From: Chitinophaga sancti
GTDB lineage: Bacteria > Bacteroidota > Bacteroidia > Chitinophagales > Chitinophagaceae
Length of the DNA: 64,000 bases
Assembly: GCF_034424315.1 (NCBI RefSeq)
Contig: NZ_CP139972.1
Coordinates: 3,658,001-3,722,000 of the forward strand
Direction of reading: 5' to 3'
Shown: positions 1 to 64,000 of the stretch, one piece after another
Numbering within the stretch: the stretch's first letter is position 1
Layout: each line of letters starts with the position of its first letter
Notes under the pieces: model-generated
Seen by the model: the letters and a program-made list of their open reading frames with translations, nothing else
Told to the model about the DNA's origin: nothing
The model's database searches: none
Position numbers and translations under genes: made by a program

Positions 1-3000
1 GCAGCAGTTACTGCGATTGGATTCACCCCTGCATTATAACCAGTCCATGTAATCGTACCGTTTGAAGTGGCGGTAAGATTAATGGAAGTGGTAGCGCAGG
101 TTAATACTGATGGCGCTGTTACTGACAATGTTGGCTTGGTAACATCCTGTATTACTGTTACACTATCTGTTGCGGTACAACCATTCGTGCCCTTAGCTGT
201 CACATAGTATTTACCAGCAGCAGTTACTGCGATTGGATTCACGCCTGCATTATAACCAGTCCATGTAATCGTACCGTTGGAAGTAGCGGTGAGATTGATG
301 AAAGTAGTAGCGCAGGTTAATACTGATGGTGCTGTTACTGATAGTGTTGGCTTAGTTACATCCTGAGTAACTGTTACGCTGTCAGATGTAGTACAACCAT
401 TCGTGCCTTTCGCTGTCACATAGTATTTACCAGCAGCAGTTACTGCGATTGGGTTTACACCTGCATTATAACCAGTCCATGTGATCGTACCGTTGGAAGT
501 GGCGGTGAGATTAATGGAAGTGGTTGCGCAGGTTAATACTGAAGGAGCTGTTACTGAAAGTGTTGGTTTGGTAACATCCTGTATTACTGTTACACTATCA
601 GATGTAGTACAACCAGTAGTGCTCTTTGCAGTAACATAATATTTACCAGGAGTGTTTACAGTGACTGGGTTCACTCCTGCATTATAACCAGTCCATGTGA
701 TCGTACCATTTGAAGTAGCTGTAAGATTAATGGAGGTAATTGCACAGGTTAATACTGATGGTGCTGTTACTGATAATGTTGGCTTAGTAACATCCTGTGT
801 TACTGTTACGCTATCAGATGTAGTACAACCATTTGTACCCTTAGCTGTAACATAATATTTACCCGAAGTGTTTACAGTGATTGGGTTCACCCCTATATTA
901 TAACCAGTCCATGTAATCGTACCGTTTGAAGTAGCTGTAAGATTAATGGAAGTGGTAGCGCAGGTTAATGTTCCCGGTGCTGTTACTGATAATGTTGGCT
1001 TAGTTACATCCTGTGTTACTGTTACGCTATCAGATGTAGTACAACCATTTGTACCTCTCGCTGTAACATAATATTTACCCGGAGTGTTTACAGTGATTGG
1101 GTTCACCCCTGTATTAAAGCCTGTCCATGTGATCGTACCGTTTGAAGTGGCTGTAAGATTAATGGAAGTGGTAGCGCAGGTTAATGTTCCCGGTGCTGTT
1201 ACTGATAATGTTGGCTTAGTTACATCCTGTGTTACTGTTACGCTATCAGATGTAGTACAACCATTTGTACCTCTCGCTGTAACATAATATTTACCCGGAG
1301 TGTTTACAGTGATGGGGTTCACCCCTGTATTAAAGCCTGTCCATGTGATCGTACCATTTGAAGTAGCTGTAAGATTAATGGAGGTAATGGCACAGGTTAA
1401 TACTGATGGTGCTGTTACTGATAATGTTGGCTTAGTAACATCCTGTGTTACTGTTACGCTATCAGATGTAGTACAACCAGTAGTGCTTTTTGCAGTAACA
1501 TAATATTTACCAGGAGTAGTTACTGTGATTGGATTCACCCCTGCATTAAAGCCTGTCCATGTGATCGTACCGTTTGAAGTAGCTGTAAGATTAATGGAAG
1601 TAGTTGCGCAGGTTAAGACTGATGGTGTTGTCACTGCCAACGTCGGCTTAGTTACATCTTGTGTGACTGTTACACTATCAGAAGTAGTACAACCATTCGT
1701 GCCTTTCGCTGTCACATAGTATTTACCAGGAGTAGTTACTGCGATTGGATTCACGCCCGCATTATAACCTGTCCATGTAATCGTACTGTTTGAAGTAGCA
1801 GTAAGATTTATGGAGGTAGTTGCGCAGGTTAAGACTGAAGGTGCTACTATTGACAAGGTTGGTTTTGTTACATCCTGAGTGACTGTTACGCTGTCAGAAG
1901 TAGTACAACCATTTGTGCCTTTCGCCGTCACATAGTATTTACCAGGAGTAGTTACTGCGATTGGATTCACCCCTGCATTATAACCAGTCCATGTGATCGT
2001 ACCATTTGAAGTGGCGGTGAGATTAATGGAAGTGGTTGCGCAGGTTAATACTGATGGTGTTGTCACTGCCAACGTCGGCTTAGTTACATCTTGTGTGACT
2101 GTTACACTATCAGAAGTAGTACAACCATTCGTGCCTTTCGCTGTCACATAGTATTTACCAGGAGTAGTTACTGCGATTGGATTCACGCCTGCATTATAGC
2201 CTGTCCATGTAATCGTACCGTTTGATGTAGCAGCAAGATTGATGGAAGTGGTTGAGCAGGTTAATGTTCCCGGTGCTGTTATAGACAGTGTTGATTTTGT
2301 TACATCCTGAGTGACGGTTATGCTGTCAGATGTAGTACAACCATTCGTGCCTTTCGCTGTCACATAGTATTTACCAGGAGTAGTTACTGCGATTGGATTC
2401 GCCCCTGCATTATAACCAGTCCATGTAATCGTACCGTTTGAAGTAGCGGTGAGATTGATGGAAGTGGTAGCGCAGGTTAATACTGATGGTGCTGTCACTG
2501 CCAACGTCGGCTTAGTTACATTCTGTGTTACTGTTACGCTGTCAGATGTAGTACAACCATTGGTTCCTTTCGCTGTCACATAGTATTTACCAGGCGTAGT
2601 TACTGCGATTGGATTCGCCCCTGCGTTATAACCAGTCCATGTGATCGTACCGTTTGAAGTGGCGGTGAGATTGATGGAAGTGGTAGCGCAGGTTAATACT
2701 GATGGTACTGCTATTGACAAAGTCGGCTTAGTAACATCTTGTGTGACTGTTACACTATCTGATGTAGTACAACCATTCGTGCCTTTCGCTGTCACATAGT
2801 ATTTACCAGGAGTATTTGCTGCGATTGGGTTTACACCTGCATTATAACCTGTCCATGTGATCGTACCGTTTGAAGTGGCGGTAAGATTAATGGAAGTGGT
2901 AGCGCAGGTTAATACTGATGGTGCTGTTACTGACAAGGTTGGCTTGGTAACATCCTGTATTACTGTTACACTATCTGTTGCGGTACAACCATTCGTGCCC

Positions 3001-4968
3001 TTAGCTGTCACATAGTATTTACCAGCAGCAGTTACTGCGATTGGATTCACCCCTGCATTATAACCAGTCCATGTAATCGTACCATTGGAAGTAGCGGTGA
3101 GATTGATGGAAGTAGTAGCGCAGGTTAATACTGATGGTGCTGTTACTGAAAGTGTTGGCTTAGTTACATCCTGAGTAACTGTTACGCTGTCAGATGTAGT
3201 ACAACCATTCGTTCCCTTAGCTGTCACATAGTATTTACCAGCAGCTGTTGCTGCGATTGGGTTTACACCTGCATTATAACCTGTCCATGTGATCGTACCG
3301 TTTGAAGTGGCGGTAAGATTAATGGAAGTGGTAGCGCAGGTTAATACTGATGGTGCTGTTACTGACAATGTTGGCTTGGTAACATCCTGTATTACTGTTA
3401 CACTATCTATTGCGGTACAACCATTCGTGCCCTTAGCTGTCACATAGTATTTACCAGCAGCAGTTACTGCGATTGGATTCACCCCTGCATTATAACCTGT
3501 CCATGTGATCGTACCGTTTGATGTAGCTGTAAGATTAATGGAAGTGGTAGCGCAGGTTAATACTGATGGTGTTGCTATTGACAAGGTCGGCTTAGCGATA
3601 TCCTGAGTGACTGTTACACTATCAGAAGTAGTACAACCATTCGTACCCTTAGCTGTCACATAGTATTTACCAGCAGCTGTTACCGCAACCGGATTCACAC
3701 CCGCACTATACCCTGTCCATGTAATCGTTCCGTTTGATGTAGCTGTAAGATTAATAGAGGTAGTTGCGCAGCTTAATACTGATGGTGCTGCTACTGCCAA
3801 TGTCGGCTTAGCAATATCCTGAGTAACTGTTACGCTGTCAGATGTAGTACAACCATTTGTGCCTTTCGCTGTCACATAGTATCTACCAGCAGCTGTTACC
3901 GCTATTGGGTTCACACCCGCATTATACCCCGTCCATGTAATCGTTCCATTTGAACTGGCGCTAAGATTAATAGAAGTAGTAGCACAGGTTAATACTGAAG
4001 GTGCTGTTACTGACAATGTTGGCTTAGCAACATCCTGTGTTACTGTTACACTATCTGTTTTTGTACAACCATTCGTGCCCTTAGCTGTCACATAATATTT
4101 ACCAGCAGCTGTTACCGCAACCGGATTCACACCCGCATTATACCCCGTCCATGTAATCGTTCCATTTGAACTAGCTGTAAGATTAATGGAAGTAGTTGCG
4201 CAGGTTAATACTGAAGGCGCTGCTATTGACAATGTCGGTTTAACAACATCCTGCGTTACCGTTACACTATCAAAAGTAGTACAACCATTCGTACCCTTGG
4301 CTGTCACATAATATTTACCAGGAGTAGTTGCAGAAATTGGATTCACACCCGCATTATACCCCGTCCATGTAATCGTTCCATTTGAACTAGCGCTAAGATT
4401 CACAGATGTCGTAGCACAACTTAAGGTGCCTGGCGCTGTCACAGCCAATGTCGGTTTAACAACATCCTGCGTTACCGTTACACTATCAAAAGCAGTACAA
4501 CCATTCGTACCCTTAGCCGTTACATAATACCTACCAGCAGCAGTTACCGCAACCGGATTCACACCCGCATTATACCCCGTCCATGTAATCGTTCCATTTG
4601 AACTAGCGCTAAGATTTACAGATGCCGTAGCACAACTTAAGGTGCCTGGCGCTGTCACTGCCAGGGTCGGCTTAACAATATCCTGCGTTACCGTTACACT
4701 ATCCGTAACAATACAACCATTTGCCCCGCGAGCTGTTACATAATATTTACCACCGGCACTTACTGTAACCGGATTCACCCCCGCATTATACCCTGCCCAG
4801 GTGATCGTTCCATTTGAACTAGCGGAAAGATTTACAACTGTCGTTGTACAATTTAATGCAGCAGGTGCCACCACTGATAAGGTTGGCTTCGTAACATCCT
4901 GTGTTACTGACACCTGAGCCGTACCTTTACACCCTGTTACAGGATTCGTTACCGTCAATGTATAAGTA
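1..4968 (-). repeat. Array of about 23 tandem 216-bp (72-codon) repeats
   Basis: Unit boundaries (GCAGCAGTTACTGCGATTGG and variants on the plus strand) recur at 1, 217, 433, 649 and onward in exact 216-bp steps to about 4753. No length change was seen at the points checked, so the reading frame is kept. Units from 1 to about 3600 are very alike. Those from about 3600 to 4900 are progressively more diverged, for example CTATCAAAAG in place of CTATCAGATG. This is the pattern expected when the distal part has been homogenised or amplified most recently. The array continues past the left edge. Confidence 0.95.
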
Positions 4969-7900
4969 CCAGCCACACTCACCACCGGATTCTGTAAGGT
5001 AGCACTAAACCCTGAAGGCCCACTCCAACTATAAGTTACTCCAGCAACTGATGAACTTCCTGATAACGTAACGGAAGTATTCCCACAGGAAAGCCCCCCA
5101 CTCACACCCGCTATTGCCGTTGGCGGAACCGCCGTCTGTTTTACTGTTACTGTATCACTACCCGTACATCCCGTTGTAGGATTCGTTACTGTCAATATAT
5201 AATCACCAGGAACCGTCACTACCGGGTTCTGTACGCCAGCACTATACCCGGCAGGCCCGGTCCAGCTATAAGTGACTCCTGATACCGTCGAACTTCCTGA
5301 CAATGCCACGGAAATTACACTACATGTCAGCGAATCCTTCACCGTTGCCACCGCTGTTAATGAACCCGCACCCGCCGCATTCACCTTCACATTATCCACA
5401 TAATAAAACTCATCCGTTCCCGTAGCACGTGCACGGATTACCAATTGTAGTGTACTACCACTCAACATTGTCGGTGTTGAAACATAAGAAGATGTCGTAC
5501 TATGATTATTTACAGCAGACTTCTTCTCCGCGAACAACACCTCCGCTCCGCCATCTATTTTATAATAGAACCGGATATAATCCGCATAAGTACCCGTATC
5601 ATTCATCACCGCACCACCCGTTACCGCACTGCGAACATTTGCACCAATACTCACATTCGTCTTTCCTGATATATCCATCACCCCGGATGTCCATGCCCCC
5701 TCCCCTGTCGTTCCAATCCCACTAATCCTAAACTCATTATTTAACACTGAAAACAAACTACCAGAAGGATAAGTCACACTCCAGGCCGTAGCCCCATTAT
5801 CTACCGTCACCCCATTCGCCAGGGTGAAATCTTCATTCCACATCGTACTCGCCGTCGCACCATCATTCGTCACCGTTACTGACTGGGTACTTGTACACCC
5901 ATTCACCGGGTTCTTCACTGTCAACGTATACACGCCTGCTACACTTACCACCGGGTTCTGCAAAGCCGATGTATACCCGGATGGCCCTGCCCATGCATAA
6001 GTTACACCCGTAGTAGATGAACTACCAGACAATGTCACTGTTGAATTTCCACAAGACAATGGCCCACTCACACCCGCAAATGCGCCCGGAGGGGTGATAG
6101 ACTGCAACACCGTCACCGTATCCATGCCCGTACATCCTGTAGCAGGATTTGTCACTGTCAATATATAATCACCCGGTGCTGTCACCGCTGGGTTTTGCAA
6201 GGTAGAACTAAACCCTGAAGGCCCCGTCCAGCTATAAGTTACATCCGCCGTCGCTGAAGATCCGGACAAGCCTACTGATGTCACCGCACAAGTCAGCGAA
6301 TCCTTCACCGTAGCCAATGCTGTCAATGATCCACCACTCGCCGCATTCACCTTCACATTATCCACATAGTAAAACTCATCCGTTCCCGTTGCCCGTGCAC
6401 GTACCACCACTTGCAAGGTACTTCCACTCAACACAGTGGACGTTGATACATAAGTATTCGTGGTACTATGCCCATTGATATCTGACTTTTTCTCCGCAAA
6501 CAACACCTCTGCCCCGCCATTCAATTTATAATAAAAACGAAGGTAATCCGCATACGTACCCACATCATTCATCACCGCACCACCCGTCACGGAACTGCGT
6601 ACATTGGCACCAATACTTACATTTGTCTTCCCTGATATATCAATTACGCCGGATGTCCATACACCTTCTCCCGTCGTACCAATCCCACTTATCCTAAACT
6701 CATTATTCAATACTGAGAAAAGACTTCCGGAAGGATTCGTCACACTCCACGCCGTTGTACCATTATCCACCGTCACCCCATTCGCCAACGTAAAGTCTTC
6801 ATTCCAGATGCTGGTCGTCGTAGACACATTATTCACCACTGTCACCGTCTGACTACTCGTACACCCATTCACAGGGTTCGTCACCGTTACCGTATAATCT
6901 CCTGCCACACTTACCACCGGGTTCTGCAGCGTAGAGGTATACCCGGATGGCCCCGCCCATTTATAAGTCACTCCCGTCGTCGCTGAACTGGCCGTTAAAT
7001 TGACCGTTGCGGCACCACAAGACAATGGTCCACTCACGCCCGCTGTCACGCCCGGTGCTGTTGTAAACTGCCTGACTGTGACCGTGTCTTTCCCCGTACA
7101 TCCTGTTGATGTATTCGTTACCGTTAATATATAATCTCCCGCAGCACTCACCACCGGATTTTGCGTGGCAGATGTAAACCCTGAAGGCCCGGTCCAACTA
7201 TAAGTAACACCAGAAACACCGGAGCTACCAGATAACGTTACTGAGCTTACACTACATGTAAGCGAATCCTTCACGGTCGCCAGTGCGGTAGGATAACTTA
7301 CCTGGTTTGCCCCTGTCAGACTCACATTATCAAAGAAGTACCTTTCTGTAGGATCTGAATTCCTTGCCCTTATGATGACCTGCAAACTACTGCCACTCAA
7401 AGCTGCAGAGTTAACGGTAATCTTCGATGTACCCGTGGTTGTACTACCTATCCCTGAATAATCCTCGTACACTAATACCTCCGCTCCACCATTCAATTTA
7501 TAATACACCTTCATGTAATCATCACTCTCAAACGCATCACTTGCACTCGCCGTCTCACTCCTCAGATCTGCCGCTATCACTACATTCGTCTTCCCTGATA
7601 TATCGACCACACCAGATGACCAGGTGGTTTCGCCCGCTCCTGTATAGGTCACTTTAAACTCATTACTTTGCACAGACGCTGTACCTGTTCCATTACTCAC
7701 GATCGTCCATGGTGTGGTTCCACTATCCGAAATCGTACCATTTGCGAATGTGAAATCCTCCAGCCAAAACACGGAAGGCGTTGATGAAGTGGCGTCTACC
7801 ACCACTGACTTAGATGCCGTACACCCGTTTGCAGGATTCTTTACCGTCACTGTATAAGTACCGGCCACATTCACTGCAGGCTTCTGCACGGTCGATGTAA

Positions 7901-9740
7901 ATCCTGAAGGCCCGGTCCAGCTATAGGTAGCATTCGCCACCGTTGAACTTGCACTAAGCGTTACACTTGTCAAACATCCTAATACACCTCCACTTGCATC
8001 GAGGTCCGGGGTTACTTTATTCTCCGTCACTGTAGCTGTTGTAGATACCGTACAACCCGTAGGTAATGTCGCTGTCACTGTATACACACCGGCTGCTGAT
8101 ACCGTTGGATTTTGAGTGGTAGATGTAAACCCGTTAGGTCCAGTCCATGCATAAGAAGAAACTGTGCCGCTCGGTGTAACCGTTATTGTTGCATTACTTG
8201 TACACGTTACAGGCCCACTCACCGCTGTCGCCAGGGTAACCGCAGGATCTACCGCACTAACTTTTACATTATCAAAATAGTAAAACTCATCAGTACCCGT
8301 TGCCCTTGCTCTTACTACAATCTGCAAAGTATTGCCTGTAGGAACCGATACTGAAAAAGTGGTATTCGTTGTACTATGACTATTGATCGCAGATTTCTTT
8401 TCATAAAACAACACCTCTGATCCGCCATTAATTTTATAATAAAACCGGATGTAATCTGCATAAGTACCCGTGTCATTCATTACCGCTGTTCCTGTAATGG
8501 AACTTCTTACGGCTCCTGAAACTGTCACACTGGTTTTACCTGTCATCGTCATACTACCAGAAGTCCACACACCTTCACCTGTCGTACCAATTCCACTTAT
8601 TCTAAATTCATTATTCAACACGGAGAAGAGGCTCCCTGAAGGATTCGTTACACTCCAGGCAGTCGTTCCATTATCAGCCGTCGTACCGTTTGACAAGGTA
8701 AAGTTCTCCTCCCAGGTGGTAGATACCGCATTCCCTGCTGTCACCGTTACGGTCTGCGATGTTTTACAGCCATTCGCAGGGTTCGTGACCGTAACTGTAT
8801 AACTACCTGCTGTACTTACCGTAGGTTTCTGTGCTGTAGATGTAAAACTATTGGGCCCTGTCCAGCTATACGTTGCATTCGCTACAGATGATGCTGCAGA
8901 TAACACTACGCTTGATGCACATGCCAGTGAACCACCCGTAGCAGATAAATCCGGGGCTACTTTATTTTCTGTCACCGCTACGGAAGCTGTGCCCGTGCCA
9001 GCGCTGCTCGTTCCCGTTACTGTATAGGTCCCTGCTGTGCTAACGGTTGGATTTTGTGATGTGGATGTAAAACCATTTGGCCCTGTCCAGCTATAGGTTG
9101 TACTACTTGCTGATGATGTGGCTGATAGCGTTAATGAAGTCGTTGTACAGGTCAGCACACCACTATTTGCAGCTGTTGCCGTTACGGTAACACCGCTACT
9201 TGCACAGGGTCCTTTCTCCTTAAATACCCTGTATTGCTCTATGTAATATTTCGATGTCTGGGTGCCTCCATTGTTGTAGTTATAGATCCTCACTACTAAC
9301 TGCACACTACTTCCATTTAGTAAACCGGATGTAAAATCCAGTGTTCCGAAATTCCCGGTCCGGGAATCTAACAATGTTTCTGCTCCGCCGTTGATCTTGT
9401 AATAGATCTTCACATATTCGGAGCTATTCATATCACCCTCCGAAGTGATCTTTACGGCTGCCTGCCAGTCCGTATAACCAGCAGTAGAAAATACCTGCGA
9501 ATACCACACCCCTTCTCCGCCAAGTTCCTGCGCAGTTAATCGATTCGATTTGATAGCAAAATAACCTGTGCTTAGTACTTTCGACGCATCCAGGTACCAG
9601 CCGGTAGATGAATTGTCTGCAGTAGTACCATTTGCTCCTGGAAATGTGCCAGAGATAATAGGGCATTCAGGACTTGCAAATACAGATGTTCGTACAAATA
9701 AAAAAATGGCTGCAAAGAAAAGCATGAAATGCCTTTGCAT
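1..9740 (-). CDS. Giant secreted Ig-like repeat adhesin, 3' end outside window
   Basis: The minus frame stays open from the ATG at 9740 to the left edge (3,246 codons), so the C-terminus is missing. Residues 1-22 form a signal peptide (MQRHFMLFFAAIFLFVRTS). Five jelly-roll or concanavalin-like modules follow at about 9680-9230, 8740-8270, 7790-7310, 6830-6350 and 5880-5390. Modules two to five carry motifs such as WNEDFTLANG, GEGVWTSG and DEFYYVDNVKV. They are separated by Ig/PKD-like modules with YSWTGPSGF, QNPVVS and GxYxxTVxNPxxGC. From about 4900 to 1 the protein is a tandem array of 72-residue repeats containing TWTGYNAGVNP and GKYYVTAKGTNGC, each with two Cys. This is the plan of Bacteroidota SprB-like or gliding-associated adhesins exported by T9SS. 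A C-terminal sorting domain is expected beyond the window but not seen. Surface adhesion is inferred. Confidence 0.9.
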   Translation of the reverse strand, partial: MQRHFMLFFAAIFLFVRTSVFASPECPIISGTFPGANGTTADNSSTGWYLDASKVLSTGYFAIKSNRLTAQELGGEGVWYSQVFSTAGYTDWQAAVKITSEGDMNSSEYVKIYYKINGGAETLLDSRTGNFGTLDFTSGLLNGSSVQLVVRIYNYNNGGTQTSKYYIEQYRVFKEKGPCASSGVTVTATAANSGVLTCTTTSLTLSATSSASSTTYSWTGPNGFTSTSQNPTVSTAGTYTVTGTSSAGTGTASVAVTENKVAPDLSATGGSLACASSVVLSAASSVANATYSWTGPNSFTSTAQKPTVSTAGSYTVTVTNPANGCKTSQTVTVTAGNAVSTTWEENFTLSNGTTADNGTTAWSVTNPSGSLFSVLNNEFRISGIGTTGEGVWTSGSMTMTGKTSVTVSGAVRSSITGTAVMNDTGTYADYIRFYYKINGGSEVLFYEKKSAINSHSTTNTTFSVSVPTGNTLQIVVRARATGTDEFYYFDNVKVSAVDPAVTLATAVSGPVTCTSNATITVTPSGTVSSYAWTGPNGFTSTTQNPTVSAAGVYTVTATLPTGCTVSTTATVTENKVTPDLDASGGVLGCLTSVTLSASSTVANATYSWTGPSGFTSTVQKPAVNVAGTYTVTVKNPANGCTASKSVVVDATSSTPSVFWLEDFTFANGTISDSGTTPWTIVSNGTGTASVQSNEFKVTYTGAGETTWSSGVVDISGKTNVVIAADLRSETASASDAFESDDYMKVYYKLNGGAEVLVYEDYSGIGSTTTGTSKITVNSAALSGSSLQVIIRARNSDPTERYFFDNVSLTGANQVSYPTALATVKDSLTCSVSSVTLSGSSGVSGVTYSWTGPSGFTSATQNPVVSAAGDYILTVTNTSTGCTGKDTVTVRQFTTAPGVTAGVSGPLSCGAATVNLTASSATTGVTYKWAGPSGYTSTLQNPVVSVAGDYTVTVTNPVNGCTSSQTVTVVNNVSTTTSIWNEDFTLANGVTVDNGTTAWSVTNPSGSLFSVLNNEFRISGIGTTGEGVWTSGVIDISGKTNVSIGANVRSSVTGGAVMNDVGTYADYLRFYYKLNGGAEVLFAEKKSDINGHSTTNTYVSTSTVLSGSTLQVVVRARATGTDEFYYVDNVKVNAASGGSLTALATVKDSLTCAVTSVGLSGSSATADVTYSWTGPSGFSSTLQNPAVTAPGDYILTVTNPATGCTGMDTVTVLQSITPPGAFAGVSGPLSCGNSTVTLSGSSSTTGVTYAWAGPSGYTSALQNPVVSVAGVYTLTVKNPVNGCTSTQSVTVTNDGATASTMWNEDFTLANGVTVDNGATAWSVTYPSGSLFSVLNNEFRISGIGTTGEGAWTSGVMDISGKTNVSIGANVRSAVTGGAVMNDTGTYADYIRFYYKIDGGAEVLFAEKKSAVNNHSTTSSYVSTPTMLSGSTLQLVIRARATGTDEFYYVDNVKVNAAGAGSLTAVATVKDSLTCSVISVALSGSSTVSGVTYSWTGPAGYSAGVQNPVVTVPGDYILTVTNPTTGCTGSDTVTVKQTAVPPTAIAGVSGGLSCGNTSVTLSGSSSVAGVTYSWSGPSGFSATLQNPVVSVAGTYTLTVTNPVTGCKGTAQVSVTQDVTKPTLSVVAPAALNCTTTVVNLSASSNGTITWAGYNAGVNPVTVSAGGKYYVTARGANGCIVTDSVTVTQDIVKPTLAVTAPGTLSCATASVNLSASSNGTITWTGYNAGVNPVAVTAAGRYYVTAKGTNGCTAFDSVTVTQDVVKPTLAVTAPGTLSCATTSVNLSASSNGTITWTGYNAGVNPISATTPGKYYVTAKGTNGCTTFDSVTVTQDVVKPTLSIAAPSVLTCATTSINLTASSNGTITWTGYNAGVNPVAVTAAGKYYVTAKGTNGCTKTDSVTVTQDVAKPTLSVTAPSVLTCATTSINLSASSNGTITWTGYNAGVNPIAVTAAGRYYVTAKGTNGCTTSDSVTVTQDIAKPTLAVAAPSVLSCATTSINLTATSNGTITWTGYSAGVNPVAVTAAGKYYVTAKGTNGCTTSDSVTVTQDIAKPTLSIATPSVLTCATTSINLTATSNGTITWTGYNAGVNPIAVTAAGKYYVTAKGTNGCTAIDSVTVIQDVTKPTLSVTAPSVLTCATTSINLTATSNGTITWTGYNAGVNPIAATAAGKYYVTAKGTNGCTTSDSVTVTQDVTKPTLSVTAPSVLTCATTSINLTATSNGTITWTGYNAGVNPIAVTAAGKYYVTAKGTNGCTATDSVTVIQDVTKPTLSVTAPSVLTCATTSINLTATSNGTITWTGYNAGVNPIAANTPGKYYVTAKGTNGCTTSDSVTVTQDVTKPTLSIAVPSVLTCATTSINLTATSNGTITWTGYNAGANPIAVTTPGKYYVTAKGTNGCTTSDSVTVTQNVTKPTLAVTAPSVLTCATTSINLTATSNGTITWTGYNAGANPIAVTTPGKYYVTAKGTNGCTTSDSITVTQDVTKSTLSITAPGTLTCSTTSINLAATSNGTITWTGYNAGVNPIAVTTPGKYYVTAKGTNGCTTSDSVTVTQDVTKPTLAVTTPSVLTCATTSINLTATSNGTITWTGYNAGVNPIAVTTPGKYYVTAKGTNGCTTSDSVTVTQDVTKPTLSIVAPSVLTCATTSINLTATSNSTITWTGYNAGVNPIAVTTPGKYYVTAKGTNGCTTSDSVTVTQDVTKPTLAVTTPSVLTCATTSINLTATSNGTITWTGFNAGVNPITVTTPGKYYVTAKSTTGCTTSDSVTVTQDVTKPTLSVTAPSVLTCAITSINLTATSNGTITWTGFNTGVNPITVNTPGKYYVTARGTNGCTTSDSVTVTQDVTKPTLSVTAPGTLTCATTSINLTATSNGTITWTGFNTGVNPITVNTPGKYYVTARGTNGCTTSDSVTVTQDVTKPTLSVTAPGTLTCATTSINLTATSNGTITWTGYNIGVNPITVNTSGKYYVTAKGTNGCTTSDSVTVTQDVTKPTLSVTAPSVLTCAITSINLTATSNGTITWTGYNAGVNPVTVNTPGKYYVTAKSTTGCTTSDSVTVIQDVTKPTLSVTAPSVLTCATTSINLTATSNGTITWTGYNAGVNPIAVTAAGKYYVTAKGTNGCTTSDSVTVTQDVTKPTLSVTAPSVLTCATTFINLTATSNGTITWTGYNAGVNPIAVTAAGKYYVTAKGTNGCTATDSVTVIQDVTKPTLSVTAPSVLTCATTSINLTATSNGTITWTGYNAGVNPIAVTA

Positions 9741-10131
9741 TTGAAAGTGTTGGAATTTCAAGGGTGTCGTTTTTAAGGGATATAGGATTCTATTTCGATG
9801 ACCACAGTGTTCTATGATGACAATACGTAATATTATAGAATATTATAACAATGAGTAACAACAAAAGTAGTCCAGGCACTTAAAAAGAAAGGCAATAGGG
9901 CGGAATAGAATGAGTAAATAGGTCATAAGTACTGGACTATCATTCTACTGACCTTATGAGTAGCGATTATTGAGTAAATGGGGGATATTACTGAGTATAG
10001 TAGTAGTAAATCTGCTGTTTTAGATGAAGTGAAGGGGCAAGCTTTTTAGCAAACCATGACTTTTGACTAAACCAAAGTGTATTCCTGCTAAATCCCCCTG
10101 CTCAAATTCCATCACTTTTGTAAAAAAAATC
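9741..10131. other. Intergenic region between divergent adhesin and oxidoreductase genes
   Basis: This AT-rich stretch has no convincing ORF. It holds short direct repeats such as AATATTAT twice near 9830-9850 and GAGTAAAT twice, and presumably the divergent promoters. No clear TAnnTTTG box was found for the adhesin gene. Confidence 0.5.
10113..10120 (+). promoter_or_regulatory. Possible -7 promoter box
   Basis: CACTTTTG matches six of the eight positions of the Bacteroidota -7 consensus TAnnTTTG (first base differs) and lies 11 nt upstream of the oxidoreductase ATG. No good TTG at -33 is visible, so support is weak. Confidence 0.3.
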
Positions 10132-11103
10132 ATGAAAGCAATCAGAGTTCACGAATTCGGCGGCCCGGAAGTAATGCAATTAGATGAATTACCCATTCCC
10201 GTTCCCGCTGCAGATGAGATCTTATTAAAAGTGTACGCCAGCAGTGTCAATCCTGCGGATTACATCATTCGCCAGGGAGGAAATGAGCTACTGAGACCTC
10301 TCTTAAAATTACCCATGGGACTGGGTTTAGACGCAGCCGGCATCGTGGAAGCCACCGGTAGTGATGTGACGAATTTCAAAAAGGGAGATAAGGTATACGG
10401 TGTGCCCAACTTTCCCGGGGATGGTAGCTATGCTGAATACCTGGCCGCCAGGGCAAACCAGTTTACCCGCATGCCAAACAATATCACTTTTAATGAAGCC
10501 GGTGCGCTGCCTTCCTGTGCCCTCATTGCCTGGAACGCTGTCATAGACCTGGGCAATATACAAGCCGGGCAAAAGGTTTTAGTTCACGGTGCTGCGGGCG
10601 GGGTAGGCAACCTGGCAGTACAGTTTGCCAAAGCCAGGGGCGCCTATGTAATTGGCACTGCTTCTGCACACAATTTCGATTTTCTCAAAGAACTGGGTGC
10701 TGATGAGGTGATTGATTACAATACACAGGACTTCGCGCAGGAGCTACAGAACATTGATCTGATCTTTAACGCCTCTCCTGTACGTGACCCGGGTGTAAGA
10801 CTGAGGTCTGCTTCCATCATCAAACAAGGTGGTATCTTTGTTTGTTCCCACTTAGACAGCCCATTCAGCGACGAAATCAAGGCTGCATTCCAGGAAAAGA
10901 ACGCGACCTGTACTTTGGTAGGTGGCGGCAGTATCAGTTATACCTCTTCCCTGGATGGCACCACTGAACTCATAGAAGCGGGTAAAGTCAGGGCGGTGGT
11001 GAGCAAGGTGTATCCCCTGGCAGCAGTGGCCGCAGCTCACAAAGATAGCGAGACAAAACATGTACGTGGAAAATTGGTGATTGAAATAAGAAAAGAAAAC
11101 TAA
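10132..11103 (+). CDS. Zinc-free MDR / quinone oxidoreductase-like NAD(P)-dependent dehydrogenase
   Basis: This 323-residue medium-chain dehydrogenase/reductase probably reduces quinones or enones with NAD(P)H. MKAIRVHEFGGPEVMQL is the classic start of the family, so the ATG at 10132 is preferred over the longer frame beginning at 10063. The catalytic GroES-like half includes SSVNPADYIIRQGG. The Rossmann motif VHGAAGGVGNLAVQFAK sits near residues 150-166, and GADEVIDYN follows as usual. The stop codon overlaps the next ATG (TAATG), so it is translationally coupled to an AraC regulator that likely controls it. The physiological substrate cannot be told from sequence. Confidence 0.9.
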   Translation: MKAIRVHEFGGPEVMQLDELPIPVPAADEILLKVYASSVNPADYIIRQGGNELLRPLLKLPMGLGLDAAGIVEATGSDVTNFKKGDKVYGVPNFPGDGSYAEYLAARANQFTRMPNNITFNEAGALPSCALIAWNAVIDLGNIQAGQKVLVHGAAGGVGNLAVQFAKARGAYVIGTASAHNFDFLKELGADEVIDYNTQDFAQELQNIDLIFNASPVRDPGVRLRSASIIKQGGIFVCSHLDSPFSDEIKAAFQEKNATCTLVGGGSISYTSSLDGTTELIEAGKVRAVVSKVYPLAAVAAAHKDSETKHVRGKLVIEIRKEN

Positions 11104-12026
11104 TGCAGGTAAAGCGCTTCCGGACAATCAGCGAATTTCAACAATTCAGGCATCTGCCTAAACCAGATCATCCTTTGATCAGTGTGTTTGAAGTGGCATC
11201 CGCTGAGCGGGTGAATCTCAATGAAGATATGAGCTGGCTATACGAGTTCTATTGCATTGGCCTGAAAAAAGTGTTGAACTCCAAAAAGGTAAAACTGAAA
11301 TATGGGCAGCAGGATTATGATTTCGATGATGGCATTATGTCGTTCGTGGCACCCAACCAGGTATTAAGTCTTTCTTTTGAAACAGATCAGCAGGATATTC
11401 AACAATCGGGATGGCTCTTATTGCTCCATCCCGACTTCCTCTGGAATACATCGCTCGCTAAAACCATTAAGCAATACGATTTCTGGGATTACTCCGTACG
11501 CGAGGCACTCTTCCTTTCTGAAAAGGAAGAAGACCTCCTGGTGGGGATTATGAAGCATATTCAGCAGGAATGTAAATCCAATATTGACCAGTTCAGCAAA
11601 AACATCATCGTTGCGCATCTTGAAACCCTGTTCAGCTATGCAGACCGCTTCTATCACCGCCAGTTCATCACCCGGGAAAAACAAAATCACCAGGTACTGG
11701 AGCGTTTAGAACAACTATTGCATGCGTATTTCAACTGCGACGATCTCGTTTCAAAGGGCCTTCCTACGGTAACAGCTGTTGCCCAGGCACTGAATTTATC
11801 GCCCAAATACCTCAGCAGTCTGCTCAAAGTACTGACCGGGCAGAATACCCAGCAACACATCCATGAAAAGCTCATTGAAAAGGCCAAGGAAAAGTTATCG
11901 ACTACCAACCTGTCTGTCGGTGAGATCGCTTATGAACTGGGTTTTGAACACATACAGTCTTTTAGTAAACTGTTTAAGACAAAAACCAATCAATCTCCCC
12001 TTGCCTTCAGGGCTTCTTTTAACTAG
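11103..12026 (+). CDS. AraC-family transcriptional regulator
   Basis: A 307-residue regulator. The N-terminal part (to about residue 200) is a ligand or cupin-like sensory region including FVAPNQVLSLSFE. The C-terminal about 100 residues are an AraC DNA-binding domain with two helix-turn-helix motifs: VTAVAQALNLSPKYLSSLLK and VGEIAYELGFEHIQSFSKLF, ending KTKTNQSPLAFR. The start overlaps the stop of the upstream oxidoreductase gene by one base, which makes a two-gene operon. The likely role is control of that enzyme; the inducer is unknown. Confidence 0.92.
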   Translation: MQVKRFRTISEFQQFRHLPKPDHPLISVFEVASAERVNLNEDMSWLYEFYCIGLKKVLNSKKVKLKYGQQDYDFDDGIMSFVAPNQVLSLSFETDQQDIQQSGWLLLLHPDFLWNTSLAKTIKQYDFWDYSVREALFLSEKEEDLLVGIMKHIQQECKSNIDQFSKNIIVAHLETLFSYADRFYHRQFITREKQNHQVLERLEQLLHAYFNCDDLVSKGLPTVTAVAQALNLSPKYLSSLLKVLTGQNTQQHIHEKLIEKAKEKLSTTNLSVGEIAYELGFEHIQSFSKLFKTKTNQSPLAFRASFN

Positions 12027-12080
12027 CTGATAAGGGCCCGTCTTTTAGGGAATAAGTACATTAAATAAGTACTAATAAAT

Positions 12081-12142
12081 CACGATAAGTACACTTCAAT
12101 ATCCAATCGATATAGAGGTGATATTGAGGTGTACTTATTGTG
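12081..12142. terminator. Long imperfect hairpin downstream of AraC gene
   Basis: Arms 12081-12103 and 12120-12142 pair over 23 positions, with only two G-U wobbles in RNA, around a 16-nt loop. The core AATAAGTAC also occurs twice just upstream, at about 12042-12080, as AATAAGTACATTAAATAAGTACT. There is no U-tract, so it may be a palindromic repeat element rather than a classic terminator. Confidence 0.5.
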
Positions 12143-12266
12143 ACCTTATAATGTAATAGTGGCTGTATATCCGACTCGAAGAAAGGGTGTCTTTTTAATT
12201 TAAGCAGGCGATGGGAGGTTTAGTATAAATAATTAAATATCAAGTAATTAATCGTTATATTCAGGC

Positions 12267-12791
12267 ATGGCTGGAAATCCATTCATACAGGCGAAGCAGG
12301 CAGCTGACCAATACAACCTTTTGATAAGTTTGTTTTGGACAATACTCTGCCTGGGGCCGGCGGGCTGGTATTTCTATTTGTACATGCCGCCAGCCTGGCT
12401 ATGGATAATGGTACCTGTTGCCCTGCTCCCATTCCTGGTACCTGCCCCCTGGCTGGAGCATTATGCCCGCCGAAGTTTTTACGAGCGGATAGGTGTGCGT
12501 GGATTGCTGACATATGTGCAGCATGGAAAGTGGGTGAATGCCAGGGTCAGGAAACGTTATCCCGGGTATAGGATTGTTTATAACAGGGAAACCATTCGAC
12601 AAAAGATCAGGGAGACGTATTTATTCGAGCGCTTTCATTACGGGCTATTGCTGGTGTTGTTGATCATGGCTGTGCATGCGGGGATAGGACTTTGGGGAAT
12701 CCTGTTAATGGTGTGTAATATTGGATACAATGTATATCCAATATTCATGCAACAATATGTGCGGTTAAGATTGAAGGAGGCCGTATCATAA
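12267..12791 (+). CDS. CrtO-like integral membrane protein (glycosyl-diaponeurosporenoate acyltransferase-like)
   Basis: A 174-residue membrane protein with about four hydrophobic segments: residues 18-38, 42-58, 124-138 and 140-156. The C-terminal signature NVYPIFMQQYVRLRL strongly resembles the N-x-P-x-x-x-Q-R-Y-N-R-L-R motif of the CrtO acyltransferase family. No carotenoid genes are nearby, so the acyl acceptor is unknown and the activity is inferred from the motif only. The gene stands alone and its stop codon lies inside a terminator hairpin. Confidence 0.55.
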   Translation: MAGNPFIQAKQAADQYNLLISLFWTILCLGPAGWYFYLYMPPAWLWIMVPVALLPFLVPAPWLEHYARRSFYERIGVRGLLTYVQHGKWVNARVRKRYPGYRIVYNRETIRQKIRETYLFERFHYGLLLVLLIMAVHAGIGLWGILLMVCNIGYNVYPIFMQQYVRLRLKEAVS

Positions 12792-12810
12792 ATCCGATAC
12801 AGCCTCTTTT
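12777..12810 (+). terminator. Intrinsic terminator overlapping the stop codon
   Basis: GAGGCCGTATC (12777-12787) pairs with GATACAGCCTC (12796-12806) around an 8-nt loop, followed by TTTT. The stop codon TAA lies in the loop. The stem core GAGGCTGTATC is the same sequence found at the ends of the dispersed palindromic family described at 38409. Confidence 0.7.
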
Positions 12811-12968
12811 AATTCGTATCCCTGATGGAGCCAGGTACCGTTTAAGCAATTCTCAGCCCTTATTTTTATTTATGAGCCAAGCTCTATACTTAAGACAGAT
12901 CCTAAGTTTATGGATGTATTGTAGTGATTATCTTTTACCAGCAATGGAAAACAATGTACATTACCGCT

Positions 12969-14810
12969 ATGTTTAAAACCTGCCTGACTTTAGCTTTCAT
13001 CAGCTTCCTCTTCGGAACCATATGTGGACAGTCCTTACCCATAGCTGTCAATTTCCAAACATCTTATCAAAAACAAACCAGAAGCCAGGAGGGAACACCC
13101 GGAAAAAACTATTGGCAAAATGGAGGGAAATATAACATCCGGGTAAACTTTAATCCGGAAACCCGCGAGCTGACCGGATCTGAAGGAATCGATTATTATA
13201 ATAATAGTCCGGATACATTGAAGAAAGTGGTATTCAAACTCTATCCCAACCTGTTCCAGGCGCAGGCCATGCGAAATGTACCGATTGCTGCCGAAGACCT
13301 GACAAAAGGAGTGACGATCCAAACCATGCAACTGGATAGTATAAATATTCCGGAAAAGAAAAGGGTGATCAGGGGAACGAATATGCACATTACAGGTATT
13401 CGCATCTTACCGGGTCAACATGTGCATTTTGATGTTGACTTCAATTACACACTTAATAAAACATCATTTACGCGTACCGGGCAGGTAGATACCGGCGCTT
13501 TTATGATTGCCTATTTCTTCCCCCGCATTGCAGTGTATGATGATATTGATGGATGGAATGAATATCCTTATGTGGGCAAGGAAGAGTTTTATAATGACTA
13601 TTGTGATTTCAGGGTGGATATCACTGTACCTGGTGATTACGCAGTATGGGCAACAGGAGCGCTGCAAAACGCGGCAAACGTATATCAACCGGTCATCCTG
13701 GAGAGGATGAAGGATGCACTGGCCAGCGACAGTGTGACAGACATTATCCTGTCTGCAGACTGGAATAATCATACGGTGTTACAAAATGCGCCTACACATC
13801 ACTGGCAGTTTGAAGCGAAAAATGTAACTGACTTTGCCTTTGCTATGAGTAATCACTATGTATGGAAGGCGTCAGGGGTTCAGGTGGATACGGATAGAAG
13901 GGCGCTGGCAAATGCGGTATATAATCCCGCACATCGCAGTTTTGAACCGGTAGCAGGATATGTACATAAAACGATGGATGTGATCAGCCATAAAAAACCT
14001 GGTGTCGCTTTCCCATATCCACATGAAACCATCTTCGAAGGACTGGATGCCATGGAATACCCGATGATGGTCAACAACCTGCCCTTTGAAGGGCTGGAAG
14101 CTGTGCAGTTTACCATTCATGAAGTATACCATACCCTGTTTCCTTTTTATGTAGGTTCGAACGAAACAAAATATTCGTTTATGGATGAAGGTTGGGCCAC
14201 TTATTCGGAGTTTATGTTATTGAAAGAGATGGGAACTGTTTATAAGGATGAATATGATCTTTCTTCTATCAATGAAAGTGCCGGTACTGATATAGATATG
14301 CCGGTGATGACACCGACTGCGCAACTGTATGGCGCTGCCAGGTTTTCGAACAAGGATCTGAAACCTGCCCTGGGCTTCAGGTACCTGCAAGAACTGCTGG
14401 GTGATGAAGTTTTTTATAAAGCAGTCAGGTATTACATTCATCAATGGAACGGAAAGCATCCTACGCCTTACGATTTCTTTGCCTGTATGAATAAGGGAGC
14501 GGGCATGAACCTGGATTGGTTCTGGCAGAACTGGTATTTTGAAAAAAATGTGCCTGACCTGGGGATTGAGCAGGTGACAGCCAATAGTGTGGTGGTGACA
14601 AGAGTAGGTGCAGCGATGCTGCCGGTTCACCTGGAGATCACTTATACAGATGGCAGTAAAGAATGGATCAGTAAGGCAGTGGATTGCTGGAAGGATGGTA
14701 AGCGGAGGATCACCTTATCATTCAGGAAAAAGGTGGCTGGGGCGAAACTGGGTAATGGGTATGATGCAGACGTAAATATGAGTAATAATAAACGACTGTA
14801 TCAAAAGTAA
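12969..14810 (+). CDS. Secreted M1-family (gluzincin) metallopeptidase
   Basis: A zinc aminopeptidase-type protein of 613 residues. The ATG at 12969 gives a clean signal peptide, MFKTCLTLAFISFLFGTICG, cut before QSLP; an in-frame ATG at 12954 and GTG at 12924 are alternatives. The zinc site is HEVYH at residues 384-388 with the third ligand Glu407 in MDEGWATYSE, exactly the HExxH-x18-E spacing of M1. DAMEYPM near residue 360 replaces the GAMEN exopeptidase motif. The N-terminal beta domain has YYNNSPDTLKKVVFKLYPN. It probably cleaves peptides in the periplasm or outside the cell. The last codons and the stop lie inside a palindromic element shared with the convergent neighbour. Confidence 0.92.
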   Translation: MFKTCLTLAFISFLFGTICGQSLPIAVNFQTSYQKQTRSQEGTPGKNYWQNGGKYNIRVNFNPETRELTGSEGIDYYNNSPDTLKKVVFKLYPNLFQAQAMRNVPIAAEDLTKGVTIQTMQLDSINIPEKKRVIRGTNMHITGIRILPGQHVHFDVDFNYTLNKTSFTRTGQVDTGAFMIAYFFPRIAVYDDIDGWNEYPYVGKEEFYNDYCDFRVDITVPGDYAVWATGALQNAANVYQPVILERMKDALASDSVTDIILSADWNNHTVLQNAPTHHWQFEAKNVTDFAFAMSNHYVWKASGVQVDTDRRALANAVYNPAHRSFEPVAGYVHKTMDVISHKKPGVAFPYPHETIFEGLDAMEYPMMVNNLPFEGLEAVQFTIHEVYHTLFPFYVGSNETKYSFMDEGWATYSEFMLLKEMGTVYKDEYDLSSINESAGTDIDMPVMTPTAQLYGAARFSNKDLKPALGFRYLQELLGDEVFYKAVRYYIHQWNGKHPTPYDFFACMNKGAGMNLDWFWQNWYFEKNVPDLGIEQVTANSVVVTRVGAAMLPVHLEITYTDGSKEWISKAVDCWKDGKRRITLSFRKKVAGAKLGNGYDADVNMSNNKRLYQK

Positions 14811-14888
14811 TTTAAAACTATATAGTTCATTCCACCTGGTATCCGGATCAGATCCGGGGAAAATTACTTTTGATACAAGCGCTTATTG
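14786..14888. repeat. Palindromic intergenic element, family A copy 3
   Basis: TGTATCAAAAGTAATTT (14797-14813) is perfectly inverted at 14861-14877, and the match extends outward imperfectly to 14786 and 14888. The inner part (ATCCGGATCAGATCCGG) resembles the ATCCGG end of the other copies. It lies between convergent genes and contains the stop codon of the M1 peptidase. It probably acts as a bidirectional terminator. Confidence 0.7.
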
Positions 14889-14890
14889 TT

Positions 14891-16156
14891 TTATGAAAAC
14901 AGTTTCTTCCAGAATCCGCTATCACCGGATGGTGGTTTATCTCGCAGTTCTTCCAGTAATTGTATGGCCCGTTCATAGCCCTGATCTGCGGATAGCTGCA
15001 GCCATTGCTTTGCATGTTCTATATCTTTTGGCATACCGCCACGTTGTTCTATATAGTACCGACCTACATTGCATTGTGCCACAGCGTAGCCTGCTTCTGC
15101 AGCCTTATAAAAATAGTTGAGTGCGGTGGCATAATCCTGTTCTACACCAAAGCCGTTTTCGTACATCCATCCCAGGTTGTTGATGGAGATCAGGTCATCT
15201 TCTTCAGCAGCCTGTTCAAACCAGTAAGCGGCTTTTTCGTAATCCAGGTATTCGCTGTCCTCGTCAGACAGGATATTACCCAGGTCGCGCTGTGCGGCTG
15301 TTACACCACTTGCGGCTGCCTGTTCCAGTACTTCCATGGCCAGCTCGGGATCATAGTCGGTGTATATTCCTTCGGAATAATAACGATATAGGGCATACGT
15401 TGCATTTGCAGACCCTTTGGATGCTGCCTTGGTGAACCAGTAGAAGGCTACTGCCTGGTTTTCTTCCACACTGATGCCATTGTCGTACATGGAGCCGAGA
15501 TTGTACATGCCGTGAGCGTTGTGCATGTAGGCTGACTTCCTGAAATATTCTAAGGCCTTGTCATCTGCATCATCAACCTCTATTACCCCGTTCCTGTACA
15601 TAAAGCCCAAATTGGCCGCAGCTCCTGAAGACCCGCTATCAGCAGCTCTCTGGTACCATTCGAAGGCAATCGTATAGTCCTGGCCCATTCTGCCATCATC
15701 ATAGAATCCGCCATAAGCGAACTGTGCAAAGTGGTTCCCTTTTTCTGCTGCAGTTCTGACCATTTCCAAACCTTGTGCTTCCTGTGCTGTATCGCTATCA
15801 GCATTCACGAGGAGATGTATGCCGATATTGAAAGTAGCTGCTATATTGCCCTGCTCGTGTGCGTATTGCATGAGTTGTAAACCCTGCTCCTGGTTTTTCT
15901 CCACGTACATGCCATTGTAGTACATAGTGCCCAGTACATTTGCCGCCAGTGGGTTTTGATCTGTATCGTATGATTGCAGTACCAGCTGATAGGCCTTTTC
16001 ATAATCTTTCGTGACACCCAGACCATCTTTGTAGATTAATGACAATCGATAAGCTGTTGCTGCATCAGTGGGATCTATTTCTAATTTCCGTTCGTATTGG
16101 GTTACCTCTTCGTTGACTTTTTGGAGGATTTCATCGTAAACTGAATCTCTATACAT
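14891..16156 (-). CDS. Sel1-like / TPR-type repeat protein
   Basis: A 421-residue cytosolic-looking protein built of about ten Sel1-like repeats. Each is about 36 residues with signatures such as AANLGFMYRNG, YNLGSMYDNGISVEENQ and NNLGWMYENGFGVEQDYATA. MYRDSVYDEILQKVNEEV is taken as the start because the upstream codons lie in AT-rich leader sequence. SLR proteins are protein-interaction scaffolds; no partner is indicated here. No signal peptide is visible with this start. It ends in SGFWKKLFS. Confidence 0.88.
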   Translation of the reverse strand: MYRDSVYDEILQKVNEEVTQYERKLEIDPTDAATAYRLSLIYKDGLGVTKDYEKAYQLVLQSYDTDQNPLAANVLGTMYYNGMYVEKNQEQGLQLMQYAHEQGNIAATFNIGIHLLVNADSDTAQEAQGLEMVRTAAEKGNHFAQFAYGGFYDDGRMGQDYTIAFEWYQRAADSGSSGAAANLGFMYRNGVIEVDDADDKALEYFRKSAYMHNAHGMYNLGSMYDNGISVEENQAVAFYWFTKAASKGSANATYALYRYYSEGIYTDYDPELAMEVLEQAAASGVTAAQRDLGNILSDEDSEYLDYEKAAYWFEQAAEEDDLISINNLGWMYENGFGVEQDYATALNYFYKAAEAGYAVAQCNVGRYYIEQRGGMPKDIEHAKQWLQLSADQGYERAIQLLEELRDKPPSGDSGFWKKLFS

Positions 16157-16293
16157 TATTAACCTATTGATTTCCAAAAAAGATATTGGCAAATTTACTG
16201 AAAATAGCCGCATCTTTTGGTTTGAGGATTTAATTGGAAAGTGTTGAAGTTTGATCCCTATTGGAACAGTTTGCTCAATGGCTTATAGGATCA

Positions 16294-16887
16294 TTATTCT
16301 ACATCCAGCTGGTATTTATAGAGCAGTGCTTCCAGCTGATACAGGTTAAACTTTGCTTTTTTCATTTTATTATATTCAGGTTCGATAGAGAAATTCAATG
16401 CGCCCCTGAAGTCGGCTTTTTCAAGATTTGTATTAGAAAAACGGGTCAATGTCAGATCAGATTGTGTGAATTTGCATTCCGTCAGGTCTGCATCTGAGAA
16501 GTCAGCTTCCTTTAGTGTGCAATCAATGAATGGTGTCTTCTTCAGGTTCCTGCCTAAGAAGATCGCGTAGTTGAGGTTACACTTTTCGAATTTAAAGGAG
16601 AACATGAGTTTACTACAAGGCGAGAAGTTCAGACCCAGGAGTTTGCATTCAGTGAATACAGCGTTGCGGAAGCCGGTGTTCTTTACGCTTGCCATCGAGA
16701 AATCGCAGCCATCGAAAGTACAGTCTTCGAAAGTGATATTGGATAAATCATTGTTACTAAAAATGCATTTCTCGAATTTGCATTTATAGAATTCCCAGTT
16801 TCTCAATGACGTTTCTGTGAAATCAATTGATGTGAATACTTCTCTTTCGTAAAATTTTTCTTCTTTATCGACCCATGTATTTTTCAT
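16294..16887 (-). CDS. Pentapeptide repeat protein
   Basis: A 197-residue protein with A(D/N)LxF-like pentapeptides forming a right-handed quadrilateral beta helix: FEKCIFSNNDLSNITFEDC, DCTLKEADFSDADLTECKF and TRFSNTNLEKADFRGAL. The ATG at 16887 (MKNTWVDKEEKFYE) is chosen over an upstream TTG. Some family members protect DNA gyrase and others are structural; nothing here indicates which. The Cys-rich first coils (KCKFEKCIF) are notable. Confidence 0.85.
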   Translation of the reverse strand: MKNTWVDKEEKFYEREVFTSIDFTETSLRNWEFYKCKFEKCIFSNNDLSNITFEDCTFDGCDFSMASVKNTGFRNAVFTECKLLGLNFSPCSKLMFSFKFEKCNLNYAIFLGRNLKKTPFIDCTLKEADFSDADLTECKFTQSDLTLTRFSNTNLEKADFRGALNFSIEPEYNKMKKAKFNLYQLEALLYKYQLDVE

Positions 16888-17135
16888 GGTGTTAAGGTAA
16901 AACAAAAAAACGCCTCAGTGATTAATTTTAGCGCTTTTTTAACTTTATTCAGCTTTTGGAATTTACAGTTTAAATAGTTGCGGGCTAGCGTCTTTTTCGC
17001 GGGGGGAGTTGCGCCTGTGAATGTTATCGGCTACGGGTATACGATGATAATATAGGCACCTGATTTATGTGTCCGATTTTCTATGCAGAGGCAGTGATAC
17101 AATCATCGAGGGGACCGTTTGGTGCTCAATAGAAA

Positions 17136-17384
17136 TCAACAGAGATGATAAGGATACCTGTCTGATTGGGTGATTGACGCATTATTAAGATGGGTAGCAC
17201 AAAAACCGGCTCCTTGAAAATAAATGATTTCCGGACGACGGAATTCAATACCGGGGAGTAAAAGACCATTTTCTGAGAAAAAAGCGGGTAATGCGGGTTG
17301 ATTTAAATGTGCATAATAGGGATATGTTCCACGGAGAACACTGGTACTTTTATTCCTGCTTGCGGGGTGAGCGCTTCCTATAAT
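17136..17384 (-). other. Start-less open frame, possible gene remnant
   Basis: About 82 codons are open on the minus strand without an ATG at the upstream end. The translation looks protein-like (GTYPYYAHLNQPALPAFFSE, then GIEFRRPEIIYFQGAGF). I do not recognise it. It could be the remnant of an inactivated gene or a chance open frame. Confidence 0.25.
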
Positions 17385-17402
17385 ACCTCACCAGCGCACT
17401 GC

Positions 17403-17444
17403 TTACAAATCAAATAACTATTTGTAAATCAATACTTATTACAA
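17403..17444. promoter_or_regulatory. Two overlapping dyads upstream of LysR gene
   Basis: TTACAAAT (17403-17410) and ATTTGTAA (17420-17427) form a perfect dyad with a 9-bp spacer. TTGTAA (17422-17427) and TTACAA (17439-17444) form a second one with an 11-bp spacer sharing the middle half-site. LysR regulators commonly bind T-N11-A dyads of this type. The site is 99 bp upstream of the LysR start. Confidence 0.55.
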
Positions 17445-17542
17445 GCAAAGTAATAATTCCATGCTGTTTTTAAGGCCATATTTATACATAAATAAAATAG
17501 TGAAGCCCATGAGCTGGTTATAAAAATATTTATATTTATCAG

Positions 17543-18415
17543 ATGGTAAACCTGGAATGGTACAGAACTTTTAAGGCTGTTTATCAAACGCGGTCTTTGA
17601 CGGCTGCGGCAAAGGCATTGTTTATTTCACAGCCGAATGTAAGTCAGCATTTGTCCTCACTGGAGGCACATGTAGGAAAGACATTGTTTGAGCGGAAGCC
17701 GAGGATTGTGCCTACGGAGTATGGAAAATTGTTTTATACGCAGGTAGTAGAGCCCCTGGAGAAGCTGGAGAAAGTGGAGGCGAGTTTTAATGCGGCGTGT
17801 TTAAAAACGCAGTTGCCGATAATCAGGTTAGGTGCGGTGCAGGAGTATTTTCAGGCGGTATTGACTGAGCATATTTCGGATATTGATGCGAACCTGATTT
17901 TATCTTTTGGGCGTACGCATGATTTGTTGGCAAGGTTGCACAGAGGTGCACTGGATTTTGTGGTGGCAACGAAAGTGACGGATTATAAGAATGTTGTTTT
18001 TGAAGAGATCAGGCAGGAGCGTTTTATTATTGCGGGGAGTGAGGGGATTGATACGGGGGAATTTGATCAATATGTGATGGAGGAAGATTGGGGGAAAGCG
18101 GAGGCCTGGTTATTGTCGCAGACATGGTTTGCGTATAGTGCAGATTTGGCGGTTGAACGGCGATTCTGGCAAAAGAATTTTGCAAAGCGGCCGGCGATAC
18201 AGCCGTATTGTGTGATACCGGATATGAATATTATTCTCAAATCATTGAAGTATACGAATGGGCTGACGATAGCAGCGGATTATTTGGTGGAGGAGGAATT
18301 GAAAGTGGTGTGGAACGGGAATGTGCCATCGGAGAATATTTTGTACCTGGCGTATGATAAGACGAAGGTCACTTCGGAGATGGTGGGTTTGATGAAGCGG
18401 TTTGTGGGGATTTAG
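17543..18415 (+). CDS. LysR-family transcriptional regulator
   Basis: A 290-residue LTTR. The N-terminal winged helix (residues 1-65) shows MVNLEWYRTFKAVYQTRSLT, AAAKALFISQPNVSQHLSSL and FERKPRIVPTEYGKLFY. The remainder is a shortened type-2 periplasmic-binding-like effector domain including LHRGALDFVVATKVTD. No enzyme gene is divergently transcribed, so the target is not evident; upstream is a long intergenic region with LTTR-like dyads, which suggests autoregulation. Confidence 0.93.
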   Translation: MVNLEWYRTFKAVYQTRSLTAAAKALFISQPNVSQHLSSLEAHVGKTLFERKPRIVPTEYGKLFYTQVVEPLEKLEKVEASFNAACLKTQLPIIRLGAVQEYFQAVLTEHISDIDANLILSFGRTHDLLARLHRGALDFVVATKVTDYKNVVFEEIRQERFIIAGSEGIDTGEFDQYVMEEDWGKAEAWLLSQTWFAYSADLAVERRFWQKNFAKRPAIQPYCVIPDMNIILKSLKYTNGLTIAADYLVEEELKVVWNGNVPSENILYLAYDKTKVTSEMVGLMKRFVGI

Positions 18416-18448
18416 GAGTGGTGTTGAAGAGTCGAGAGAAGTTTGAGT

Positions 18449-19294
18449 TTAAGGATTGCCGGATGGCATTTTCTTCTGTATATACCAACAGACAGCACTA
18501 AACACTACCATCGCGGCTATAAACACAACGATATAAGCCGGTGTTCCTAACAAACCTAAAACATCCTGCTGCTCTTTCGGCAAGAACATAGACAACACGG
18601 CTGTTGTATTTACAACTGCATGTACAATAATACCGGGTATTACTGACCTTGTTTTGTAATATATCCAGCCTAAGAACAAACCTGCAAAAAATGCAGGAAT
18701 AGACTGCCATGGGTTCAGATGGATCAATGCAAAAAACAAAGCTGAATAAATAATAGCTTTCCGTGCCGGGTAATTTTGCAGTAAGCCTTTTAATACAATC
18801 CCTCTGCAGAATATTTCTTCCAGAATTGGCGCTGCTACAGCAATTATCATTACAGAAAAGACATCGTTCTTAAACAGGCTTTCAAAGAACTGCGCCACAC
18901 TATCAGGCATAGGAATCAATGTAGAAAGGCGATCCATACCTACCACCATAGCCAAAGCACCAGGAATTAATACTGGGATCAGCCAGCCGGGGAATTTATT
19001 GAAACCCAGGCCCAAAGTATCAGATTCAGCCTGACGTTTCCGGCTTTTTCGGGCAGCATACCAGATAGTTGCCAACATACCTACTATATAAGCTACCATG
19101 TTCTGAAAAGACTGTATTAATGGGGTTATTCTAACATTGGGAATGAGTTGACAGATCGCAGCGACAACACCTGTTCCGAACATGAAAAGTAGTACTACCA
19201 GGAATAGTATCAGGAGGTCTTTAAGATTAGGGTACGCGTTGTTGTCTATTAAGTTGTTGCCCATTGCATTGTTATCCATTACATTGTTGTCCAT
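18449..19294 (-). CDS. CPBP-family intramembrane glutamic endopeptidase
   Basis: A 281-residue polytopic membrane protein with about eight hydrophobic segments. It carries the CAAX/ABI motifs: EEIFCRGIVLKGLL (EExxxR, residues about 160-165), FFALIHLNPWQS (FxxxH) and IIVHAVVNT (HxxxN/B). Family members cleave prenylated or other membrane peptides or confer bacteriocin self-immunity; the target here is unknown. The N-terminus has a tandem MDNN/MGNN/IDNN repeat with three possible ATG starts at 15-bp steps, so the true start is uncertain. Confidence 0.88.
   Translation of the reverse strand: MDNNVMDNNAMGNNLIDNNAYPNLKDLLILFLVVLLFMFGTGVVAAICQLIPNVRITPLIQSFQNMVAYIVGMLATIWYAARKSRKRQAESDTLGLGFNKFPGWLIPVLIPGALAMVVGMDRLSTLIPMPDSVAQFFESLFKNDVFSVMIIAVAAPILEEIFCRGIVLKGLLQNYPARKAIIYSALFFALIHLNPWQSIPAFFAGLFLGWIYYKTRSVIPGIIVHAVVNTTAVLSMFLPKEQQDVLGLLGTPAYIVVFIAAMVVFSAVCWYIQKKMPSGNP
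19235..19294 (-). repeat. Four tandem 15-bp repeats at the CPBP start codon
   Basis: The first 60 nt of the CPBP gene are four imperfect copies of a 15-mer, ATGGAYAACAATGYA, coding MDNNV MDNNA MGNNL IDNNA. Three copies carry an in-frame ATG. Confidence 0.85.
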
Positions 19295-19327
19295 TATAAC
19301 TGGGGATTTCTGCTAAAATAGTGAATT

Positions 19328-19357
19328 TTTGAACCCCACTGGGCGGTGGGGTTCAAA
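19328..19357. promoter_or_regulatory. Perfect 12-bp hairpin upstream of CPBP gene
   Basis: TTTGAACCCCAC (19328-19339) and GTGGGGTTCAAA (19346-19357) flank a 6-nt loop, between the ABM gene and the CPBP start, 33 nt from the CPBP ATG. The T-tract lies on the plus side of the left arm, so it is not a standard terminator for the minus-strand genes. Confidence 0.5.
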
Positions 19358-19423
19358 GTTGGGATCTTATTACCCGAATGATGTCTATAAAGCCTTTTTA
19401 TATTCCAAGCATTCATTGCCTGC

Positions 19424-19711
19424 TTAATTAATCTGGCTCAGCACATCGATGGCGATATCCGCTTTACCGGTTATCGCCTGCACTAATTCCTTGAAATGTG
19501 CTGTTGAGTTATGAAAATCAATAGCCGCCTGTGATTTCCATTCTTCCAGGATCACAATGATTGCCGGATTGGATACATGCTCAGTTACGTTGTAGTATAC
19601 ATTTCCTTCTTCGGCCCTTGAAAGTGCTGCGCATTTCAGGATACTTGCTAACACGTCTTTTCTGTTTTCAGGACTTACTGTAACCCTGGCAACGATTTTT
19701 AGAGTTTTCAT
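19424..19711 (-). CDS. Putative quinol monooxygenase (ABM domain)
   Basis: A 95-residue single-domain protein of the antibiotic biosynthesis monooxygenase / YgiN family, a dimeric ferredoxin-like fold. MKTLKIVARVTVSPENRKD is taken as the start. Typical features are the strand-helix pattern, the EEGNVYYNVTEH block (usually EpGcl.Y.vh) and FVILEEW-like IIVILEEWKSQAAIDFHNST, followed by the HF motif (AHFKEL). Substrate unknown; quinol or small aromatic oxidation is the family theme. It lies 129 bp upstream of the CPBP gene on the same strand. Confidence 0.82.
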   Translation of the reverse strand: MKTLKIVARVTVSPENRKDVLASILKCAALSRAEEGNVYYNVTEHVSNPAIIVILEEWKSQAAIDFHNSTAHFKELVQAITGKADIAIDVLSQIN

Positions 19712-19827
19712 TTTACTGATGTTTCTTTGCGTTCTTTGCACAAAATGTATGCTACAATACAAAATGTCATAAGGTTATTTTCGATGGCAATTATCGATAA
19801 AAGCGATAAGTATTTGTAAATTTAAGG

Positions 19828-20565
19828 ATGAAACGGAGATTGCTTCTACTTGTCTGTGCCCTTTTAGTATTTGCAGGGGCGGATGCACAAAAAAAGATTA
19901 CAGTGGCTGTAGCGGCTAATATGCAGTATGCGATCGAGGCGCTGAAGCTTACTTATAACAGGCAGCACCCATTGCAGATAGATGTCGTATTAGGGGCGTC
20001 GGGGAAATTGACCCAGCAGATTATTGCAGGGGCTCCTTTTGATATTTTTATTTCTGCAGATACGACGTTTCCGGCGAAGGTACAGGCTGCTGGAATGGCA
20101 GTGGCCGGACCAAGGAACTATGCACAGGGGATTTTGGTGCTATGGACTGCGCGGGCGGATATACGACCTGAAATACAGGTGTTGACCAATAGCGTGGTAA
20201 GTCATATTGCTATTGCGAATCCGGGTACGGCGCCTTATGGAGCAGCGGCAGTAAGTGTGATGAAGAAGTACCAGGTGTATGATAAAGTGGCAGCGAAGCT
20301 GGTGACGGGAGAGAGTATTACGCAGGCGAGTCAGTATATTGCTTCGGGGAACGCGGAGATAGGGTTTACGGCGAAGTCTATTGTGATAGCTGAGGCGATG
20401 AGGGGGAAAGGGCATTGGGTGGAGATAAAGCAGCAGGATTATGCGCCGATTAAGCAGGCAGCGGTGTTGTTGAAAGATAATGCGGCGGCAAAGGGGTTTT
20501 ATGAGTTTTTGTTTTCGGCACAGGCGAAGAAGGTGTTTGAACAGTTTGGGTATATTGTGAAGTGA
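19828..20565 (+). CDS. modA: Molybdate ABC transporter substrate-binding protein
   Basis: A 245-residue periplasmic binding protein that captures molybdate or tungstate. The signal peptide is MKRRLLLLVCALLVFAGADAQ. ModA landmarks follow: ITVAVAANMQYAIEALK, GASGKLTQQIIAGAPFDIFISAD, IAIANPGTAPYGAAA (the usual NP-APYG motif) and GNAEIGFTAKS. It is followed by permease and ATPase genes, giving the order A-B-C. The 55-bp gap before modB is compatible with one operon. No ModE gene is nearby. Confidence 0.93.
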   Translation: MKRRLLLLVCALLVFAGADAQKKITVAVAANMQYAIEALKLTYNRQHPLQIDVVLGASGKLTQQIIAGAPFDIFISADTTFPAKVQAAGMAVAGPRNYAQGILVLWTARADIRPEIQVLTNSVVSHIAIANPGTAPYGAAAVSVMKKYQVYDKVAAKLVTGESITQASQYIASGNAEIGFTAKSIVIAEAMRGKGHWVEIKQQDYAPIKQAAVLLKDNAAAKGFYEFLFSAQAKKVFEQFGYIVK

Positions 20566-20620
20566 TGGCAGGAAGGAGTGGACTTATAATATTGACACCG
20601 ATGATTCTTTTTATTAAACA

Positions 20621-21283
20621 ATGATTGAAACCGCACCCATATTACTCACTTTACAACTTGCACTGTTTACAACAGTCATCTTATTCTTTATCGCCGTACC
20701 CATAGCATGGTGGCTTTCACAAAAACCATCTCCTTTCAAAACAGTGATGGAAGTACTGGTGAGTATGCCCCTGGTACTGCCCCCCTCAGTCATTGGGTTT
20801 TACCTCCTGATGGCCTTCAGGCCAGAGGCCTTCTTAGCAAAGTATATGCATATCCGGTTGGCTTTTTCTTTTGAAGGACTGCTGATCGGGTCTTTGTTAT
20901 ATAGCCTGCCTTTTATGGTGCATCCAATTCAATCAGGATTGACATCTTTGCCGGAGAGTTTGAAAGAGGCGGCATATTCGTTAGGGAAATCAAAATGGCA
21001 GACATTGGTGAAAGTGTTGTTGCCGAATATCAAGCCTTCTTTATTGACCGGGATTATTTTGACATTTGCTCACACTGTGGGGGAATTTGGTATTGTGCTG
21101 ATGGTGGGTGGGAATATTCCAGGAAAGACAAGAACAGCGGCAATTGCGATTTATGATGAGAATGATCTTTTTCATTATGATATAGCGAATAAGTATGCGT
21201 TGGTATTGATAGGGGTTTCATTTGTGGTGTTGTTTTCAATGTATTTTATTAACAGGCGGATACAGCGGACTAATTATTTCTGA
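20621..21283 (+). CDS. modB: Molybdate ABC transporter permease
   Basis: A 220-residue inner-membrane permease with about five transmembrane helices. The EAA coupling loop is ESLKEAAYSLGKSKWQTLVKVLLPNIKPSLLTG, which contacts the ATPase; the motif HTVGEFGIVLMVGGNIPG after it is the ModB hallmark. It ends one base before the modC start codon. Confidence 0.93.
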   Translation: MIETAPILLTLQLALFTTVILFFIAVPIAWWLSQKPSPFKTVMEVLVSMPLVLPPSVIGFYLLMAFRPEAFLAKYMHIRLAFSFEGLLIGSLLYSLPFMVHPIQSGLTSLPESLKEAAYSLGKSKWQTLVKVLLPNIKPSLLTGIILTFAHTVGEFGIVLMVGGNIPGKTRTAAIAIYDENDLFHYDIANKYALVLIGVSFVVLFSMYFINRRIQRTNYF

Positions 21284-21284
21284 C

Positions 21285-22070
21285 ATGATTCAGTTATCGT
21301 TACAAAAGCATCTACACACTGCTGATGGAGACTTACTCCTTCAACTCGATCTGGCGCTAAAACAAGGCGGATTTATAAGTCTGTACGGTGCTTCGGGTAC
21401 TGGTAAAACCAGTATCCTGCGTATGCTGGCGGGCTTCATGTCTCCTGATAGCGGCACTATTCATGTAGAAGGAAGCTGTTGGTTTGATAAAAATAAAAAA
21501 ATAAATGTAAGTCCGCAGCGGAGGAATGTGGGAATGGTATTCCAGGATTACGCGTTGTTTCCCAATATGACTGTACGGGAAAATATTGCATTCGCTTTGA
21601 AAAGGCACGACCCGCTCAGCATTGTAGATGAATTGCTGGAGCTAAGCGGATTGACCAATCTCGCACTGAGAAAACCACAGGGGCTTTCCGGCGGACAAAA
21701 GCAAAGGGTAGCCCTGGCAAGAGCCATTGCACAACGGCCGGCGTTGTTATTACTGGATGAACCTTTGTCGGCGATTGACAGGGAATTGCGGAGGTCTTTG
21801 CAGGAGACCTTGCAGGAGGTTCACCGGAGGTATCATTTGACGACTGTGATGGTCAGTCATGATGTAGAAGAAATTGTGCGGCTCTCTGATAAGGTGGTGC
21901 ACATTGCCAATGGGAAAGGCATTCAATATGATTCACCTGCTGCGTTTTTTGAGTTGCAAAAAGGAGATGTGGTAGATGTAAGGAAAGAAGGTGATAAAAC
22001 ATATGTAACTGTATTGGTGGAGAATGGTGGATTGAGTGTGGGTGATAAAGTGAAATTTGAGCGGGAGTAG
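21285..22070 (+). CDS. modC: Molybdate ABC transporter ATPase, short form
   Basis: A 261-residue ABC ATPase starting at MIQLSLQKHLH (ATG 21285), one base after the modB stop TGA. Walker A is GASGTGKTS (residues about 37-45), then the Q-loop MVFQDYALFPNMTVREN, signature LSGGQKQRVALARAIA, Walker B LLLLDEPLSAID, and H-loop VSHDVEE. E. coli ModC has about 350 residues with a C-terminal Mop/TOBE domain. Here only about 60 residues follow the H-loop, ending in a KGDVVDVRKEGDKTYVTVLV stretch, so the regulatory domain is reduced. Confidence 0.9.
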   Translation: MIQLSLQKHLHTADGDLLLQLDLALKQGGFISLYGASGTGKTSILRMLAGFMSPDSGTIHVEGSCWFDKNKKINVSPQRRNVGMVFQDYALFPNMTVRENIAFALKRHDPLSIVDELLELSGLTNLALRKPQGLSGGQKQRVALARAIAQRPALLLLDEPLSAIDRELRRSLQETLQEVHRRYHLTTVMVSHDVEEIVRLSDKVVHIANGKGIQYDSPAAFFELQKGDVVDVRKEGDKTYVTVLVENGGLSVGDKVKFERE

Positions 22071-22073
22071 TAC

Positions 22074-22961
22074 CTATCTTCCTTTCATCTCCGCCTCATA
22101 ACGCTTAAAATCCGAATACCCCATCCCCATCCTGCTATTGGCCTTCAAATAAATCTTCTGCTCCTTATTATCCAATATCACATTAAACTGGCTCAGCACC
22201 TGATTTCCTAATAATGTACATCTTCCTTTGGGGTTTTCAGGATCGGCAGCATTCGTCACTATATCCTTAAACTTCACCCCTCCTATCTCTGCATCCAGCC
22301 TCACTATTTTCTTCCCATTCAACATCATCAATTCTTTCAATTTTCCCCAATTCCCATCCGTTCCGGTAAAGTCCTCTCCTATCAGCATGGTACCATCCCG
22401 CCCCGTATCAAACAATGTCCACCACGTATACGTTTCGCCGTTATGAGTAAACGATACCTTCATCTTTGGCCTGAATTGTTCGTAAATTATCGCCTGGCTT
22501 GCATAGTCTTTTGCTTTTTCAGGTAAGTGATCCCGTACTATTAAAATATTCAGATCATAATCCAGCTCAATCACCTTGTTCCAAAACAGGCCATTCCCCA
22601 CTATCAAATCCTCCTGCGGCAACATATTCCCTACTTCTGCAAGTGGCAGATCAGACCATTGCAAATGGCCTATAGATAATTGATTGCTATTGCTTTTCCG
22701 CACTTCATTAATCCCCTCGGTATTATTCATTATTACCTTGTCATCAAAATGCAGGCCCAGTCTTTCGCAAGATTGCCTATTCACGGCCTGGGTACCAGCA
22801 CCCAAATCAAATTCAATCCTTACCTGACTTGTATCATTCAATCTTCCCTGTAATAATACCTTCGGGCCCGATAGTGTAAAAGGAATAGTATCCGGTAAAT
22901 GCTGTGCAATAAGACTTTGCAGCTGTAGTAACAATATAGATGTAATGATGATCCTGATCAT
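22074..22961 (-). CDS. Retropepsin-like aspartyl protease-fold protein, secreted
   Basis: A 295-residue protein. MIRIIITSILLLQLQSLIAQ is a signal peptide, so the start at 22961 is preferred over an upstream in-frame codon. Two aspartyl-protease-like halves can be seen: RIEFDLGAGTQAVNRQSC and WWTLFDTGRDGTMLIGEDF (D-T-G). The first half has DLG in place of DTG. It ends with LLGNQVLSQFNVILDNKEQKIYLK, the usual closing strand of the fold. The proteolytic activity is uncertain. It is convergent with modC with three bases between the stops. Confidence 0.7.
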   Translation of the reverse strand: MIRIIITSILLLQLQSLIAQHLPDTIPFTLSGPKVLLQGRLNDTSQVRIEFDLGAGTQAVNRQSCERLGLHFDDKVIMNNTEGINEVRKSNSNQLSIGHLQWSDLPLAEVGNMLPQEDLIVGNGLFWNKVIELDYDLNILIVRDHLPEKAKDYASQAIIYEQFRPKMKVSFTHNGETYTWWTLFDTGRDGTMLIGEDFTGTDGNWGKLKELMMLNGKKIVRLDAEIGGVKFKDIVTNAADPENPKGRCTLLGNQVLSQFNVILDNKEQKIYLKANSRMGMGYSDFKRYEAEMKGR

Positions 22962-23070
22962 GGTTAAATGGTTTACATATATTAGTTCCCTTTCAGTAAA
23001 AAAGGTTGCACTTTTCAGGAATTTTTTTTTGTCTACCTTCATTTGTATTCCTTTTTTACATACAAAAACT

Positions 23071-23770
23071 ATGAAGAAAATACTTCGCCTAAGACCTATG
23101 CTACTTTCATTATGCAGGGTTTTAACCAGTCAATTTATATTTACACAGGATCGTGACTGATGGCAGGCAGATGGTAGTTTTCGGCATTGGAACCAGCAGA
23201 CCAGATAAACTGTTACAGGTACACAATAACAGCATTGAGGACAATAATATTCTCGCATCAGGACACGCCGCTTCCATCTGGTTTACAGCACTTTCTACGT
23301 TATCAGAGAGTAAGAACAGTGCATTTGGCAGAATTGGATTAGCGACCAGGTCCGCAGCTTTTTTACTGACTGCACAAAGTGGTGATTTTGTCATTCATAG
23401 TGTTACCAGAAATGGGAATATTCTCTTTGGTACCGGATTGGATGAAGCAGGTACTAATGGCGTAGAGAGAATGCGCTTATCTTATAATGGCAATCGTGGT
23501 ATCAACGTCACTTCTCCCACTGCAAAACTGCATGTATATGGAGATGTACGGTTCCGGGGATTGCCGACCAGGCCAGAAACGGTACTGGTACCGGATGAAA
23601 ATGGATATATCTGCAAGAATAATAGTCCTGTAGCAGTACCTTCAAATACAGCGAATGATGTGGGGAGTTTCGAAGTACAGGCGAAAGAATTGAAGAAAGA
23701 GCTGGAAGAACTGCGAATGCAGATAGCTGCATTAAGAGCTGCGACAATGCCGGTAGCTGCGAATGATTAA
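23071..23770 (+). pseudogene. Decayed paralogue of the downstream T9SS-secreted protein
   Basis: A signal-peptide-like start (MKKILRLRPMLLSLCRVL at 23071) runs into a TGA at 23158. The body continues in another frame from about 23153 (DGRQMVVFGIGTSRPDKLLQ) to 23770. That body matches the centre of the intact paralogue at 24063: EDNNILASGHAASI against EDNNVMISGKSPSI, and SPTAKLHVYGDVRFRGL against APTAKLHVNGTVRFQGL. The paralogue's first 100-odd residues and its C-terminal sorting domain are missing. A frameshift plus deletions is the simplest reading. The 205-codon fragment could still be translated. Confidence 0.7.
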
Positions 23771-23860
23771 AAATATAATGGCACTGCGCTGGAATAATGT
23801 CACTGGCTGCTAATGATTAAAAATATAATGACACTGCGCTGGAACTATGCCCCTGGCCAC
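23761..23860 (+). repeat. 50-bp tandem duplication
   Basis: AATGATTAAAAATATAATGG at 23762 recurs at 23812 as AATGATTAAAAATATAATGA, and the following about 30 bases also match (ACTGCGCTGGAA). The first copy includes the pseudogene's stop codon. Confidence 0.8.
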
Positions 23861-24062
23861 TGGTGGAGAATCAGCAATTACGAACGCAAACTATAATAAT
23901 ACCTTACATTAATATCCGACAATAAGCGGGTATTATTTTAAAAACAATAATTTCCACATGTGATAATTTCCCCTATATTAGCACCATAAAAATAACCCAT
24001 GTAATAAAGACACTTATCTACCATTGAAGTACCTATGTTTTTTTAAACCCTAATCATACAAA

Positions 24063-25355
24063 ATGACAAAGACCCAAAGCTGGAAACTGGTGTTAATCAG
24101 TTTTTGCAGCATGTTAACCATTCAATCCGCCAAAGCCCAGGGCTGGGTTGGCAATCCCGGACAGCGCCTGATTGCTGTTAATGATTCCCTCAAGTACGGT
24201 AGTTTATTTGTAGGTATTGGTACTAACACACCTACCTCACAATTACACACCACCGGTTCTGTACGATTCACCGGCCTTTCGCAGTTTAATGCTGCACCAC
24301 GTTTCCTCGTACAAGATAGCAGCGGCAGCTTATTCTGGAAAGACGCCTCCACCATCGGTAGCAGCAATGCATGGTTATTGACCGGCAATGCAGGTACTAA
24401 TCCGAATTCCAATTTTGTAGGAACTACGGATACTGCCAGGCTTGTATTCAGAACGAACAACGTTGAGAAAGCAACGATCCTTTCCAACGGTAACACAGGT
24501 ATTGGTTTGAGTACGCCTATCAAACTCCTGCACATTCACAGTTCAAGTACAACGGCGGAAGACAACAACGTGATGATATCCGGTAAGTCTCCCTCTATCT
24601 GTTTCTCACAGAATCCTACTCAACCAGCAAGTGGTCAGATCACCACACCGTTTGCAAGATTTGGTCTTGCATCCAGGACCGGTGCATTCGTCACCACTTC
24701 TGTTGTTGGCGATTTCGTGCTACAGGCAATGACCTCTACAGGTAGTTTATTGTTCGGTACCGGTGTAGATTCTATTGGTACTAATGGCCTGGAAAAAGCG
24801 AGGATCAATCCTGCTGGTAATTTCGGTATTAATACTACGGCACCGACTGCTAAGTTGCACGTAAATGGTACTGTGCGGTTCCAGGGGCTGACCACTGGTA
24901 CAGGTAGTGTACTCGTAGTAGACGCAAATGGCAATGTGTATAAAAGCGCAACTACGGCTGCACGGGTAGCGGATTCAAACGATGCACTGCAGCAGGAAGT
25001 GAATGACCTGAAACAGGCATTGGCAGATGTTCAGGCACAACTGGCGGCACTGAAAAGTGGCAGTTTGCAGGTAACTGGTAGCAGCAATGCAAGCGGATCT
25101 TATTCTCTGTCTAGTGCACCTAATCCTACTTCTGGCAGTACTCTTATCAGGTATACATATCCTGGCACCGTAGGTCATGCTTACCTGACGGTTACTGATC
25201 TGAATGGTAAACAAGTGAAGAGAGTGGATCTGAAAACGAATGGTGGTAACAGCGTAAACCTGTCACTGGATGGTGCTACAGCGGGAACGTATGTATATAG
25301 CCTGGAGCTGGATGGTCGTGTGGTAGAAAGTAAGAAGCTGATGCTGGCGAGATAA
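24063..25355 (+). CDS. T9SS-secreted surface protein with tail-stalk-like repeats
   Basis: A 430-residue exported protein. The signal peptide is at residues 1-26, ending SAKAQG. The body has repeated short motifs of the type GIGTNTPTSQLHTTGSVRFTGL, GIGLSTPIKLLHIH and APTAKLHVNGTVRFQGL, like the stalk of trimeric tail-fibre or S74-type proteins. A coiled-coil-like stretch follows (QQEVNDLKQALADVQAQLAA). The last about 80 residues are a type A sorting domain: APNPTSGSTLIRYTYPG through TAGTYVYSLELDGRVVESKKL. It is therefore exported by the type IX system and anchored or released. Function unknown. Confidence 0.85.
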   Translation: MTKTQSWKLVLISFCSMLTIQSAKAQGWVGNPGQRLIAVNDSLKYGSLFVGIGTNTPTSQLHTTGSVRFTGLSQFNAAPRFLVQDSSGSLFWKDASTIGSSNAWLLTGNAGTNPNSNFVGTTDTARLVFRTNNVEKATILSNGNTGIGLSTPIKLLHIHSSSTTAEDNNVMISGKSPSICFSQNPTQPASGQITTPFARFGLASRTGAFVTTSVVGDFVLQAMTSTGSLLFGTGVDSIGTNGLEKARINPAGNFGINTTAPTAKLHVNGTVRFQGLTTGTGSVLVVDANGNVYKSATTAARVADSNDALQQEVNDLKQALADVQAQLAALKSGSLQVTGSSNASGSYSLSSAPNPTSGSTLIRYTYPGTVGHAYLTVTDLNGKQVKRVDLKTNGGNSVNLSLDGATAGTYVYSLELDGRVVESKKLMLAR

Positions 25356-25360
25356 TACCT

Positions 25361-25390
25361 TAATAGCGGGTTTGAATAAGCCCGCTATTA
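25361..25390 (+). terminator. Hairpin after T9SS protein gene
   Basis: TAATAGCGGG (25361-25370) and CCCGCTATTA (25381-25390) are perfectly inverted around a 10-nt loop, five bases after the stop codon. There is no strong U-tract. Confidence 0.65.
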
Positions 25391-25554
25391 GCTTTCCAAC
25401 GGCAAGAACGTGGACTTAAGGTGGCGCTGTAATATGGAAAAAATTGACCAGAAGCAGCAGATGGAGGGTATAGAAGGTCACCAGTGCATGTCTGCAGGTG
25501 TGGTTATATTTTCTATTCGTATGAGATCACTGAATTCCTTTGGCGAGTTTTGTG

Positions 25555-25953
25555 TTATTCTCTTTGAATAAAGGCAGTATATAATAAGGGTGTTGCAATT
25601 GCTCTTTGCAGATACCCAGGTATGTGGACAATTGGAAATCCTTCTTCTTTGACAGCTATAATTTCTCTGGCTGGATCGACTATGATCAATGTACCATTTC
25701 CGGGAATACAGATCTTTTGAGGATAGGTACATATATCTGTTCCCGTTACTCTCACTTTGCTAAAATCGATAGGTACAGCAATATAATTTGAGGCCAATTT
25801 GCGATCCTTTCTGAAGCGGTAAGCTTTGATGGCATGGATATCCTGACTGGTGGTTAGATTGTATAGGGAGTTGCGGAGGAAGTTGTATGCTGGGGAGGTG
25901 GAGTTGCGCAGGGAGAGTGAGGAACGGGTGATGGAATATTTTGATTCTATAGT
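25555..25953 (-). other. Start-less open frame, possible gene remnant
   Basis: About 133 codons are open on the minus strand with no ATG at the upstream end. The frame closes at TAA 25557-25555. The translation has normal composition (SLYNLTTSQDIHAIKAYRF, then YIAVPIDFSKVRVTGTDIC). I do not recognise a family. It may be a truncated gene; the rest of 25391-26190 shows nothing else apart from a hairpin at 25970-26000. Confidence 0.3.
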
Positions 25954-25969
25954 TTAATAATTGATTATA

Positions 25970-26003
25970 AGGAACTTCGGGATTTTTTCCGGAGTTTTTT
26001 TTA
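25970..26003 (+). terminator. Terminator-like hairpin with T-tract
   Basis: AACTTCGGG and CCGGAGTT flank an ATTTTTT loop and are followed by a run of eight T. No gene ends just upstream on the plus strand, so it may belong to a lost gene. Confidence 0.45.
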
Positions 26004-26196
26004 TTTCTTTTTTTGCTGCGTAGAAAGGCTGCGCAGAGGGCTGGTAATTTTGTTTCATCAACGGGAGAGGAAATGAAAGATGGATTCTCCTGGTGATTTA
26101 ACCCTGAAATTATTTTGTTTTTGACTTTAGTTTTGAAGGTTATAGCGTAGCATCTGTAGCAAAAGGCGCAGAGGGCTATAACTGGATAATGTTAGC

Positions 26197-26855
26197 CCTG
26201 AAAGTGTTCATTGTTTTGGTTAATGCCAGAAATGTCCATTGTTTTAGTTGACCCTGAGAGCGTTCATTGTGTTGGTTAATGCCAGAGGCGTCCATTGTGA
26301 ATTAGTTGACCTTGAAAGCATCCATTGTGTTGGTTAATGCCAGAGGCGTCCATTGTGAATTAGTTGACCTTGAAAGCATCCATTGTGTTGGTTAATGCCA
26401 GAAGCGTCTATTGTGAATTAGTTAACCTTGAAAGTGTTCATTGTGTTGGTTAATGCCCGAAGCGTCCATTGTGAATTAGTTAACCCTGAAAGCATCCATT
26501 GTGTTGGTTAATGCCAGAAGCGTCTATTGTGAATTAGTTAACCTTGAAAGCATCCATTGTGTTGGTTAATGCCCGAAGCGTCCATTGTGAATTAGTTGAC
26601 CTTGAAAGCATCCATTGTGTTGGTTAATGCCAGAAGCATCCATTGTGAATTAGTTGACCTTGAAAGCATCCATTGTGTTGATTAATGCCCGAAGCGTCCA
26701 TTGTGAATTAGTTAACCCTGAAAGCATCCATTGTGTTGATTAATGCCAGAAGCGTCTATTGTGAATTAGTTAACCTTGAAAGCATCCATTGTGTTGGTTA
26801 ATGCCAGAAGCATCCATTGTGAATTAGTTGACCTTGAAAGCATCCATTGTGTTGT
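26197..26855. repeat. 58-bp minisatellite, about 11 copies
   Basis: CTTGAAAGCATCCATTG recurs at 26311, 26369, 26427 and onward in 58-bp steps to about 26833; the first unit is 1-2 bp shorter. Each unit is itself two related half-units of about 29 bp, both containing TCCATTGTG: one continues TTGGTTAATGCC, the other AATTAGTTGACC. Copies are contiguous with no spacers, so it is not CRISPR. The period is not a multiple of three and no frame stays open. The array ends about 40 bp before tRNA-Asp. Confidence 0.95.
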
Positions 26856-26891
26856 TAGTTTCCCGGGGGGTATATGGTGATATCTCTCAAC

Positions 26892-26964
26892 GGACCGGTA
26901 GTTCAGTTGGTAGAATTGTGGATTGTCGATCCATCGGTCGCGGGTTCGAACCCCGTCTGGTCCG
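26892..26964 (+). tRNA. tRNA-Asp (anticodon GUC)
   Basis: The cloverleaf folds well. Acceptor GGACCGG pairs with CTGGTCC (one G-U), with G73 as discriminator. The D-stem is GTTC/GAAT. The anticodon stem is GTGGA/TCCAT with loop TTGTCGA, giving anticodon GTC. The T-arm is GCGGG-TTCGAAC-CCCGT. The 3' CCA is not encoded (CCG follows), so it is added after transcription. Confidence 0.95.
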
Positions 26965-26974
26965 CCGAAAAATT

Positions 26975-27012
26975 AAAACGCCTTCAAAGCAATGATTTTG
27001 AAGGCGTTTTTC
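26975..27012 (+). terminator. Terminator of tRNA-Asp
   Basis: AAAACGCCTTCAAA (26975-26988) and TTTGAAGGCGTTTT (26997-27010) form a 14-bp perfect stem with an 8-nt loop and a terminal U-tract, ten bases after the tRNA. Confidence 0.92.
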
Positions 27013-27283
27013 TGTTCGAAATATTTTCTCAAGATTCATTGCTCATCATACTCAATTATGACAATCAAGTAATCGGTGGGATTGAAGCGTTATAAAAAAT
27101 GATCTCCTCTTGCCCCACAAATGGCGTATTCTTAGGGCAGTATGTTCCCACGAGATTTTGATGAGATAATAGGATGGAGAGGTGACTACGGGGCTCCGCT
27201 CCTTTTCTTTTATTATATATTATCACGTGCTTATGCGTTGCCCATCTGGAATTAGTGAATTTATCAGTTACTATCAGTCAGGT

Positions 27284-28390
27284 TTAACAATGATTCTCCA
27301 TCTGTATGGCATAAACCACGTTTCCTGAAACAGATAATTTGAACATCTTACCCTTTACAGCAGGGAGTACCAGTTTCCATGTTTTTCCATTGTCTGATGT
27401 CATGTAAACACCGTCAGAATGACCACAAAAGAAGTTTTCACCCACCTGGATAATGGAAGTTTTGTACTCCTCATCCGGACGTGCCGTTTCTTTCGGATGC
27501 CACACTGAGTCACTGCCCTGTGCCGGATTGCCTGCAAGCATAGGTTGCATGGGGGAGTCAATAATAGTTTGCGTCTGAAGGCCGGCATCAATGGGCTGCC
27601 AGGTTTTTCCGCCATCGAAGGATGTCCGCACTCTCCTGGTCCTGGCGGCTGTACTGTAATTGATAGCAGCGAACCCTCCTTTGATCCTTTCTACGTCGAT
27701 GCCCACACCACCCTCACTGATCACTAATTCCCAGTTTTCACCATCATCGGTTGATCTAATGATCCCTCTATTGGAAGTAGCCAACATTATACCATCTGAC
27801 TCTACCATTTTTCCTAACAAACCCCAGGCATTGACAGGTTTCCATGTTTTCCCATGGTTTGCGGATCTAAAAAGGCCCTCGTCGGTACCGATGAAAAGGG
27901 TGCCTCCGGCAGTTTCTAAAACGGTGCGTACTTTTTTCTCCTTCAAATCTGTGAATACCGGCGACCAAACATTTGATCCGTTTAGCTTTTGTAAAATGGG
28001 GCCATCGTAATTGTATGCAAATAACCCGGTCTTACCAGGGGCAATGCTGCTATGCTTGTCAGGGAAAATATCCCTGGTCCAAAAGGGAGCGGTGGCGTTT
28101 GTATTACTGTGATATATCCAATTCCCATCGGTTAAATAGAGCCCATTTTCATCTGCGCAAATAACATTTCTGCCAATACCGTAGTCATCCTTCACAGGTT
28201 CGGGCAAGCCATTGCTTATATCCTGCCAGGTGTGTCCGCCATCCGCAGATCTAAAAACGATGCCTGCTGTTGCGGTCGTATCAGTTTTTTGAGTGTGTAG
28301 CTTGTCAGTGAAATGAGAGGACTTTGGAATTCCAGGCGCCTGGTTACAGGAAAAGAGTAATTGAATAAGGAACAAATTAAAGATTTTCAT
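27284..28390 (-). CDS. Sialidase/BNR-repeat (Ycf48-like) lipoprotein
   Basis: A 368-residue lipoprotein with lipobox LLFSC (Cys15). It is a beta propeller with repeated Asp-box motifs: SADGGHTWQDI, SANHGKTWKPV, STDDGENWELV, SFDGGKTWQPI and TSDNGKTWKLV. Asp-box propellers occur in sialidases and in photosystem assembly factors. The catalytic Arg triad of sialidases is not evident, so it is probably a binding or structural propeller at the outer membrane. The start MKIFNLFLIQ at 28390 fits the lipoprotein signal. Confidence 0.82.
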   Translation of the reverse strand: MKIFNLFLIQLLFSCNQAPGIPKSSHFTDKLHTQKTDTTATAGIVFRSADGGHTWQDISNGLPEPVKDDYGIGRNVICADENGLYLTDGNWIYHSNTNATAPFWTRDIFPDKHSSIAPGKTGLFAYNYDGPILQKLNGSNVWSPVFTDLKEKKVRTVLETAGGTLFIGTDEGLFRSANHGKTWKPVNAWGLLGKMVESDGIMLATSNRGIIRSTDDGENWELVISEGGVGIDVERIKGGFAAINYSTAARTRRVRTSFDGGKTWQPIDAGLQTQTIIDSPMQPMLAGNPAQGSDSVWHPKETARPDEEYKTSIIQVGENFFCGHSDGVYMTSDNGKTWKLVLPAVKGKMFKLSVSGNVVYAIQMENHC

Positions 28391-28759
28391 GACTGAAATT
28401 GATTTAGTGAAACAACGGCATAAAGATATCCGGGGGCAAGTACCGGGAGGCTTTTTAATTGTAAAAGATTGTAAAAGGATAGGTAAAAGGTTTGTAAAAT
28501 GGGCGGTGAGGGAGATTCAATGGATGTTTTTGCCCACATGAAGCCCTTCATTTTGTTGGACCTGCCATCATGATAATTATTTTTGATTTGCTGCAATTGG
28601 CATTTATCTACAATCCCAGAAGGGTTATACTACGAGATTTAGGACAGCGACTTTTGCCTGCGCCTAAAGACATAAACCACCTCTTGTGAAATAAACTTTT
28701 TGAATAGCCTGCCATTTGGCATGCTTTTTCAATTAATAACCATATTCAAAAATGCAAGT
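28391..28759. other. Intergenic region between divergent genes
   Basis: A 369-bp AT-rich stretch with no credible gene. GATTGTAAAAGGATAGGTAA and related GTAAAA repeats at about 28458-28500 could be regulatory, but nothing firm can be assigned. Confidence 0.4.
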
Positions 28760-29146
28760 ATGAAAAATAAAACCACTCCCAGTAAGGTATTAATCATTGA
28801 CGATGAAGGTGATCTCTGCCTGCTTTTAAACATATTACTCGAAGGAAAAGATGTAGAACATGTACAAAGCATTGCAAAAGCTGAGGAATATCTTCTACAG
28901 GAAAAACCTTCTTTAATCATACTGGACAATCGCCTGCCAGATGGCTTTGGTATCGATTTTCTCAGTTTTGTAAAAAAGGAACATCCATCTATAAAAGTGA
29001 TCATGATCTCTGGTGTGGATGCGGCCGCTGAAGATGTAGCACTGGAAAATGGCGCAGATGCTTTTCTCAGGAAACCATTTTCCAAAGAGCAGTTACACCA
29101 GACGGTTAATGAGTTATTGAACAGGGAAGAAGAGGTTAGTTTGTAG
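28760..29146 (+). CDS. Orphan single-domain response regulator
   Basis: A 128-residue receiver domain without an output domain. The start at 28760 gives MKNKTTPSKVLIIDDEGD. The acidic pair is DDE (residues 14-16), the phospho-acceptor Asp is in IILDNRLPDGFG (about residue 57), Thr/Ser is in IMISGVD, and Lys is in FLRKPFS. No histidine kinase is adjacent, so the partner is unlinked. It ends in a strong bidirectional terminator. Confidence 0.9.
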   Translation: MKNKTTPSKVLIIDDEGDLCLLLNILLEGKDVEHVQSIAKAEEYLLQEKPSLIILDNRLPDGFGIDFLSFVKKEHPSIKVIMISGVDAAAEDVALENGADAFLRKPFSKEQLHQTVNELLNREEEVSL

Positions 29147-29191
29147 ATAGCCTGGTAACAGGGAAGATGTTTAGCTTTAAATAATAAGACA

Positions 29192-29228
29192 GATTAAAAA
29201 AGCGCTGGTGTTCAGCGCTTTTTTAATC
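29192..29228. terminator. Bidirectional terminator
   Basis: GATTAAAAAAGCGCTG (29192-29207) and CAGCGCTTTTTTAATC (29213-29228) form a 16-bp perfect stem with a 5-nt loop, giving U-tracts in both directions. It separates the convergent response-regulator and hydrolase genes. Confidence 0.93.
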
Positions 29229-29231
29229 AGA

Positions 29232-30104
29232 TTATTGTAAAAAATCATCTACATAACTGAATATAATTTTTGTTTGCCTCATCAGGCTAACATGGCTCTG
29301 GTTGGGAATGACAGCCAGTCGTGCTTTGGGCATGGCCTGCATATCAGCAGAAACACCTCCTCCCAATAATTTATAAGTTTTTGCCAGTTCGATTTTATCC
29401 ATGCCATCATTGTCGCCTGATATGATTAATACAGGTGCTGTGATTTTGGCTATATTGTCATCACCAAGATCGAATGGCTCCCCTGCTGAGGCAATCATCT
29501 GTTCCAGGAACTTGTTCCATTTTGTTTTATCCGGAGCTACCGCATCATAAGCGGTTTGCAGCGGCGAATTTGCAAATAACTCAGGTTTCATTTTTTTAAA
29601 CACAGCGTTTACTTCTGGTAGCCAGCCTTCGCTTTTATACACAGCCGAAATGATGACCAGGTTTTTCAACCGTTGTGGACTTTGTAACGCAAATTGGTAA
29701 GCGATCTGGCCACCAAAACTATATCCCACTACATCTGCGCTGTCTATTTTCAGATAATCCATTACTTTCTCCACATCGCTGGCCAAAGTTGACCGGGATA
29801 GTTTTCTATCTGAATAGGGAGTGTGACCATGTCCTTGTAATTCCAGGGCTATTACTTTTCTTGTTTTCGCTAACTCAGGGATTAGTTCTCCCCAATTCAT
29901 TTCAATGGTATAGTAAGCACCATGGAGTAATATGACAGGCTTACCTTCACCATATACTTCGTAATAAACCTGGATGCCATTAGCAGGTGCATAGCCCCTG
30001 CTGGTGGGTTTGATTTGCTGTGCAATTAAGGAAGGTGCTGCAGACATATTGAATGCAATTAGGAGTAATTTTATAAGATTGCCTGTGTTGCGTAAATTTT
30101 TCAT
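29232..30104 (-). CDS. Secreted alpha/beta hydrolase
   Basis: A 290-residue esterase-type hydrolase. The start at 30104 gives a signal peptide, MKNLRNTGNLIKLLLIAFNM to SLIAQ. The oxyanion motif is PVILLHGAYY, the nucleophile elbow GYSFGGQIAYQ, the acid ISGDNDGMD and the histidine NQSHVSLM, all in the expected order. This is the general proline-iminopeptidase or haloperoxidase-like family. Substrate unknown. It likely acts in the periplasm. Confidence 0.88.
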   Translation of the reverse strand: MKNLRNTGNLIKLLLIAFNMSAAPSLIAQQIKPTSRGYAPANGIQVYYEVYGEGKPVILLHGAYYTIEMNWGELIPELAKTRKVIALELQGHGHTPYSDRKLSRSTLASDVEKVMDYLKIDSADVVGYSFGGQIAYQFALQSPQRLKNLVIISAVYKSEGWLPEVNAVFKKMKPELFANSPLQTAYDAVAPDKTKWNKFLEQMIASAGEPFDLGDDNIAKITAPVLIISGDNDGMDKIELAKTYKLLGGGVSADMQAMPKARLAVIPNQSHVSLMRQTKIIFSYVDDFLQ

Positions 30105-30208
30105 AAGCTTGACAGTGAATGACAACTCAAAGGTGGGAAACATTTTAAGGATCACAAATGTTCAAAAGCGACAAGCTTAGGGGGAGATTACGACAAAATA
30201 TTATTATT

Positions 30209-30246
30209 AGAACTCATTTCAAATAGCTATTAATGAAATGAGTTCT
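30209..30246. repeat. Short palindrome, family B (shortened copy)
   Basis: AGAACTCATTTCA (30209-30221) and TGAAATGAGTTCT (30234-30246) are perfectly inverted around 12 nt. The termini are those of the 71-bp elements at 39020 and 42393, so this looks like an internally deleted copy. Confidence 0.7.
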
Positions 30247-30329
30247 ATGTTCATAATAAAAAGGAAGGCGTCACAAGCCCGCTGTTATTTGGATCTGAAT
30301 ACTTTTGGGATCGAATATTTTGCAGTTGA

Positions 30330-31409
30330 TTAACAAGGTTCTTCAGGTTTTTCGTAGAAATATTGCCGAATGGCCTCAGCAAAAAAATCAGTGATATTTT
30401 TTCCATCATAACGATATACTCCCTTTATGGAACCAAACCAGATACTTCCATCGCCTGCTTCCATTATTCCGCAAAGCATTTTATCGATTGACATTATTTC
30501 AGTGGCAATAGGGTTTTTATCGTACAAGGTTTTTTGATCATACCTTGAAAGTTTCCAGCTCCCAACCCCATTGGGATTTACTGCACCGCTTGTCCAGATG
30601 TTACCCTGCTTATCTTCGAACATCGAAGCAGCACCTCGCTGCGATACCTGGGTAAAGCTAAGGCCGTCATAGCGCCAAAGCCCCTGTTCAGCGAACACCT
30701 TATTACCTTGTCTGTTATTGATGATTGTTCCGCCAAACCAAATGTTGCCTTTTTTATCCTCGATTATTGCACTAACGTTGTTGAAAGCCTTACCGTCTTT
30801 GTTTTTGAAAATAGTAAATTTTCCTCCATCATAATAACAGGCCTCTTCCCTGGTACCAAACCATATTCTCCCGGTTTTATCTTCTAAGATGGCATTAATA
30901 CCATTATTGGAGAGCCCTTCTTTCGTTGTAAAGTTTCGAAATGATTTTCCGTCAAAACAGCTTGCACCTCCCCGGGTGCCGAACCAGATGCTACCGGCTT
31001 TGTCTTCATAAATAGCCGCAACTGCATTGCTGGCAAGCCCCTCCCTGGTTGTAAAATGCTGAAAGGACTGGCCGTTGTAACAATAAACACCCGAATCCCT
31101 GGTAGCCAACCAAAGTAATCCTTTCCGGTCTTCCAGCACATTCAGGAAGCTGGGCGAATTTATTTCACTCGTTAGGTTAGTAAAGGATTTTCCATCGTAC
31201 AATAACACGCCTTTATAGGAAGCTAACAAAATATTCCCGTTTCTATCCTGCTTGATATTCCGAACCATGCTGTTGGGCGCCGGGGATGCTTTTGACTTTT
31301 TTGTTTCGGGATTGAATTTATTTATTGGGTTGTTTGTTATGTTTGTTCCTCCACAGGAAATGCAAAAAACAAGTATCAGGAACCAGGCATATTTGTGTAT
31401 GCATCTCAT
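30330..31409 (-). CDS. Reg_prop beta-propeller lipoprotein
   Basis: A 359-residue lipoprotein (FLILVFCISCGG, lipobox Cys19). It is composed of two-component regulator propeller repeats: VRNIKQDRNGNILLASYKGV, then AIYEDKAGSIWFGTRGGASC, AILEDKTGRIWFGTREEA and AIIEDKKGNIWFGGT. Such propellers usually form the periplasmic sensor of hybrid two-component systems. Here it is a stand-alone lipoprotein, transcribed divergently from a membrane-tethered winged-helix regulator at 31549, so the two may form one sensing unit (inference). Confidence 0.87.
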   Translation of the reverse strand: MRCIHKYAWFLILVFCISCGGTNITNNPINKFNPETKKSKASPAPNSMVRNIKQDRNGNILLASYKGVLLYDGKSFTNLTSEINSPSFLNVLEDRKGLLWLATRDSGVYCYNGQSFQHFTTREGLASNAVAAIYEDKAGSIWFGTRGGASCFDGKSFRNFTTKEGLSNNGINAILEDKTGRIWFGTREEACYYDGGKFTIFKNKDGKAFNNVSAIIEDKKGNIWFGGTIINNRQGNKVFAEQGLWRYDGLSFTQVSQRGAASMFEDKQGNIWTSGAVNPNGVGSWKLSRYDQKTLYDKNPIATEIMSIDKMLCGIMEAGDGSIWFGSIKGVYRYDGKNITDFFAEAIRQYFYEKPEEPC

Positions 31410-31548
31410 AATTTAGTTGTTTAATATGAATAATGGCGGCGCCGTTTGAATAGCCGTTGGTCCGGCGAAAATACGGTGATACCTTTCAGACAGAGGGTTT
31501 TGGATTGTAAATAAAAATGTAAAACTTTGTAAATAACAAATTGACACT

Positions 31549-32442
31549 ATGCGTCTCAGTCTACATCTGCTTTCCGGGAAAGGGAAATACTTCCCTGGAT
31601 TCATACTGTTTTTGGGTATTGCTTTATTCTGGGTGGCTTTTAGTATGGAGGATAGTGATTTTGATATTTCCAGGAGGGAAATATCCCTGCGCAGGATTGG
31701 GCATGAACTGCTTTTACAATCCGGGGATCGTACTTCGAGGGTGCTGCCGGTAAAAAAGATTGCGGCCAATGAATACCAGATCGGTTTTGAGCATGATCTT
31801 ACTTTTCAACCGGAATTCCTGGTGAATACGACAAGGCGTTTGTTAGGTAATGATCCGCTTATAGGAGATTATGTGGTGACTGTTTTGAATCGGGGCAAGG
31901 AGGATGTAGTGTATGGGTTTGCTATTTCCGGCAATAAAGACAATGATATTATAGCTTGTAAAGGACGGGTGCAACCGAAAGCAGACTATTTGATCAATGT
32001 TAAGTTCAGGCCTGCAGGCATGGCGATTGCAAAGAATGGGTTTCTTTTGGGCGGCCTGCCATTTTTGGCGTTTATTGGTTTTATTCTTTTTAGATCGGTA
32101 AAGCCACAAAGGGTGGCTGCTTTGCCAACGGAGCAGCCTGCTGATGTATTTACTTTTGGCGGAGTGGTATTTGATGCACAGAAAATGCAGCTGACTGTTA
32201 ATCAGGAAATTATTGATTTGACGGATACTGAAGGGCGTTTGTTACGGATTTTTGCGTCGTCACCTAATGAGATGATAGAGAGAAGCCGCTTGCAGAAGGA
32301 GATATGGGAGGATGAAGGGGTGATTGTGGGGAGGAGTCTGGATATGTTTATTTCGAAGCTTAGGAAGAAGCTGGAAATGGATCCAGGTAGCAGGATTGTT
32401 GTTGTGCGGGGGAAGGGGTATAAGTTGGAGATTAGTGTATAA
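31549..32442 (+). CDS. Membrane-tethered winged-helix transcriptional regulator
   Basis: A 297-residue protein with an unusual order. The first hydrophobic segment is residues about 17-32 (FILFLGIALFWVAF). A periplasmic region of about 130 residues follows, then a second hydrophobic segment (about 166-184, GLPFLAFIGFILF). A C-terminal OmpR/PhoB-type winged helix comes last: FTFGGVVFDAQKMQLTVN, DLTDTEGRLLRIFA, RSLDMFISKLRKKL and GKGYKLEI. It is ToxR-like in principle, but with the DNA-binding domain at the C-terminus. It probably converts an envelope signal into transcription without phosphorylation. The divergent Reg_prop lipoprotein is a candidate partner. Confidence 0.85.
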   Translation: MRLSLHLLSGKGKYFPGFILFLGIALFWVAFSMEDSDFDISRREISLRRIGHELLLQSGDRTSRVLPVKKIAANEYQIGFEHDLTFQPEFLVNTTRRLLGNDPLIGDYVVTVLNRGKEDVVYGFAISGNKDNDIIACKGRVQPKADYLINVKFRPAGMAIAKNGFLLGGLPFLAFIGFILFRSVKPQRVAALPTEQPADVFTFGGVVFDAQKMQLTVNQEIIDLTDTEGRLLRIFASSPNEMIERSRLQKEIWEDEGVIVGRSLDMFISKLRKKLEMDPGSRIVVVRGKGYKLEISV

Positions 32443-32458
32443 TATTAATTTGGAATAT

Positions 32459-32496
32459 AGGGGTTAATGCCCAGGCCACGCCCTACATTAACCCCT
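32459..32496. terminator. Bidirectional hairpin between convergent genes
   Basis: AGGGGTTAATG (32459-32469) and CATTAACCCCT (32486-32496) form a perfect 11-bp stem between the winged-helix gene and the convergent acyltransferase gene. Confidence 0.75.
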
Positions 32497-32506
32497 CCTA
32501 ATGCTC

Positions 32507-33619
32507 CTATTTAAACCTCTTACGCACCCATGCACGCACCGGTTCATCAAACAATTTCAAACTCGCATACGCCACTACGATCGCTCCTAAAAACGTACTC
32601 AGCGCATAAGGCCATGATTCCGCAAGCGTGATACCTTTATGATCACTCACCCATCCCACATAAAAATAAACCAGGGTATAATGCGTCATGTATAATGGAT
32701 AAGATAAATCCCCAAGGAACTTACAAATCTTAGCCCCTCTCTCACTATGCATCACTCCACCAGCACCCATCATCACGATAACCGGGAATAACACGATGAT
32801 ACAAATTGACTCATACAATCCATTCATCCACAAATGATCCGCGCCACCTATACGAGGCATAAATAACAATACAGCTACGAATACTGAACACCACAAGAAT
32901 GCATGTTTAATATGAATCTTCTTCCCCAGCCTTGATAATAACAAACCCGCAAAGAACGGATACATCACCCGCGTCATACCGACCTTCACCTGCTCCACCG
33001 ATAATGTCCAGCCACCGGTGACATCGCCATTTGAATTCGTGACTGCGAAATATACCAGCGCTGCCGCTGATAATGCGACTAATATGCCTAATGTCTTATT
33101 GGAGAATTTCCTGATTCCTATTGCGTACAAAATATTAGCGATGTATTCGAAAAACAAAGACCAGCCCACACTGTTTAAGGGGTGCATCTCCTGCCAGCCA
33201 CGGATGTCCATGGATAAAGGTACCGGCAATATGGTGTAACCGATCAGCATCACCAACATCATTTTCCATACTGGCACGGTTTGTATATCCGGCCATATTG
33301 CTGATCCCTGCCAATAAAATCCAATTGCACCCAGGGTCATACCGAGAATGACAAGTGGCTGTAATCTTTCTATACGACGTCTTAAAAAACTACCAAAGGT
33401 GAGTTGATTCCACCGGTCATCATAGGCGTAACCGATTACATAACCGGAGAGTAAAAAGAAAAAGTCAACTGCAAGATAACCGTGATTGATATGCTGTGTA
33501 AGATGGCTGCTGGCATGTGGTTCGCAGAGATGAAACCATACTACTATGACTGCAGCCACGCCACGTAATCCATCTAATATCTGGTAATGAGGTTTGGTAG
33601 GAAGCGTGTTGTTATTCAT
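32507..33619 (-). CDS. Acyltransferase 3 (OafA/YrhL-like) membrane protein
   Basis: A 370-residue polytopic inner-membrane O-acyltransferase with about ten hydrophobic segments. The family opening ILDGLRGVAAVIVVWFHLCEPH contains the catalytic-type His. Also present are FFFLLSGYVIGYAYDDRW and LRRRIERLQP, and near the C-terminus SYPLYMTHYTLVYF. Such enzymes acetylate or acylate cell-surface sugars. No polysaccharide cluster adjoins it, so the target glycan is unknown. A hairpin at 33644 separates it from the upstream glutaminase gene. Confidence 0.92.
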   Translation of the reverse strand: MNNNTLPTKPHYQILDGLRGVAAVIVVWFHLCEPHASSHLTQHINHGYLAVDFFFLLSGYVIGYAYDDRWNQLTFGSFLRRRIERLQPLVILGMTLGAIGFYWQGSAIWPDIQTVPVWKMMLVMLIGYTILPVPLSMDIRGWQEMHPLNSVGWSLFFEYIANILYAIGIRKFSNKTLGILVALSAAALVYFAVTNSNGDVTGGWTLSVEQVKVGMTRVMYPFFAGLLLSRLGKKIHIKHAFLWCSVFVAVLLFMPRIGGADHLWMNGLYESICIIVLFPVIVMMGAGGVMHSERGAKICKFLGDLSYPLYMTHYTLVYFYVGWVSDHKGITLAESWPYALSTFLGAIVVAYASLKLFDEPVRAWVRKRFK

Positions 33620-33643
33620 CTGTTTTGCTTGTGGAATTAAATA

Positions 33644-33676
33644 CAGCAGCTATCAATACGTGATTGATAGCTGCTG
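33644..33676 (-). terminator. Terminator-like hairpin after glutaminase-family gene
   Basis: CAGCAGCTATCAAT (33644-33657) and ATTGATAGCTGCTG (33663-33676) form a 14-bp perfect stem with a 5-nt loop; on the minus strand it is followed by TATTTAA. Confidence 0.75.
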
Positions 33677-33720
33677 CAGAGACCTGTTGTTAATATGCTT
33701 ATGCAGGACCTAAGCTGTCC

Positions 33721-36186
33721 TTATTTACTATGTAATTTATCAGCTAATACCTTCATATAGAAACCACCCACTACGCTTCTTCCCTTAAAGTTTTCGCGGA
33801 TACCAGTTTCTGAATCATAAAAATCGTTCAGTGGTACACGTGATGGTGTCTCTAATGCATGTACATACAGCGGTTTGATCAAAGCATCAAACTGCTCTTT
33901 CTGTGGCGCAAATGTGGCTGTCCATGCGATCCAGTCATTCTTGGTATAGGTCTTACGGCTATCCAGCGGTATACCGAATTTGTTTATTTTGGTGAGATAG
34001 TATTTAGTTTCTGTATCATATACCTTCTGAGGGAACAGGTTCAGATCTAATACTTTATCCCACACTAAATTATACTTCTGGCTCCAGGTATTCTTATTAT
34101 CAAACGTCAGTGCATAGTGATCTCCTGCATCTGCCATTTCTATCCATTTTGGCACCATGCTTTCTGCGATTGCGCGATACTTCTTAGCGGTCTCCTGTTC
34201 GCCTAACTGCTCTGCCAGTTGCGCATAACAGCCAATACCCACGATCGCCTTTACTGACAAGTTTGCATTACGCGCCAGGTGGCCTGCGAAATCATCTGTA
34301 CATAACTGTGTTTTAGGATCCAATCCGTCTTTCACGAGATAATCTACCCAGGTTGTCAGTGTTTTCCAATGCTTCTTAGCATAGTCTGTATTACCCTGTG
34401 CTTTGGTAATAGCAGCTACGAGAATGATCATATTACCTGATTCTTCTACAGGCATTGGTTCGCCATAGGTCTGACCATTTGCTTTTGGATAAGTACCCAG
34501 ATCATGTGCTGCCCATGGATGTGGATATTTGCCTGACTCGCTGAAATAGAATATACCTGTTAACATTCCCTTCATCAGTTCCGGATTGTAGATCAGGTAC
34601 AGCGGTGCGGAAGGATAAGTTACATCTACGGTGTTGATGAAGCCACCACTGTTGTTTTCCTTTGACAACCACAGGATTTCGCCATCAGGGCTTTTTACCA
34701 ATGTATGTGCTGCAATACTCTGACGATAAGCCAGTACACATAAATGCGCATATTCTGTACCGCCTGATTTTAACGCTGTCGCATATACCTCTTTATCCAT
34801 GTCAGTACATTTCTGCATGACGGTGGTATATTCATTAGCTGCACTGGTCAGCTGGCCATCGATGGTTTCGTTGCCACCTGCATTCCACCAGGGTCTTAAA
34901 TTTGTATTGAAGTACTGGATTGCGAAAATTTCATCGTATCCCAATTCTACGAAGCGTTCTACCTGCTTGCTGCCGACTGTTCCAAAAGGAATGACAGTGT
35001 TCAGTGATAAGGATTTTCCTTTTGTTGCTGAGGATACATTGGTTCCTTTTTTAAATGCAGCCACAGCATCTGCACCCTTTGTAATGAACTGGGTAGCGCC
35101 TGTATTCTTTGGAGCAGCTACGTAGAAATATCCCCAGTCTATACGCATATCATCAGCACCTTTTTGCAGTACCGGCTGGTCTACGGTTCCTACCTTTAAG
35201 ACAGACAGGGTGCCTTTATCGTAGCGTTGTGCAATTACCTGCTGAGCGGGTTGATACACTGCGATGTCTGAAGAAGCACCTAACAGTACTTTCACCGCAT
35301 GTTGTTTCCCATCATTTGCTTTTACAGCATAAGTGATGTAGGAGACTGGTCTGGATAATAATTTCAGATCATTCAGCAAAAGCGGTGAGGTGAATTTCAG
35401 TTCCAGGTCCACATTACCGGCTGTAAACGCATAGGTAGTGCTGGTAGCAGTAATGTCAACTTTTGTTTGCTTCGCCAACTGGGTTTCTCCGGAAGCATCC
35501 TTTTGTTTATCTACCAGGCCAAAATCCAGGTAACGGCCGCCGGCGGTATTTGCCAGGTGAATGGCGATGGTATTTACGCCTGTTTTCAGCAGACTTTTAT
35601 TCAATGGCAGGTAGGTGAAACTGTTCGTCCAGCCAGTGGTTTCATAAACCTTGCTACCATTCAGGTAAACTTCTACATTATCATCATGATTGAGCTTTAA
35701 CAAGAGCTCATTGATGCTGGCAGGATTTTGAATGGTGAAATTTCTTCTTACCCAGATGTTGTCTGACTTCCACAGGGTTTTTACATTCTTCTCATCATCC
35801 CCGATTGGTGCCTGGCCTGATTTCCAGGTAGCAGTTTTGTAGTTCTGGGAAGTCCAGTTAGCATCCGGCTGGGTTTCTGTGTAACTCATTGTGTAAGGAG
35901 TTTCATCTGCTGCAGCCAGGATGGTTTTATACCTTGTTTCTTCTTTACCCAAAAAACGATACACTTTACCATCTACGCTGATCATGCCCAATAGTGAGTG
36001 ATCGGCACCCGTCCAATGCGTGGTTGTTGACTTGTTGAGCTCATCGGTATTAGACCAGATGCTAAAGTTTGGATTGTGAGTAATAAGTGGATATGCCGGT
36101 GCTATTCTTTCCTGCGCCTGAAGCTGGCAGGTGGAAATAAGACACGCTAGTACACTGAGACCTTTTAATCTGTTGAATTTAATCAT
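33721..36186 (-). CDS. Secreted glutaminase A-like protein (DUF4964/5127/4965/1793)
   Basis: An 821-residue exported protein with a signal peptide ending LQAQ (residues about 1-25). Domain order fits the fungal/bacterial GtaA family. The N-terminal DUF4964-like segment has YPLITHNPNFSIWS and TTHWTGADHSLLGM. A beta-sandwich insertion includes VYLNGSKVYETTGWTNSF and NTIAIHLANT, resembling a carbohydrate-binding jelly roll. The body follows, with ELGYDEIFAIQYFNTNLRPWW. The C-terminal DUF1793 part has GIGCYAQLAEQLGE and RSVVGGFYMKVL. Family members are described as secreted glutaminases; the bacterial substrate is not proven. Confidence 0.85.
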   Translation of the reverse strand: MIKFNRLKGLSVLACLISTCQLQAQERIAPAYPLITHNPNFSIWSNTDELNKSTTTHWTGADHSLLGMISVDGKVYRFLGKEETRYKTILAAADETPYTMSYTETQPDANWTSQNYKTATWKSGQAPIGDDEKNVKTLWKSDNIWVRRNFTIQNPASINELLLKLNHDDNVEVYLNGSKVYETTGWTNSFTYLPLNKSLLKTGVNTIAIHLANTAGGRYLDFGLVDKQKDASGETQLAKQTKVDITATSTTYAFTAGNVDLELKFTSPLLLNDLKLLSRPVSYITYAVKANDGKQHAVKVLLGASSDIAVYQPAQQVIAQRYDKGTLSVLKVGTVDQPVLQKGADDMRIDWGYFYVAAPKNTGATQFITKGADAVAAFKKGTNVSSATKGKSLSLNTVIPFGTVGSKQVERFVELGYDEIFAIQYFNTNLRPWWNAGGNETIDGQLTSAANEYTTVMQKCTDMDKEVYATALKSGGTEYAHLCVLAYRQSIAAHTLVKSPDGEILWLSKENNSGGFINTVDVTYPSAPLYLIYNPELMKGMLTGIFYFSESGKYPHPWAAHDLGTYPKANGQTYGEPMPVEESGNMIILVAAITKAQGNTDYAKKHWKTLTTWVDYLVKDGLDPKTQLCTDDFAGHLARNANLSVKAIVGIGCYAQLAEQLGEQETAKKYRAIAESMVPKWIEMADAGDHYALTFDNKNTWSQKYNLVWDKVLDLNLFPQKVYDTETKYYLTKINKFGIPLDSRKTYTKNDWIAWTATFAPQKEQFDALIKPLYVHALETPSRVPLNDFYDSETGIRENFKGRSVVGGFYMKVLADKLHSK

Positions 36187-36755
36187 CTTAGATTTTTGTA
36201 ATTATCGTTTGGAATTTTAGCGGGTTAAAATTAAATAACCGGAATTTTCTAGTTTATGATTTTCGCCGCAAGATTAAAATAATTCAGGTCAATTTTGCAT
36301 GTTTTTGCAATTTCCGCAAGGATATGGTTCTATTTTAGTGAGGTTGAGGGGTGAAGAGGAGGAAATTTGTTATGATAATATTATGTTGATGAACAGGATT
36401 TACTCACTTTAGACCATCCTGATTATGAGGAACTAACGATCAGCTGGCCTGTATTGTGCAAGTTTTAAGTAAATCAGGGCATTGGGTGAAAGTAAACATA
36501 CACAGGCAGGATCAAAATCAATACAAATAATAGCGTTTTATCAATAGCGTTCCATTCTCATCAGGCCATTTTATCTACCCCCAGGGTGCCGTTCTCTGTT
36601 TCCGATTGCAGGATTTACTGCCGGATTTTTCTTCTTTTGTAGTGGTTGTTGTAGCAGGAAAGATATACAAGGATGAGATCTGCTATTATGGGTTTCATGA
36701 GTATATGGTACCTGCAAATTTAGCGATATTGGTCGCTTTTGTGTAACTTAATAGT
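36187..36755. other. Intergenic region between divergent genes
   Basis: This 569-bp AT-rich stretch carries no recognised gene. One short open segment near 36400-36470 (DEQDLLTLDHPDYEEL) is protein-like but only about 27 codons and bounded by stops. No repeats or RNA motifs were seen. Confidence 0.4.
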
Positions 36756-37172
36756 ATGATTATTCCTTCAGACATATTAGCAGAGGTACAAGTTTTGGTA
36801 TCACAAAATGGAAAGGTTCAGGCTGTTGCATTGGTGAAGAAGGCAGCCAATTGCTCACTAAAAGAAGCCAAGGATTTTGTGGATCAATTGGATAAACCTA
36901 AGACTCCTATTACCGGAAATATTGATGATCAGTTAAGAGGCATATTATTACGGGGTAATAAGATAGAAGCCATTAAAGTATACAGAGATCATACGGGCGA
37001 AAGTCTTGCCGAAAGCAAGGACTATATAGAGCGCCTGGATCATTATGAGAGTGGTAAAAACACAGGGATAGATGAGCTGCTGCAGCAGCAAGCCAGGCCA
37101 GGACCTAATTATACATGGGCTATCATATTGCTGATAGCTGCTGCGGTGATAGCCTGGGCACTGCTTCGGTAA
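36756..37172 (+). CDS. Tail-anchored protein with two L7/L12 C-terminal-like repeats
   Basis: A 138-residue protein. Two similar helical repeats resemble the C-terminal domain of ribosomal protein L7/L12: QNGKVQAVALVKKAANCSLKEAKDFVDQL (about 15-45) and GNKIEAIKVYRDHTGESLAESKDYIERL (about 68-95). A hydrophobic tail (YTWAIILLIAAAVIAWALL, 119-137) should anchor it in the inner membrane with the repeats in the cytosol. The L7/L12-like fold binds translation factors in ribosomes; in stand-alone proteins its role is unknown. Single gene. Confidence 0.75.
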   Translation: MIIPSDILAEVQVLVSQNGKVQAVALVKKAANCSLKEAKDFVDQLDKPKTPITGNIDDQLRGILLRGNKIEAIKVYRDHTGESLAESKDYIERLDHYESGKNTGIDELLQQQARPGPNYTWAIILLIAAAVIAWALLR

Positions 37173-37339
37173 GTTTATAAAAGTTTTATACTGGCCGGAT
37201 GTCTTCCATTTTCCACGGATTACTATTCTTAGATTATAACATCCTTCATTGTCGGTTGACAAGAGATTCACTCTTTGATTTTATGCACATTCAATTAGTA
37301 TGAAAATCAACGTTGCTCTTTAAGCAATGATATAATCTC

Positions 37340-37347
37340 TATCTTTG
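37340..37347 (+). promoter_or_regulatory. -7 promoter box upstream of LLM oxidoreductase
   Basis: TATCTTTG is a perfect TAnnTTTG box 31 nt upstream of the ATG at 37379, in a good position for a Bacteroidota sigma factor RpoD promoter. Confidence 0.55.
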
Positions 37348-37378
37348 CAATGGCTATTTTACAAGCGAAAAGAGACGT

Positions 37379-38401
37379 ATGAAGAAAATAGGATTTTTAT
37401 CGTTCGGACATTGGTCCAATCATCCCGCTTATCAGGCCCGTACCGCCAGTGACACCTTGCTTCAATCTATTGACCTGGCTGTTGCTGCTGAAGAAATCGG
37501 GTTAGATGGTGCATATTTTCGGGTACATCATTTTGCAGCTCAGTTAGCATCTCCATTTCCTTTACTCGCTGCTATCGGTGCCAAAACCAGCAGGATAGAG
37601 ATTGGAACGGGGGTGATTGACATGCGTTATGAGAATCCCCTTTATATGGTGGAAGATGCCGGCGCTGCCGATATTATTTCCGGCGGTCGGTTACAGTTAG
37701 GTATTAGCAGAGGCTCGCCAGAACAGGTGATTGAAGGCTGGCGTTATTTTGGATACGCACCTGAGGAAGGAGAAACAGATGCTGATATGGGGCGCAAAAA
37801 ATCCCTGCAGTTTTTGGATCAATTGAAAGGTGTTGGTTTTGCACAACCCAACCCCTTCCCTATGTTTCCTAACCCTCCGGGCTTATTAAGATTAGAACCT
37901 CATTCTGAAGGATTGCGGGATCGCATCTGGTGGGGTGCAGCTTCTAATGCAACGGCTGAATGGGCTGCGGAGAAAGGGATGCATTTGCAGAGTTCTACTT
38001 TGAAAATGGATGAAAGTGGGAAACCATTTCACATTCAACAGGCCGAGCAGATCAGGGTGTATAAAGAGGCGTGGAAGAAGGCCGGGCACCAGCGTGAACC
38101 GAGGGTTTCTGTGAGCCGGTCTATTTTTGCACTGATGAATGACCAGGATAGATATTTCTTTGGTCAGGATGCAAAGGGAGGTGATAAAATTGGGAATATA
38201 GAGAAAGGGAAGCGTGCTATTTTTGGAAGAAGCTATGCCGGCGAACCGGATCAGCTCATTAAAGAGCTGGCGCAGGATGAGGCTATCCAGGAGGCTGATA
38301 CGCTGCTGCTGACGATTCCTAATACACTGGGGGTTGATTACAATATACACATCCTGTCGTCTATACTGGAGCATGTTGCTCCTGGTTTAGGATGGCGTTA
38401 A
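37379..38401 (+). CDS. LLM-class flavin-dependent oxidoreductase
   Basis: A 340-residue luciferase-like monooxygenase, a TIM barrel that uses reduced flavin. Characteristic stretches are EEIGLDGAYFRVHHFA, the IEIGTGVIDMRYENPLYM strand, and DIISGGRLQLGISRGSPEQ. Related proteins act on alkanes, sulfonates or other small molecules; no specific substrate is suggested. The stop codon is followed directly by palindromic element A1. Confidence 0.9.
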   Translation: MKKIGFLSFGHWSNHPAYQARTASDTLLQSIDLAVAAEEIGLDGAYFRVHHFAAQLASPFPLLAAIGAKTSRIEIGTGVIDMRYENPLYMVEDAGAADIISGGRLQLGISRGSPEQVIEGWRYFGYAPEEGETDADMGRKKSLQFLDQLKGVGFAQPNPFPMFPNPPGLLRLEPHSEGLRDRIWWGAASNATAEWAAEKGMHLQSSTLKMDESGKPFHIQQAEQIRVYKEAWKKAGHQREPRVSVSRSIFALMNDQDRYFFGQDAKGGDKIGNIEKGKRAIFGRSYAGEPDQLIKELAQDEAIQEADTLLLTIPNTLGVDYNIHILSSILEHVAPGLGWR

Positions 38402-38408
38402 TATCATT

Positions 38409-38520
38409 ATGAGGCTGTATCTAAAGTAAAATTATCCGGATTTAATTCAGGTACCTGATGGAGAGCATTTTTGTTGATGAAATGCGCTATGCCTTCAATT
38501 TACTTTTGTTACAGCCTCAT
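38409..38520. repeat. Palindromic intergenic element, family A copy 1
   Basis: The terminal inverted repeats are ATGAGGCTGTATCTAAAGTA (38409) and TACTTTTGTTACAGCCTCAT (38501-38520). The interior, read in reverse complement, matches the element at 42278 almost base for base, including GAAGGCATAGCGCATTT and TACCTGAATTAAATCCGG. It fills the gap between convergent genes, and the minus-strand gene's stop lies in the right arm. Confidence 0.85.
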
Positions 38521-38996
38521 AGTTTTGGTACGACCATCGCTGCCAGCAGATCGTTCCTGACCTCTTTCCATTCAAACCGGATATGATCCTGGGCGCTTTC
38601 ATCGCCGGTCATTCTATTAGAGATATCTTCCTTTCGTCGTTGATAATATTCGATGGTCTTTAATACACTTGCTGTATCAAAATCAACTTCGCCGTCTTTC
38701 AATTCTATATGGCTTTCCAGTATACGACCGATGTTGATCCTGTTATCTTTTAGGGAGAGGTTGCCATTAGGGCCGCCTCGTGGGTGGGATACTTCTGTAA
38801 TCATGCTATTTGCATGATCATCTTCGCCATCATCTTCCCAATCGCAGATTTCGCAGATTTCGAATCTATTTCTTTCGGGAAGGGTAGGAAATCCGCAACC
38901 CGGGCAGGTATATAGGTGAATATCGTTTGCACGAAGGTAGGTATCGTAATGTGCTCTTCTGAGGTGAAAAGCAGTTAGAATTTCGGTCTCGTTCAT
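38517..38996 (-). CDS. CPCC-family cysteine-rich protein
   Basis: A 159-residue protein. Residues about 27-60 carry the family signature with four Cys: LYTCPGCGFPTLPERNRFEI, then CEICDWEDDGEDDH and VSHPRGGPNGNLSL. This resembles the CPCC domain (PF14206-like), a probable zinc-binding module. Upstream (1-26) and C-terminal (100-159) parts are helical. Function unknown; family members are often next to polymorphic-toxin immunity genes, but no toxin gene is nearby here. Confidence 0.8.
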   Translation of the reverse strand: MNETEILTAFHLRRAHYDTYLRANDIHLYTCPGCGFPTLPERNRFEICEICDWEDDGEDDHANSMITEVSHPRGGPNGNLSLKDNRINIGRILESHIELKDGEVDFDTASVLKTIEYYQRRKEDISNRMTGDESAQDHIRFEWKEVRNDLLAAMVVPKL

Positions 38997-39019
38997 GTGC
39001 TGAAATTACTATTTTACTT

Positions 39020-39090
39020 AGAATTCATTTCATAATTACTATTTATGTATTGATTATCAGCTGGAAATACCTATTTATGAAGTGAGTTCT
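39020..39090. repeat. Palindromic intergenic element, family B copy 1
   Basis: 71 bp with ends AGAATTCATTTCATAA and TTATGAAGTGAGTTCT. It is aligned along its length with the reverse complement of 42393-42463, sharing the internal GATTATCA and the right end CCTATTTATGAA. Confidence 0.8.
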
Positions 39091-39294
39091 AGTATATAAC
39101 AATTTCATGTTCTTAATAAAAATGTAAATGCAGGGTATACTTGTTGGTTAATCAGGCAAAACTGTTTTCTTCGTATTATTATAGATAAAGGGAATTGGTG
39201 ATGGTGGGCAGGGAGAGATTGGATTTGTTAAGAACAAATTGGATGGGCCATTAAAAACAAAAAGGATAGTCATAAAACTACCCTATATGAAAAA

Positions 39295-39480
39295 TTATTG
39301 AGCCCGCTTAATAACGCTTTTAAGTTCAGCCATAAAGATTTCCGCGTCCTTTTGAGATCGAATAACCTGTGCTAAACCATCAATACGAACAGATTTAGAT
39401 AGCACAGACTTATGATTACTGCCCTGATTCCGGGCAATTGCCTTGTACTGTTCAATTTTCTGTTGAATACTTTGTTTCAT
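39295..39480 (-). CDS. Small hypothetical protein paired with DUF6934-like gene
   Basis: A 61-residue, basic, helical protein: MKQSIQQKIEQYKAIARNQG, then GLAQVIRSQKDAEIFMAELK. It lies 35 bp downstream of the DUF6934-like gene on the same strand and is presumably co-transcribed. I cannot assign a function. The two may form a conserved cassette. Confidence 0.65.
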   Translation of the reverse strand: MKQSIQQKIEQYKAIARNQGSNHKSVLSKSVRIDGLAQVIRSQKDAEIFMAELKSVIKRAQ

Positions 39481-39515
39481 ACTTTAAATGTACTTAAATA
39501 AATTGGTTTTGAATT

Positions 39516-40055
39516 TTAGTTTAAGTGAAACATATAATACCGGTAAAGATCATGACGAGTTCGTTCATAATTAAACAATTCGGGTTTGGGTTTTGCCCAA
39601 ATGCTTCCCTTATGATCCACCTCATAGGTCCAATCTCTAAATACCCGAACATACCAGTCCACGCCTATACCTACAAAAAAACCGTCTAAATATTTACGGT
39701 TTGACTTAAACATCAAATGATACATAGTTGCTCTGACATCATCTGATCCATCAATTCCCAAAGTCAAATCAGGGTTTTCCAGCAAAAAGGTAAGTCCATG
39801 AAACAAGACTGTAGAAAATACCTTATTGACGTTAGCATGTTTTAGCCGTTTATCATCATGAAAATTTCCATTATTATCAGGAGGCCCAAATCCAAGATTA
39901 TACACCTTTGGTAAATAAGGATCAGGATGTGGATCAATTCTTACTAAAATTTGCTGATTTGTACCGTCAACCTGCGGTGAATTGAAAACCATTTGAGATA
40001 AATCATTTTCAATACTTACAGGCTCGAAAGTCTCTTCGAAATTTATAACTATCAT
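39516..40055 (-). CDS. DUF6934-like protein
   Basis: A 179-residue protein with the pattern of DUF6934 in Bacteroidota: VYNLGFGPPDNNGNFHDDKR (residues about 50-69), then KVFSTVLFHGLTFLLENPDL and GSDDVRATMYHLMFKSNRKYL. The family has no established function. The N-terminal 40 residues are less conserved than usual. It is followed by the 61-residue gene at 39295. Confidence 0.65.
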   Translation of the reverse strand: MIVINFEETFEPVSIENDLSQMVFNSPQVDGTNQQILVRIDPHPDPYLPKVYNLGFGPPDNNGNFHDDKRLKHANVNKVFSTVLFHGLTFLLENPDLTLGIDGSDDVRATMYHLMFKSNRKYLDGFFVGIGVDWYVRVFRDWTYEVDHKGSIWAKPKPELFNYERTRHDLYRYYMFHLN

Positions 40056-40311
40056 AAAGTAATTGGGATTAACTATTCATCAATTATTCTGTAAATTATT
40101 TCATCGGGTACTGATTTACAAATTTAAGTATGCCTATTTTTTTAGAAAAAAATCATAGATTCATAAAGGCTATCCGGGGATCAAAATAACATGCTGTAAA
40201 AAAATATAATCTCCTTACTCAATAAAAAAACGATTATCCGCATTCAATAAAATTGTAAATTATCCTCCATCAGACAAGCACAATGCACACGCAACCATTA
40301 TATTTCAACAT

Positions 40312-40998
40312 TTATAGTCCATCGTGAAATATAATTCCCAGGCTATGCCGCCTGCCGCTGTGAACCGTACTGACACCATGCTTCATATTCACGCGGTAGA
40401 AACCTTTGCTCCCTCTTACAGGCCGAAAGTTCGTAGTGAAGATGATCATGTCACCTTTACCAGGTTTTAATACATTCGCTTTCGATTGCGCACGTGGAAC
40501 CTGTTCTGTGATTACAAACTCACCACCGGTATATTCTTCATCAAGGATGAACACCATTTGCATAGGGAAATAAATTTCTCCATAAAGATCCTGATGCAAT
40601 GTATTGAATCCTCCTTCTCCATATTTCAAGATCAGCACAGTGGGCTTTTCCTGTCCATGGGTCTTGCAAAGGGTTTTCATTTCATCGTGTGTCAGGGGGA
40701 AGCTTTTGGAAATGTTTAATTCCTGCATCCATTGATTAGCAACTGGAGCTATCAGGGTGTATATACTTTCCCTTAGCGTTGTGATGAGTGATGGTAAGGG
40801 ATATTGGAAATATTTGTATTCTCCCTGACCAAAACGATAGCGCTCCATGTTGATGGTTTTGCGGTAGGTATTATCTGCATTGTAGTCTGCGATCAGTGCT
40901 TCACATTCCTGATTATCCAATACGTTTTTGACAAGGACAAACCCTTTGTCGTGTAATTCCTTTGTGATATCAGGCCAGTTTTGTGTTGATATGTTCAT
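40312..40998 (-). CDS. 2-oxoglutarate/Fe(II)-dependent oxygenase
   Basis: A 228-residue double-stranded beta-helix oxygenase. The first iron ligands are in FNTLHQDLYGEIYFPMQ (H-x-D), the distal His in VNMKHGVSTVHSGRRHSLGI, and the 2-oxoglutarate-binding Arg in SGRRHS. GDMIIFTTNFRPVRGSKGFYR is typical of prolyl-hydroxylase-like members. It could hydroxylate a protein or a small molecule. Single gene. Confidence 0.85.
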   Translation of the reverse strand: MNISTQNWPDITKELHDKGFVLVKNVLDNQECEALIADYNADNTYRKTINMERYRFGQGEYKYFQYPLPSLITTLRESIYTLIAPVANQWMQELNISKSFPLTHDEMKTLCKTHGQEKPTVLILKYGEGGFNTLHQDLYGEIYFPMQMVFILDEEYTGGEFVITEQVPRAQSKANVLKPGKGDMIIFTTNFRPVRGSKGFYRVNMKHGVSTVHSGRRHSLGIIFHDGL

Positions 40999-41072
40999 AG
41001 GTGCAAAACTAGTGGGCTGGCAAGGAAGGAAAAATCCGGAAATTGCGGTCTTTGATAAATGGGTTTAGGTAT

Positions 41073-41423
41073 TTACCTCCCGGTAATTTCTTTCCGGTGC
41101 CTGATTCCCCAGTCCGTCAATTCTTCGATGATCGTCTTTAATGACAGACCATGCTTTGTCAGTTCGTATAGCACCGTTACAGGTTGTGTATCCATAACGG
41201 TTCTTTTGATCAGCTTGTTCAGTTCCAGTTCTTTCAATTCCTTACTCAGCATTTTGTTGGAGATACCTTCTATATCAGATAATATATCAGAGAACCTTCT
41301 CTTGCTGTAAAAGCAGATAGATGATAGGATACTTATTTTCCATTTCCCGCTTAATACGTCCATTGAATCCTGGACCGCTCTCATCTCTTTCTTGTAATTC
41401 TGTTCAAAATTTTTGCACTCCAT
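41073..41423 (-). CDS. HxlR-family winged-helix regulator
   Basis: A 116-residue MarR-like repressor of the HxlR type: MDVLSGKWKISILSSICFYS (GgKWkxxIL), RRFSDILSDIEGISNKMLSK and LKELELNKLIKRTVMDTQPV. A Cys-poor form, with Cys3 and one further Cys at position 36. It is divergent from the SDR gene at 41520, with GTTAC repeats between, so it probably controls that gene. Confidence 0.92.
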   Translation of the reverse strand: MECKNFEQNYKKEMRAVQDSMDVLSGKWKISILSSICFYSKRRFSDILSDIEGISNKMLSKELKELELNKLIKRTVMDTQPVTVLYELTKHGLSLKTIIEELTDWGIRHRKEITGR

Positions 41424-41425
41424 AT

Positions 41426-41465
41426 GTTACTTTGTTACCTCCAGGTTACAGTTACTTTTCGTTAC
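41426..41465. promoter_or_regulatory. Five GTTAC repeats between divergent HxlR and SDR genes
   Basis: GTTAC occurs at 41426, 41434, 41445, 41451 and 41461, same strand, within 40 bp. This is a candidate operator for the HxlR regulator. Confidence 0.4.
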
Positions 41466-41493
41466 AAAATTACCAAAATAAACACGGCTCCCC

Positions 41494-41501
41494 TAATTTT
41501 G
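41494..41501 (+). promoter_or_regulatory. -7 promoter box upstream of SDR gene
   Basis: TAATTTTG matches TAnnTTTG and lies 18 nt upstream of the SDR ATG, immediately after the GTTAC repeats. Confidence 0.5.
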
Positions 41502-41519
41502 TATCTCAAATCTGAAAAT

Positions 41520-42272
41520 ATGAAACTGAAGAACAAGGTAGCAATAGTTACAGGCGCATCGAAAGGAATAGGAGCATCTATTGCAAAGTATTTTGCAGCA
41601 GAAGGTGCAAAGGTTGTTGTCAATTATGCATCCAGCAAAGAAGGCGCAGATGTGGTGGTAAAAGCCATTACTGACAACGGAGGTACTGCCATTGCTGTGC
41701 AGGCGGATGTAGCAAAGGAGGCGGATATCAACAGATTGTTCGATGCAACACAGCAGGCATTCGGCGGTCTGGATGTATTGGTAAATAATGCAGGTATTTA
41801 TGAATACTTACCCATTGAGCAGGTTACTGCTGAGTCATTTCATCAACAATTCAATACGAATGTATGGGGATCTATTCTTGCAATACAGGCCGCGTTGAAG
41901 TTATTTGGTGACAAGGGCGGTAATATCATCAATGTGAGTTCTGGTGCAGCAAGAATGCCGATGCTGACAGGTTCTGTATATTCTGCATCGAAGGCTGCCT
42001 TAGATGCGATCACGATTGCACTGTCAAAGGAACTCGGGGTGAAAAATGTGCGGATCAATTCACTGTTACCGGGTTCTGTTGAAACTGAAGGTACACGTAG
42101 TTCTGGAATTACAGGTAGTGATTTTGAGAAGAAATTAATTGCCAATACGCCGCTTGGTCGTATGGGCCAGCCTGAAGATATTGCAAAGGTTGCTGTGTTC
42201 CTGGCTTCTGATGATGCAGCCTGGATCACGGGTGAGACGCTTGCTGCATCTGGTGGTATTTATGGTTTTTAA
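41520..42272 (+). CDS. Short-chain dehydrogenase/reductase
   Basis: A 250-residue classical SDR. The start at 41520 gives MKLKNKVAIVTGASKGIGAS, the cofactor motif TGxxxGxG. NNAG is at about residues 87-90, catalytic Ser in INVSSGAARM, YSASK (Y about 152, K about 156), and PGSVETEG afterwards. It ends in ETLAASGGIYGF, the usual closing block. An NAD(P)H oxidoreductase of unknown substrate, likely under control of the divergent HxlR regulator. Confidence 0.93.
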   Translation: MKLKNKVAIVTGASKGIGASIAKYFAAEGAKVVVNYASSKEGADVVVKAITDNGGTAIAVQADVAKEADINRLFDATQQAFGGLDVLVNNAGIYEYLPIEQVTAESFHQQFNTNVWGSILAIQAALKLFGDKGGNIINVSSGAARMPMLTGSVYSASKAALDAITIALSKELGVKNVRINSLLPGSVETEGTRSSGITGSDFEKKLIANTPLGRMGQPEDIAKVAVFLASDDAAWITGETLAASGGIYGF

Positions 42273-42277
42273 AAATA

Positions 42278-42390
42278 AAAGAGGTTATATCAAAAGTAAT
42301 TTGAAGGCATAGCGCATTTTCATCAACAAAATTCGCTCCATCAGTTACCTGAATTAAATCCGGTAATTTTACTTTTGGTATAACCTCTTT
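42278..42390. repeat. Palindromic intergenic element, family A copy 2
   Basis: GAGGTTATATCAAAAGTAAT (42281) is inverted as TTACTTTTGGTATAACCTC at 42369-42387. The stem differs from copy 1 by paired changes (GGTTAT/ATAACC versus GGCTGT/ACAGCC), so pairing is kept. It lies between convergent SDR and DUF6340 genes, directly next to a family B element. Confidence 0.85.
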
Positions 42391-42392
42391 CC

Positions 42393-42463
42393 AGAACCCA
42401 TTTCATAAATAGGGATTTATAATTGATAATCCATACTTAACTGGCAATTATGAAATGAGTTCT
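42393..42463. repeat. Palindromic intergenic element, family B copy 2
   Basis: 71 bp with ends AGAACCCATTTCATAA and TTATGAAATGAGTTCT. It matches the element at 39020 in reverse complement and abuts family A copy 2. Confidence 0.8.
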
Positions 42464-42464
42464 A

Positions 42465-43499
42465 CTAATTTTCCTGCTGATAGGTCAGCAGCTTATTACT
42501 TTCTTTTCGCTGCTTTAATATGTTCACATATTGCAGTGCGAGTTTATTATTATAGTTTTCGTAGGCTTTCTGTGCCCACTCAATTGCAAGATCTAATTGC
42601 CCGTTTATTTCACAAATGATGGCCATGTTATAACAGGCACGACCCGCAATAGTACTGTTTGACGCATTGGTTTCTTTCTTCCATAATTCAGCAGCACCAT
42701 TCCAGTTGCCCGTTTGCGCTTTACGCTTTGCGGTGCTAAAATTGTCGCTACCCTTTACGTAATAATCCCTGGTGACTTTAATCCAATAAGGTAATAGCCT
42801 GTATGCATAATCCTGCCCTACTTTTCTGCTTACATCTTTCACAGCCTCTTTTCTATTGATGATGGCACCTGCTGCGGCAACAGGATTGATCCCTCTACCG
42901 GATAAGGTAATGTTGCGGGACATAGCGTATTCATCCAGGATCAGCCTTTGTACAGGATCGTAAATGCGCCATCCGGTTTTCACGGTGGTGAACATGGAGG
43001 CATGGTGCTCTACTCCGGGAATGTTACCTAATGGTGTTTTGATGGCAACCGGCACTGTTGAATAACTGATCTTAGCATCCGTGTCAAATAATTCCAGTGA
43101 GAACAAAGCATCTACATGCTTCTCCCTGCAGATCTGATCTACAAGATCCCAGCTAAGTGCCGCTGGAAACTGCCCTGGTACATTGCTACGTAAATTGAGA
43201 TTATAATAAGCAGTTACGTTTGTAAATCGTTTGTTTTTGATCAACTCATCGGCTAGTCCGATGATACCTGCCTGCGATGCCTGTGCGTCCAGGCTATCTC
43301 CCTCCAGCGTCATCACTTTATCCACTATATCCAGTACTTTATTTTTTTCAGATACCAGACTCCTGTTGATGATCCCCACTTCTTTCATGTTCGGAGGAAG
43401 TGTAACTGGTGATGGTTGTAACACGCTGATGTAAACGTGATTGGTTGCACTACAGGAATATAGGCCTATGGCCATCAGCAGGATGTACAGTTTTTTCAT
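42465..43499 (-). CDS. DUF6340-family lipoprotein with TPR-like C-terminus
   Basis: A 344-residue lipoprotein (MAIGLYSCSATN, lipobox Cys16). The N-terminal half has VKEVGIINRS-like (MKEVGIINRSLVSEKNKVLD) and EGDSLDAQASQAGIIGLADEL, the usual signature of DUF6340. The central part has WRIYDPVQRLILDE. The last about 100 residues form helical TPR-like repeats, including GNWNGAAELWKKETN and NMAIICEINGQLDLAIEWAQ. It is periplasmic-facing, lipid-anchored and of unknown function. Confidence 0.8.
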   Translation of the reverse strand: MKKLYILLMAIGLYSCSATNHVYISVLQPSPVTLPPNMKEVGIINRSLVSEKNKVLDIVDKVMTLEGDSLDAQASQAGIIGLADELIKNKRFTNVTAYYNLNLRSNVPGQFPAALSWDLVDQICREKHVDALFSLELFDTDAKISYSTVPVAIKTPLGNIPGVEHHASMFTTVKTGWRIYDPVQRLILDEYAMSRNITLSGRGINPVAAAGAIINRKEAVKDVSRKVGQDYAYRLLPYWIKVTRDYYVKGSDNFSTAKRKAQTGNWNGAAELWKKETNASNSTIAGRACYNMAIICEINGQLDLAIEWAQKAYENYNNKLALQYVNILKQRKESNKLLTYQQEN

Positions 43500-43614
43500 A
43501 GATAGGTAGTTTAGCTACAATGCAAATTTGCCCCTTTAAAGTTGTTATTTTCAAGCAAGATAACAATTAAATTAATATATAATATTATCTGGTAAGGGGA
43601 AATTTGCAGGGCTG

Positions 43615-44709
43615 CTAAAATCCGTCCATATTTCTTTTATCGATGGCCTCCTGGGTTCGGGGAATGAACTTTTCTCTTGCATTTATTTCGGCTTCTGCCT
43701 GCACGCCTTCTATAAATGGGCGCAGGTTATTTTCGTAGTCCTGGAATGCTAGCATATAATTCTCCCCGTGAACTTTTAATGCATCTGCGAGGGCAGCAGC
43801 ACCATCCAGGGCCAATGATCCGCCCATGCCGGCAGCAGGAGATGCACAATAGGCGGCATCACCTACGAGTGCGACCCTACCTTTTTTCCAGGAAGGCATT
43901 TTGATCTGGCAGAATTTATCGAAGTAGAAGTTATCTGAGTTGGCGACCTCGGTTAATAATTCTCCTGTTCGCCATTGCTGGCCCTTAAACTGCTCCAGGA
44001 TGATATTTCGCTGTTGCGTTACATCCCGATAATCATATTCCATTTCATCATCTGCTGCAAAGCAAAAGATAACATCGGTTTTGTTCTTGTAGGCATTCAG
44101 CATATAGGCCTTGCCGGGAGTATTATAGAAATTCACGGTGTTTGGGGCTACCAGTGATTTTTCTACTATCGAGATGGAGAAATAAGCATTCAGGAAATGT
44201 GCATAGTCTGATTCAGGGCCGAACCAGATCTTCCTGACATTGGAATGTGTTCCATCACAGCCCAGGACAAGGTCGAATGTAACTTGAGAAGCGTCTTTGA
44301 ATGTAGCGGTGATGTTACCGGAAGTTTCTTGTAGTGCAGTAATGCTGTTGTCGAAAAGGAAGTTTACTTTATCTTTTAAGACATTGTACAAAACATCTAC
44401 TAATATGGTACGTTCTATTTCGATCTCTTCATCGCTGTCGTACCTTTTCTGGGCAAAGGAGCCAACTGTTTCGTCAGCTGCATTTTTAAATTCTATCAAT
44501 TCAAGATTCAGGGCGTTTGACTTTACCTGATCATAGATCTCCATGCGTTTGAGAATATCAATTGTACCAAGGCGAAGATCTACGGCTGTGCCTCCCGTAC
44601 GGGGTGCAGGAGCCACTTCTACAACTGTTACTTTATAGCCTAACTGATCCATCCAGTAGGCGGTGGCCAGGCCAGCGATGCTGGCTCCCGAGACGAGTAC
44701 TTTTTTCAC
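43615..44709 (-). CDS. FAD-dependent monooxygenase (TetX / PHBH family)
   Basis: A 364-residue flavoprotein hydroxylase. The FAD motif is VSGASIAGLATAYWM (residues 5-19) with the acidic end VEVA. Also present are LGCDGTHSNVRKIW (DG motif, about 155) and the second FAD motif GDAAYCASPAAGMGGSLALD (about 285). Related enzymes include TetX-like tetracycline hydroxylases and aromatic hydroxylases; this sequence does not decide between them. An AraC regulator gene lies 69 bp upstream on the same strand. Confidence 0.9.
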   Translation of the reverse strand: MKKVLVSGASIAGLATAYWMDQLGYKVTVVEVAPAPRTGGTAVDLRLGTIDILKRMEIYDQVKSNALNLELIEFKNAADETVGSFAQKRYDSDEEIEIERTILVDVLYNVLKDKVNFLFDNSITALQETSGNITATFKDASQVTFDLVLGCDGTHSNVRKIWFGPESDYAHFLNAYFSISIVEKSLVAPNTVNFYNTPGKAYMLNAYKNKTDVIFCFAADDEMEYDYRDVTQQRNIILEQFKGQQWRTGELLTEVANSDNFYFDKFCQIKMPSWKKGRVALVGDAAYCASPAAGMGGSLALDGAAALADALKVHGENYMLAFQDYENNLRPFIEGVQAEAEINAREKFIPRTQEAIDKRNMDGF

Positions 44710-44778
44710 TTTATTTTTTTTTACAAAGTAAAAGCAAGTAGTTCTTTCAAATAAGGTCTATACGAAGTAATACTTGTA

Positions 44779-45642
44779 CTAATCGAGGTTTTTGTTCCGG
44801 AAGGCCATGGGTGTTTTTCCGGTTACTTTGGTAAAGAGCCTGGAGAAATAAGGATAGTCGTCGTAGCCTAATGTGGTTGCAATCTCTTTAATGGCCTGGT
44901 CGGAATGAACGAGTAATCGTTTTGCTTCGAGGATTACGCGTTGCTGAATATGATGAGATACGGAAAACCCGGTTGTATGCCTGACACATTCATTCAGATA
45001 AGGAATGGAGATATTAAGTTTTTTTGCGTAGGCTGCCGGACGTTTATCCTGGATGTAGTTGCGTTCTAATAAAGTCCTGAAAGACTTTGTAACTGTTTCA
45101 AATCTTCCGCCTTTGAGGCTTGATTGATTTTGGTCCAGGAATTGCGAAATGGATAATGCCACCAATGCATTGCAGCTATCTTTGATGCTTGCGTGAAATA
45201 GTTTATCTTCTTGTCTTTCCATGAATCGCATGCCTAAGGCTACTGCATCAGAAAGCAGGGAAACGGTTTCTTTCTTTAGGAGTATTGGTCTGGCGGGTGT
45301 GAGTTCTTCCAGTATTTCCAGGTATTCGGGATGGAGGTATTCATTGTTGATCGACCAAACGCAGACGGCTACATTTTCGAATGTGGTGATGCGATGCACC
45401 TGGTTAGGATGGAGATATATGAGGCTGGCGGGTTTGATATGGATCTTTTCAAAGTCGATCTCGATGGTGACTTTGCCTTTTTCAAGGAGGAAGAAGGAAT
45501 GGCCATCTTCACGATGTGCTCTTCCTGCTTCTTCTTTTTCTTTTGGGTTTAACTTTTCCACTAATAATTTTTCCATGGCAATACCGGAACCGAATTGATT
45601 CGCCATTGGATTGACTGGAATTGGTGCGCGTTTCTTAGCCAT
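44779..45642 (-). CDS. AraC-family regulator with cupin-type sensor
   Basis: A 287-residue regulator. The N-terminal cupin fold has GHSFFLLEKGKVTIEIDF and IYLHPNQVHRITTF. The C-terminal two-HTH domain contains YAKKLNISIPYLNECVRHTT and IKEIATTLGYDDYPYFSRLF, closing KVTGKTPMAFR. It precedes the FAD monooxygenase gene on the same strand, so is probably its regulator. The gene is separated from the SGNH hydrolase gene by 48 bp. Confidence 0.92.
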   Translation of the reverse strand: MAKKRAPIPVNPMANQFGSGIAMEKLLVEKLNPKEKEEAGRAHREDGHSFFLLEKGKVTIEIDFEKIHIKPASLIYLHPNQVHRITTFENVAVCVWSINNEYLHPEYLEILEELTPARPILLKKETVSLLSDAVALGMRFMERQEDKLFHASIKDSCNALVALSISQFLDQNQSSLKGGRFETVTKSFRTLLERNYIQDKRPAAYAKKLNISIPYLNECVRHTTGFSVSHHIQQRVILEAKRLLVHSDQAIKEIATTLGYDDYPYFSRLFTKVTGKTPMAFRNKNLD

Positions 45643-45690
45643 AGATCAAAGATAAGCCATCCACTCTTTCGAATGGAAGGCTTGCCAAGA

Positions 45691-48600
45691 TTATTGCTTT
45701 ACAAACTTGATCACTTTATAAACGCCTGTGGATTGCAGGTGCACGAAATGTACACCGGTGCTTAGCTTGTCTACACCGATGGATGCTCCGTACCCGGTTA
45801 ACTCTAATTGCCCTGAGGCATTATAGATCTTTATATTTGCATGGTCTTTGAGACCGTTGATATATAAGGTAGAGACAGCGGGATTGGGATATACGGTGAT
45901 TTCCTTGCTGACGATCTTTGCCATGCGTACACTATTTTCAACTTTTATTAATTTCCATTGACCACTGGTTTGATTGACATCTGTCCATTGTTGCACATTA
46001 CCACCATTTACTGTACTGAAATTGGATACCTCTACGAGTTTATTGCTATGTTTGGCGATGATCTTATAATAGTCGCTATCTAAGGGCACCATCGTGAATT
46101 GCTGATTTCCGCCGGCAACATAGGTCCATTGCTGTACATTGGCACCATCTGCTGTACTCACAGCGGATACATCCATTGACTTACCGGATTTGACACAGGT
46201 TATTGTATAAATATCATTGCCTAAATAGTTGAAGGTAAATTGTTGGTTGGAGCCTCCGTTATATTCCCATTGCTGGATGTTTGCACCATCTGCGGTTATC
46301 TGGCTATCATCTACATCCATATATAATTTACTATAGCGGTTCTGGAGATAGTAGTTACCTGCTATCAGTTTCACTTTTTTCAGTGTGTTGGTACTTTGAG
46401 CAAGGTTCACCAGTGGATCATTTGCGCCATCCAGCGGCGCGTATAGTTCCAGGCTTGATTTCAGCAGGTTGGCATCTACCATGGCGCTGATTTCTTCAGG
46501 TGTCATGCCTGAACGATGTAGCAGCAAGGTGCGGTAATTAGCAGTTGGTGCACTGGTGCCATTCAGGTCGAAGCTGGTGGTGACTATCTTTTCTGCAATG
46601 GAGCCTTGTAATACCTTATCAATGTATAAAAGCGTTTTCCCCATTGCATAGTAATGCGTAAGTGTTACTTTATGCCATTGGTTATCGGTTATTGTAGTTG
46701 TGCCTGAGATTCCGGGAGAATAATCCAGTTTACCGGAGACGTTAATCACTAATAGTTTTTGCCCGCTGACAGTGCTTAGTTCTGCCACCTGACCTGTTGC
46801 GGAGGTTTGGATGTCAAAAGCATAGGTAAAGGAATGGAGGATCTCTTCCGGTTTGATCTGTAATTTATAGCCGCTGGCAGGACTTAGATTTAAGGAGGTG
46901 CCATCGATGAAATAAGGTTGTGTCTTTCCTGCTTTTAGTGCATCAAATAAAGAGGGCACGATGGCGTATTCAAATTCAAGATGTCCGGCGTCATTGGGGT
47001 GCAGATCGTCGTATTTATAACCGGTAGCCCATTTGCCTGCTCCGTTATCAAGTGCGCCCAGGAGATTGATGCTCGCTACATTCCAGGAATGAATCAGGAG
47101 ATTCATTTGTTTGATGAAATTGTATTCGGCAGTTGTGTAATCTTCACGGCTGTAGCAATTGGTGATGATGGGTTCGATACCTTGTTGTCTTGCCTTATTG
47201 ATCAGGAGCTTCATGTTGTCCCGGAACTGATCAAAGATGGCCTGACCACCGGTGGTGATACCTTCATTTCCTAATGAGAGGGCGTAGATCACGTACTTAC
47301 TACAGAGTGGCAACAAGTCTTTATCCCAGCGGTTAATGACGCTGAGGGTACTGTTTCCAGGTACTGAGATATTGGATACATTCCAGGTTTGTCCTGTTCC
47401 GCTACTGGCTCTTGTGGTAAGCAACTGCGCATAGAGTTGTGCATAACCCTGGTTGTTCGTAGCACCGGTACCGGAGGGTACGGAGGAGCCCATGATGGCG
47501 ATACGGCTGGCTTCTTTTGTAGGGCAGTAAGGCTCGAAAGTGACAGGGTTCACCTGGTTTATTTTCAGGATGCCCAGGTAGCCGAAAGAACCTTCGTTCC
47601 GTGTAAGCGTCAGGTTTATCTGGCCATTGTCGTCAGGTATTATGATGTCTGATGTCAGGATGGTTTTTGTGTTGCCATTATTGCCGGAGCCTCCCAGATT
47701 TGTGCCGGAGGTTTGCAGGGTGCCATTGTAAAAAGTGGCGCCGGTGATTGCGTAGCCTGATACTCTTTTTTCAGGATCATTGCGGGTACCGAATGCACTG
47801 AATACGTAGCCTTTTGTTTTATCTAATCCCCTGATAGAAAGGCTGGATGAGGTGGAGGTGAAAAAGTAATCCTGTGTGGCGGTGTGGATGGCAAAATCAC
47901 CGAGTAAGCTGGCATCGGGAGATAATAAACCGCCATTGAGAATGCCGTTGGAAGAAAAACCGCTGGTGATTTTGATGGAGGCACCTGTGGATGCATTTGT
48001 TTTATCTACGAGGTTCACTTTGGCGGCGGTAGTGGCGATATTGGTAACATTGTTCCAGTAGTTGCCATTGATGTCAGGACTGGTGGTGATGTTGCCATTG
48101 GTGACATCGCTAGGACCGAAGTCGATGTAAGTTGTTTTTAAGGGCGTGATGGGCAGCCTGATTTCTTGAATTTTCAGGACACCGATATAGGCGAAGGAAC
48201 CTGTTTCCCGTTTGACGGTGATGGCGATCTGGCCTTTGGCATCTGGTGCAATGGTACTGGTGGTGAGGATCGTACTGTTATTACCGTTATAACCGGTGCC
48301 GCCGAGGTTTGTGCCGGAAGTCTGGAGGGTAGCGCTGTAAGTATTGCTGCCTGTTAATGTATAGTTTGATTTGCGGACTTCAGGATCATTTCGGGTACCA
48401 AAGAAATAGAAGATGTAACCTTTGCTGACGTCGAGACCTTTGATGATAAAGCTGGCAGAATTATCTGTGTAGAAATAATCCTGCGTGGCGGTGTTGATAG
48501 CGATATCGTTCAACAGGGAGGTGCCGGGAGACAGCAGGCCTCCGTTGTTGATGCCATTGGAGCTGAATCCGGCCGTGATGTTGATGAGGGCACCGGAGGA

Positions 48601-48810
48601 GGTGTTTTTGTCTGTTAAGAGGTATACCGAAGCAGCGGAGGTGCTGGTATTTGTGATGTTGTTCCAGTAGTTGCCATTTACGTCAGGGCTGGTAGTGATG
48701 TTGCCGTTGGTGGCATCATTGGGTCCGAAGTCCAGGTAGAAGGTTCGGGTGGTCTGAGCGTAGGTGGAAATGGAACATAGGAGGAATAAGAGATAGCGTA
48801 GTTTTTTCAT
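45691..48810 (-). CDS. Secreted multidomain SGNH hydrolase with ricin-type lectin and T9SS tail
   Basis: A 1,039-residue exported protein. The signal peptide ends TYAQ. Two tandem about 200-residue copies follow, each starting DFGPxDxTNGNITTSPDxNG (about 28-225 and 228-425). The SGNH hydrolase has block I GSSVPSG (Ser443) and DDLHPNDAGH (Asp601/His604), with the other blocks in between. A LamG-like jelly roll follows at about 640-790. A ricin B-type lectin with three QQWxxxGGSNQQF repeats (about 850-960) is next, then a type A sorting domain (VYPNPAVSTLYINGL). It is most likely an extracellular esterase acting on plant or fungal polysaccharide; the substrate is inferred. Confidence 0.9.
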   Translation of the reverse strand: MKKLRYLLFLLCSISTYAQTTRTFYLDFGPNDATNGNITTSPDVNGNYWNNITNTSTSAASVYLLTDKNTSSGALINITAGFSSNGINNGGLLSPGTSLLNDIAINTATQDYFYTDNSASFIIKGLDVSKGYIFYFFGTRNDPEVRKSNYTLTGSNTYSATLQTSGTNLGGTGYNGNNSTILTTSTIAPDAKGQIAITVKRETGSFAYIGVLKIQEIRLPITPLKTTYIDFGPSDVTNGNITTSPDINGNYWNNVTNIATTAAKVNLVDKTNASTGASIKITSGFSSNGILNGGLLSPDASLLGDFAIHTATQDYFFTSTSSSLSIRGLDKTKGYVFSAFGTRNDPEKRVSGYAITGATFYNGTLQTSGTNLGGSGNNGNTKTILTSDIIIPDDNGQINLTLTRNEGSFGYLGILKINQVNPVTFEPYCPTKEASRIAIMGSSVPSGTGATNNQGYAQLYAQLLTTRASSGTGQTWNVSNISVPGNSTLSVINRWDKDLLPLCSKYVIYALSLGNEGITTGGQAIFDQFRDNMKLLINKARQQGIEPIITNCYSREDYTTAEYNFIKQMNLLIHSWNVASINLLGALDNGAGKWATGYKYDDLHPNDAGHLEFEYAIVPSLFDALKAGKTQPYFIDGTSLNLSPASGYKLQIKPEEILHSFTYAFDIQTSATGQVAELSTVSGQKLLVINVSGKLDYSPGISGTTTITDNQWHKVTLTHYYAMGKTLLYIDKVLQGSIAEKIVTTSFDLNGTSAPTANYRTLLLHRSGMTPEEISAMVDANLLKSSLELYAPLDGANDPLVNLAQSTNTLKKVKLIAGNYYLQNRYSKLYMDVDDSQITADGANIQQWEYNGGSNQQFTFNYLGNDIYTITCVKSGKSMDVSAVSTADGANVQQWTYVAGGNQQFTMVPLDSDYYKIIAKHSNKLVEVSNFSTVNGGNVQQWTDVNQTSGQWKLIKVENSVRMAKIVSKEITVYPNPAVSTLYINGLKDHANIKIYNASGQLELTGYGASIGVDKLSTGVHFVHLQSTGVYKVIKFVKQ

Positions 48811-48926
48811 CGGTTTTCATTTTGTGGGAAAGGGAATTGGGTTGAGAGCATATAGGCACCGGAGCGACATTGGGTGCGGAATGGTAAGTTACCGCAAATT
48901 TTGATATAAATACCCCATTCCTTTTA

Positions 48927-48957
48927 TTGATGAACCGCCCATTCTTTCCTCTCTTTG
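48927..48957 (+). promoter_or_regulatory. Promoter upstream of amidohydrolase gene
   Basis: TTG (48927-48929), a 20-bp spacer, then TCTCTTTG (48950-48957), which matches TAnnTTTG except at position 2. The ATG follows 16 nt later. Confidence 0.5.
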
Positions 48958-48973
48958 CATAAAACCACTGACA

Positions 48974-49948
48974 ATGAGAATAGTAACCTTAGAGGAGCAC
49001 GCTTCCTTCCCGGAAATGAGCGCCTACCTTCCTGAAAGTATATTGAAAGAAAGACGCTCCTTAGGGCTGATGCAGGATAAACTGGCAGACATTACAGGTG
49101 AACGTTTAAATTCTATGCAAGCAACTGGTATTACCACCCAGGTGTTATCAGTAGAAAACACCGATGTATACCTGCTACCTGGTAAGGAGGCGGCCAATTT
49201 TGCGGCAAAGTACAATGATCTGCTAGCGGAGAAAATAAAGGATCACCCGGCATCTTTTACTGCATTTGCCGTGCTGCCAGTCACCAGCCCCGAAGCTGCT
49301 GCTGATGAACTGGAACGCACTGTAAAAACTTATGGATTTAAGGGTGCAATGATCAAAGGCACCATCAATGGAGCGTTCCTGGATGCACCTAAATTTGCGC
49401 CTATTTTGGAGCGGGCAGCGCAACTTGGGGTACCGATCTATATTCACCCCGGAATACCGCCCCAGGAGGTTATAAATGCCTATTACAGCAATGTAGGGGA
49501 TAGCACAGGGCCTAATGAAGCCATTGCCTGTTACGGCTGGGGATGGCATTCAGAAACCGCGATCCATATTTTGCGCTTATTGGCCGCGGGTATCTTTGAT
49601 AAATATCCAGGATTAAAGATCATCATCGGGCATATGGGTGAAATGCTGCCAATGATGTGGTCCAGGGCCAATAATGTTTTCAAACCCGGTGTGGCAGGTA
49701 AGAACCAGCGTACGCTTGCCGACACGTTCAGGGAACAACTGTTTATTACGACCAGCGGTATTTTTACACCGGCGCCTTTACAGCTTGCCATTGATACGAT
49801 CGGTATTGACAATATCATGTTCTCCATAGATTATCCTTTTAGTACGAATCAAATGGGGCTTGATTTTTTAAATAATCTTCAGTTACCTGCTGAGCAGTTA
49901 GCAAAAATTGCTCACTTAAATGCGGATAAGCTGCTGGGTCTTAAATAG
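48974..49948 (+). CDS. Amidohydrolase (ACMSD-like metal-dependent decarboxylase)
   Basis: A 324-residue TIM-barrel amidohydrolase_2 protein. MRIVTLEEHASFPE is the family opening (the E-x-H in place of H-x-H). Metal ligands continue with YIHPGIPPQE (His), KIIIGHMGEMLP (His) and NIMFSIDYPFST (Asp). Closest in type to 2,3-dihydroxybenzoate decarboxylase and ACMSD. A role in aromatic acid breakdown is inferred. An AraC regulator gene follows after 23 bp, probably in the same operon. Confidence 0.88.
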   Translation: MRIVTLEEHASFPEMSAYLPESILKERRSLGLMQDKLADITGERLNSMQATGITTQVLSVENTDVYLLPGKEAANFAAKYNDLLAEKIKDHPASFTAFAVLPVTSPEAAADELERTVKTYGFKGAMIKGTINGAFLDAPKFAPILERAAQLGVPIYIHPGIPPQEVINAYYSNVGDSTGPNEAIACYGWGWHSETAIHILRLLAAGIFDKYPGLKIIIGHMGEMLPMMWSRANNVFKPGVAGKNQRTLADTFREQLFITTSGIFTPAPLQLAIDTIGIDNIMFSIDYPFSTNQMGLDFLNNLQLPAEQLAKIAHLNADKLLGLK

Positions 49949-49971
49949 GTAAGAAACAGTATTTTTGCTGT

Positions 49972-50823
49972 ATGAACAGCGTTCCGGTCAGCAAACTACA
50001 GGATAGAAGTAATCTGGGATTTCAGTTGGTACCGTCGGCCAAAGAAGAAGCCACTTACCAGCAATCTAAAGATTTAGGCGCACACAGGGATGACCATTAT
50101 ATCTTCTTCATTACGCTAGAGGGCTCAGGTTATACAGTTGTAGATTTTCAGGAGAAAACTGTTGGTCCAAATACGCTCTATTACATCCTGCCAGACCAAA
50201 TACACTATCGCATTATCACAAAGAAAGCAAAGGGATGGTACTTAGCTGCCGATCCGGCTATAGTCGATCCTGCCTGCAGAGATGTAATTGAAAGCTGGTC
50301 GGGATTCCAGGAACCACTTACCTTAAGTGCGGAAGAGATTAAAGATTACGATATGCTGTTGGGGATTTTATATCGGCAGGCCTATGAGCAGGAGAGCAGT
50401 ATTTCTGTGCTGCATTCATTGCTACGTTCTTTTTTTGAAATGGCCGCAGTTACTATTCAACGACATGCCAAAGCGGAAGCAAATAATTCAAGGTCAGCGA
50501 TTTTATCTATGCAGTTTAAAAAACTGCTGAATGAAAATATCAAGGAATTTAAAAGCCCGGCGGATTATGCGAAGATGCTTCACATTTCAGCGCCATATCT
50601 GAATGAGGCATTGAAAAAGACAACCGGTTCTACTGTTTCTTTCTGGATAAAATATAAAATACTGACGGAGGCAAAGCGTCTCCTATATTTTACGGACCTG
50701 AATGTAAAACAGATTGCAGAAGAATTAGGATTTGATAATCATTCCTATTTCTCGCATATCTTTTACAAAGAGACGGGTATGACAGCGCTGACTTTTCGCA
50801 GGCAATCCAGGGAAAGAGAATAA
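49972..50823 (+). CDS. AraC-family transcriptional regulator
   Basis: A 283-residue AraC regulator with an N-terminal cupin (ITLEGSGYTVVDFQEKTVGP, YYILPDQIHYRI). The C-terminal double HTH has YAKMLHISAPYLNEALKKTT and VKQIAEELGFDNHSYFSHIF, ending in TGMTALTFR. It is 23 bp downstream of the amidohydrolase and presumably regulates it. Confidence 0.92.
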   Translation: MNSVPVSKLQDRSNLGFQLVPSAKEEATYQQSKDLGAHRDDHYIFFITLEGSGYTVVDFQEKTVGPNTLYYILPDQIHYRIITKKAKGWYLAADPAIVDPACRDVIESWSGFQEPLTLSAEEIKDYDMLLGILYRQAYEQESSISVLHSLLRSFFEMAAVTIQRHAKAEANNSRSAILSMQFKKLLNENIKEFKSPADYAKMLHISAPYLNEALKKTTGSTVSFWIKYKILTEAKRLLYFTDLNVKQIAEELGFDNHSYFSHIFYKETGMTALTFRRQSRERE

Positions 50824-50827
50824 GCAT

Positions 50828-51199
50828 TTATGCTTTTACGAATTCCCCTTTTTTCTCTGCGACCATATTACCCCATCCCAGTATGGCATTCAGCAGGGGC
50901 GTGCAGGATTTACCAAACTCCGTTAAGCTATACACCACTTTCAAGGGCGGCTTTTTGCCATACACTTTCTTTTCGATCAACTCGTCCGCCTCCAGTTGTT
51001 TTAATTGTATGCTCAATGTTCTTTCTGTCACTCCCGGCAATGCTTTTCTCAATTCGTTGTACCGCTTCTCTTCATCTTTCAAATGATACAATATAACAGC
51101 CTTCCACTTCCCTCCTACCAGATCCATTGCTACACTTACTGTACAGGGATATAATTTATTGTTGACCTTTATAAAATCACTTTGACATTCTATATCCAT
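50828..51199 (-). CDS. HxlR-family winged-helix regulator
   Basis: A 123-residue HxlR repressor: VSVAMDLVGGKWKAVILYHL, RYNELRKALPGVTERTLSIQ and LKQLEADELIEKKVYGKKPP. Cysteines are at positions 4, 18 and 106. The Cys18 position near the start of the winged helix is where redox or aldehyde-sensing members such as HypR and YodB have their reactive Cys; that comparison is inference. It is divergent from the NmrA-like gene with a perfect dyad in between. Confidence 0.92.
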   Translation of the reverse strand: MDIECQSDFIKVNNKLYPCTVSVAMDLVGGKWKAVILYHLKDEEKRYNELRKALPGVTERTLSIQLKQLEADELIEKKVYGKKPPLKVVYSLTEFGKSCTPLLNAILGWGNMVAEKKGEFVKA

Positions 51200-51216
51200 A
51201 ACATCTTTTTTATAGG

Positions 51217-51234
51217 ACTATCCTAATGGATAGT
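51217..51234. promoter_or_regulatory. HxlR operator-like dyad
   Basis: ACTATCC-TAAT-GGATAGT is a perfect 7+4+7 palindrome between the divergent HxlR and NmrA genes, overlapping the start side of the NmrA promoter. Confidence 0.7.
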
Positions 51235-51236
51235 TA

Positions 51237-51267
51237 TTGCAAATTTATCGAAGCCCCAATAGTTTTG
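51237..51267 (+). promoter_or_regulatory. Promoter upstream of NmrA-like gene
   Basis: TTG (51237-51239), a 20-bp spacer, then a perfect -7 box TAGTTTTG (51260-51267). ATG is 18 nt further on. The dyad at 51217 ends three bases before the TTG, so a bound repressor would block it. Confidence 0.7.
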
Positions 51268-51285
51268 CAACTATAAATTTTACAT

Positions 51286-52230
51286 ATGGGAGAGGATAAA
51301 CCGCTCATTACCATCGTTGGGATTATGGGCAAACAAGGTCGTAGTGCTGCACATACATTGCTGGAGAGTGGACGTTTTCGGGTACGGGGTATTACGCGTC
51401 GTGTAGACTCACCGGAGGCATTGCATCTGATAGAAAAAGGTGCAGAACTGGTGCGTATACCACTTGATCTGGGATATCAGCATGCATTTGAAAAAGCATT
51501 CCATGGTTCGGCAGGTGTTTTCCTCATGACACCGGGTATTGTACCACCACAAACACATGAGTTTGAATTAGGGAAAGAACTGGCAGACGCAGCGGTGGCT
51601 GCAGGTGTACAACATATTGTATTCAGTAGCCTGGAGCATGTAGATAAAATTACAGGAGGAAAAAAGTTTGCACCACATTTTACGGATAAGGCGAATGTAG
51701 CTGCCTATATCAGTACGCTTCCTGTGCAAAGTACATTTATCCAGATGGCATTTTTTTATACCAATTTACTGGAGTTTTATCCACCTGTTGTAAAAGGTGA
51801 TACACTTGTATTTCCGATCTATCTGCCAAAGGACTTCCGTGCGCCATTTGTAGATCCACTGACGGCTACAGGTCCGGCAGTACTGGAGATATTTTCTAAC
51901 CCGGAGAAGTATGCAGGAAAGACTTTGCCGGTGATTGGGGATATTATTTCACCACAGGAAATGGTAGATGCCTTTGTGAAAGTAACAGGGAAGAAAGCGG
52001 TATATGGTGATGCTTATTCAAGAGAGAATTTTCTGCAACTGATGCCTGCATTTGGTGAGAATGAGTTGCTGGTAGATGAGATCCTTGGGATGGCGGAGTA
52101 TGCAGTTGAATATGGTTACTATAGTAAAGCGCGTGATTTGAACTGGAGCCGTGAGATTAATCCGGATAGTGTAACCTGGGAACAGTTCCTGCGGAATAGT
52201 GGTTGGCAGGGGCAGCAGGTTTCATTTTAA
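51286..52230 (+). CDS. NmrA-like NAD(P)H-binding protein
   Basis: A 314-residue atypical SDR. The dinucleotide-binding motif is ITIVGIMGKQGRSAAHTLLE with RGITRR. Also VFLMTPGIVPP, HIVFSSLEHVDKITGG, and FIQMAFFYTNLLEFYPPV. Members sense NAD(P)H or act as quinone reductases. It is probably a stress or quinone-inducible enzyme under the divergent HxlR regulator. The gene ends just before a complex palindromic region. Confidence 0.87.
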   Translation: MGEDKPLITIVGIMGKQGRSAAHTLLESGRFRVRGITRRVDSPEALHLIEKGAELVRIPLDLGYQHAFEKAFHGSAGVFLMTPGIVPPQTHEFELGKELADAAVAAGVQHIVFSSLEHVDKITGGKKFAPHFTDKANVAAYISTLPVQSTFIQMAFFYTNLLEFYPPVVKGDTLVFPIYLPKDFRAPFVDPLTATGPAVLEIFSNPEKYAGKTLPVIGDIISPQEMVDAFVKVTGKKAVYGDAYSRENFLQLMPAFGENELLVDEILGMAEYAVEYGYYSKARDLNWSREINPDSVTWEQFLRNSGWQGQQVSF

Positions 52231-52339
52231 TCATAAGGGCTGATTAAAAAGTAAAATGAAGGCGCTGGGAATTGCGAAAAGCCATTTCGCCTCCATCACC
52301 CCACCCGAGAGGGGATACCCTTTTTAGTCAGCACCTTAT
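52221..52339. repeat. Nested palindromes after NmrA-like gene
   Basis: ATAAGGGCTGATTAAAAAG (52233-52251) pairs with CTTTTTAGTCAGCACCTTAT (52320-52339), with one bulge. A second arrangement pairs TTCATTTTA (52221-52229, containing the gene's last codons) with TAAAATGAA (52252-52260). The two stems overlap and cannot form together. Confidence 0.55.
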
Positions 52340-52633
52340 TCCTCAAGTTGTGTTCGATGTTTCCCCAATTTGTGCCCCACATATGTAGCCTATTCGCAAA
52401 AATGCAATTCTTTGATTTTTACTCATTTGGATAGTTATTCATTCGTTCGATCCCGCTTTTTCACCGTGGAAATTCACATGTAAGTAATCTATTATGCAAG
52501 AATAGGCACCGTTTATCATCTGTTGATTATCAATCCTATCCTATTTTTTGTGCCATATACGGCATACTTATTGGCTAATTCCTCAATGCGTTTTTTTCCC
52601 ATATATTTCTATTTGTAAATATTAACTAGAACT
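52340..52633. other. Intergenic region upstream of sigma-like gene
   Basis: This AT-rich stretch has no gene. TCTATTTG (52608-52615) is a possible -7 box 18 nt before the sigma-like ATG, with one mismatch to TAnnTTTG. Confidence 0.35.
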
Positions 52634-53743
52634 ATGCTACATCAACTTGCAAATTTGCCAGACAATGAGCTCATGGCCAGAGCAAGAAAATTGAAAGATG
52701 AGGAAGCAGCAGGAATTTTACTGGAGAGATATAGCCATTTGCTGGCAGTAGTGTCCTTACCATCTTTGAATAACTACGATAACACCCCTGACGAATTTTT
52801 CCCTTCTCTTTTAAAGAGGTTGTTTAAGAGTCTGCAGACACAGACTATCCCCAAAATAGGCGAATGGATGCAATTCTTCATCAAGTCACAAGGCAACAGG
52901 GAAGCGAGGAATACGTATTATTTCCCTACTTCCGCATCCAGCGATATTACCCGGCTTGAGAATAAGGTAGAGAAAGCGAACAACAATCTGATGCAGCGAA
53001 AAGAATTGACTGTGACGATGAAAACAGCGTTTGACGACCTGGAAACATCTCATAAAGAGATTCTGAAAGAGTTTTATTTTGATCAGAAGACTTTTGCTGA
53101 AATAGCGGCGGATAGAGAGTATACGATGGATAAGATCAGGAAAATGATTAAACGGTCTAAACAGGAACTGGCCTCTCTTATTTTGGAGAAACTGGAATAT
53201 GCGAAAATCAATAAGTATACAAGTCCTACAGAGGAAGAACAGGCGCCTATACTGGTAATAGAAAATGAAGTACCTAAGAAAAAGAAAAAAGGGCCGGCAT
53301 CATCTGTGAAAAGTGCAGCTCCCAGGAAACAGAAACAAAGCAATGAATCAGCGGAACCTGCGTTGGTGCTGATTTCTGCTAAATCAGCCATCATAGCACG
53401 GGAGCAACCAACAGCTAAACTGATTGCTGTGGAAGAAGGAACCGCCACAGCTACTATGATGGTAGCGGTAGAAGCAGCTGCTATGATTGTAGCTGAGGAA
53501 AAAGAAGCAACTGCTCCTACTATGATGGTGGCTGTACAACCAGTTGAAGCAATTCAGCCAATAAAGCAGGGGCCGGCTTTAGTATTAGTCTCTACCAACG
53601 CAACAACACAAACAGCATCCCCGGCTTCGGTCCAGGAAACAGGCATTTCAACCAATCAGGAAAAAGATTTAAACCAAGGATATGCAACCTCTCGAAAACA
53701 AGGACAAGATATTCAAGATCTTCAGCAAGGTTCGTTGTTTTAG
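52634..53743 (+). CDS. Sigma-70-like (ECF-type) factor with long low-complexity tail
   Basis: A 369-residue protein. Residues 1-95 look like a degenerate sigma region 2 (NELMARARKLKDEEAAGILL, then PDEFFPSLLKRLFKSL and WMQFFIKSQGNREARN). A region 4 helix-turn-helix follows at about 135-185: DDLETSHKEILKEFYFDQKT, FAEIAADREYTMDKIRKMIK. The last about 170 residues are Ala/Val/Glu-rich and low-complexity, with near repeats such as TMMVAVEAAAMIVAEEKEA and TMMVAVQPVEA. That tail is not part of normal ECF sigma factors. It overlaps the next gene by 62 bp in another frame, so the pair is translationally coupled. Confidence 0.75.
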   Translation: MLHQLANLPDNELMARARKLKDEEAAGILLERYSHLLAVVSLPSLNNYDNTPDEFFPSLLKRLFKSLQTQTIPKIGEWMQFFIKSQGNREARNTYYFPTSASSDITRLENKVEKANNNLMQRKELTVTMKTAFDDLETSHKEILKEFYFDQKTFAEIAADREYTMDKIRKMIKRSKQELASLILEKLEYAKINKYTSPTEEEQAPILVIENEVPKKKKKGPASSVKSAAPRKQKQSNESAEPALVLISAKSAIIAREQPTAKLIAVEEGTATATMMVAVEAAAMIVAEEKEATAPTMMVAVQPVEAIQPIKQGPALVLVSTNATTQTASPASVQETGISTNQEKDLNQGYATSRKQGQDIQDLQQGSLF

Positions 53744-54467
53744 TAAAGATCAACTACCCCGCTATGTAGACGGTCGTTTAACACATGTTGAAAAGCACCT
53801 CCTGGAACAACATCTTGTGAACTGTGAACTTTGCAGCAGTGCTGTTGAAATTCTCCAAAAACCAAAATACCACGCGCAATACCAGCCGATGGGTGTGAAA
53901 GTGCAGGAACTCATTCGTAGTAATGAAATTGCCCCGGTTTATGAAACGGAACGCTATCAAAAGAGAATAGAGACACAGGAAAGATTCCTTACTTACTTCT
54001 GGAGCGTAGTAGCAGCGGCATTGGTAACAGGTCTTGTTTTCCTGATCACCCAGCAAACAAAAACTGACAACTTTCATCCTGCCATTGCTAAGACAGAGAC
54101 AATAGCAGCACCGGAGACAGCTTCTCCTGGCACAGCTCATACTGATACTGTTGCTTCCGGAGATGGAGATAGTACTGCTGCGGCAGCACCTGTTTTGCTG
54201 GCGGAAACAGGTACTGAATCAGATCAGTCAATTTTCAAAACAGCCATGGCACACTATTACAAAGGCAAACTGGATGAAGCCATACCATTACTGACTAAAC
54301 TGACTACAGATAGCAGCAGCAGTTATGGGGAATTAGCCCGATACCAATTGGCGATGTGTTATAAATATAAAAAACAGAAGGTCAAAGCGCGGAATATGTT
54401 TACGGAATTGGTGAAGATGGATGGTCGTATGAAGAAAAGAGCCCTATTAGCATTGAATAACCTATAA
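53682..54467 (+). CDS. Anti-sigma-like membrane protein with zinc-finger and TPR
   Basis: A 261-residue protein. The N-terminus has an HC2-type zinc-binding anti-sigma motif: HVEKHLLEQHLVNCELCSSA (H-x3-C-type spacing with a C-x-x-C pair). A transmembrane helix is at about 105-124 (FWSVVAAALVTGLVFLI). The periplasmic part ends in TPR-like repeats (MAHYYKGKLDEAIPLLTK, YQLAMCYKYKKQKVKARNMF). It probably holds the sigma-like factor at the membrane. It starts inside the upstream gene and a hairpin at 54533 follows it. Confidence 0.75.
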   Translation: MQPLENKDKIFKIFSKVRCFSKDQLPRYVDGRLTHVEKHLLEQHLVNCELCSSAVEILQKPKYHAQYQPMGVKVQELIRSNEIAPVYETERYQKRIETQERFLTYFWSVVAAALVTGLVFLITQQTKTDNFHPAIAKTETIAAPETASPGTAHTDTVASGDGDSTAAAAPVLLAETGTESDQSIFKTAMAHYYKGKLDEAIPLLTKLTTDSSSSYGELARYQLAMCYKYKKQKVKARNMFTELVKMDGRMKKRALLALNNL

Positions 54468-54532
54468 AACCAAAATGGCTATTGGGTTCTGTCACCCGTT
54501 GTGTGTAACTATATAAGTTTTCAATAGAGACG

Positions 54533-54559
54533 AAAAGCCCGGCGATATGCCGTGCTTTT
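54533..54559 (+). terminator. Terminator between anti-sigma and J-domain genes
   Basis: AAAAGCCCGGC (54533-54543) and GCCGTGCTTTT (54549-54559) pair with one mismatch and a 5-nt loop, ending in a T-run. Confidence 0.75.
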
Positions 54560-54561
54560 CC

Positions 54562-54569
54562 TATTTTTG
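54562..54569 (+). promoter_or_regulatory. -7 box directly before J-domain gene
   Basis: TATTTTTG is a perfect TAnnTTTG box only 5 nt upstream of the ATG at 54575, right after a terminator. If active, it would give a leaderless or very short leader transcript. Confidence 0.5.
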
Positions 54570-54574
54570 CCTCC

Positions 54575-55567
54575 ATGTCACAGGAATTAGAAAAGCGCCA
54601 GGGGGAACTCAATATCAAAAAGTCAAGCCTCAGCAAAGAGCAAAAAACTTTTAACAAGCTGATACAGCAGATTGCCGCTTTGCGCCAGGAGCTGGCAGAA
54701 CTCACTGCCATACTGGATAAACAACGACAGCATTACATCAAACATATCTATCCCTTTGTACAACAGCTCACCGGTCTGCGTGCACAACTCGTGGTGCTGA
54801 TGAATGGTTTCATGACGCTTTCCAAAGGTCTCTCTGATTATGAAAAGGAAGATTTGCGGGGATTGATCCTGCACCTGTTACAGGATATCTTCAGGTATCA
54901 GCAGGGAGAACCGGAAGGTGAACTACTGGACATCTTCAATGCATTATCTGATACCACTTACCAGGATATCAATGAACAATACCTGGCTAAATTAAGGGTA
55001 GCAGCAGCTACAGAAGAAACCTTACCTGCACCTGTGACAGCATCGAAACGCGAACGCTATAAAGAGGAAAAGGAAAGACTGCTGGATGCCCTGCGCAGGA
55101 AGAATATCCAACAACTATACAGACAACTGGCCAAGTTCTTTCATCCTGATCTTGAACAGGATCCGGGGAAAATACAGTTGAAAGAAGAACTGATGAAGCA
55201 GCTCATCATTGCTAAAGAAAACGAAGACCTGCTCTCCATGCTGCAACTGGAAATACAATGGATAGAGCAGGAAGACAGGCATCCTGATCTGCTGACCAAT
55301 GATAAGCTTCACCTGTATAATACCACCCTGAAAGAACAGGTGAAGGACTTACAGGAACAGATTCAATCTCTTTTCAATCATCCTAAATATGAATTTCTGC
55401 AAGGCTTTGCAAAAACACCGCAAAGTGCCCGGTTTATAGACTGGAAGAGTGAAAAGAATAACCTGGATAATTTACTGTATGGATTCAGAGAAATTATCAG
55501 TGGATTATCACAGGATACAAAGAGCGCATTAAAAGTGCTGAAAGGTGTTTTGAAAAACAATACCTGA
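54575..55567 (+). CDS. Coiled-coil protein with J-like domain
   Basis: A 330-residue cytosolic protein. The N-terminal about 60 residues form a coiled coil (LEKRQGELNIKKSSLSKEQK, IAALRQELAELTAILDK). After a linker rich in Ala/Glu/Pro comes a J-like domain: LYRQLAKFFHPDLEQDPGKI with the HPD triad at 190-192, followed by a helix (LLSMLQLEIQWIEQ). A second coiled-coil region (LKEQVKDLQEQIQSLF) ends the protein. J proteins stimulate DnaK-type chaperones. Its stop TGA overlaps the archaemetzincin ATG, so the two are coupled. Confidence 0.78.
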   Translation: MSQELEKRQGELNIKKSSLSKEQKTFNKLIQQIAALRQELAELTAILDKQRQHYIKHIYPFVQQLTGLRAQLVVLMNGFMTLSKGLSDYEKEDLRGLILHLLQDIFRYQQGEPEGELLDIFNALSDTTYQDINEQYLAKLRVAAATEETLPAPVTASKRERYKEEKERLLDALRRKNIQQLYRQLAKFFHPDLEQDPGKIQLKEELMKQLIIAKENEDLLSMLQLEIQWIEQEDRHPDLLTNDKLHLYNTTLKEQVKDLQEQIQSLFNHPKYEFLQGFAKTPQSARFIDWKSEKNNLDNLLYGFREIISGLSQDTKSALKVLKGVLKNNT

Positions 55568-56400
55568 TGAAATATTTAGCTTTCATTTTTATAACCTGCT
55601 TATTATTTTCCTGCCATTCCCAAAAGCAGGACCCGGAGATGGCCCATTTAGCATCCCTGGCAAAAAATGATATTCCGTTACCTCCACCTGAATACGGAGA
55701 CTGGTTATATAGGCATAAAGAAAGAGGGCAAAACCTGGCAGCCTATCAGGCTACGAAACCTATTTCCAGTGCAACAACTATTTATTTATTACCCGTCGGA
55801 GATTTTACAGCTTCGCAAACCAGGGCATTTCAGGATGCAAGCGCCTACATAGCTATTTTTTTCCAGCGGAAAACAGTATTACTACACCCCATACCTGATA
55901 GCGAATTTACTTCCCGCATATTCGAAGGTCATCGGCAATTACTGGCACCTTATATACTGGATAGTGTATTACTCAGTAAACGGCCTGCGAATAACCTCGC
56001 TATGATGGCACTCAGCGCTAAAGACCTATATCCGCAGGATGATTGGAATTATGTTTTCGGGCTTGGCTCCTACGGGAAAAGAGTGGGGGTAACCTCCATT
56101 TACCGTTTACAGGAGAAAAATTTCCTGCGAAGACTGGTAAGCATTTCCTCTCATGAAATAGGCCATATGCTTTCATTACATCACTGTATTCATGCCCTTT
56201 GTGTGATGAACGGCACCAATGGCCTGTATGAAACAGATAGGGCGCCATTGCGTTTATGCGCTGAATGCCAGCAAAAATTGTTTTGGAATTTAAAGTATGA
56301 TAACCAAAAACGGCTGCAGGAACTGATGGCGTATTGTAAGGAAAATGGCTTCCAAAAAGATTGGGAGATCTTCAATAAAGATAATAATCAAAACGAGTGA
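55567..56400 (+). CDS. Archaemetzincin-like metalloprotease lipoprotein
   Basis: A 277-residue lipoprotein (CLLFSC, lipobox Cys16). Zinc motif HEIGHMLSLHHC at residues 196-207, followed by Cys212, Met214, Cys231 and Cys234, fits the AMZ signature HExxHxxGx3Cx4CxM...CxxC, with the Gly replaced by Ser203 and 16 rather than 17 residues before the last pair. Substrates of archaemetzincins are mostly unknown. It is anchored to the envelope rather than cytosolic, which is unusual for the family. Convergent with the PepSY gene with three bases between stops. Confidence 0.85.
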   Translation: MKYLAFIFITCLLFSCHSQKQDPEMAHLASLAKNDIPLPPPEYGDWLYRHKERGQNLAAYQATKPISSATTIYLLPVGDFTASQTRAFQDASAYIAIFFQRKTVLLHPIPDSEFTSRIFEGHRQLLAPYILDSVLLSKRPANNLAMMALSAKDLYPQDDWNYVFGLGSYGKRVGVTSIYRLQEKNFLRRLVSISSHEIGHMLSLHHCIHALCVMNGTNGLYETDRAPLRLCAECQQKLFWNLKYDNQKRLQELMAYCKENGFQKDWEIFNKDNNQNE

Positions 56401-56422
56401 TAGCTAAGCCAACACTCGTTTT
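56390..56422. terminator. Bidirectional terminator over both stop codons
   Basis: AAAACGAGTG (56390-56399) and CACTCGTTTT (56413-56422) form a stem spanning the stops of the archaemetzincin and PepSY genes, with T-tract for the plus strand. Confidence 0.8.
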
Positions 56423-57516
56423 TTGCGTACGGCCACAGGTTTCTTTTTCTTTCTGCCCAGGTATATGAATACACCCGTGACAGGTAGCGAAGCCGCCACC
56501 AATGTACTGATGAGTGCTATAATCTTTGTGGGCCAGCCATAGATGCTTCCTGTATGAATAGGATACACTAATCTTCTCGCTTTCATACCCGCACTTTCAT
56601 CTTTATGTAATCGTGTTTTGAGCAACCTGCCCGTACCCGCTTCGAAATACAAAAAATCATAGGTATTTGCTGTCTCAGCGGCTATATTGTCCTTAAAGGC
56701 GGCTATTGCCAGGGAATCATTACCATAAGTGATGGTCACGGGCCCCTTGTAAGGCAGGGTTTCATTGGTAGCACGGAATACCTTTTCAAAATACCCGCTC
56801 CCCTGCTGTGCTATGCTGGATGGTGCTGTGACCTTTTCTACTTTGAAAGTACCATTGAAAGTATAGAACAATAATCCGTTTACCCACTGATAACTCCACA
56901 CCAAACCGGTCAACGAGATCACCAATAATACCAGGTGAATATAAAAACCAAAGACCGCATGCAGATCCCAGTTCAGTCTTTTAAACGATGCATTCCATTT
57001 CACACGGAAACGCTGCTTCCTGTTATTTCTTTTAGGCCACCAGAGGATAAGTCCACTAAGGATGAGAAAGGCGAATATGGAGCAGGAAATGCCCGTTATT
57101 ACCTTGCCCACAGCTCCCATACAGAGATAGCGATGCAGGTGTAACACAATCGTAAAGAAGCGTTTGCTGGCAGGCAGTGCTTCTATAATGTGGCCGGTAT
57201 AGGGATTGACGGCTACGTATAGTTGATTCGTTTTGCTTTTTTGCAGCAGGAAAATGACACTCCGGTCGCTCTCCGGTTCTATTTTCAGGTTAGCGGTTTT
57301 ATAGCCATCATATTGCGCTTTCACAATTGTCACCAACTGATCCAAAGGTAAACGGGGGATATTTCCCGGAGCTGCCACATAAAAAAAGGAAGAGTGGAAC
57401 GTATGTTCCAACTCTTCTTCAAATACCAGCAGGCTGCCTGTCAGTGCTACTATCAGCACTACCATACCCGAGAGGATACCCAGCCATAAATGTAACCAGC
57501 CTAATATTTTCTTCAT
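56404..57516 (-). CDS. PepSY-associated membrane protein (siderophore-iron reductase-like)
   Basis: A 370-residue inner-membrane protein. Hydrophobic helices: about 9-29 (LWLGILSGMVVLIVALTGSL), 140-160, 187-207 (HAVFGFYIHLVLLVISLTGL) and 325-350. HLWLG and LHRYLC/NWDLHAVFGFYIH provide His residues that may bind haem. The region between helices is periplasmic with a PepSY fold (VAVNPYTGHIIEALPASKRF). Such proteins reduce ferric siderophores after import. The gene follows the TonB receptor by two bases on the same strand. Confidence 0.87.
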   Translation of the reverse strand: MKKILGWLHLWLGILSGMVVLIVALTGSLLVFEEELEHTFHSSFFYVAAPGNIPRLPLDQLVTIVKAQYDGYKTANLKIEPESDRSVIFLLQKSKTNQLYVAVNPYTGHIIEALPASKRFFTIVLHLHRYLCMGAVGKVITGISCSIFAFLILSGLILWWPKRNNRKQRFRVKWNASFKRLNWDLHAVFGFYIHLVLLVISLTGLVWSYQWVNGLLFYTFNGTFKVEKVTAPSSIAQQGSGYFEKVFRATNETLPYKGPVTITYGNDSLAIAAFKDNIAAETANTYDFLYFEAGTGRLLKTRLHKDESAGMKARRLVYPIHTGSIYGWPTKIIALISTLVAASLPVTGVFIYLGRKKKKPVAVRKKRVLA

Positions 57517-57518
57517 GC

Positions 57519-59990
57519 TTAAAATGTATATGAAATGGTTGCCTGCCAGTTTCTCGGTGCACCCGGGAAGAGGCGCAGGTAATCATAACCACCTACCCAG
57601 TAAGTTTTATCTGTGAGGTTATTGAAATTCACCTGTAATTGTACTTTATTCACTTTGTAATACAAGGCGGCATTCAGCAATGCATAGCCTGGCAGGGTCT
57701 GTGTTGCATTCAGCGATACATTACGCGTAGTGACAAAGTTAGCTCCTACGCCAATACCCAGGCCCTTGACCTTACCAGCCGGGATCGTATATTTCGTCCA
57801 GAGGTTGCCCTGGTGCTTTGGTGCATTAGGTTTCTGATCACCGATTTTTAATGAGTCATCTCCCTTTGCCTCCGTAATCACGGCATCATTGTAAGAATAG
57901 TTAGCGATGATATTCCAATCTTTAGTGATCTGGCCGGTAATATCCAGTTCCACACCCTGTGCTCTTTCCTTTCCTATCTGGAGGTAAAGTTCAGGTTGAT
58001 CTCTTACTCCGGCGAGGTATAAGGTTCCCTTCTGAATGATATGATATATTGATAAGTTACCTGTCAGTTTACCTTCCAACCATTCTGTTTTCAGACCGCC
58101 TTCTATCAGCTCACTTTCAATTGGATTAAATGGTCCGCCCGATGCCGGGTTACTCTGGATAGCTGCATCCTGTGGATTATATCCCCTTGTATATACACCG
58201 TATACATTTATGTTTTTAGTAGCGGTATATACAAGGCCTATACGAGGCAGGAAAGCATGTTGGTTCACTTTCTTCTGATTCGCCTTTTTATAATTCCGCC
58301 TGTCAGTATAAGTTTCGTAACGCACACCCAGCAATAATTGTAATGCGCCTAACTTTATCTGATCCTGCAGATACATACCGCCCAAACTATTAAAGGTGGG
58401 TTGTACAGCACTGTTCTGTGCTGTGTACACATACCTGTTCATATCCTCCAGTACATTATTCGGATTCAGGAGATCAAAGGAAGGTACATTTGGCTTAGGA
58501 ATAACGATCTTCTCACCACTGGCAGTTTTGTACTCATAAGTTACATATTTTAAAGAATCTGCCGGGTAATAAGGTGCTACGCCACCGCTTTTCAGCTGAT
58601 AATTAGTGGCCGTCATCTGAGATGCACCGGGAGAAAGTGTTGCCTGTGAATAATCGTATCCAGCAAGCAGTTTATGTTCAATCTTTCCGGTATTCGCATC
58701 ATATGTCAGGTACATACTTGCATTGGCACTGGCAGGATTCTTCTTACGCACGAATACCTGTCTAGCGATGAGACTGGGAATTTCTATTCCCTTTGCATCC
58801 CGCGCATTTTCATTCGCACTTCTGTGCTCCAGCAGATCTTCTGTATAACCGGTACGTAAGTAGGCGAGGTTAAAGGCAAGACGACTGCTGAACTGATGAT
58901 TCAAGGAAGCCATTACTGTGTAAGTTTCCTCATTCAGGTAATCGTTGGTTGCGTTCAGTGCCTGAGAGATAGGTGTTGAATACAAGCCCTGGCCCATGAA
59001 TACTGATTGCCCGCGATCCAGGCGGCTATTGGATTTATTGTATACCGCATCAAAGTTGATCCGGGTCTTTTTATTCGGCAGGAAAGATACTGATGGTGCA
59101 ATTACAAGGTTCTTATCAAACTGTAATACGCGGAATGATTCTGCATTTTCATAACCCAGATTCAGGCGATACAGGATCGTTTTATCCTCATTCAGTGGGC
59201 CTGTGAAGTCTAACAATGCACGGGTGGAATTGAAACTACCCATTGTAAAGCTGAGTGATTTACGATCTTCATCCAGTGGTTTCTTGGTTACACGGTTGAT
59301 CACACCACCCGGAGAAGCGTTTCCGAACAATGCGGAAGCCGGACCTTTGATCACTTCAACCCTTTCCAGGTAGTTGACCATAGGCTGTTTCCAGAAACCG
59401 GTGAATGTACGCATCCCGTTCATGAGCTGTGTAGTGCTACCGCCATTGATACGGAAACCACGAATGGTCAGGTCATCGTAGAAAGTGAACTGGTTCACAC
59501 CACTCATGTTCTTTACTACATCTCCGATCCTTACGGCTGCCTGATCCTGTATTAATTCTTTGGTGACATAAGCAATGGATGCCGGCACCTCTCTTAGTGG
59601 TGTAGCGGTTTTAGTACCAATGAAGGTATTGGTGTTCTTATAACCGATTTCTTTTCTACCCGTGATTTCCACCGTCTGCAACTGTTCCAGGGATGGCAGC
59701 AATACAATATCCACTGGCCTGGTTGAATCCGTATTGAAGGCTATATCCTGCCCCTGGAAACCAGTGTGGGAAAAATGAATGGTATATATGCCAGTAGGAA
59801 GGTCTTCCATATGAAAGGATCCGTTTCCATCTGAAAAAGTCGTGTGTTTATGGCCTTTTAATGAAATACTTACTTTCTGAAGTGGTTGGTTATTAATATC
59901 TTTTACTGTACCACTGATATTGTGCTGGGCGAAAGCACATAACGTTGATAATAGCAGTGCGCTTGCCAAAATAGTAGTAATCCGGAACAT
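57519..59990 (-). CDS. TonB-dependent siderophore receptor
   Basis: An 823-residue outer-membrane receptor. The signal peptide ends CAFAQ. An N-terminal carboxypeptidase-like domain (HNISGTVKDINNQPLQKVSI, DGNGSFHMEDLPTGIYTI) precedes the plug domain: VPASIAYVTKELIQDQAAVR, GFRINGGSTTQLMNGMRTFT and VIKGPASALFGNASPGGVIN. The 22-stranded barrel ends FPGAPRNWQATISYTF with the usual terminal Phe. A TonB box was not pinned down. The pair with the PepSY reductase-like gene suggests ferric-siderophore import. No Fur box was recognised. Confidence 0.94.
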   Translation of the reverse strand: MFRITTILASALLLSTLCAFAQHNISGTVKDINNQPLQKVSISLKGHKHTTFSDGNGSFHMEDLPTGIYTIHFSHTGFQGQDIAFNTDSTRPVDIVLLPSLEQLQTVEITGRKEIGYKNTNTFIGTKTATPLREVPASIAYVTKELIQDQAAVRIGDVVKNMSGVNQFTFYDDLTIRGFRINGGSTTQLMNGMRTFTGFWKQPMVNYLERVEVIKGPASALFGNASPGGVINRVTKKPLDEDRKSLSFTMGSFNSTRALLDFTGPLNEDKTILYRLNLGYENAESFRVLQFDKNLVIAPSVSFLPNKKTRINFDAVYNKSNSRLDRGQSVFMGQGLYSTPISQALNATNDYLNEETYTVMASLNHQFSSRLAFNLAYLRTGYTEDLLEHRSANENARDAKGIEIPSLIARQVFVRKKNPASANASMYLTYDANTGKIEHKLLAGYDYSQATLSPGASQMTATNYQLKSGGVAPYYPADSLKYVTYEYKTASGEKIVIPKPNVPSFDLLNPNNVLEDMNRYVYTAQNSAVQPTFNSLGGMYLQDQIKLGALQLLLGVRYETYTDRRNYKKANQKKVNQHAFLPRIGLVYTATKNINVYGVYTRGYNPQDAAIQSNPASGGPFNPIESELIEGGLKTEWLEGKLTGNLSIYHIIQKGTLYLAGVRDQPELYLQIGKERAQGVELDITGQITKDWNIIANYSYNDAVITEAKGDDSLKIGDQKPNAPKHQGNLWTKYTIPAGKVKGLGIGVGANFVTTRNVSLNATQTLPGYALLNAALYYKVNKVQLQVNFNNLTDKTYWVGGYDYLRLFPGAPRNWQATISYTF

Positions 59991-60194
59991 TGTACAGAAT
60001 ATAGTTTAGGGGTGCAAAGGAAACAAGTTAAATGGCTGATTGTAGTTCGAATCCGGAATTTCATTTACGCAAAAGGAAAAAATTTAGCTGAGGGCGCCTG
60101 TTATCAGCTTCACCTTATAAATAATCTGCTTTACCCCGATTATTAATATTCTCTCTTAAATTTTTATTTTCTTTACATATAATTATTTACTACC

Positions 60195-61223
60195 ATGAGA
60201 ATGTTCGTAATCGCCCTGATGCTGATCTGCTGTAGCTGCAGAAAATCAGACACTACCCCTGCAAACTATCCTGATGATGATTTGGAAGGACCTGTTGCAA
60301 GACCTGCCAGCGGATATGGAGCAGATGGTTCCTATACTGTAGCCAGCGTAAGTTTTGACAGTCCTACTTATAGCGGTAAGAAGGTGACCCTGTTTTATCC
60401 TAAAGAGGCTAAAGGTCCGGTACCTGTTATTTTTTATTCACATCCCTATGGTGGAGAGGAAGTCTCTTATAATATAGGCCTGTACAATTTTATTGCGAAG
60501 AAGGGTTATGCGGTGGTGTTTGCGCCTTATCCTACTACGGGTGCTAATGTCAATGTTGATTCAAGGTATAATACACTGTGGCAAAGTTTTCTGAAAGCAG
60601 TGAATGACTATCCTGCTATTATTGATACAAAGAAAGTGGGATTTATGGGGCATTCATTTGGCGGCGGTGCATCTTTTGCCATGGCGTATAAAGGATTTGT
60701 GGAGAATGGCTGGGGAGAAAACGGGCGGTTCATTTTCGCCATGGCACAGTGGTATTCATATAATATTACGGCTACACAGTTACAAAGTTTCCCTTCCAAT
60801 ACAAAGTTGATTACAGAGGTGTATAATGATGATGTAACGAATGATCACCGGTTGGCAATTGACATTTTTAAACATATCAATATTGCAGATTCAGAAAAGG
60901 ATTATATCCTGGCAAAGCAAAGCGTGGTGAATGGCTATACTTATACAGCGGCACATGATCTGCCCAGTTCAAGAACGGCTTATGATGCTTATGACTATTA
61001 TGTAGAGTATAGATTGCTGGATGCAATGATTGATTATAGTTTTAATGGAAATGCAAATGCTAAAAATACGGCTTTGGGGAATGGTTCATCTGCACAGGTG
61101 AGCCTGCCACAGGGCATGACACCGCTGGAAGTGACGGACAATCCGGTAGCGGCTTTTCCACAGAGTAAATATCTTTTCCCCTGTGGATCGACTGATAATC
61201 CAAGGATTGCGAACTGCGAATGA
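60195..61223 (+). CDS. Alpha/beta hydrolase lipoprotein (dienelactone hydrolase-like)
   Basis: A 342-residue lipoprotein (LICCSCRK, lipobox Cys around 15). The fold shows PVPVIFYSHPYGG (oxyanion region), VGFMGHSFGGGASFAMA (nucleophile Ser in GHSFGG, about residue 153) and later TAAHDLPSSRTAYDAYDYYV (candidate His). It resembles dienelactone-hydrolase/chlorophyllase-type enzymes. A periplasm-facing esterase of unknown substrate. Terminated by a strong hairpin. Confidence 0.78.
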   Translation: MRMFVIALMLICCSCRKSDTTPANYPDDDLEGPVARPASGYGADGSYTVASVSFDSPTYSGKKVTLFYPKEAKGPVPVIFYSHPYGGEEVSYNIGLYNFIAKKGYAVVFAPYPTTGANVNVDSRYNTLWQSFLKAVNDYPAIIDTKKVGFMGHSFGGGASFAMAYKGFVENGWGENGRFIFAMAQWYSYNITATQLQSFPSNTKLITEVYNDDVTNDHRLAIDIFKHINIADSEKDYILAKQSVVNGYTYTAAHDLPSSRTAYDAYDYYVEYRLLDAMIDYSFNGNANAKNTALGNGSSAQVSLPQGMTPLEVTDNPVAAFPQSKYLFPCGSTDNPRIANCE

Positions 61224-61229
61224 TTTTAA

Positions 61230-61275
61230 AAATAAAAGGGGCTGGCTCAAAACTTCGAGACAGTTCCTTTTATTT
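61230..61275 (+). terminator. Terminator after hydrolase lipoprotein gene
   Basis: AAATAAAAGGGGCTG (61230-61244) and CAGTTCCTTTTATTT (61261-61275) form an imperfect 15-bp stem, ending in a T-rich run. Confidence 0.8.
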
Positions 61276-61435
61276 GAAAATGGTTTTCATACCCGTTGGC
61301 GAATTCCCTCTTTCGTGAATGTTTTTATTCGGGTTCCCTGATGAAGAGAAATTTTTTTTAAGCGATTCTCAGGGGTTTCATTTTACTTATGATACATCAG
61401 CTTCTTTTTTCCATTTAAGTATTGCTTGTTCATTG

Positions 61436-61443
61436 TACATTTG
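61436..61443 (+). promoter_or_regulatory. -7 box directly before PAP2 gene
   Basis: TACATTTG is a perfect TAnnTTTG box only 5 nt upstream of the ATG at 61449. Short or absent leader if used. Confidence 0.4.
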
Positions 61444-61448
61444 TTCAC

Positions 61449-62039
61449 ATGAAATGGTACATTATCCCGGCATTGTTAATCTTTTTACAGCCAGTTACAT
61501 TTGCCCAATCCAAATTACAACAGTTCGATGATCGTGTGCTCGAAGACCTGGCGGCTCACCGTACACCAGGGCAAACAAAGATGTGGCGCACTATTTCCAA
61601 TATGAATGATTATGTGGATGTGGGAATACCAGTGGTGGTGTTAACAGCGGGCTTAATTAAAAACGATCCTGATATGAAACAGCAGGCACTGTACATTGCA
61701 AGTAGTACAGCCACCACTTTCCTGTTCAATACTTTGATAAAAGTGATTGTGAAACGGCCAAGGCCTTTTGTGAGTAATGTAAGACTGAAAGCAGTGTACG
61801 AACCTACCTCATATTCATTCCCTTCGGGTCATACATCTTCTGCTTTCAGTGCTACTACGGCGCTCTCCAGGGCGTATCCCAAGTGGTACATCATAGCGCC
61901 TTCCATGGTATGGGCTTCGGCGATTGGATATTCCAGGATGTACCTGGGGGTACATTATCCTACTGATGTGGCAACGGGTGCTTTGCTTGGTGCAGGTATG
62001 CCGTTTGCGTTAGGATTTATACGCCCGGACAGACATTAG
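61449..62039 (+). CDS. PAP2-family phosphatase
   Basis: A 196-residue lipid phosphatase. MKWYIIPALLIFLQPVTFAQ is a signal peptide, which sets the start at 61449. The three PAP2 motifs are present: KRPRPFVSN (KxxxxxxRP region), PSGHTSSAFS and SRMYLGVHYPTDV. It probably acts on isoprenyl or phosphatidyl phosphates at the periplasmic face. The transmembrane helices (VGIPVVVLTAGLI, WYIIAPSMVWASAI) sit between the motifs. Confidence 0.92.
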   Translation: MKWYIIPALLIFLQPVTFAQSKLQQFDDRVLEDLAAHRTPGQTKMWRTISNMNDYVDVGIPVVVLTAGLIKNDPDMKQQALYIASSTATTFLFNTLIKVIVKRPRPFVSNVRLKAVYEPTSYSFPSGHTSSAFSATTALSRAYPKWYIIAPSMVWASAIGYSRMYLGVHYPTDVATGALLGAGMPFALGFIRPDRH

Positions 62040-62211
62040 AAATTTTCCCTGATCAGGCTTTTTAACCTGATACGCAGGACAGGCAAAAAATTAATTATTT
62101 CACTGGATCAACCTTACCGATGCATGTGTGATTTACAACACAAATACTAACACCTTTTAACAGTTTCTCCTGGTCTATCGTATCAATTCGTGCCTCTATC
62201 CGGCACCAAAA

Positions 62212-62598
62212 TTAAAAATTCGCCTCTTTGGTAAAATTCTTATCAGCGTAAAACTTCACGCTTAGTTCATATTGCAGGATAATGTTTACGGCAGCCATTG
62301 CTTCGCGGGAAGGATCATCAGAGAGATTGTCTCTGGAATACCAGACAATACCGTTTTTTTCTTTCAATTGTTTTAATTGATTATCTAATTTATCGATGGT
62401 GACCTGAGTGCCATTGGCGAAAATGGTACCGTTTTTTTCGACGTACACTTTCAGCACATTTGCATCATTGGCTTGTCTTGCGATGGGAGGCGCAGACTCA
62501 AGAGAGAAGGTACTGTCGGCGTTGGCAGTATCCAGGGCCTGTTGTCGGCAACTCGTCACTAGCATAAATGCTGATGCGAAAAGGATGGTATATTTCAT
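62212..62598 (-). CDS. Small lipoprotein with ExbD-like fold
   Basis: A 128-residue lipoprotein (MKYTILFASAFMLVTSCRQ, lipobox Cys17). The rest resembles the periplasmic domain of ExbD/TolR: VYVEKNGTIFANGTQVTIDK, LDNQLKQLKEKNG and later AVNIILQYELSVKFYADKNF. ExbD normally has a transmembrane anchor; here a lipid anchor would replace it, if the resemblance is real. No exbB or tonB gene is adjacent. Function unknown. Confidence 0.6.
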   Translation of the reverse strand: MKYTILFASAFMLVTSCRQQALDTANADSTFSLESAPPIARQANDANVLKVYVEKNGTIFANGTQVTIDKLDNQLKQLKEKNGIVWYSRDNLSDDPSREAMAAVNIILQYELSVKFYADKNFTKEANF

Positions 62599-62878
62599 AG
62601 TCTCAGAATTCACGTTCGTATTAGGCCTTTCGATATGCTAAAATTAGAGGATCAAATATAGTATATAAAATTTAAATGTGAAGGTTTGTAATTAATGATT
62701 GAAATTATTTTTGAATGATCATTTTTGAGTGAATAAATTATTTTGCTTTGGCCTGTGGCGAGATGGAAAATTCATCAAATTTCCACCTAAAACAGCGTTA
62801 TTTAAGGCAAAAAGAGAAGGTTTTTCTTTCAGATTTGAACGATTAAACGAAAAAGTATTCCTTTTATATAGTTAATAG

Positions 62879-63676
62879 CTATAAGCCTTTTGTATAAGCA
62901 GAAGGCCTGATTCCTGTAAACCGCATGAAAGTATGACTAAATGCCGTAATACTATCATACCCAACCATAGCCGCAATCCTTCCTATTGAAAAATCTTTTT
63001 CTACCAGTAACTCCATCGACTGGATAATCCGCAGGGCCTGCAAATACTCGATGAAACTCGTTCCCTCCGCATTAAAACTACGACTCAATGAACGGGTACT
63101 AAATCCAAATTTCCCTGCCACCTGTCCTAATTCCAGTTTTTCATCAAGATGTTTCCGCATATAACCAATCACTTCCAGCAAACGCTCATCCCGCGGCTTT
63201 ATAAAACCTAATAGTGGTAACTGTCTTGTTTTACTCACACCCGGCAGGATTGCTTTCAATCCCTGCAAAAACTGGTAAGCAGCATACTGATTCCTGCCAA
63301 TATGCCCCTCCCAGTTTACAACAAAGCGAACCATTTCATGCAATAAATTATTAACCATATATACACCGGTAGCATGATAGAAATCATCTTCCATATGCTG
63401 GTTATCGAAATAAATCGTAAACATCCGCACACTTGCATTGTTTGTCCACATCCTGTGAGTGACGCCCCGGGGAATCCATATAAAATGATCTACCGGCAAA
63501 AAATATTGCCTATCAGCAGTAGCGATGTGCAAGGTTCCTTTTTCAGCATATATAAACTGTCCCTTATTATGCGAGTGAAAAGGCGTAGCAATCTCTCCTT
63601 TCTCCGATGTACTGCAATAGGCACCTAAGCGGAACCTTTGGACATCCAGATAAACGTGGTCAAATGATAATGCCAT
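62879..63676 (-). CDS. AraC-family regulator divergent from padC
   Basis: A 265-residue regulator with an N-terminal cupin (ATPFHSHNKGQFIYAEKGTL, PVDHFIWIPRGVTHRMW) and a C-terminal double HTH: LGQVAGKFGFSTRSLSRSFN, GRIAAMVGYDSITAFSHTFM, closing RFTGIRPSAY. It is transcribed away from the partial phenolic acid decarboxylase gene, with 100 bp between the starts. It is likely to respond to hydroxycinnamates or a related ligand, by position (inference). Confidence 0.92.
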   Translation of the reverse strand: MALSFDHVYLDVQRFRLGAYCSTSEKGEIATPFHSHNKGQFIYAEKGTLHIATADRQYFLPVDHFIWIPRGVTHRMWTNNASVRMFTIYFDNQHMEDDFYHATGVYMVNNLLHEMVRFVVNWEGHIGRNQYAAYQFLQGLKAILPGVSKTRQLPLLGFIKPRDERLLEVIGYMRKHLDEKLELGQVAGKFGFSTRSLSRSFNAEGTSFIEYLQALRIIQSMELLVEKDFSIGRIAAMVGYDSITAFSHTFMRFTGIRPSAYTKGL

Positions 63677-63752
63677 ACTACAAAGATACCGGATTGGCGT
63701 AAACGAGCGAAACTTTGACTTTTTACTTAAAAAAGCCCATCCGAAAGTGATG

Positions 63753-63760
63753 TAATTTTG
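63753..63760 (+). promoter_or_regulatory. -7 box upstream of padC
   Basis: TAATTTTG is a perfect TAnnTTTG box 16 nt before the padC ATG, in the intergenic region shared with the AraC gene. Confidence 0.55.
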
Positions 63761-63776
63761 TATTAAATTATTAATT

Positions 63777-64000
63777 ATGAAAGAATTTATCGGCTCTCAC
63801 TTTATCTATACATACGATAATGGCTGGGAATATGAACTGTATGTAAAGAATGAAAATACGATTGACTATAGAATACATAGCGGTATGGTAGGCGGTAGAT
63901 GGGTAAGAAATCAGCAAGTGGATCTTGTACAGCTCGCAGATGATGTATATAAGATATCCTGGACAGAGCCGACAGGAACGGATGTCTGTGTGAACTTTAT
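63777..64000 (+). CDS. padC: Phenolic acid decarboxylase, 3' end outside window
   Basis: The first 74 codons of a phenolic acid decarboxylase, cut off by the window's right edge. [20 protein letters not shown], then [20 protein letters not shown] and [18 protein letters not shown], match the highly conserved N-terminal half of the PadC beta-barrel family, including its Tyr and Arg active-site residues. It converts ferulate, coumarate and similar acids to vinyl phenols, which detoxifies plant hydroxycinnamates. The rest of the family (about 160 residues in total) lies outside. Confidence 0.93.

Follow-up and report, generated by a model that had tools for sequence, protein, structure and literature searches.

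An ECF-type sigma factor gene in Chitinophaga sancti whose variable tail ends in a conserved peptide overlapping the anti-sigma gene

Introduction

Why does the gene of a sigma-like protein run through a long low-complexity tail into the gene of its neighboring anti-sigma-like protein, and do the two genes that follow belong to the same system? The question is raised by a row of four genes at 52634..56400 in a window from Chitinophaga sancti (NZ_CP139972.1), the window being the whole stretch of 64,000 nucleotides analyzed. In the account developed here, a two-gene switch arose as a duplicate pair, acquired an overprinted sigma end and a repeat-built linker, and lies next to two unrelated genes. 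We consider this account, taken as a whole, reasonably probable.

Organization of the locus

Four plus-strand open reading frames were found where the initial annotation had placed them, and genes 1 and 2 overlap by the length it had counted (Table 1). Its terminator between genes 2 and 3 was also recovered as a hairpin, the inner stem of which was picked up by a hairpin scan as well, so that genes 1–2 and genes 3–4 likely form two transcription units, as had been proposed. The TATTTTTG sequence that follows the hairpin appears to resemble the Bacteroidota -7 box.

Table 1. Features of the locus, with positions counted from the first nucleotide of the window
Feature	Position	Strand	Basis
Gene 1, sigma protein, 369 aa	52634-53743	+	ORF list
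Predicted ECF-type sigma core, residues 1-187; region 2 ~3-91 (divergent), region 4 ~117-190	52634-53194	+	
Sigma linker, hypervariable, low-complexity, 162 aa	53195-53680	+	copy comparison; nearly all pLDDT <50 from residue 207
Sigma C-terminal peptide, 20 aa, near-invariant, ends QGSLF-stop (fits QxxLF)	53681-53740	+	homologue ends; frozen third positions
Sigma/anti-sigma overlap, 62 bp, different frames	53682-53743	+	locus comparison
Gene 2, membrane anti-sigma, 261 aa: ZAS zinc finger (H44, C48, C51), TM ~53985-54047, TPR ~54222-54440	53682-54467	+	Pfam zf-HC2, TPR_6; TM by eye
Hairpin, terminator-like	54532-54560	+	-16 kcal/mol, z -3.7
TATTTTTG box, 5 nt 5' of gene 3 ATG	54562-54569	+	sequence
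Gene 3, J-like coiled-coil protein, 330 aa, HPD = residues 190-192	54575-55567	+	DnaJ matches, alignment, neighborhood
Gene 4, archaemetzincin-like (M54) lipoprotein, 277 aa, HEIGHMLSLHHC at 56152-56187	55567-56400	+	Pfam PF07998, NF033823, alignment

The sigma core and its anti-sigma partner

The best sigma model match on gene 1, TIGR02937, covers mainly the region-4 stretch and remains below its cut-off (E 5e-6, 26.2 versus 42.9 bits). PF04545 reaches E 0.15, no sequence model of sigma region 2 or 4 matches gene 1 over its cut-off, and none of the 79 PF04542 matches in the genome falls on it. A PDB sequence search with the core returned no matches. The homologues P0018, P0023 and P0024 carry precomputed PF04545 or PF08281 annotation. 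Although the sequence models stay below cut-off, the AlphaFold model of residues 1–190 resembles ECF sigma structures in both domains, with region 2 and region 4 folds both present and a best Foldseek E of only 2.2e-3, in keeping with the earlier description of gene 1 as sigma-like. The Q-Q/E residues of region 2.2 contact the RNA polymerase clamp helices. This canonical pair is absent from gene 1 and is replaced by F-P in the consensus of both the tailed and the tailless sigmaA proteins; sigmaB of the window's own genome has Q-Q. The product is predicted to be an ECF-type sigma factor; given the degenerate region 2.2, its putative binding to RNA polymerase is not assured.

Gene 2 scores over cut-off with zf-HC2 (26.6 versus 22.2 bits) and TPR_6 (29.7 versus 26.3 bits), and inspection by eye reveals an Hx3Cx2C arrangement (H44/C48/C51) and a TM-like stretch at residues ~102–122. 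These features agree with the earlier reading of an anti-sigma-like membrane protein carrying TPR repeats. The gene adjoins the tailed sigma gene in 13/13 intact loci and combines the ZAS domain, TM stretch and adjacency of class I membrane anti-sigma factors. Together, genes 1 and 2 form a pair of an ECF-type sigma factor and a membrane anti-sigma factor.

A variable linker with a near-invariant end

Gene 1 extends for 182 aa past residue 187. The initial annotation described an about 170-residue low-complexity tail; an unusual tail is indeed present, but two dissimilar parts had been left unseparated, a fast-changing linker of 162 aa and a strongly conserved end of 20 aa. Linker length ranges from 29 to 191 aa among the 13 intact copies in the genus, and in the AlphaFold model nearly all of residues 207–369 have a pLDDT below 50. 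The sigma end, GQDIKDLQQGSLF followed directly by the stop codon, is nearly invariant. Of 36 homologues, counting that of the window, 33 end in the pattern [LI]QQG[ST]LF; P0007, P0027 and P0036 stay in this count as misses. A PDB sequence search with the end peptide gave no matches. The overlap with the anti-sigma gene is exactly 62 bp in all 13 intact tailed copies. Of 18 tailless pairs examined, 17 overlap by 8 or 11 bp and the remaining one, L090, has no overlap.

Probable selection on the overlapping frames

Across the 13 tailed copies, the third positions of anti-sigma codons vary in only 2/15 codons inside the overlap versus 35/38 beyond it (p 6e-8). The corresponding figures in the tailless control, drawn from 12 of 13 genomes with G131 left out, are 11/14 and 37/39 (tailed versus tailless, p 7e-4); these tests take sites as independent and the 13 related genomes as the sample. 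Among the last 14 sigma residues a single site changes the residue, K/Q at -10, and only in the window. Four other sites in these codons and the stop vary silently, and 4/5 of these changes alter anti-sigma residues. Taken across all 59 bp, substitutions that change sigma and are silent in the anti-sigma frame occur about as often as expected (17% versus 18%). Sigma-silent changes are in excess (45% versus 23% expected), a bias confined to the 3' part and accompanied by a freely varying 5' third. We infer from the third-position freeze that selection acts on the sigma protein; an RNA-level constraint at the anti-sigma start could also act as a brake on the overlap.

Two other explanations would leave the tail sequence without a function of its own. 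The sigma end might be a by-product, kept only through the anti-sigma N-terminus. It reads a conserved anti-sigma segment in a shifted frame, the tailless loci L075–L077 would give a similar peptide, and the rates over the whole overlap, where sigma-changing, anti-sigma-silent substitutions are no less common than expected, would by themselves be compatible with such an origin. Under this explanation, however, the anti-sigma-silent sites should vary as they do beyond the overlap and in the tailless control, yet nearly all are frozen, and several sigma-silent changes alter anti-sigma residues. The third-position tests thus make a by-product very improbable. Alternatively, the tail could serve as a translational bridge, its sequence being irrelevant as long as the frame stays open for ribosomes to reach the anti-sigma start, so that the anti-sigma protein is made in step with sigma. 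The frame is open and in phase in 13/13 intact copies although both its sequence and its length are hypervariable, and an overlap of 8–11 bp, fit for coupling, already exists in 17/18 tailless pairs. Since those pairs work without a tail, however, none is needed for coupling, and plain translation would not require the last 14 residues to be kept at the protein level through mostly sigma-silent substitutions; we therefore regard a bridge as unlikely and retain selection on the sigma protein as our reading of the conserved end.

Origin of the tailed form

A relative of the sigma core occurs in all 79 genomes of the genus, and a tailless paralogue accompanies the tailed type in 14/14 tailed genomes. 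The tailed-type proteins form one group (support 100/97) in a tree of 75 proteins that took every second tailless protein. In a protein-level comparison, five sister proteins, 70–75% identical and obtained in a second homologue search after being missing from the first, stop at LEYA where the tailed ones continue. Reading past the stop of the tailless L075–L077 gives FGKQxQDIKDxQ-like peptides; only these three yield a long similar peptide, and most others stop within four codons (26 of 29 loci reported, the L090 row being disregarded as out of its sigma frame). Repeats of 42 bp are present in the tails of G169 and G185 and repeats of 84 bp in that of G183. Because such an array is detectable in only 3/13 tails, the repeat origin proposed for the tail in the window is extrapolated from these relatives.

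Four features can be read directly from the sequences: the existence of the paralogue, the fixed size of the overlap, the variability of the linker and the freeze at the sigma end. On this comparison, genes 1 and 2 are a lineage-specific duplicate of the tailless sigmaA/anti-sigmaA-TPR pair of the genus, and the sigma end looks overprinted on the anti-sigma gene through stop loss. At rest, the ECF-type sigma would be bound by the anti-sigma ZAS domain and so kept at the membrane, the TPR part beyond the TM stretch would sense or relay a signal, and sigma, on release, would direct RNA polymerase. Loss of the old stop codon would have extended the sigma frame 18 codons into the anti-sigma gene (8 + 54 = 62 bp of overlap), after which duplications of about 42 bp at the junction would have lengthened the flexible linker. 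The tail could then act as a flexible tether that displays a short ligand at its C-terminus for a partner. The locus provides a traceable case of probable overprinting, in which a bacterial regulator would have acquired a new end from its own anti-sigma gene; relatives stopping at LEYA can be aligned with the extended form and with tails of widely differing length.

Genes 3 and 4

In gene 3, labeled J-like earlier, the DnaJ score lies below cut-off (E 0.009, 16.5 versus 27.8 bits), but HPD is invariant across 11 aligned homologues, and all 11 match DnaJ weakly (best E 0.0032). Gene 4, previously described as an archaemetzincin lipoprotein, matches Peptidase_M54 over cut-off (44.7 versus 24.4 bits) and has, by eye, a lipobox LFSC and an HExxH...HC motif. 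In its archaemetzincin M54 core, HEIGHMLSLHHC, S replaces the G of the HExxHxxGxxHC-type core; NF033823 scores 109.4 bits, below its cut-off of 145.

The initial annotation suggested one envelope-stress or proteolysis-triggered circuit of all four genes, in which the protease might cut the anti-sigma protein, and named neighborhood conservation as a check. The four genes are contiguous in the window, and the J-like and M54 genes share a 1-bp overlap. Among the 79 genomes of the genus, however, the tailed-type sigma is present in 14 (13 intact) and a J-like match in 12 (11 full length), while the intact set stands side by side only in G000, the window's own genome. G160 shows the four genes in this order too, but its archaemetzincin is shortened to 86 aa. 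In G163, ~13 kb (sulfatase, SusC-like, SusD and DUF421 genes) separate the anti-sigma and J-like genes, and no M54 match was found. Sigma and J-like starts are 10–11 kb apart in G167/G168; the J-like gene lies ~16 kb upstream in G150, about 4 Mb from the tailed-type sigma in G117, and on a different contig from it in G157, G169, G183 and G185. No J-like match exists in G131, G133 and G152, each of which has the tailed-type sigma, and 12 genomes without tailed sigma contain an M54 relative (E below 1e-80). The outcome that the initial annotation had set as refuting its circuit, a lack of joint occurrence elsewhere, is in essence what these genomes show, and the neighborhood data lead us to reject the four-gene circuit as extremely improbable. 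Because the four genes rarely co-occur in the genus, we do not count genes 3 and 4 in the sigma system; by their distribution, the J-like/M54 unit is a separate chance neighbor.

Candidate partners of the end peptide

The terminal QGSLF matches QxxLF, given in PMC12309361 as the general form of the beta-clamp-binding motif, and sits in an exposed, unstructured place (pLDDT about 40). Position 2 is G rather than a hydrophobic L/M in the 33/36 homologues that keep the end, so the full consensus QL[S/D]LF is not matched. No other sigma gene of the genome (0/78) ends in this motif, nor does any of the 593 further open frames that reach at least 150 aa in the DNA examined. Among single candidates for a partner of the end peptide, the beta sliding clamp is the best by its motif match; we propose it tentatively and consider it rather unlikely. 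Somewhat less doubtful is a role as a degradation signal, or as a ligand recognized by a protease adaptor, by a PDZ domain (through S-L-F at the C-terminus), by the cognate anti-sigma protein or by RNA polymerase. The peptide is short, nearly invariant, C-terminal and carried on a disordered linker, and S-x-F at the sigma end is also compatible with a PDZ-type ligand. A long variable linker would be superfluous for a degron.

If the clamp were bound, a cellular ECF-type sigma factor would be tethered to it by an overprinted peptide on a repeat-built tether, as a counterpart of T4 late transcription, and a membrane-controlled regulon could be coupled to replication or repair. We offer this analogy as a speculative and improbable extension; were clamp binding true, a cellular sigma factor would be wired to the replication machinery. 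To our knowledge, clamp-tied sigma factors are known only from T4-type phages. The system gives a direct route to ask what role short C-terminal ligands play in sigma factors.

Comparison with known systems

The pair shares with class I membrane ZAS anti-sigma factors the zinc-finger ZAS domain, one TM stretch and adjacency to sigma, and differs from them in the TPR repeats beyond the TM stretch and in the 62-bp overlap. Like ECF sigma factors with C-terminal extensions, gene 1 joins an ECF-type core to an added C-terminal segment. In PMC8999054 such extensions are SnoaL-like, TPR or Cys-rich domains, and the sigma factors that bear them are said to have no anti-sigma; here, by contrast, the segment is predicted to be disordered, is hypervariable, runs into an existing anti-sigma gene and terminates in a short peptide that is fixed. 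Among titles and abstract openings from a collection with few subscription papers, none names a cellular sigma factor that has a clamp-binding end or a tail of this kind, which is a weak absence. C-terminal beta-clamp motifs such as that of DinB share QxxLF near the C-terminus, and the DinB of the window's own genome ends QLSLFD, whereas here position 2 is G and the carrier is a sigma factor. Phage T4 gp55 is a diverged sigma whose C-terminus carries a conserved clamp epitope of hydrophobic and acidic character (PMC2988020, PMC7892883). The likeness, a diverged sigma with a clamp-type C-terminal end, compares a layout taken from those papers with what is here a motif match; gp55 binds the clamp gp45 and contains a region-2 homology domain, whereas in the predicted core of gene 1 region 4 is present.

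Distribution of the four genes

The four open reading frames, the 62-bp overlap between the sigma factor and anti-sigma genes and a terminator-like hairpin are all present in the window, as the initial annotation had claimed. Queries with the sigma core, J-like and M54 proteins were run against 79 genomes of the genus, and all four proteins were searched for in 117 genomes of the family. Among the genus genomes, the tailed-type sigma occurs in 14 (13 intact), and the J-like protein is matched in 12, at full length in 11. The J-like gene adjoins an intact M54 gene in the window genome (G000; a single contig of 8.42 Mb), G167 and G168. In G163, about 13 kb with sulfatase, SusC-like, SusD and DUF421 genes separates it from the sigma pair. 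Given this distribution over the 79 genomes, the sigma pair and the J-like/M54 genes are two units, and the contiguity of the four is local. The proposal that all four form one circuit, triggered by envelope stress or proteolysis, therefore fails: the J-like gene directly follows the sigma pair only in G000 and G160, the M54 gene of G160 is shortened to an 86-aa frame (69 residues matched), and the M54 query found no match in G163. The gene after this shortened frame resembles a segment of the window, and no relatives of the PepSY and TonB-receptor genes of the window come after the frame in G160. The archaemetzincin core reads HExxHxxSxxHC, with S, N and G at the S position in 8, 1 and 2 of 11 aligned rows.

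Coordinates of the genes and loci discussed
Feature	Sequence	Position	Strand
Tailed sigma	window	52634-53743	+
Anti-sigma	window	53682-54467	+
J-like coiled-coil protein	window	54575-55567	+
Archaemetzincin-like M54 lipoprotein	window	55567-56400	+
Segment resembling the gene after the shortened M54 of G160	window	60195-61223	
Shortened M54	G160, L113	5399-5659	
Tailless double pair (L115)	G000:C1	8406422-8408931 (8.406-8.409 Mb)	
Sigma region-2 match with internal TGA (L185)	G000:C1	3477802-3477996	

Sigma core, anti-sigma and tailless paralogues

For residues 1–190 of the sigma, model confidence is fair to high, and both region 2 and region 4 match ECF sigma factors; pLDDT is < 50 almost throughout residues 207–369. 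A Foldseek search with the model gave sigmaE as top match (E 2.2e-3) and no match at E <= 0.001. The nearest named record for the core is from Chitinophaga silvisoli (94% identity; the search possibly lacked the window's own record). G000 is very sigma-rich, with 79 PF04542 matches, and L185 is probably a broken sigma gene. None of the Pfam region-2 matches in the genome falls on the tailed sigma gene. Domain searches identify a zinc finger and TPR repeats in the anti-sigma; its TM stretch was judged by eye.

A tailless paralogue is listed in 14/14 genomes with a tailed-type sigma. In G000 it lies in a double pair (sigmaA, anti-sigmaA-TPR, sigmaB, anti-sigmaB), an order also found in G006 and G106. 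Region 2.2 is degenerate in the tailed sigma and tailless sigmaA (F-P, versus Q-Q in the canonical-looking sigmaB of G000). In the 75-protein tree, all 35 tailed-type rows cluster together (support 100/97), with P0091 from the set of five tailless sister proteins adjoining them.

Structure and origin of the tail

Across the 13 intact genomes the linker, from residue 187 to the last 20 residues, spans 29 to 191 aa. Despite this range, all 13 copies share a common end and an overlap of exactly 62 bp. Compared with the core, the linker has more E, K, V, P and Q and less L and F. Database homologues number 36 with the window's own, and 33 of them keep the end [LI]QQG[ST]LF. The exceptions are P0007, which ends elsewhere; P0027 (contig of 2738 bases), fused in frame to an apparent TPR part of an anti-sigma with zinc finger and TM absent; and P0036, the broken copy of G152 (Chitinophaga pinensis YS-16, draft; L120/L128). 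This last sigma lies in two frames, with a tail that ends short of the anti-sigma gene; decay or sequencing error could account for this.

The five sister proteins share 70–75% identity with the core and terminate at LEYA, where many tailed ones have LEYAK. Tailless pairs (n = 18) overlap by 8 or 11 bp in 17 cases and not at all in one; 8 bp plus 18 codons gives 62 bp, the exact tailed overlap. Read beyond their stop, tailless L075–L077 yield FGKQxQDIKDxQ-like peptides, again the anti-sigma N-terminus read in the shifted frame; in most other tailless copies another stop follows shortly. Several tails repeat EYAKFGKQEQDINL-like units, with arrays of 42 bp in G169 and G185 and 84 bp in G183. The tail thus probably arose by stop loss, followed by overprinting of the anti-sigma gene start and, last, by duplication.

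Selection on the overlap

In tests that ignore phylogeny, anti-sigma third positions of tailed copies (n = 13) vary at 2/15 in codons 6–20 and 35/38 in codons 22–60 (p 6e-8), versus 11/14 and 37/39 in tailless paralogues from 12 of the 13 genomes (p 0.11); tailed and tailless overlap codons differ in this variation (p 7e-4). Within the last 14 sigma residues, a residue change occurs at one site, -10 (K/Q; only the window has Q). Variation that leaves the sigma unchanged occurs at four further sites and at the stop. Of these four sites, three change anti-sigma residues, as does the stop site; the changes include R/H where 12/12 tailless controls have R. In core residues 1–107, 27/107 residues change while third positions vary at 90/107. 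We take these third-position, end-residue and core substitution patterns to reflect protein-level selection on the sigma core and end peptide. Counting against this reading, sigma-changing, anti-sigma-silent differences over the whole overlap make up 17% of pairwise differences versus 18% expected; they are located in its variable 5' part.

Comparison with clamp-binding proteins

According to PMC12309361, the commonest motif binding the beta sliding clamp is QL[S/D]LF, in general form QxxLF. The terminal QGSLF, whose second position is G, matches the general form. DinB of the window genome ends in QLSLFD. Of the other sigma genes in G000, 78 (one broken) were examined and none has a terminal QxxLF. 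Among 607 open frames of at least 150 aa, in six frames of the DNA examined, 14 end this way: the 13 tailed sigmas, the window's counted twice. By its motif, the tailed sigma end might be a candidate clamp-binding peptide. T4 gp55, as described in PMC2988020 and PMC7892883, is a diverged sigma with a terminal clamp epitope on a linker variable in sequence and length; the tailed sigma resembles it in layout only, and its own clamp binding is putative.
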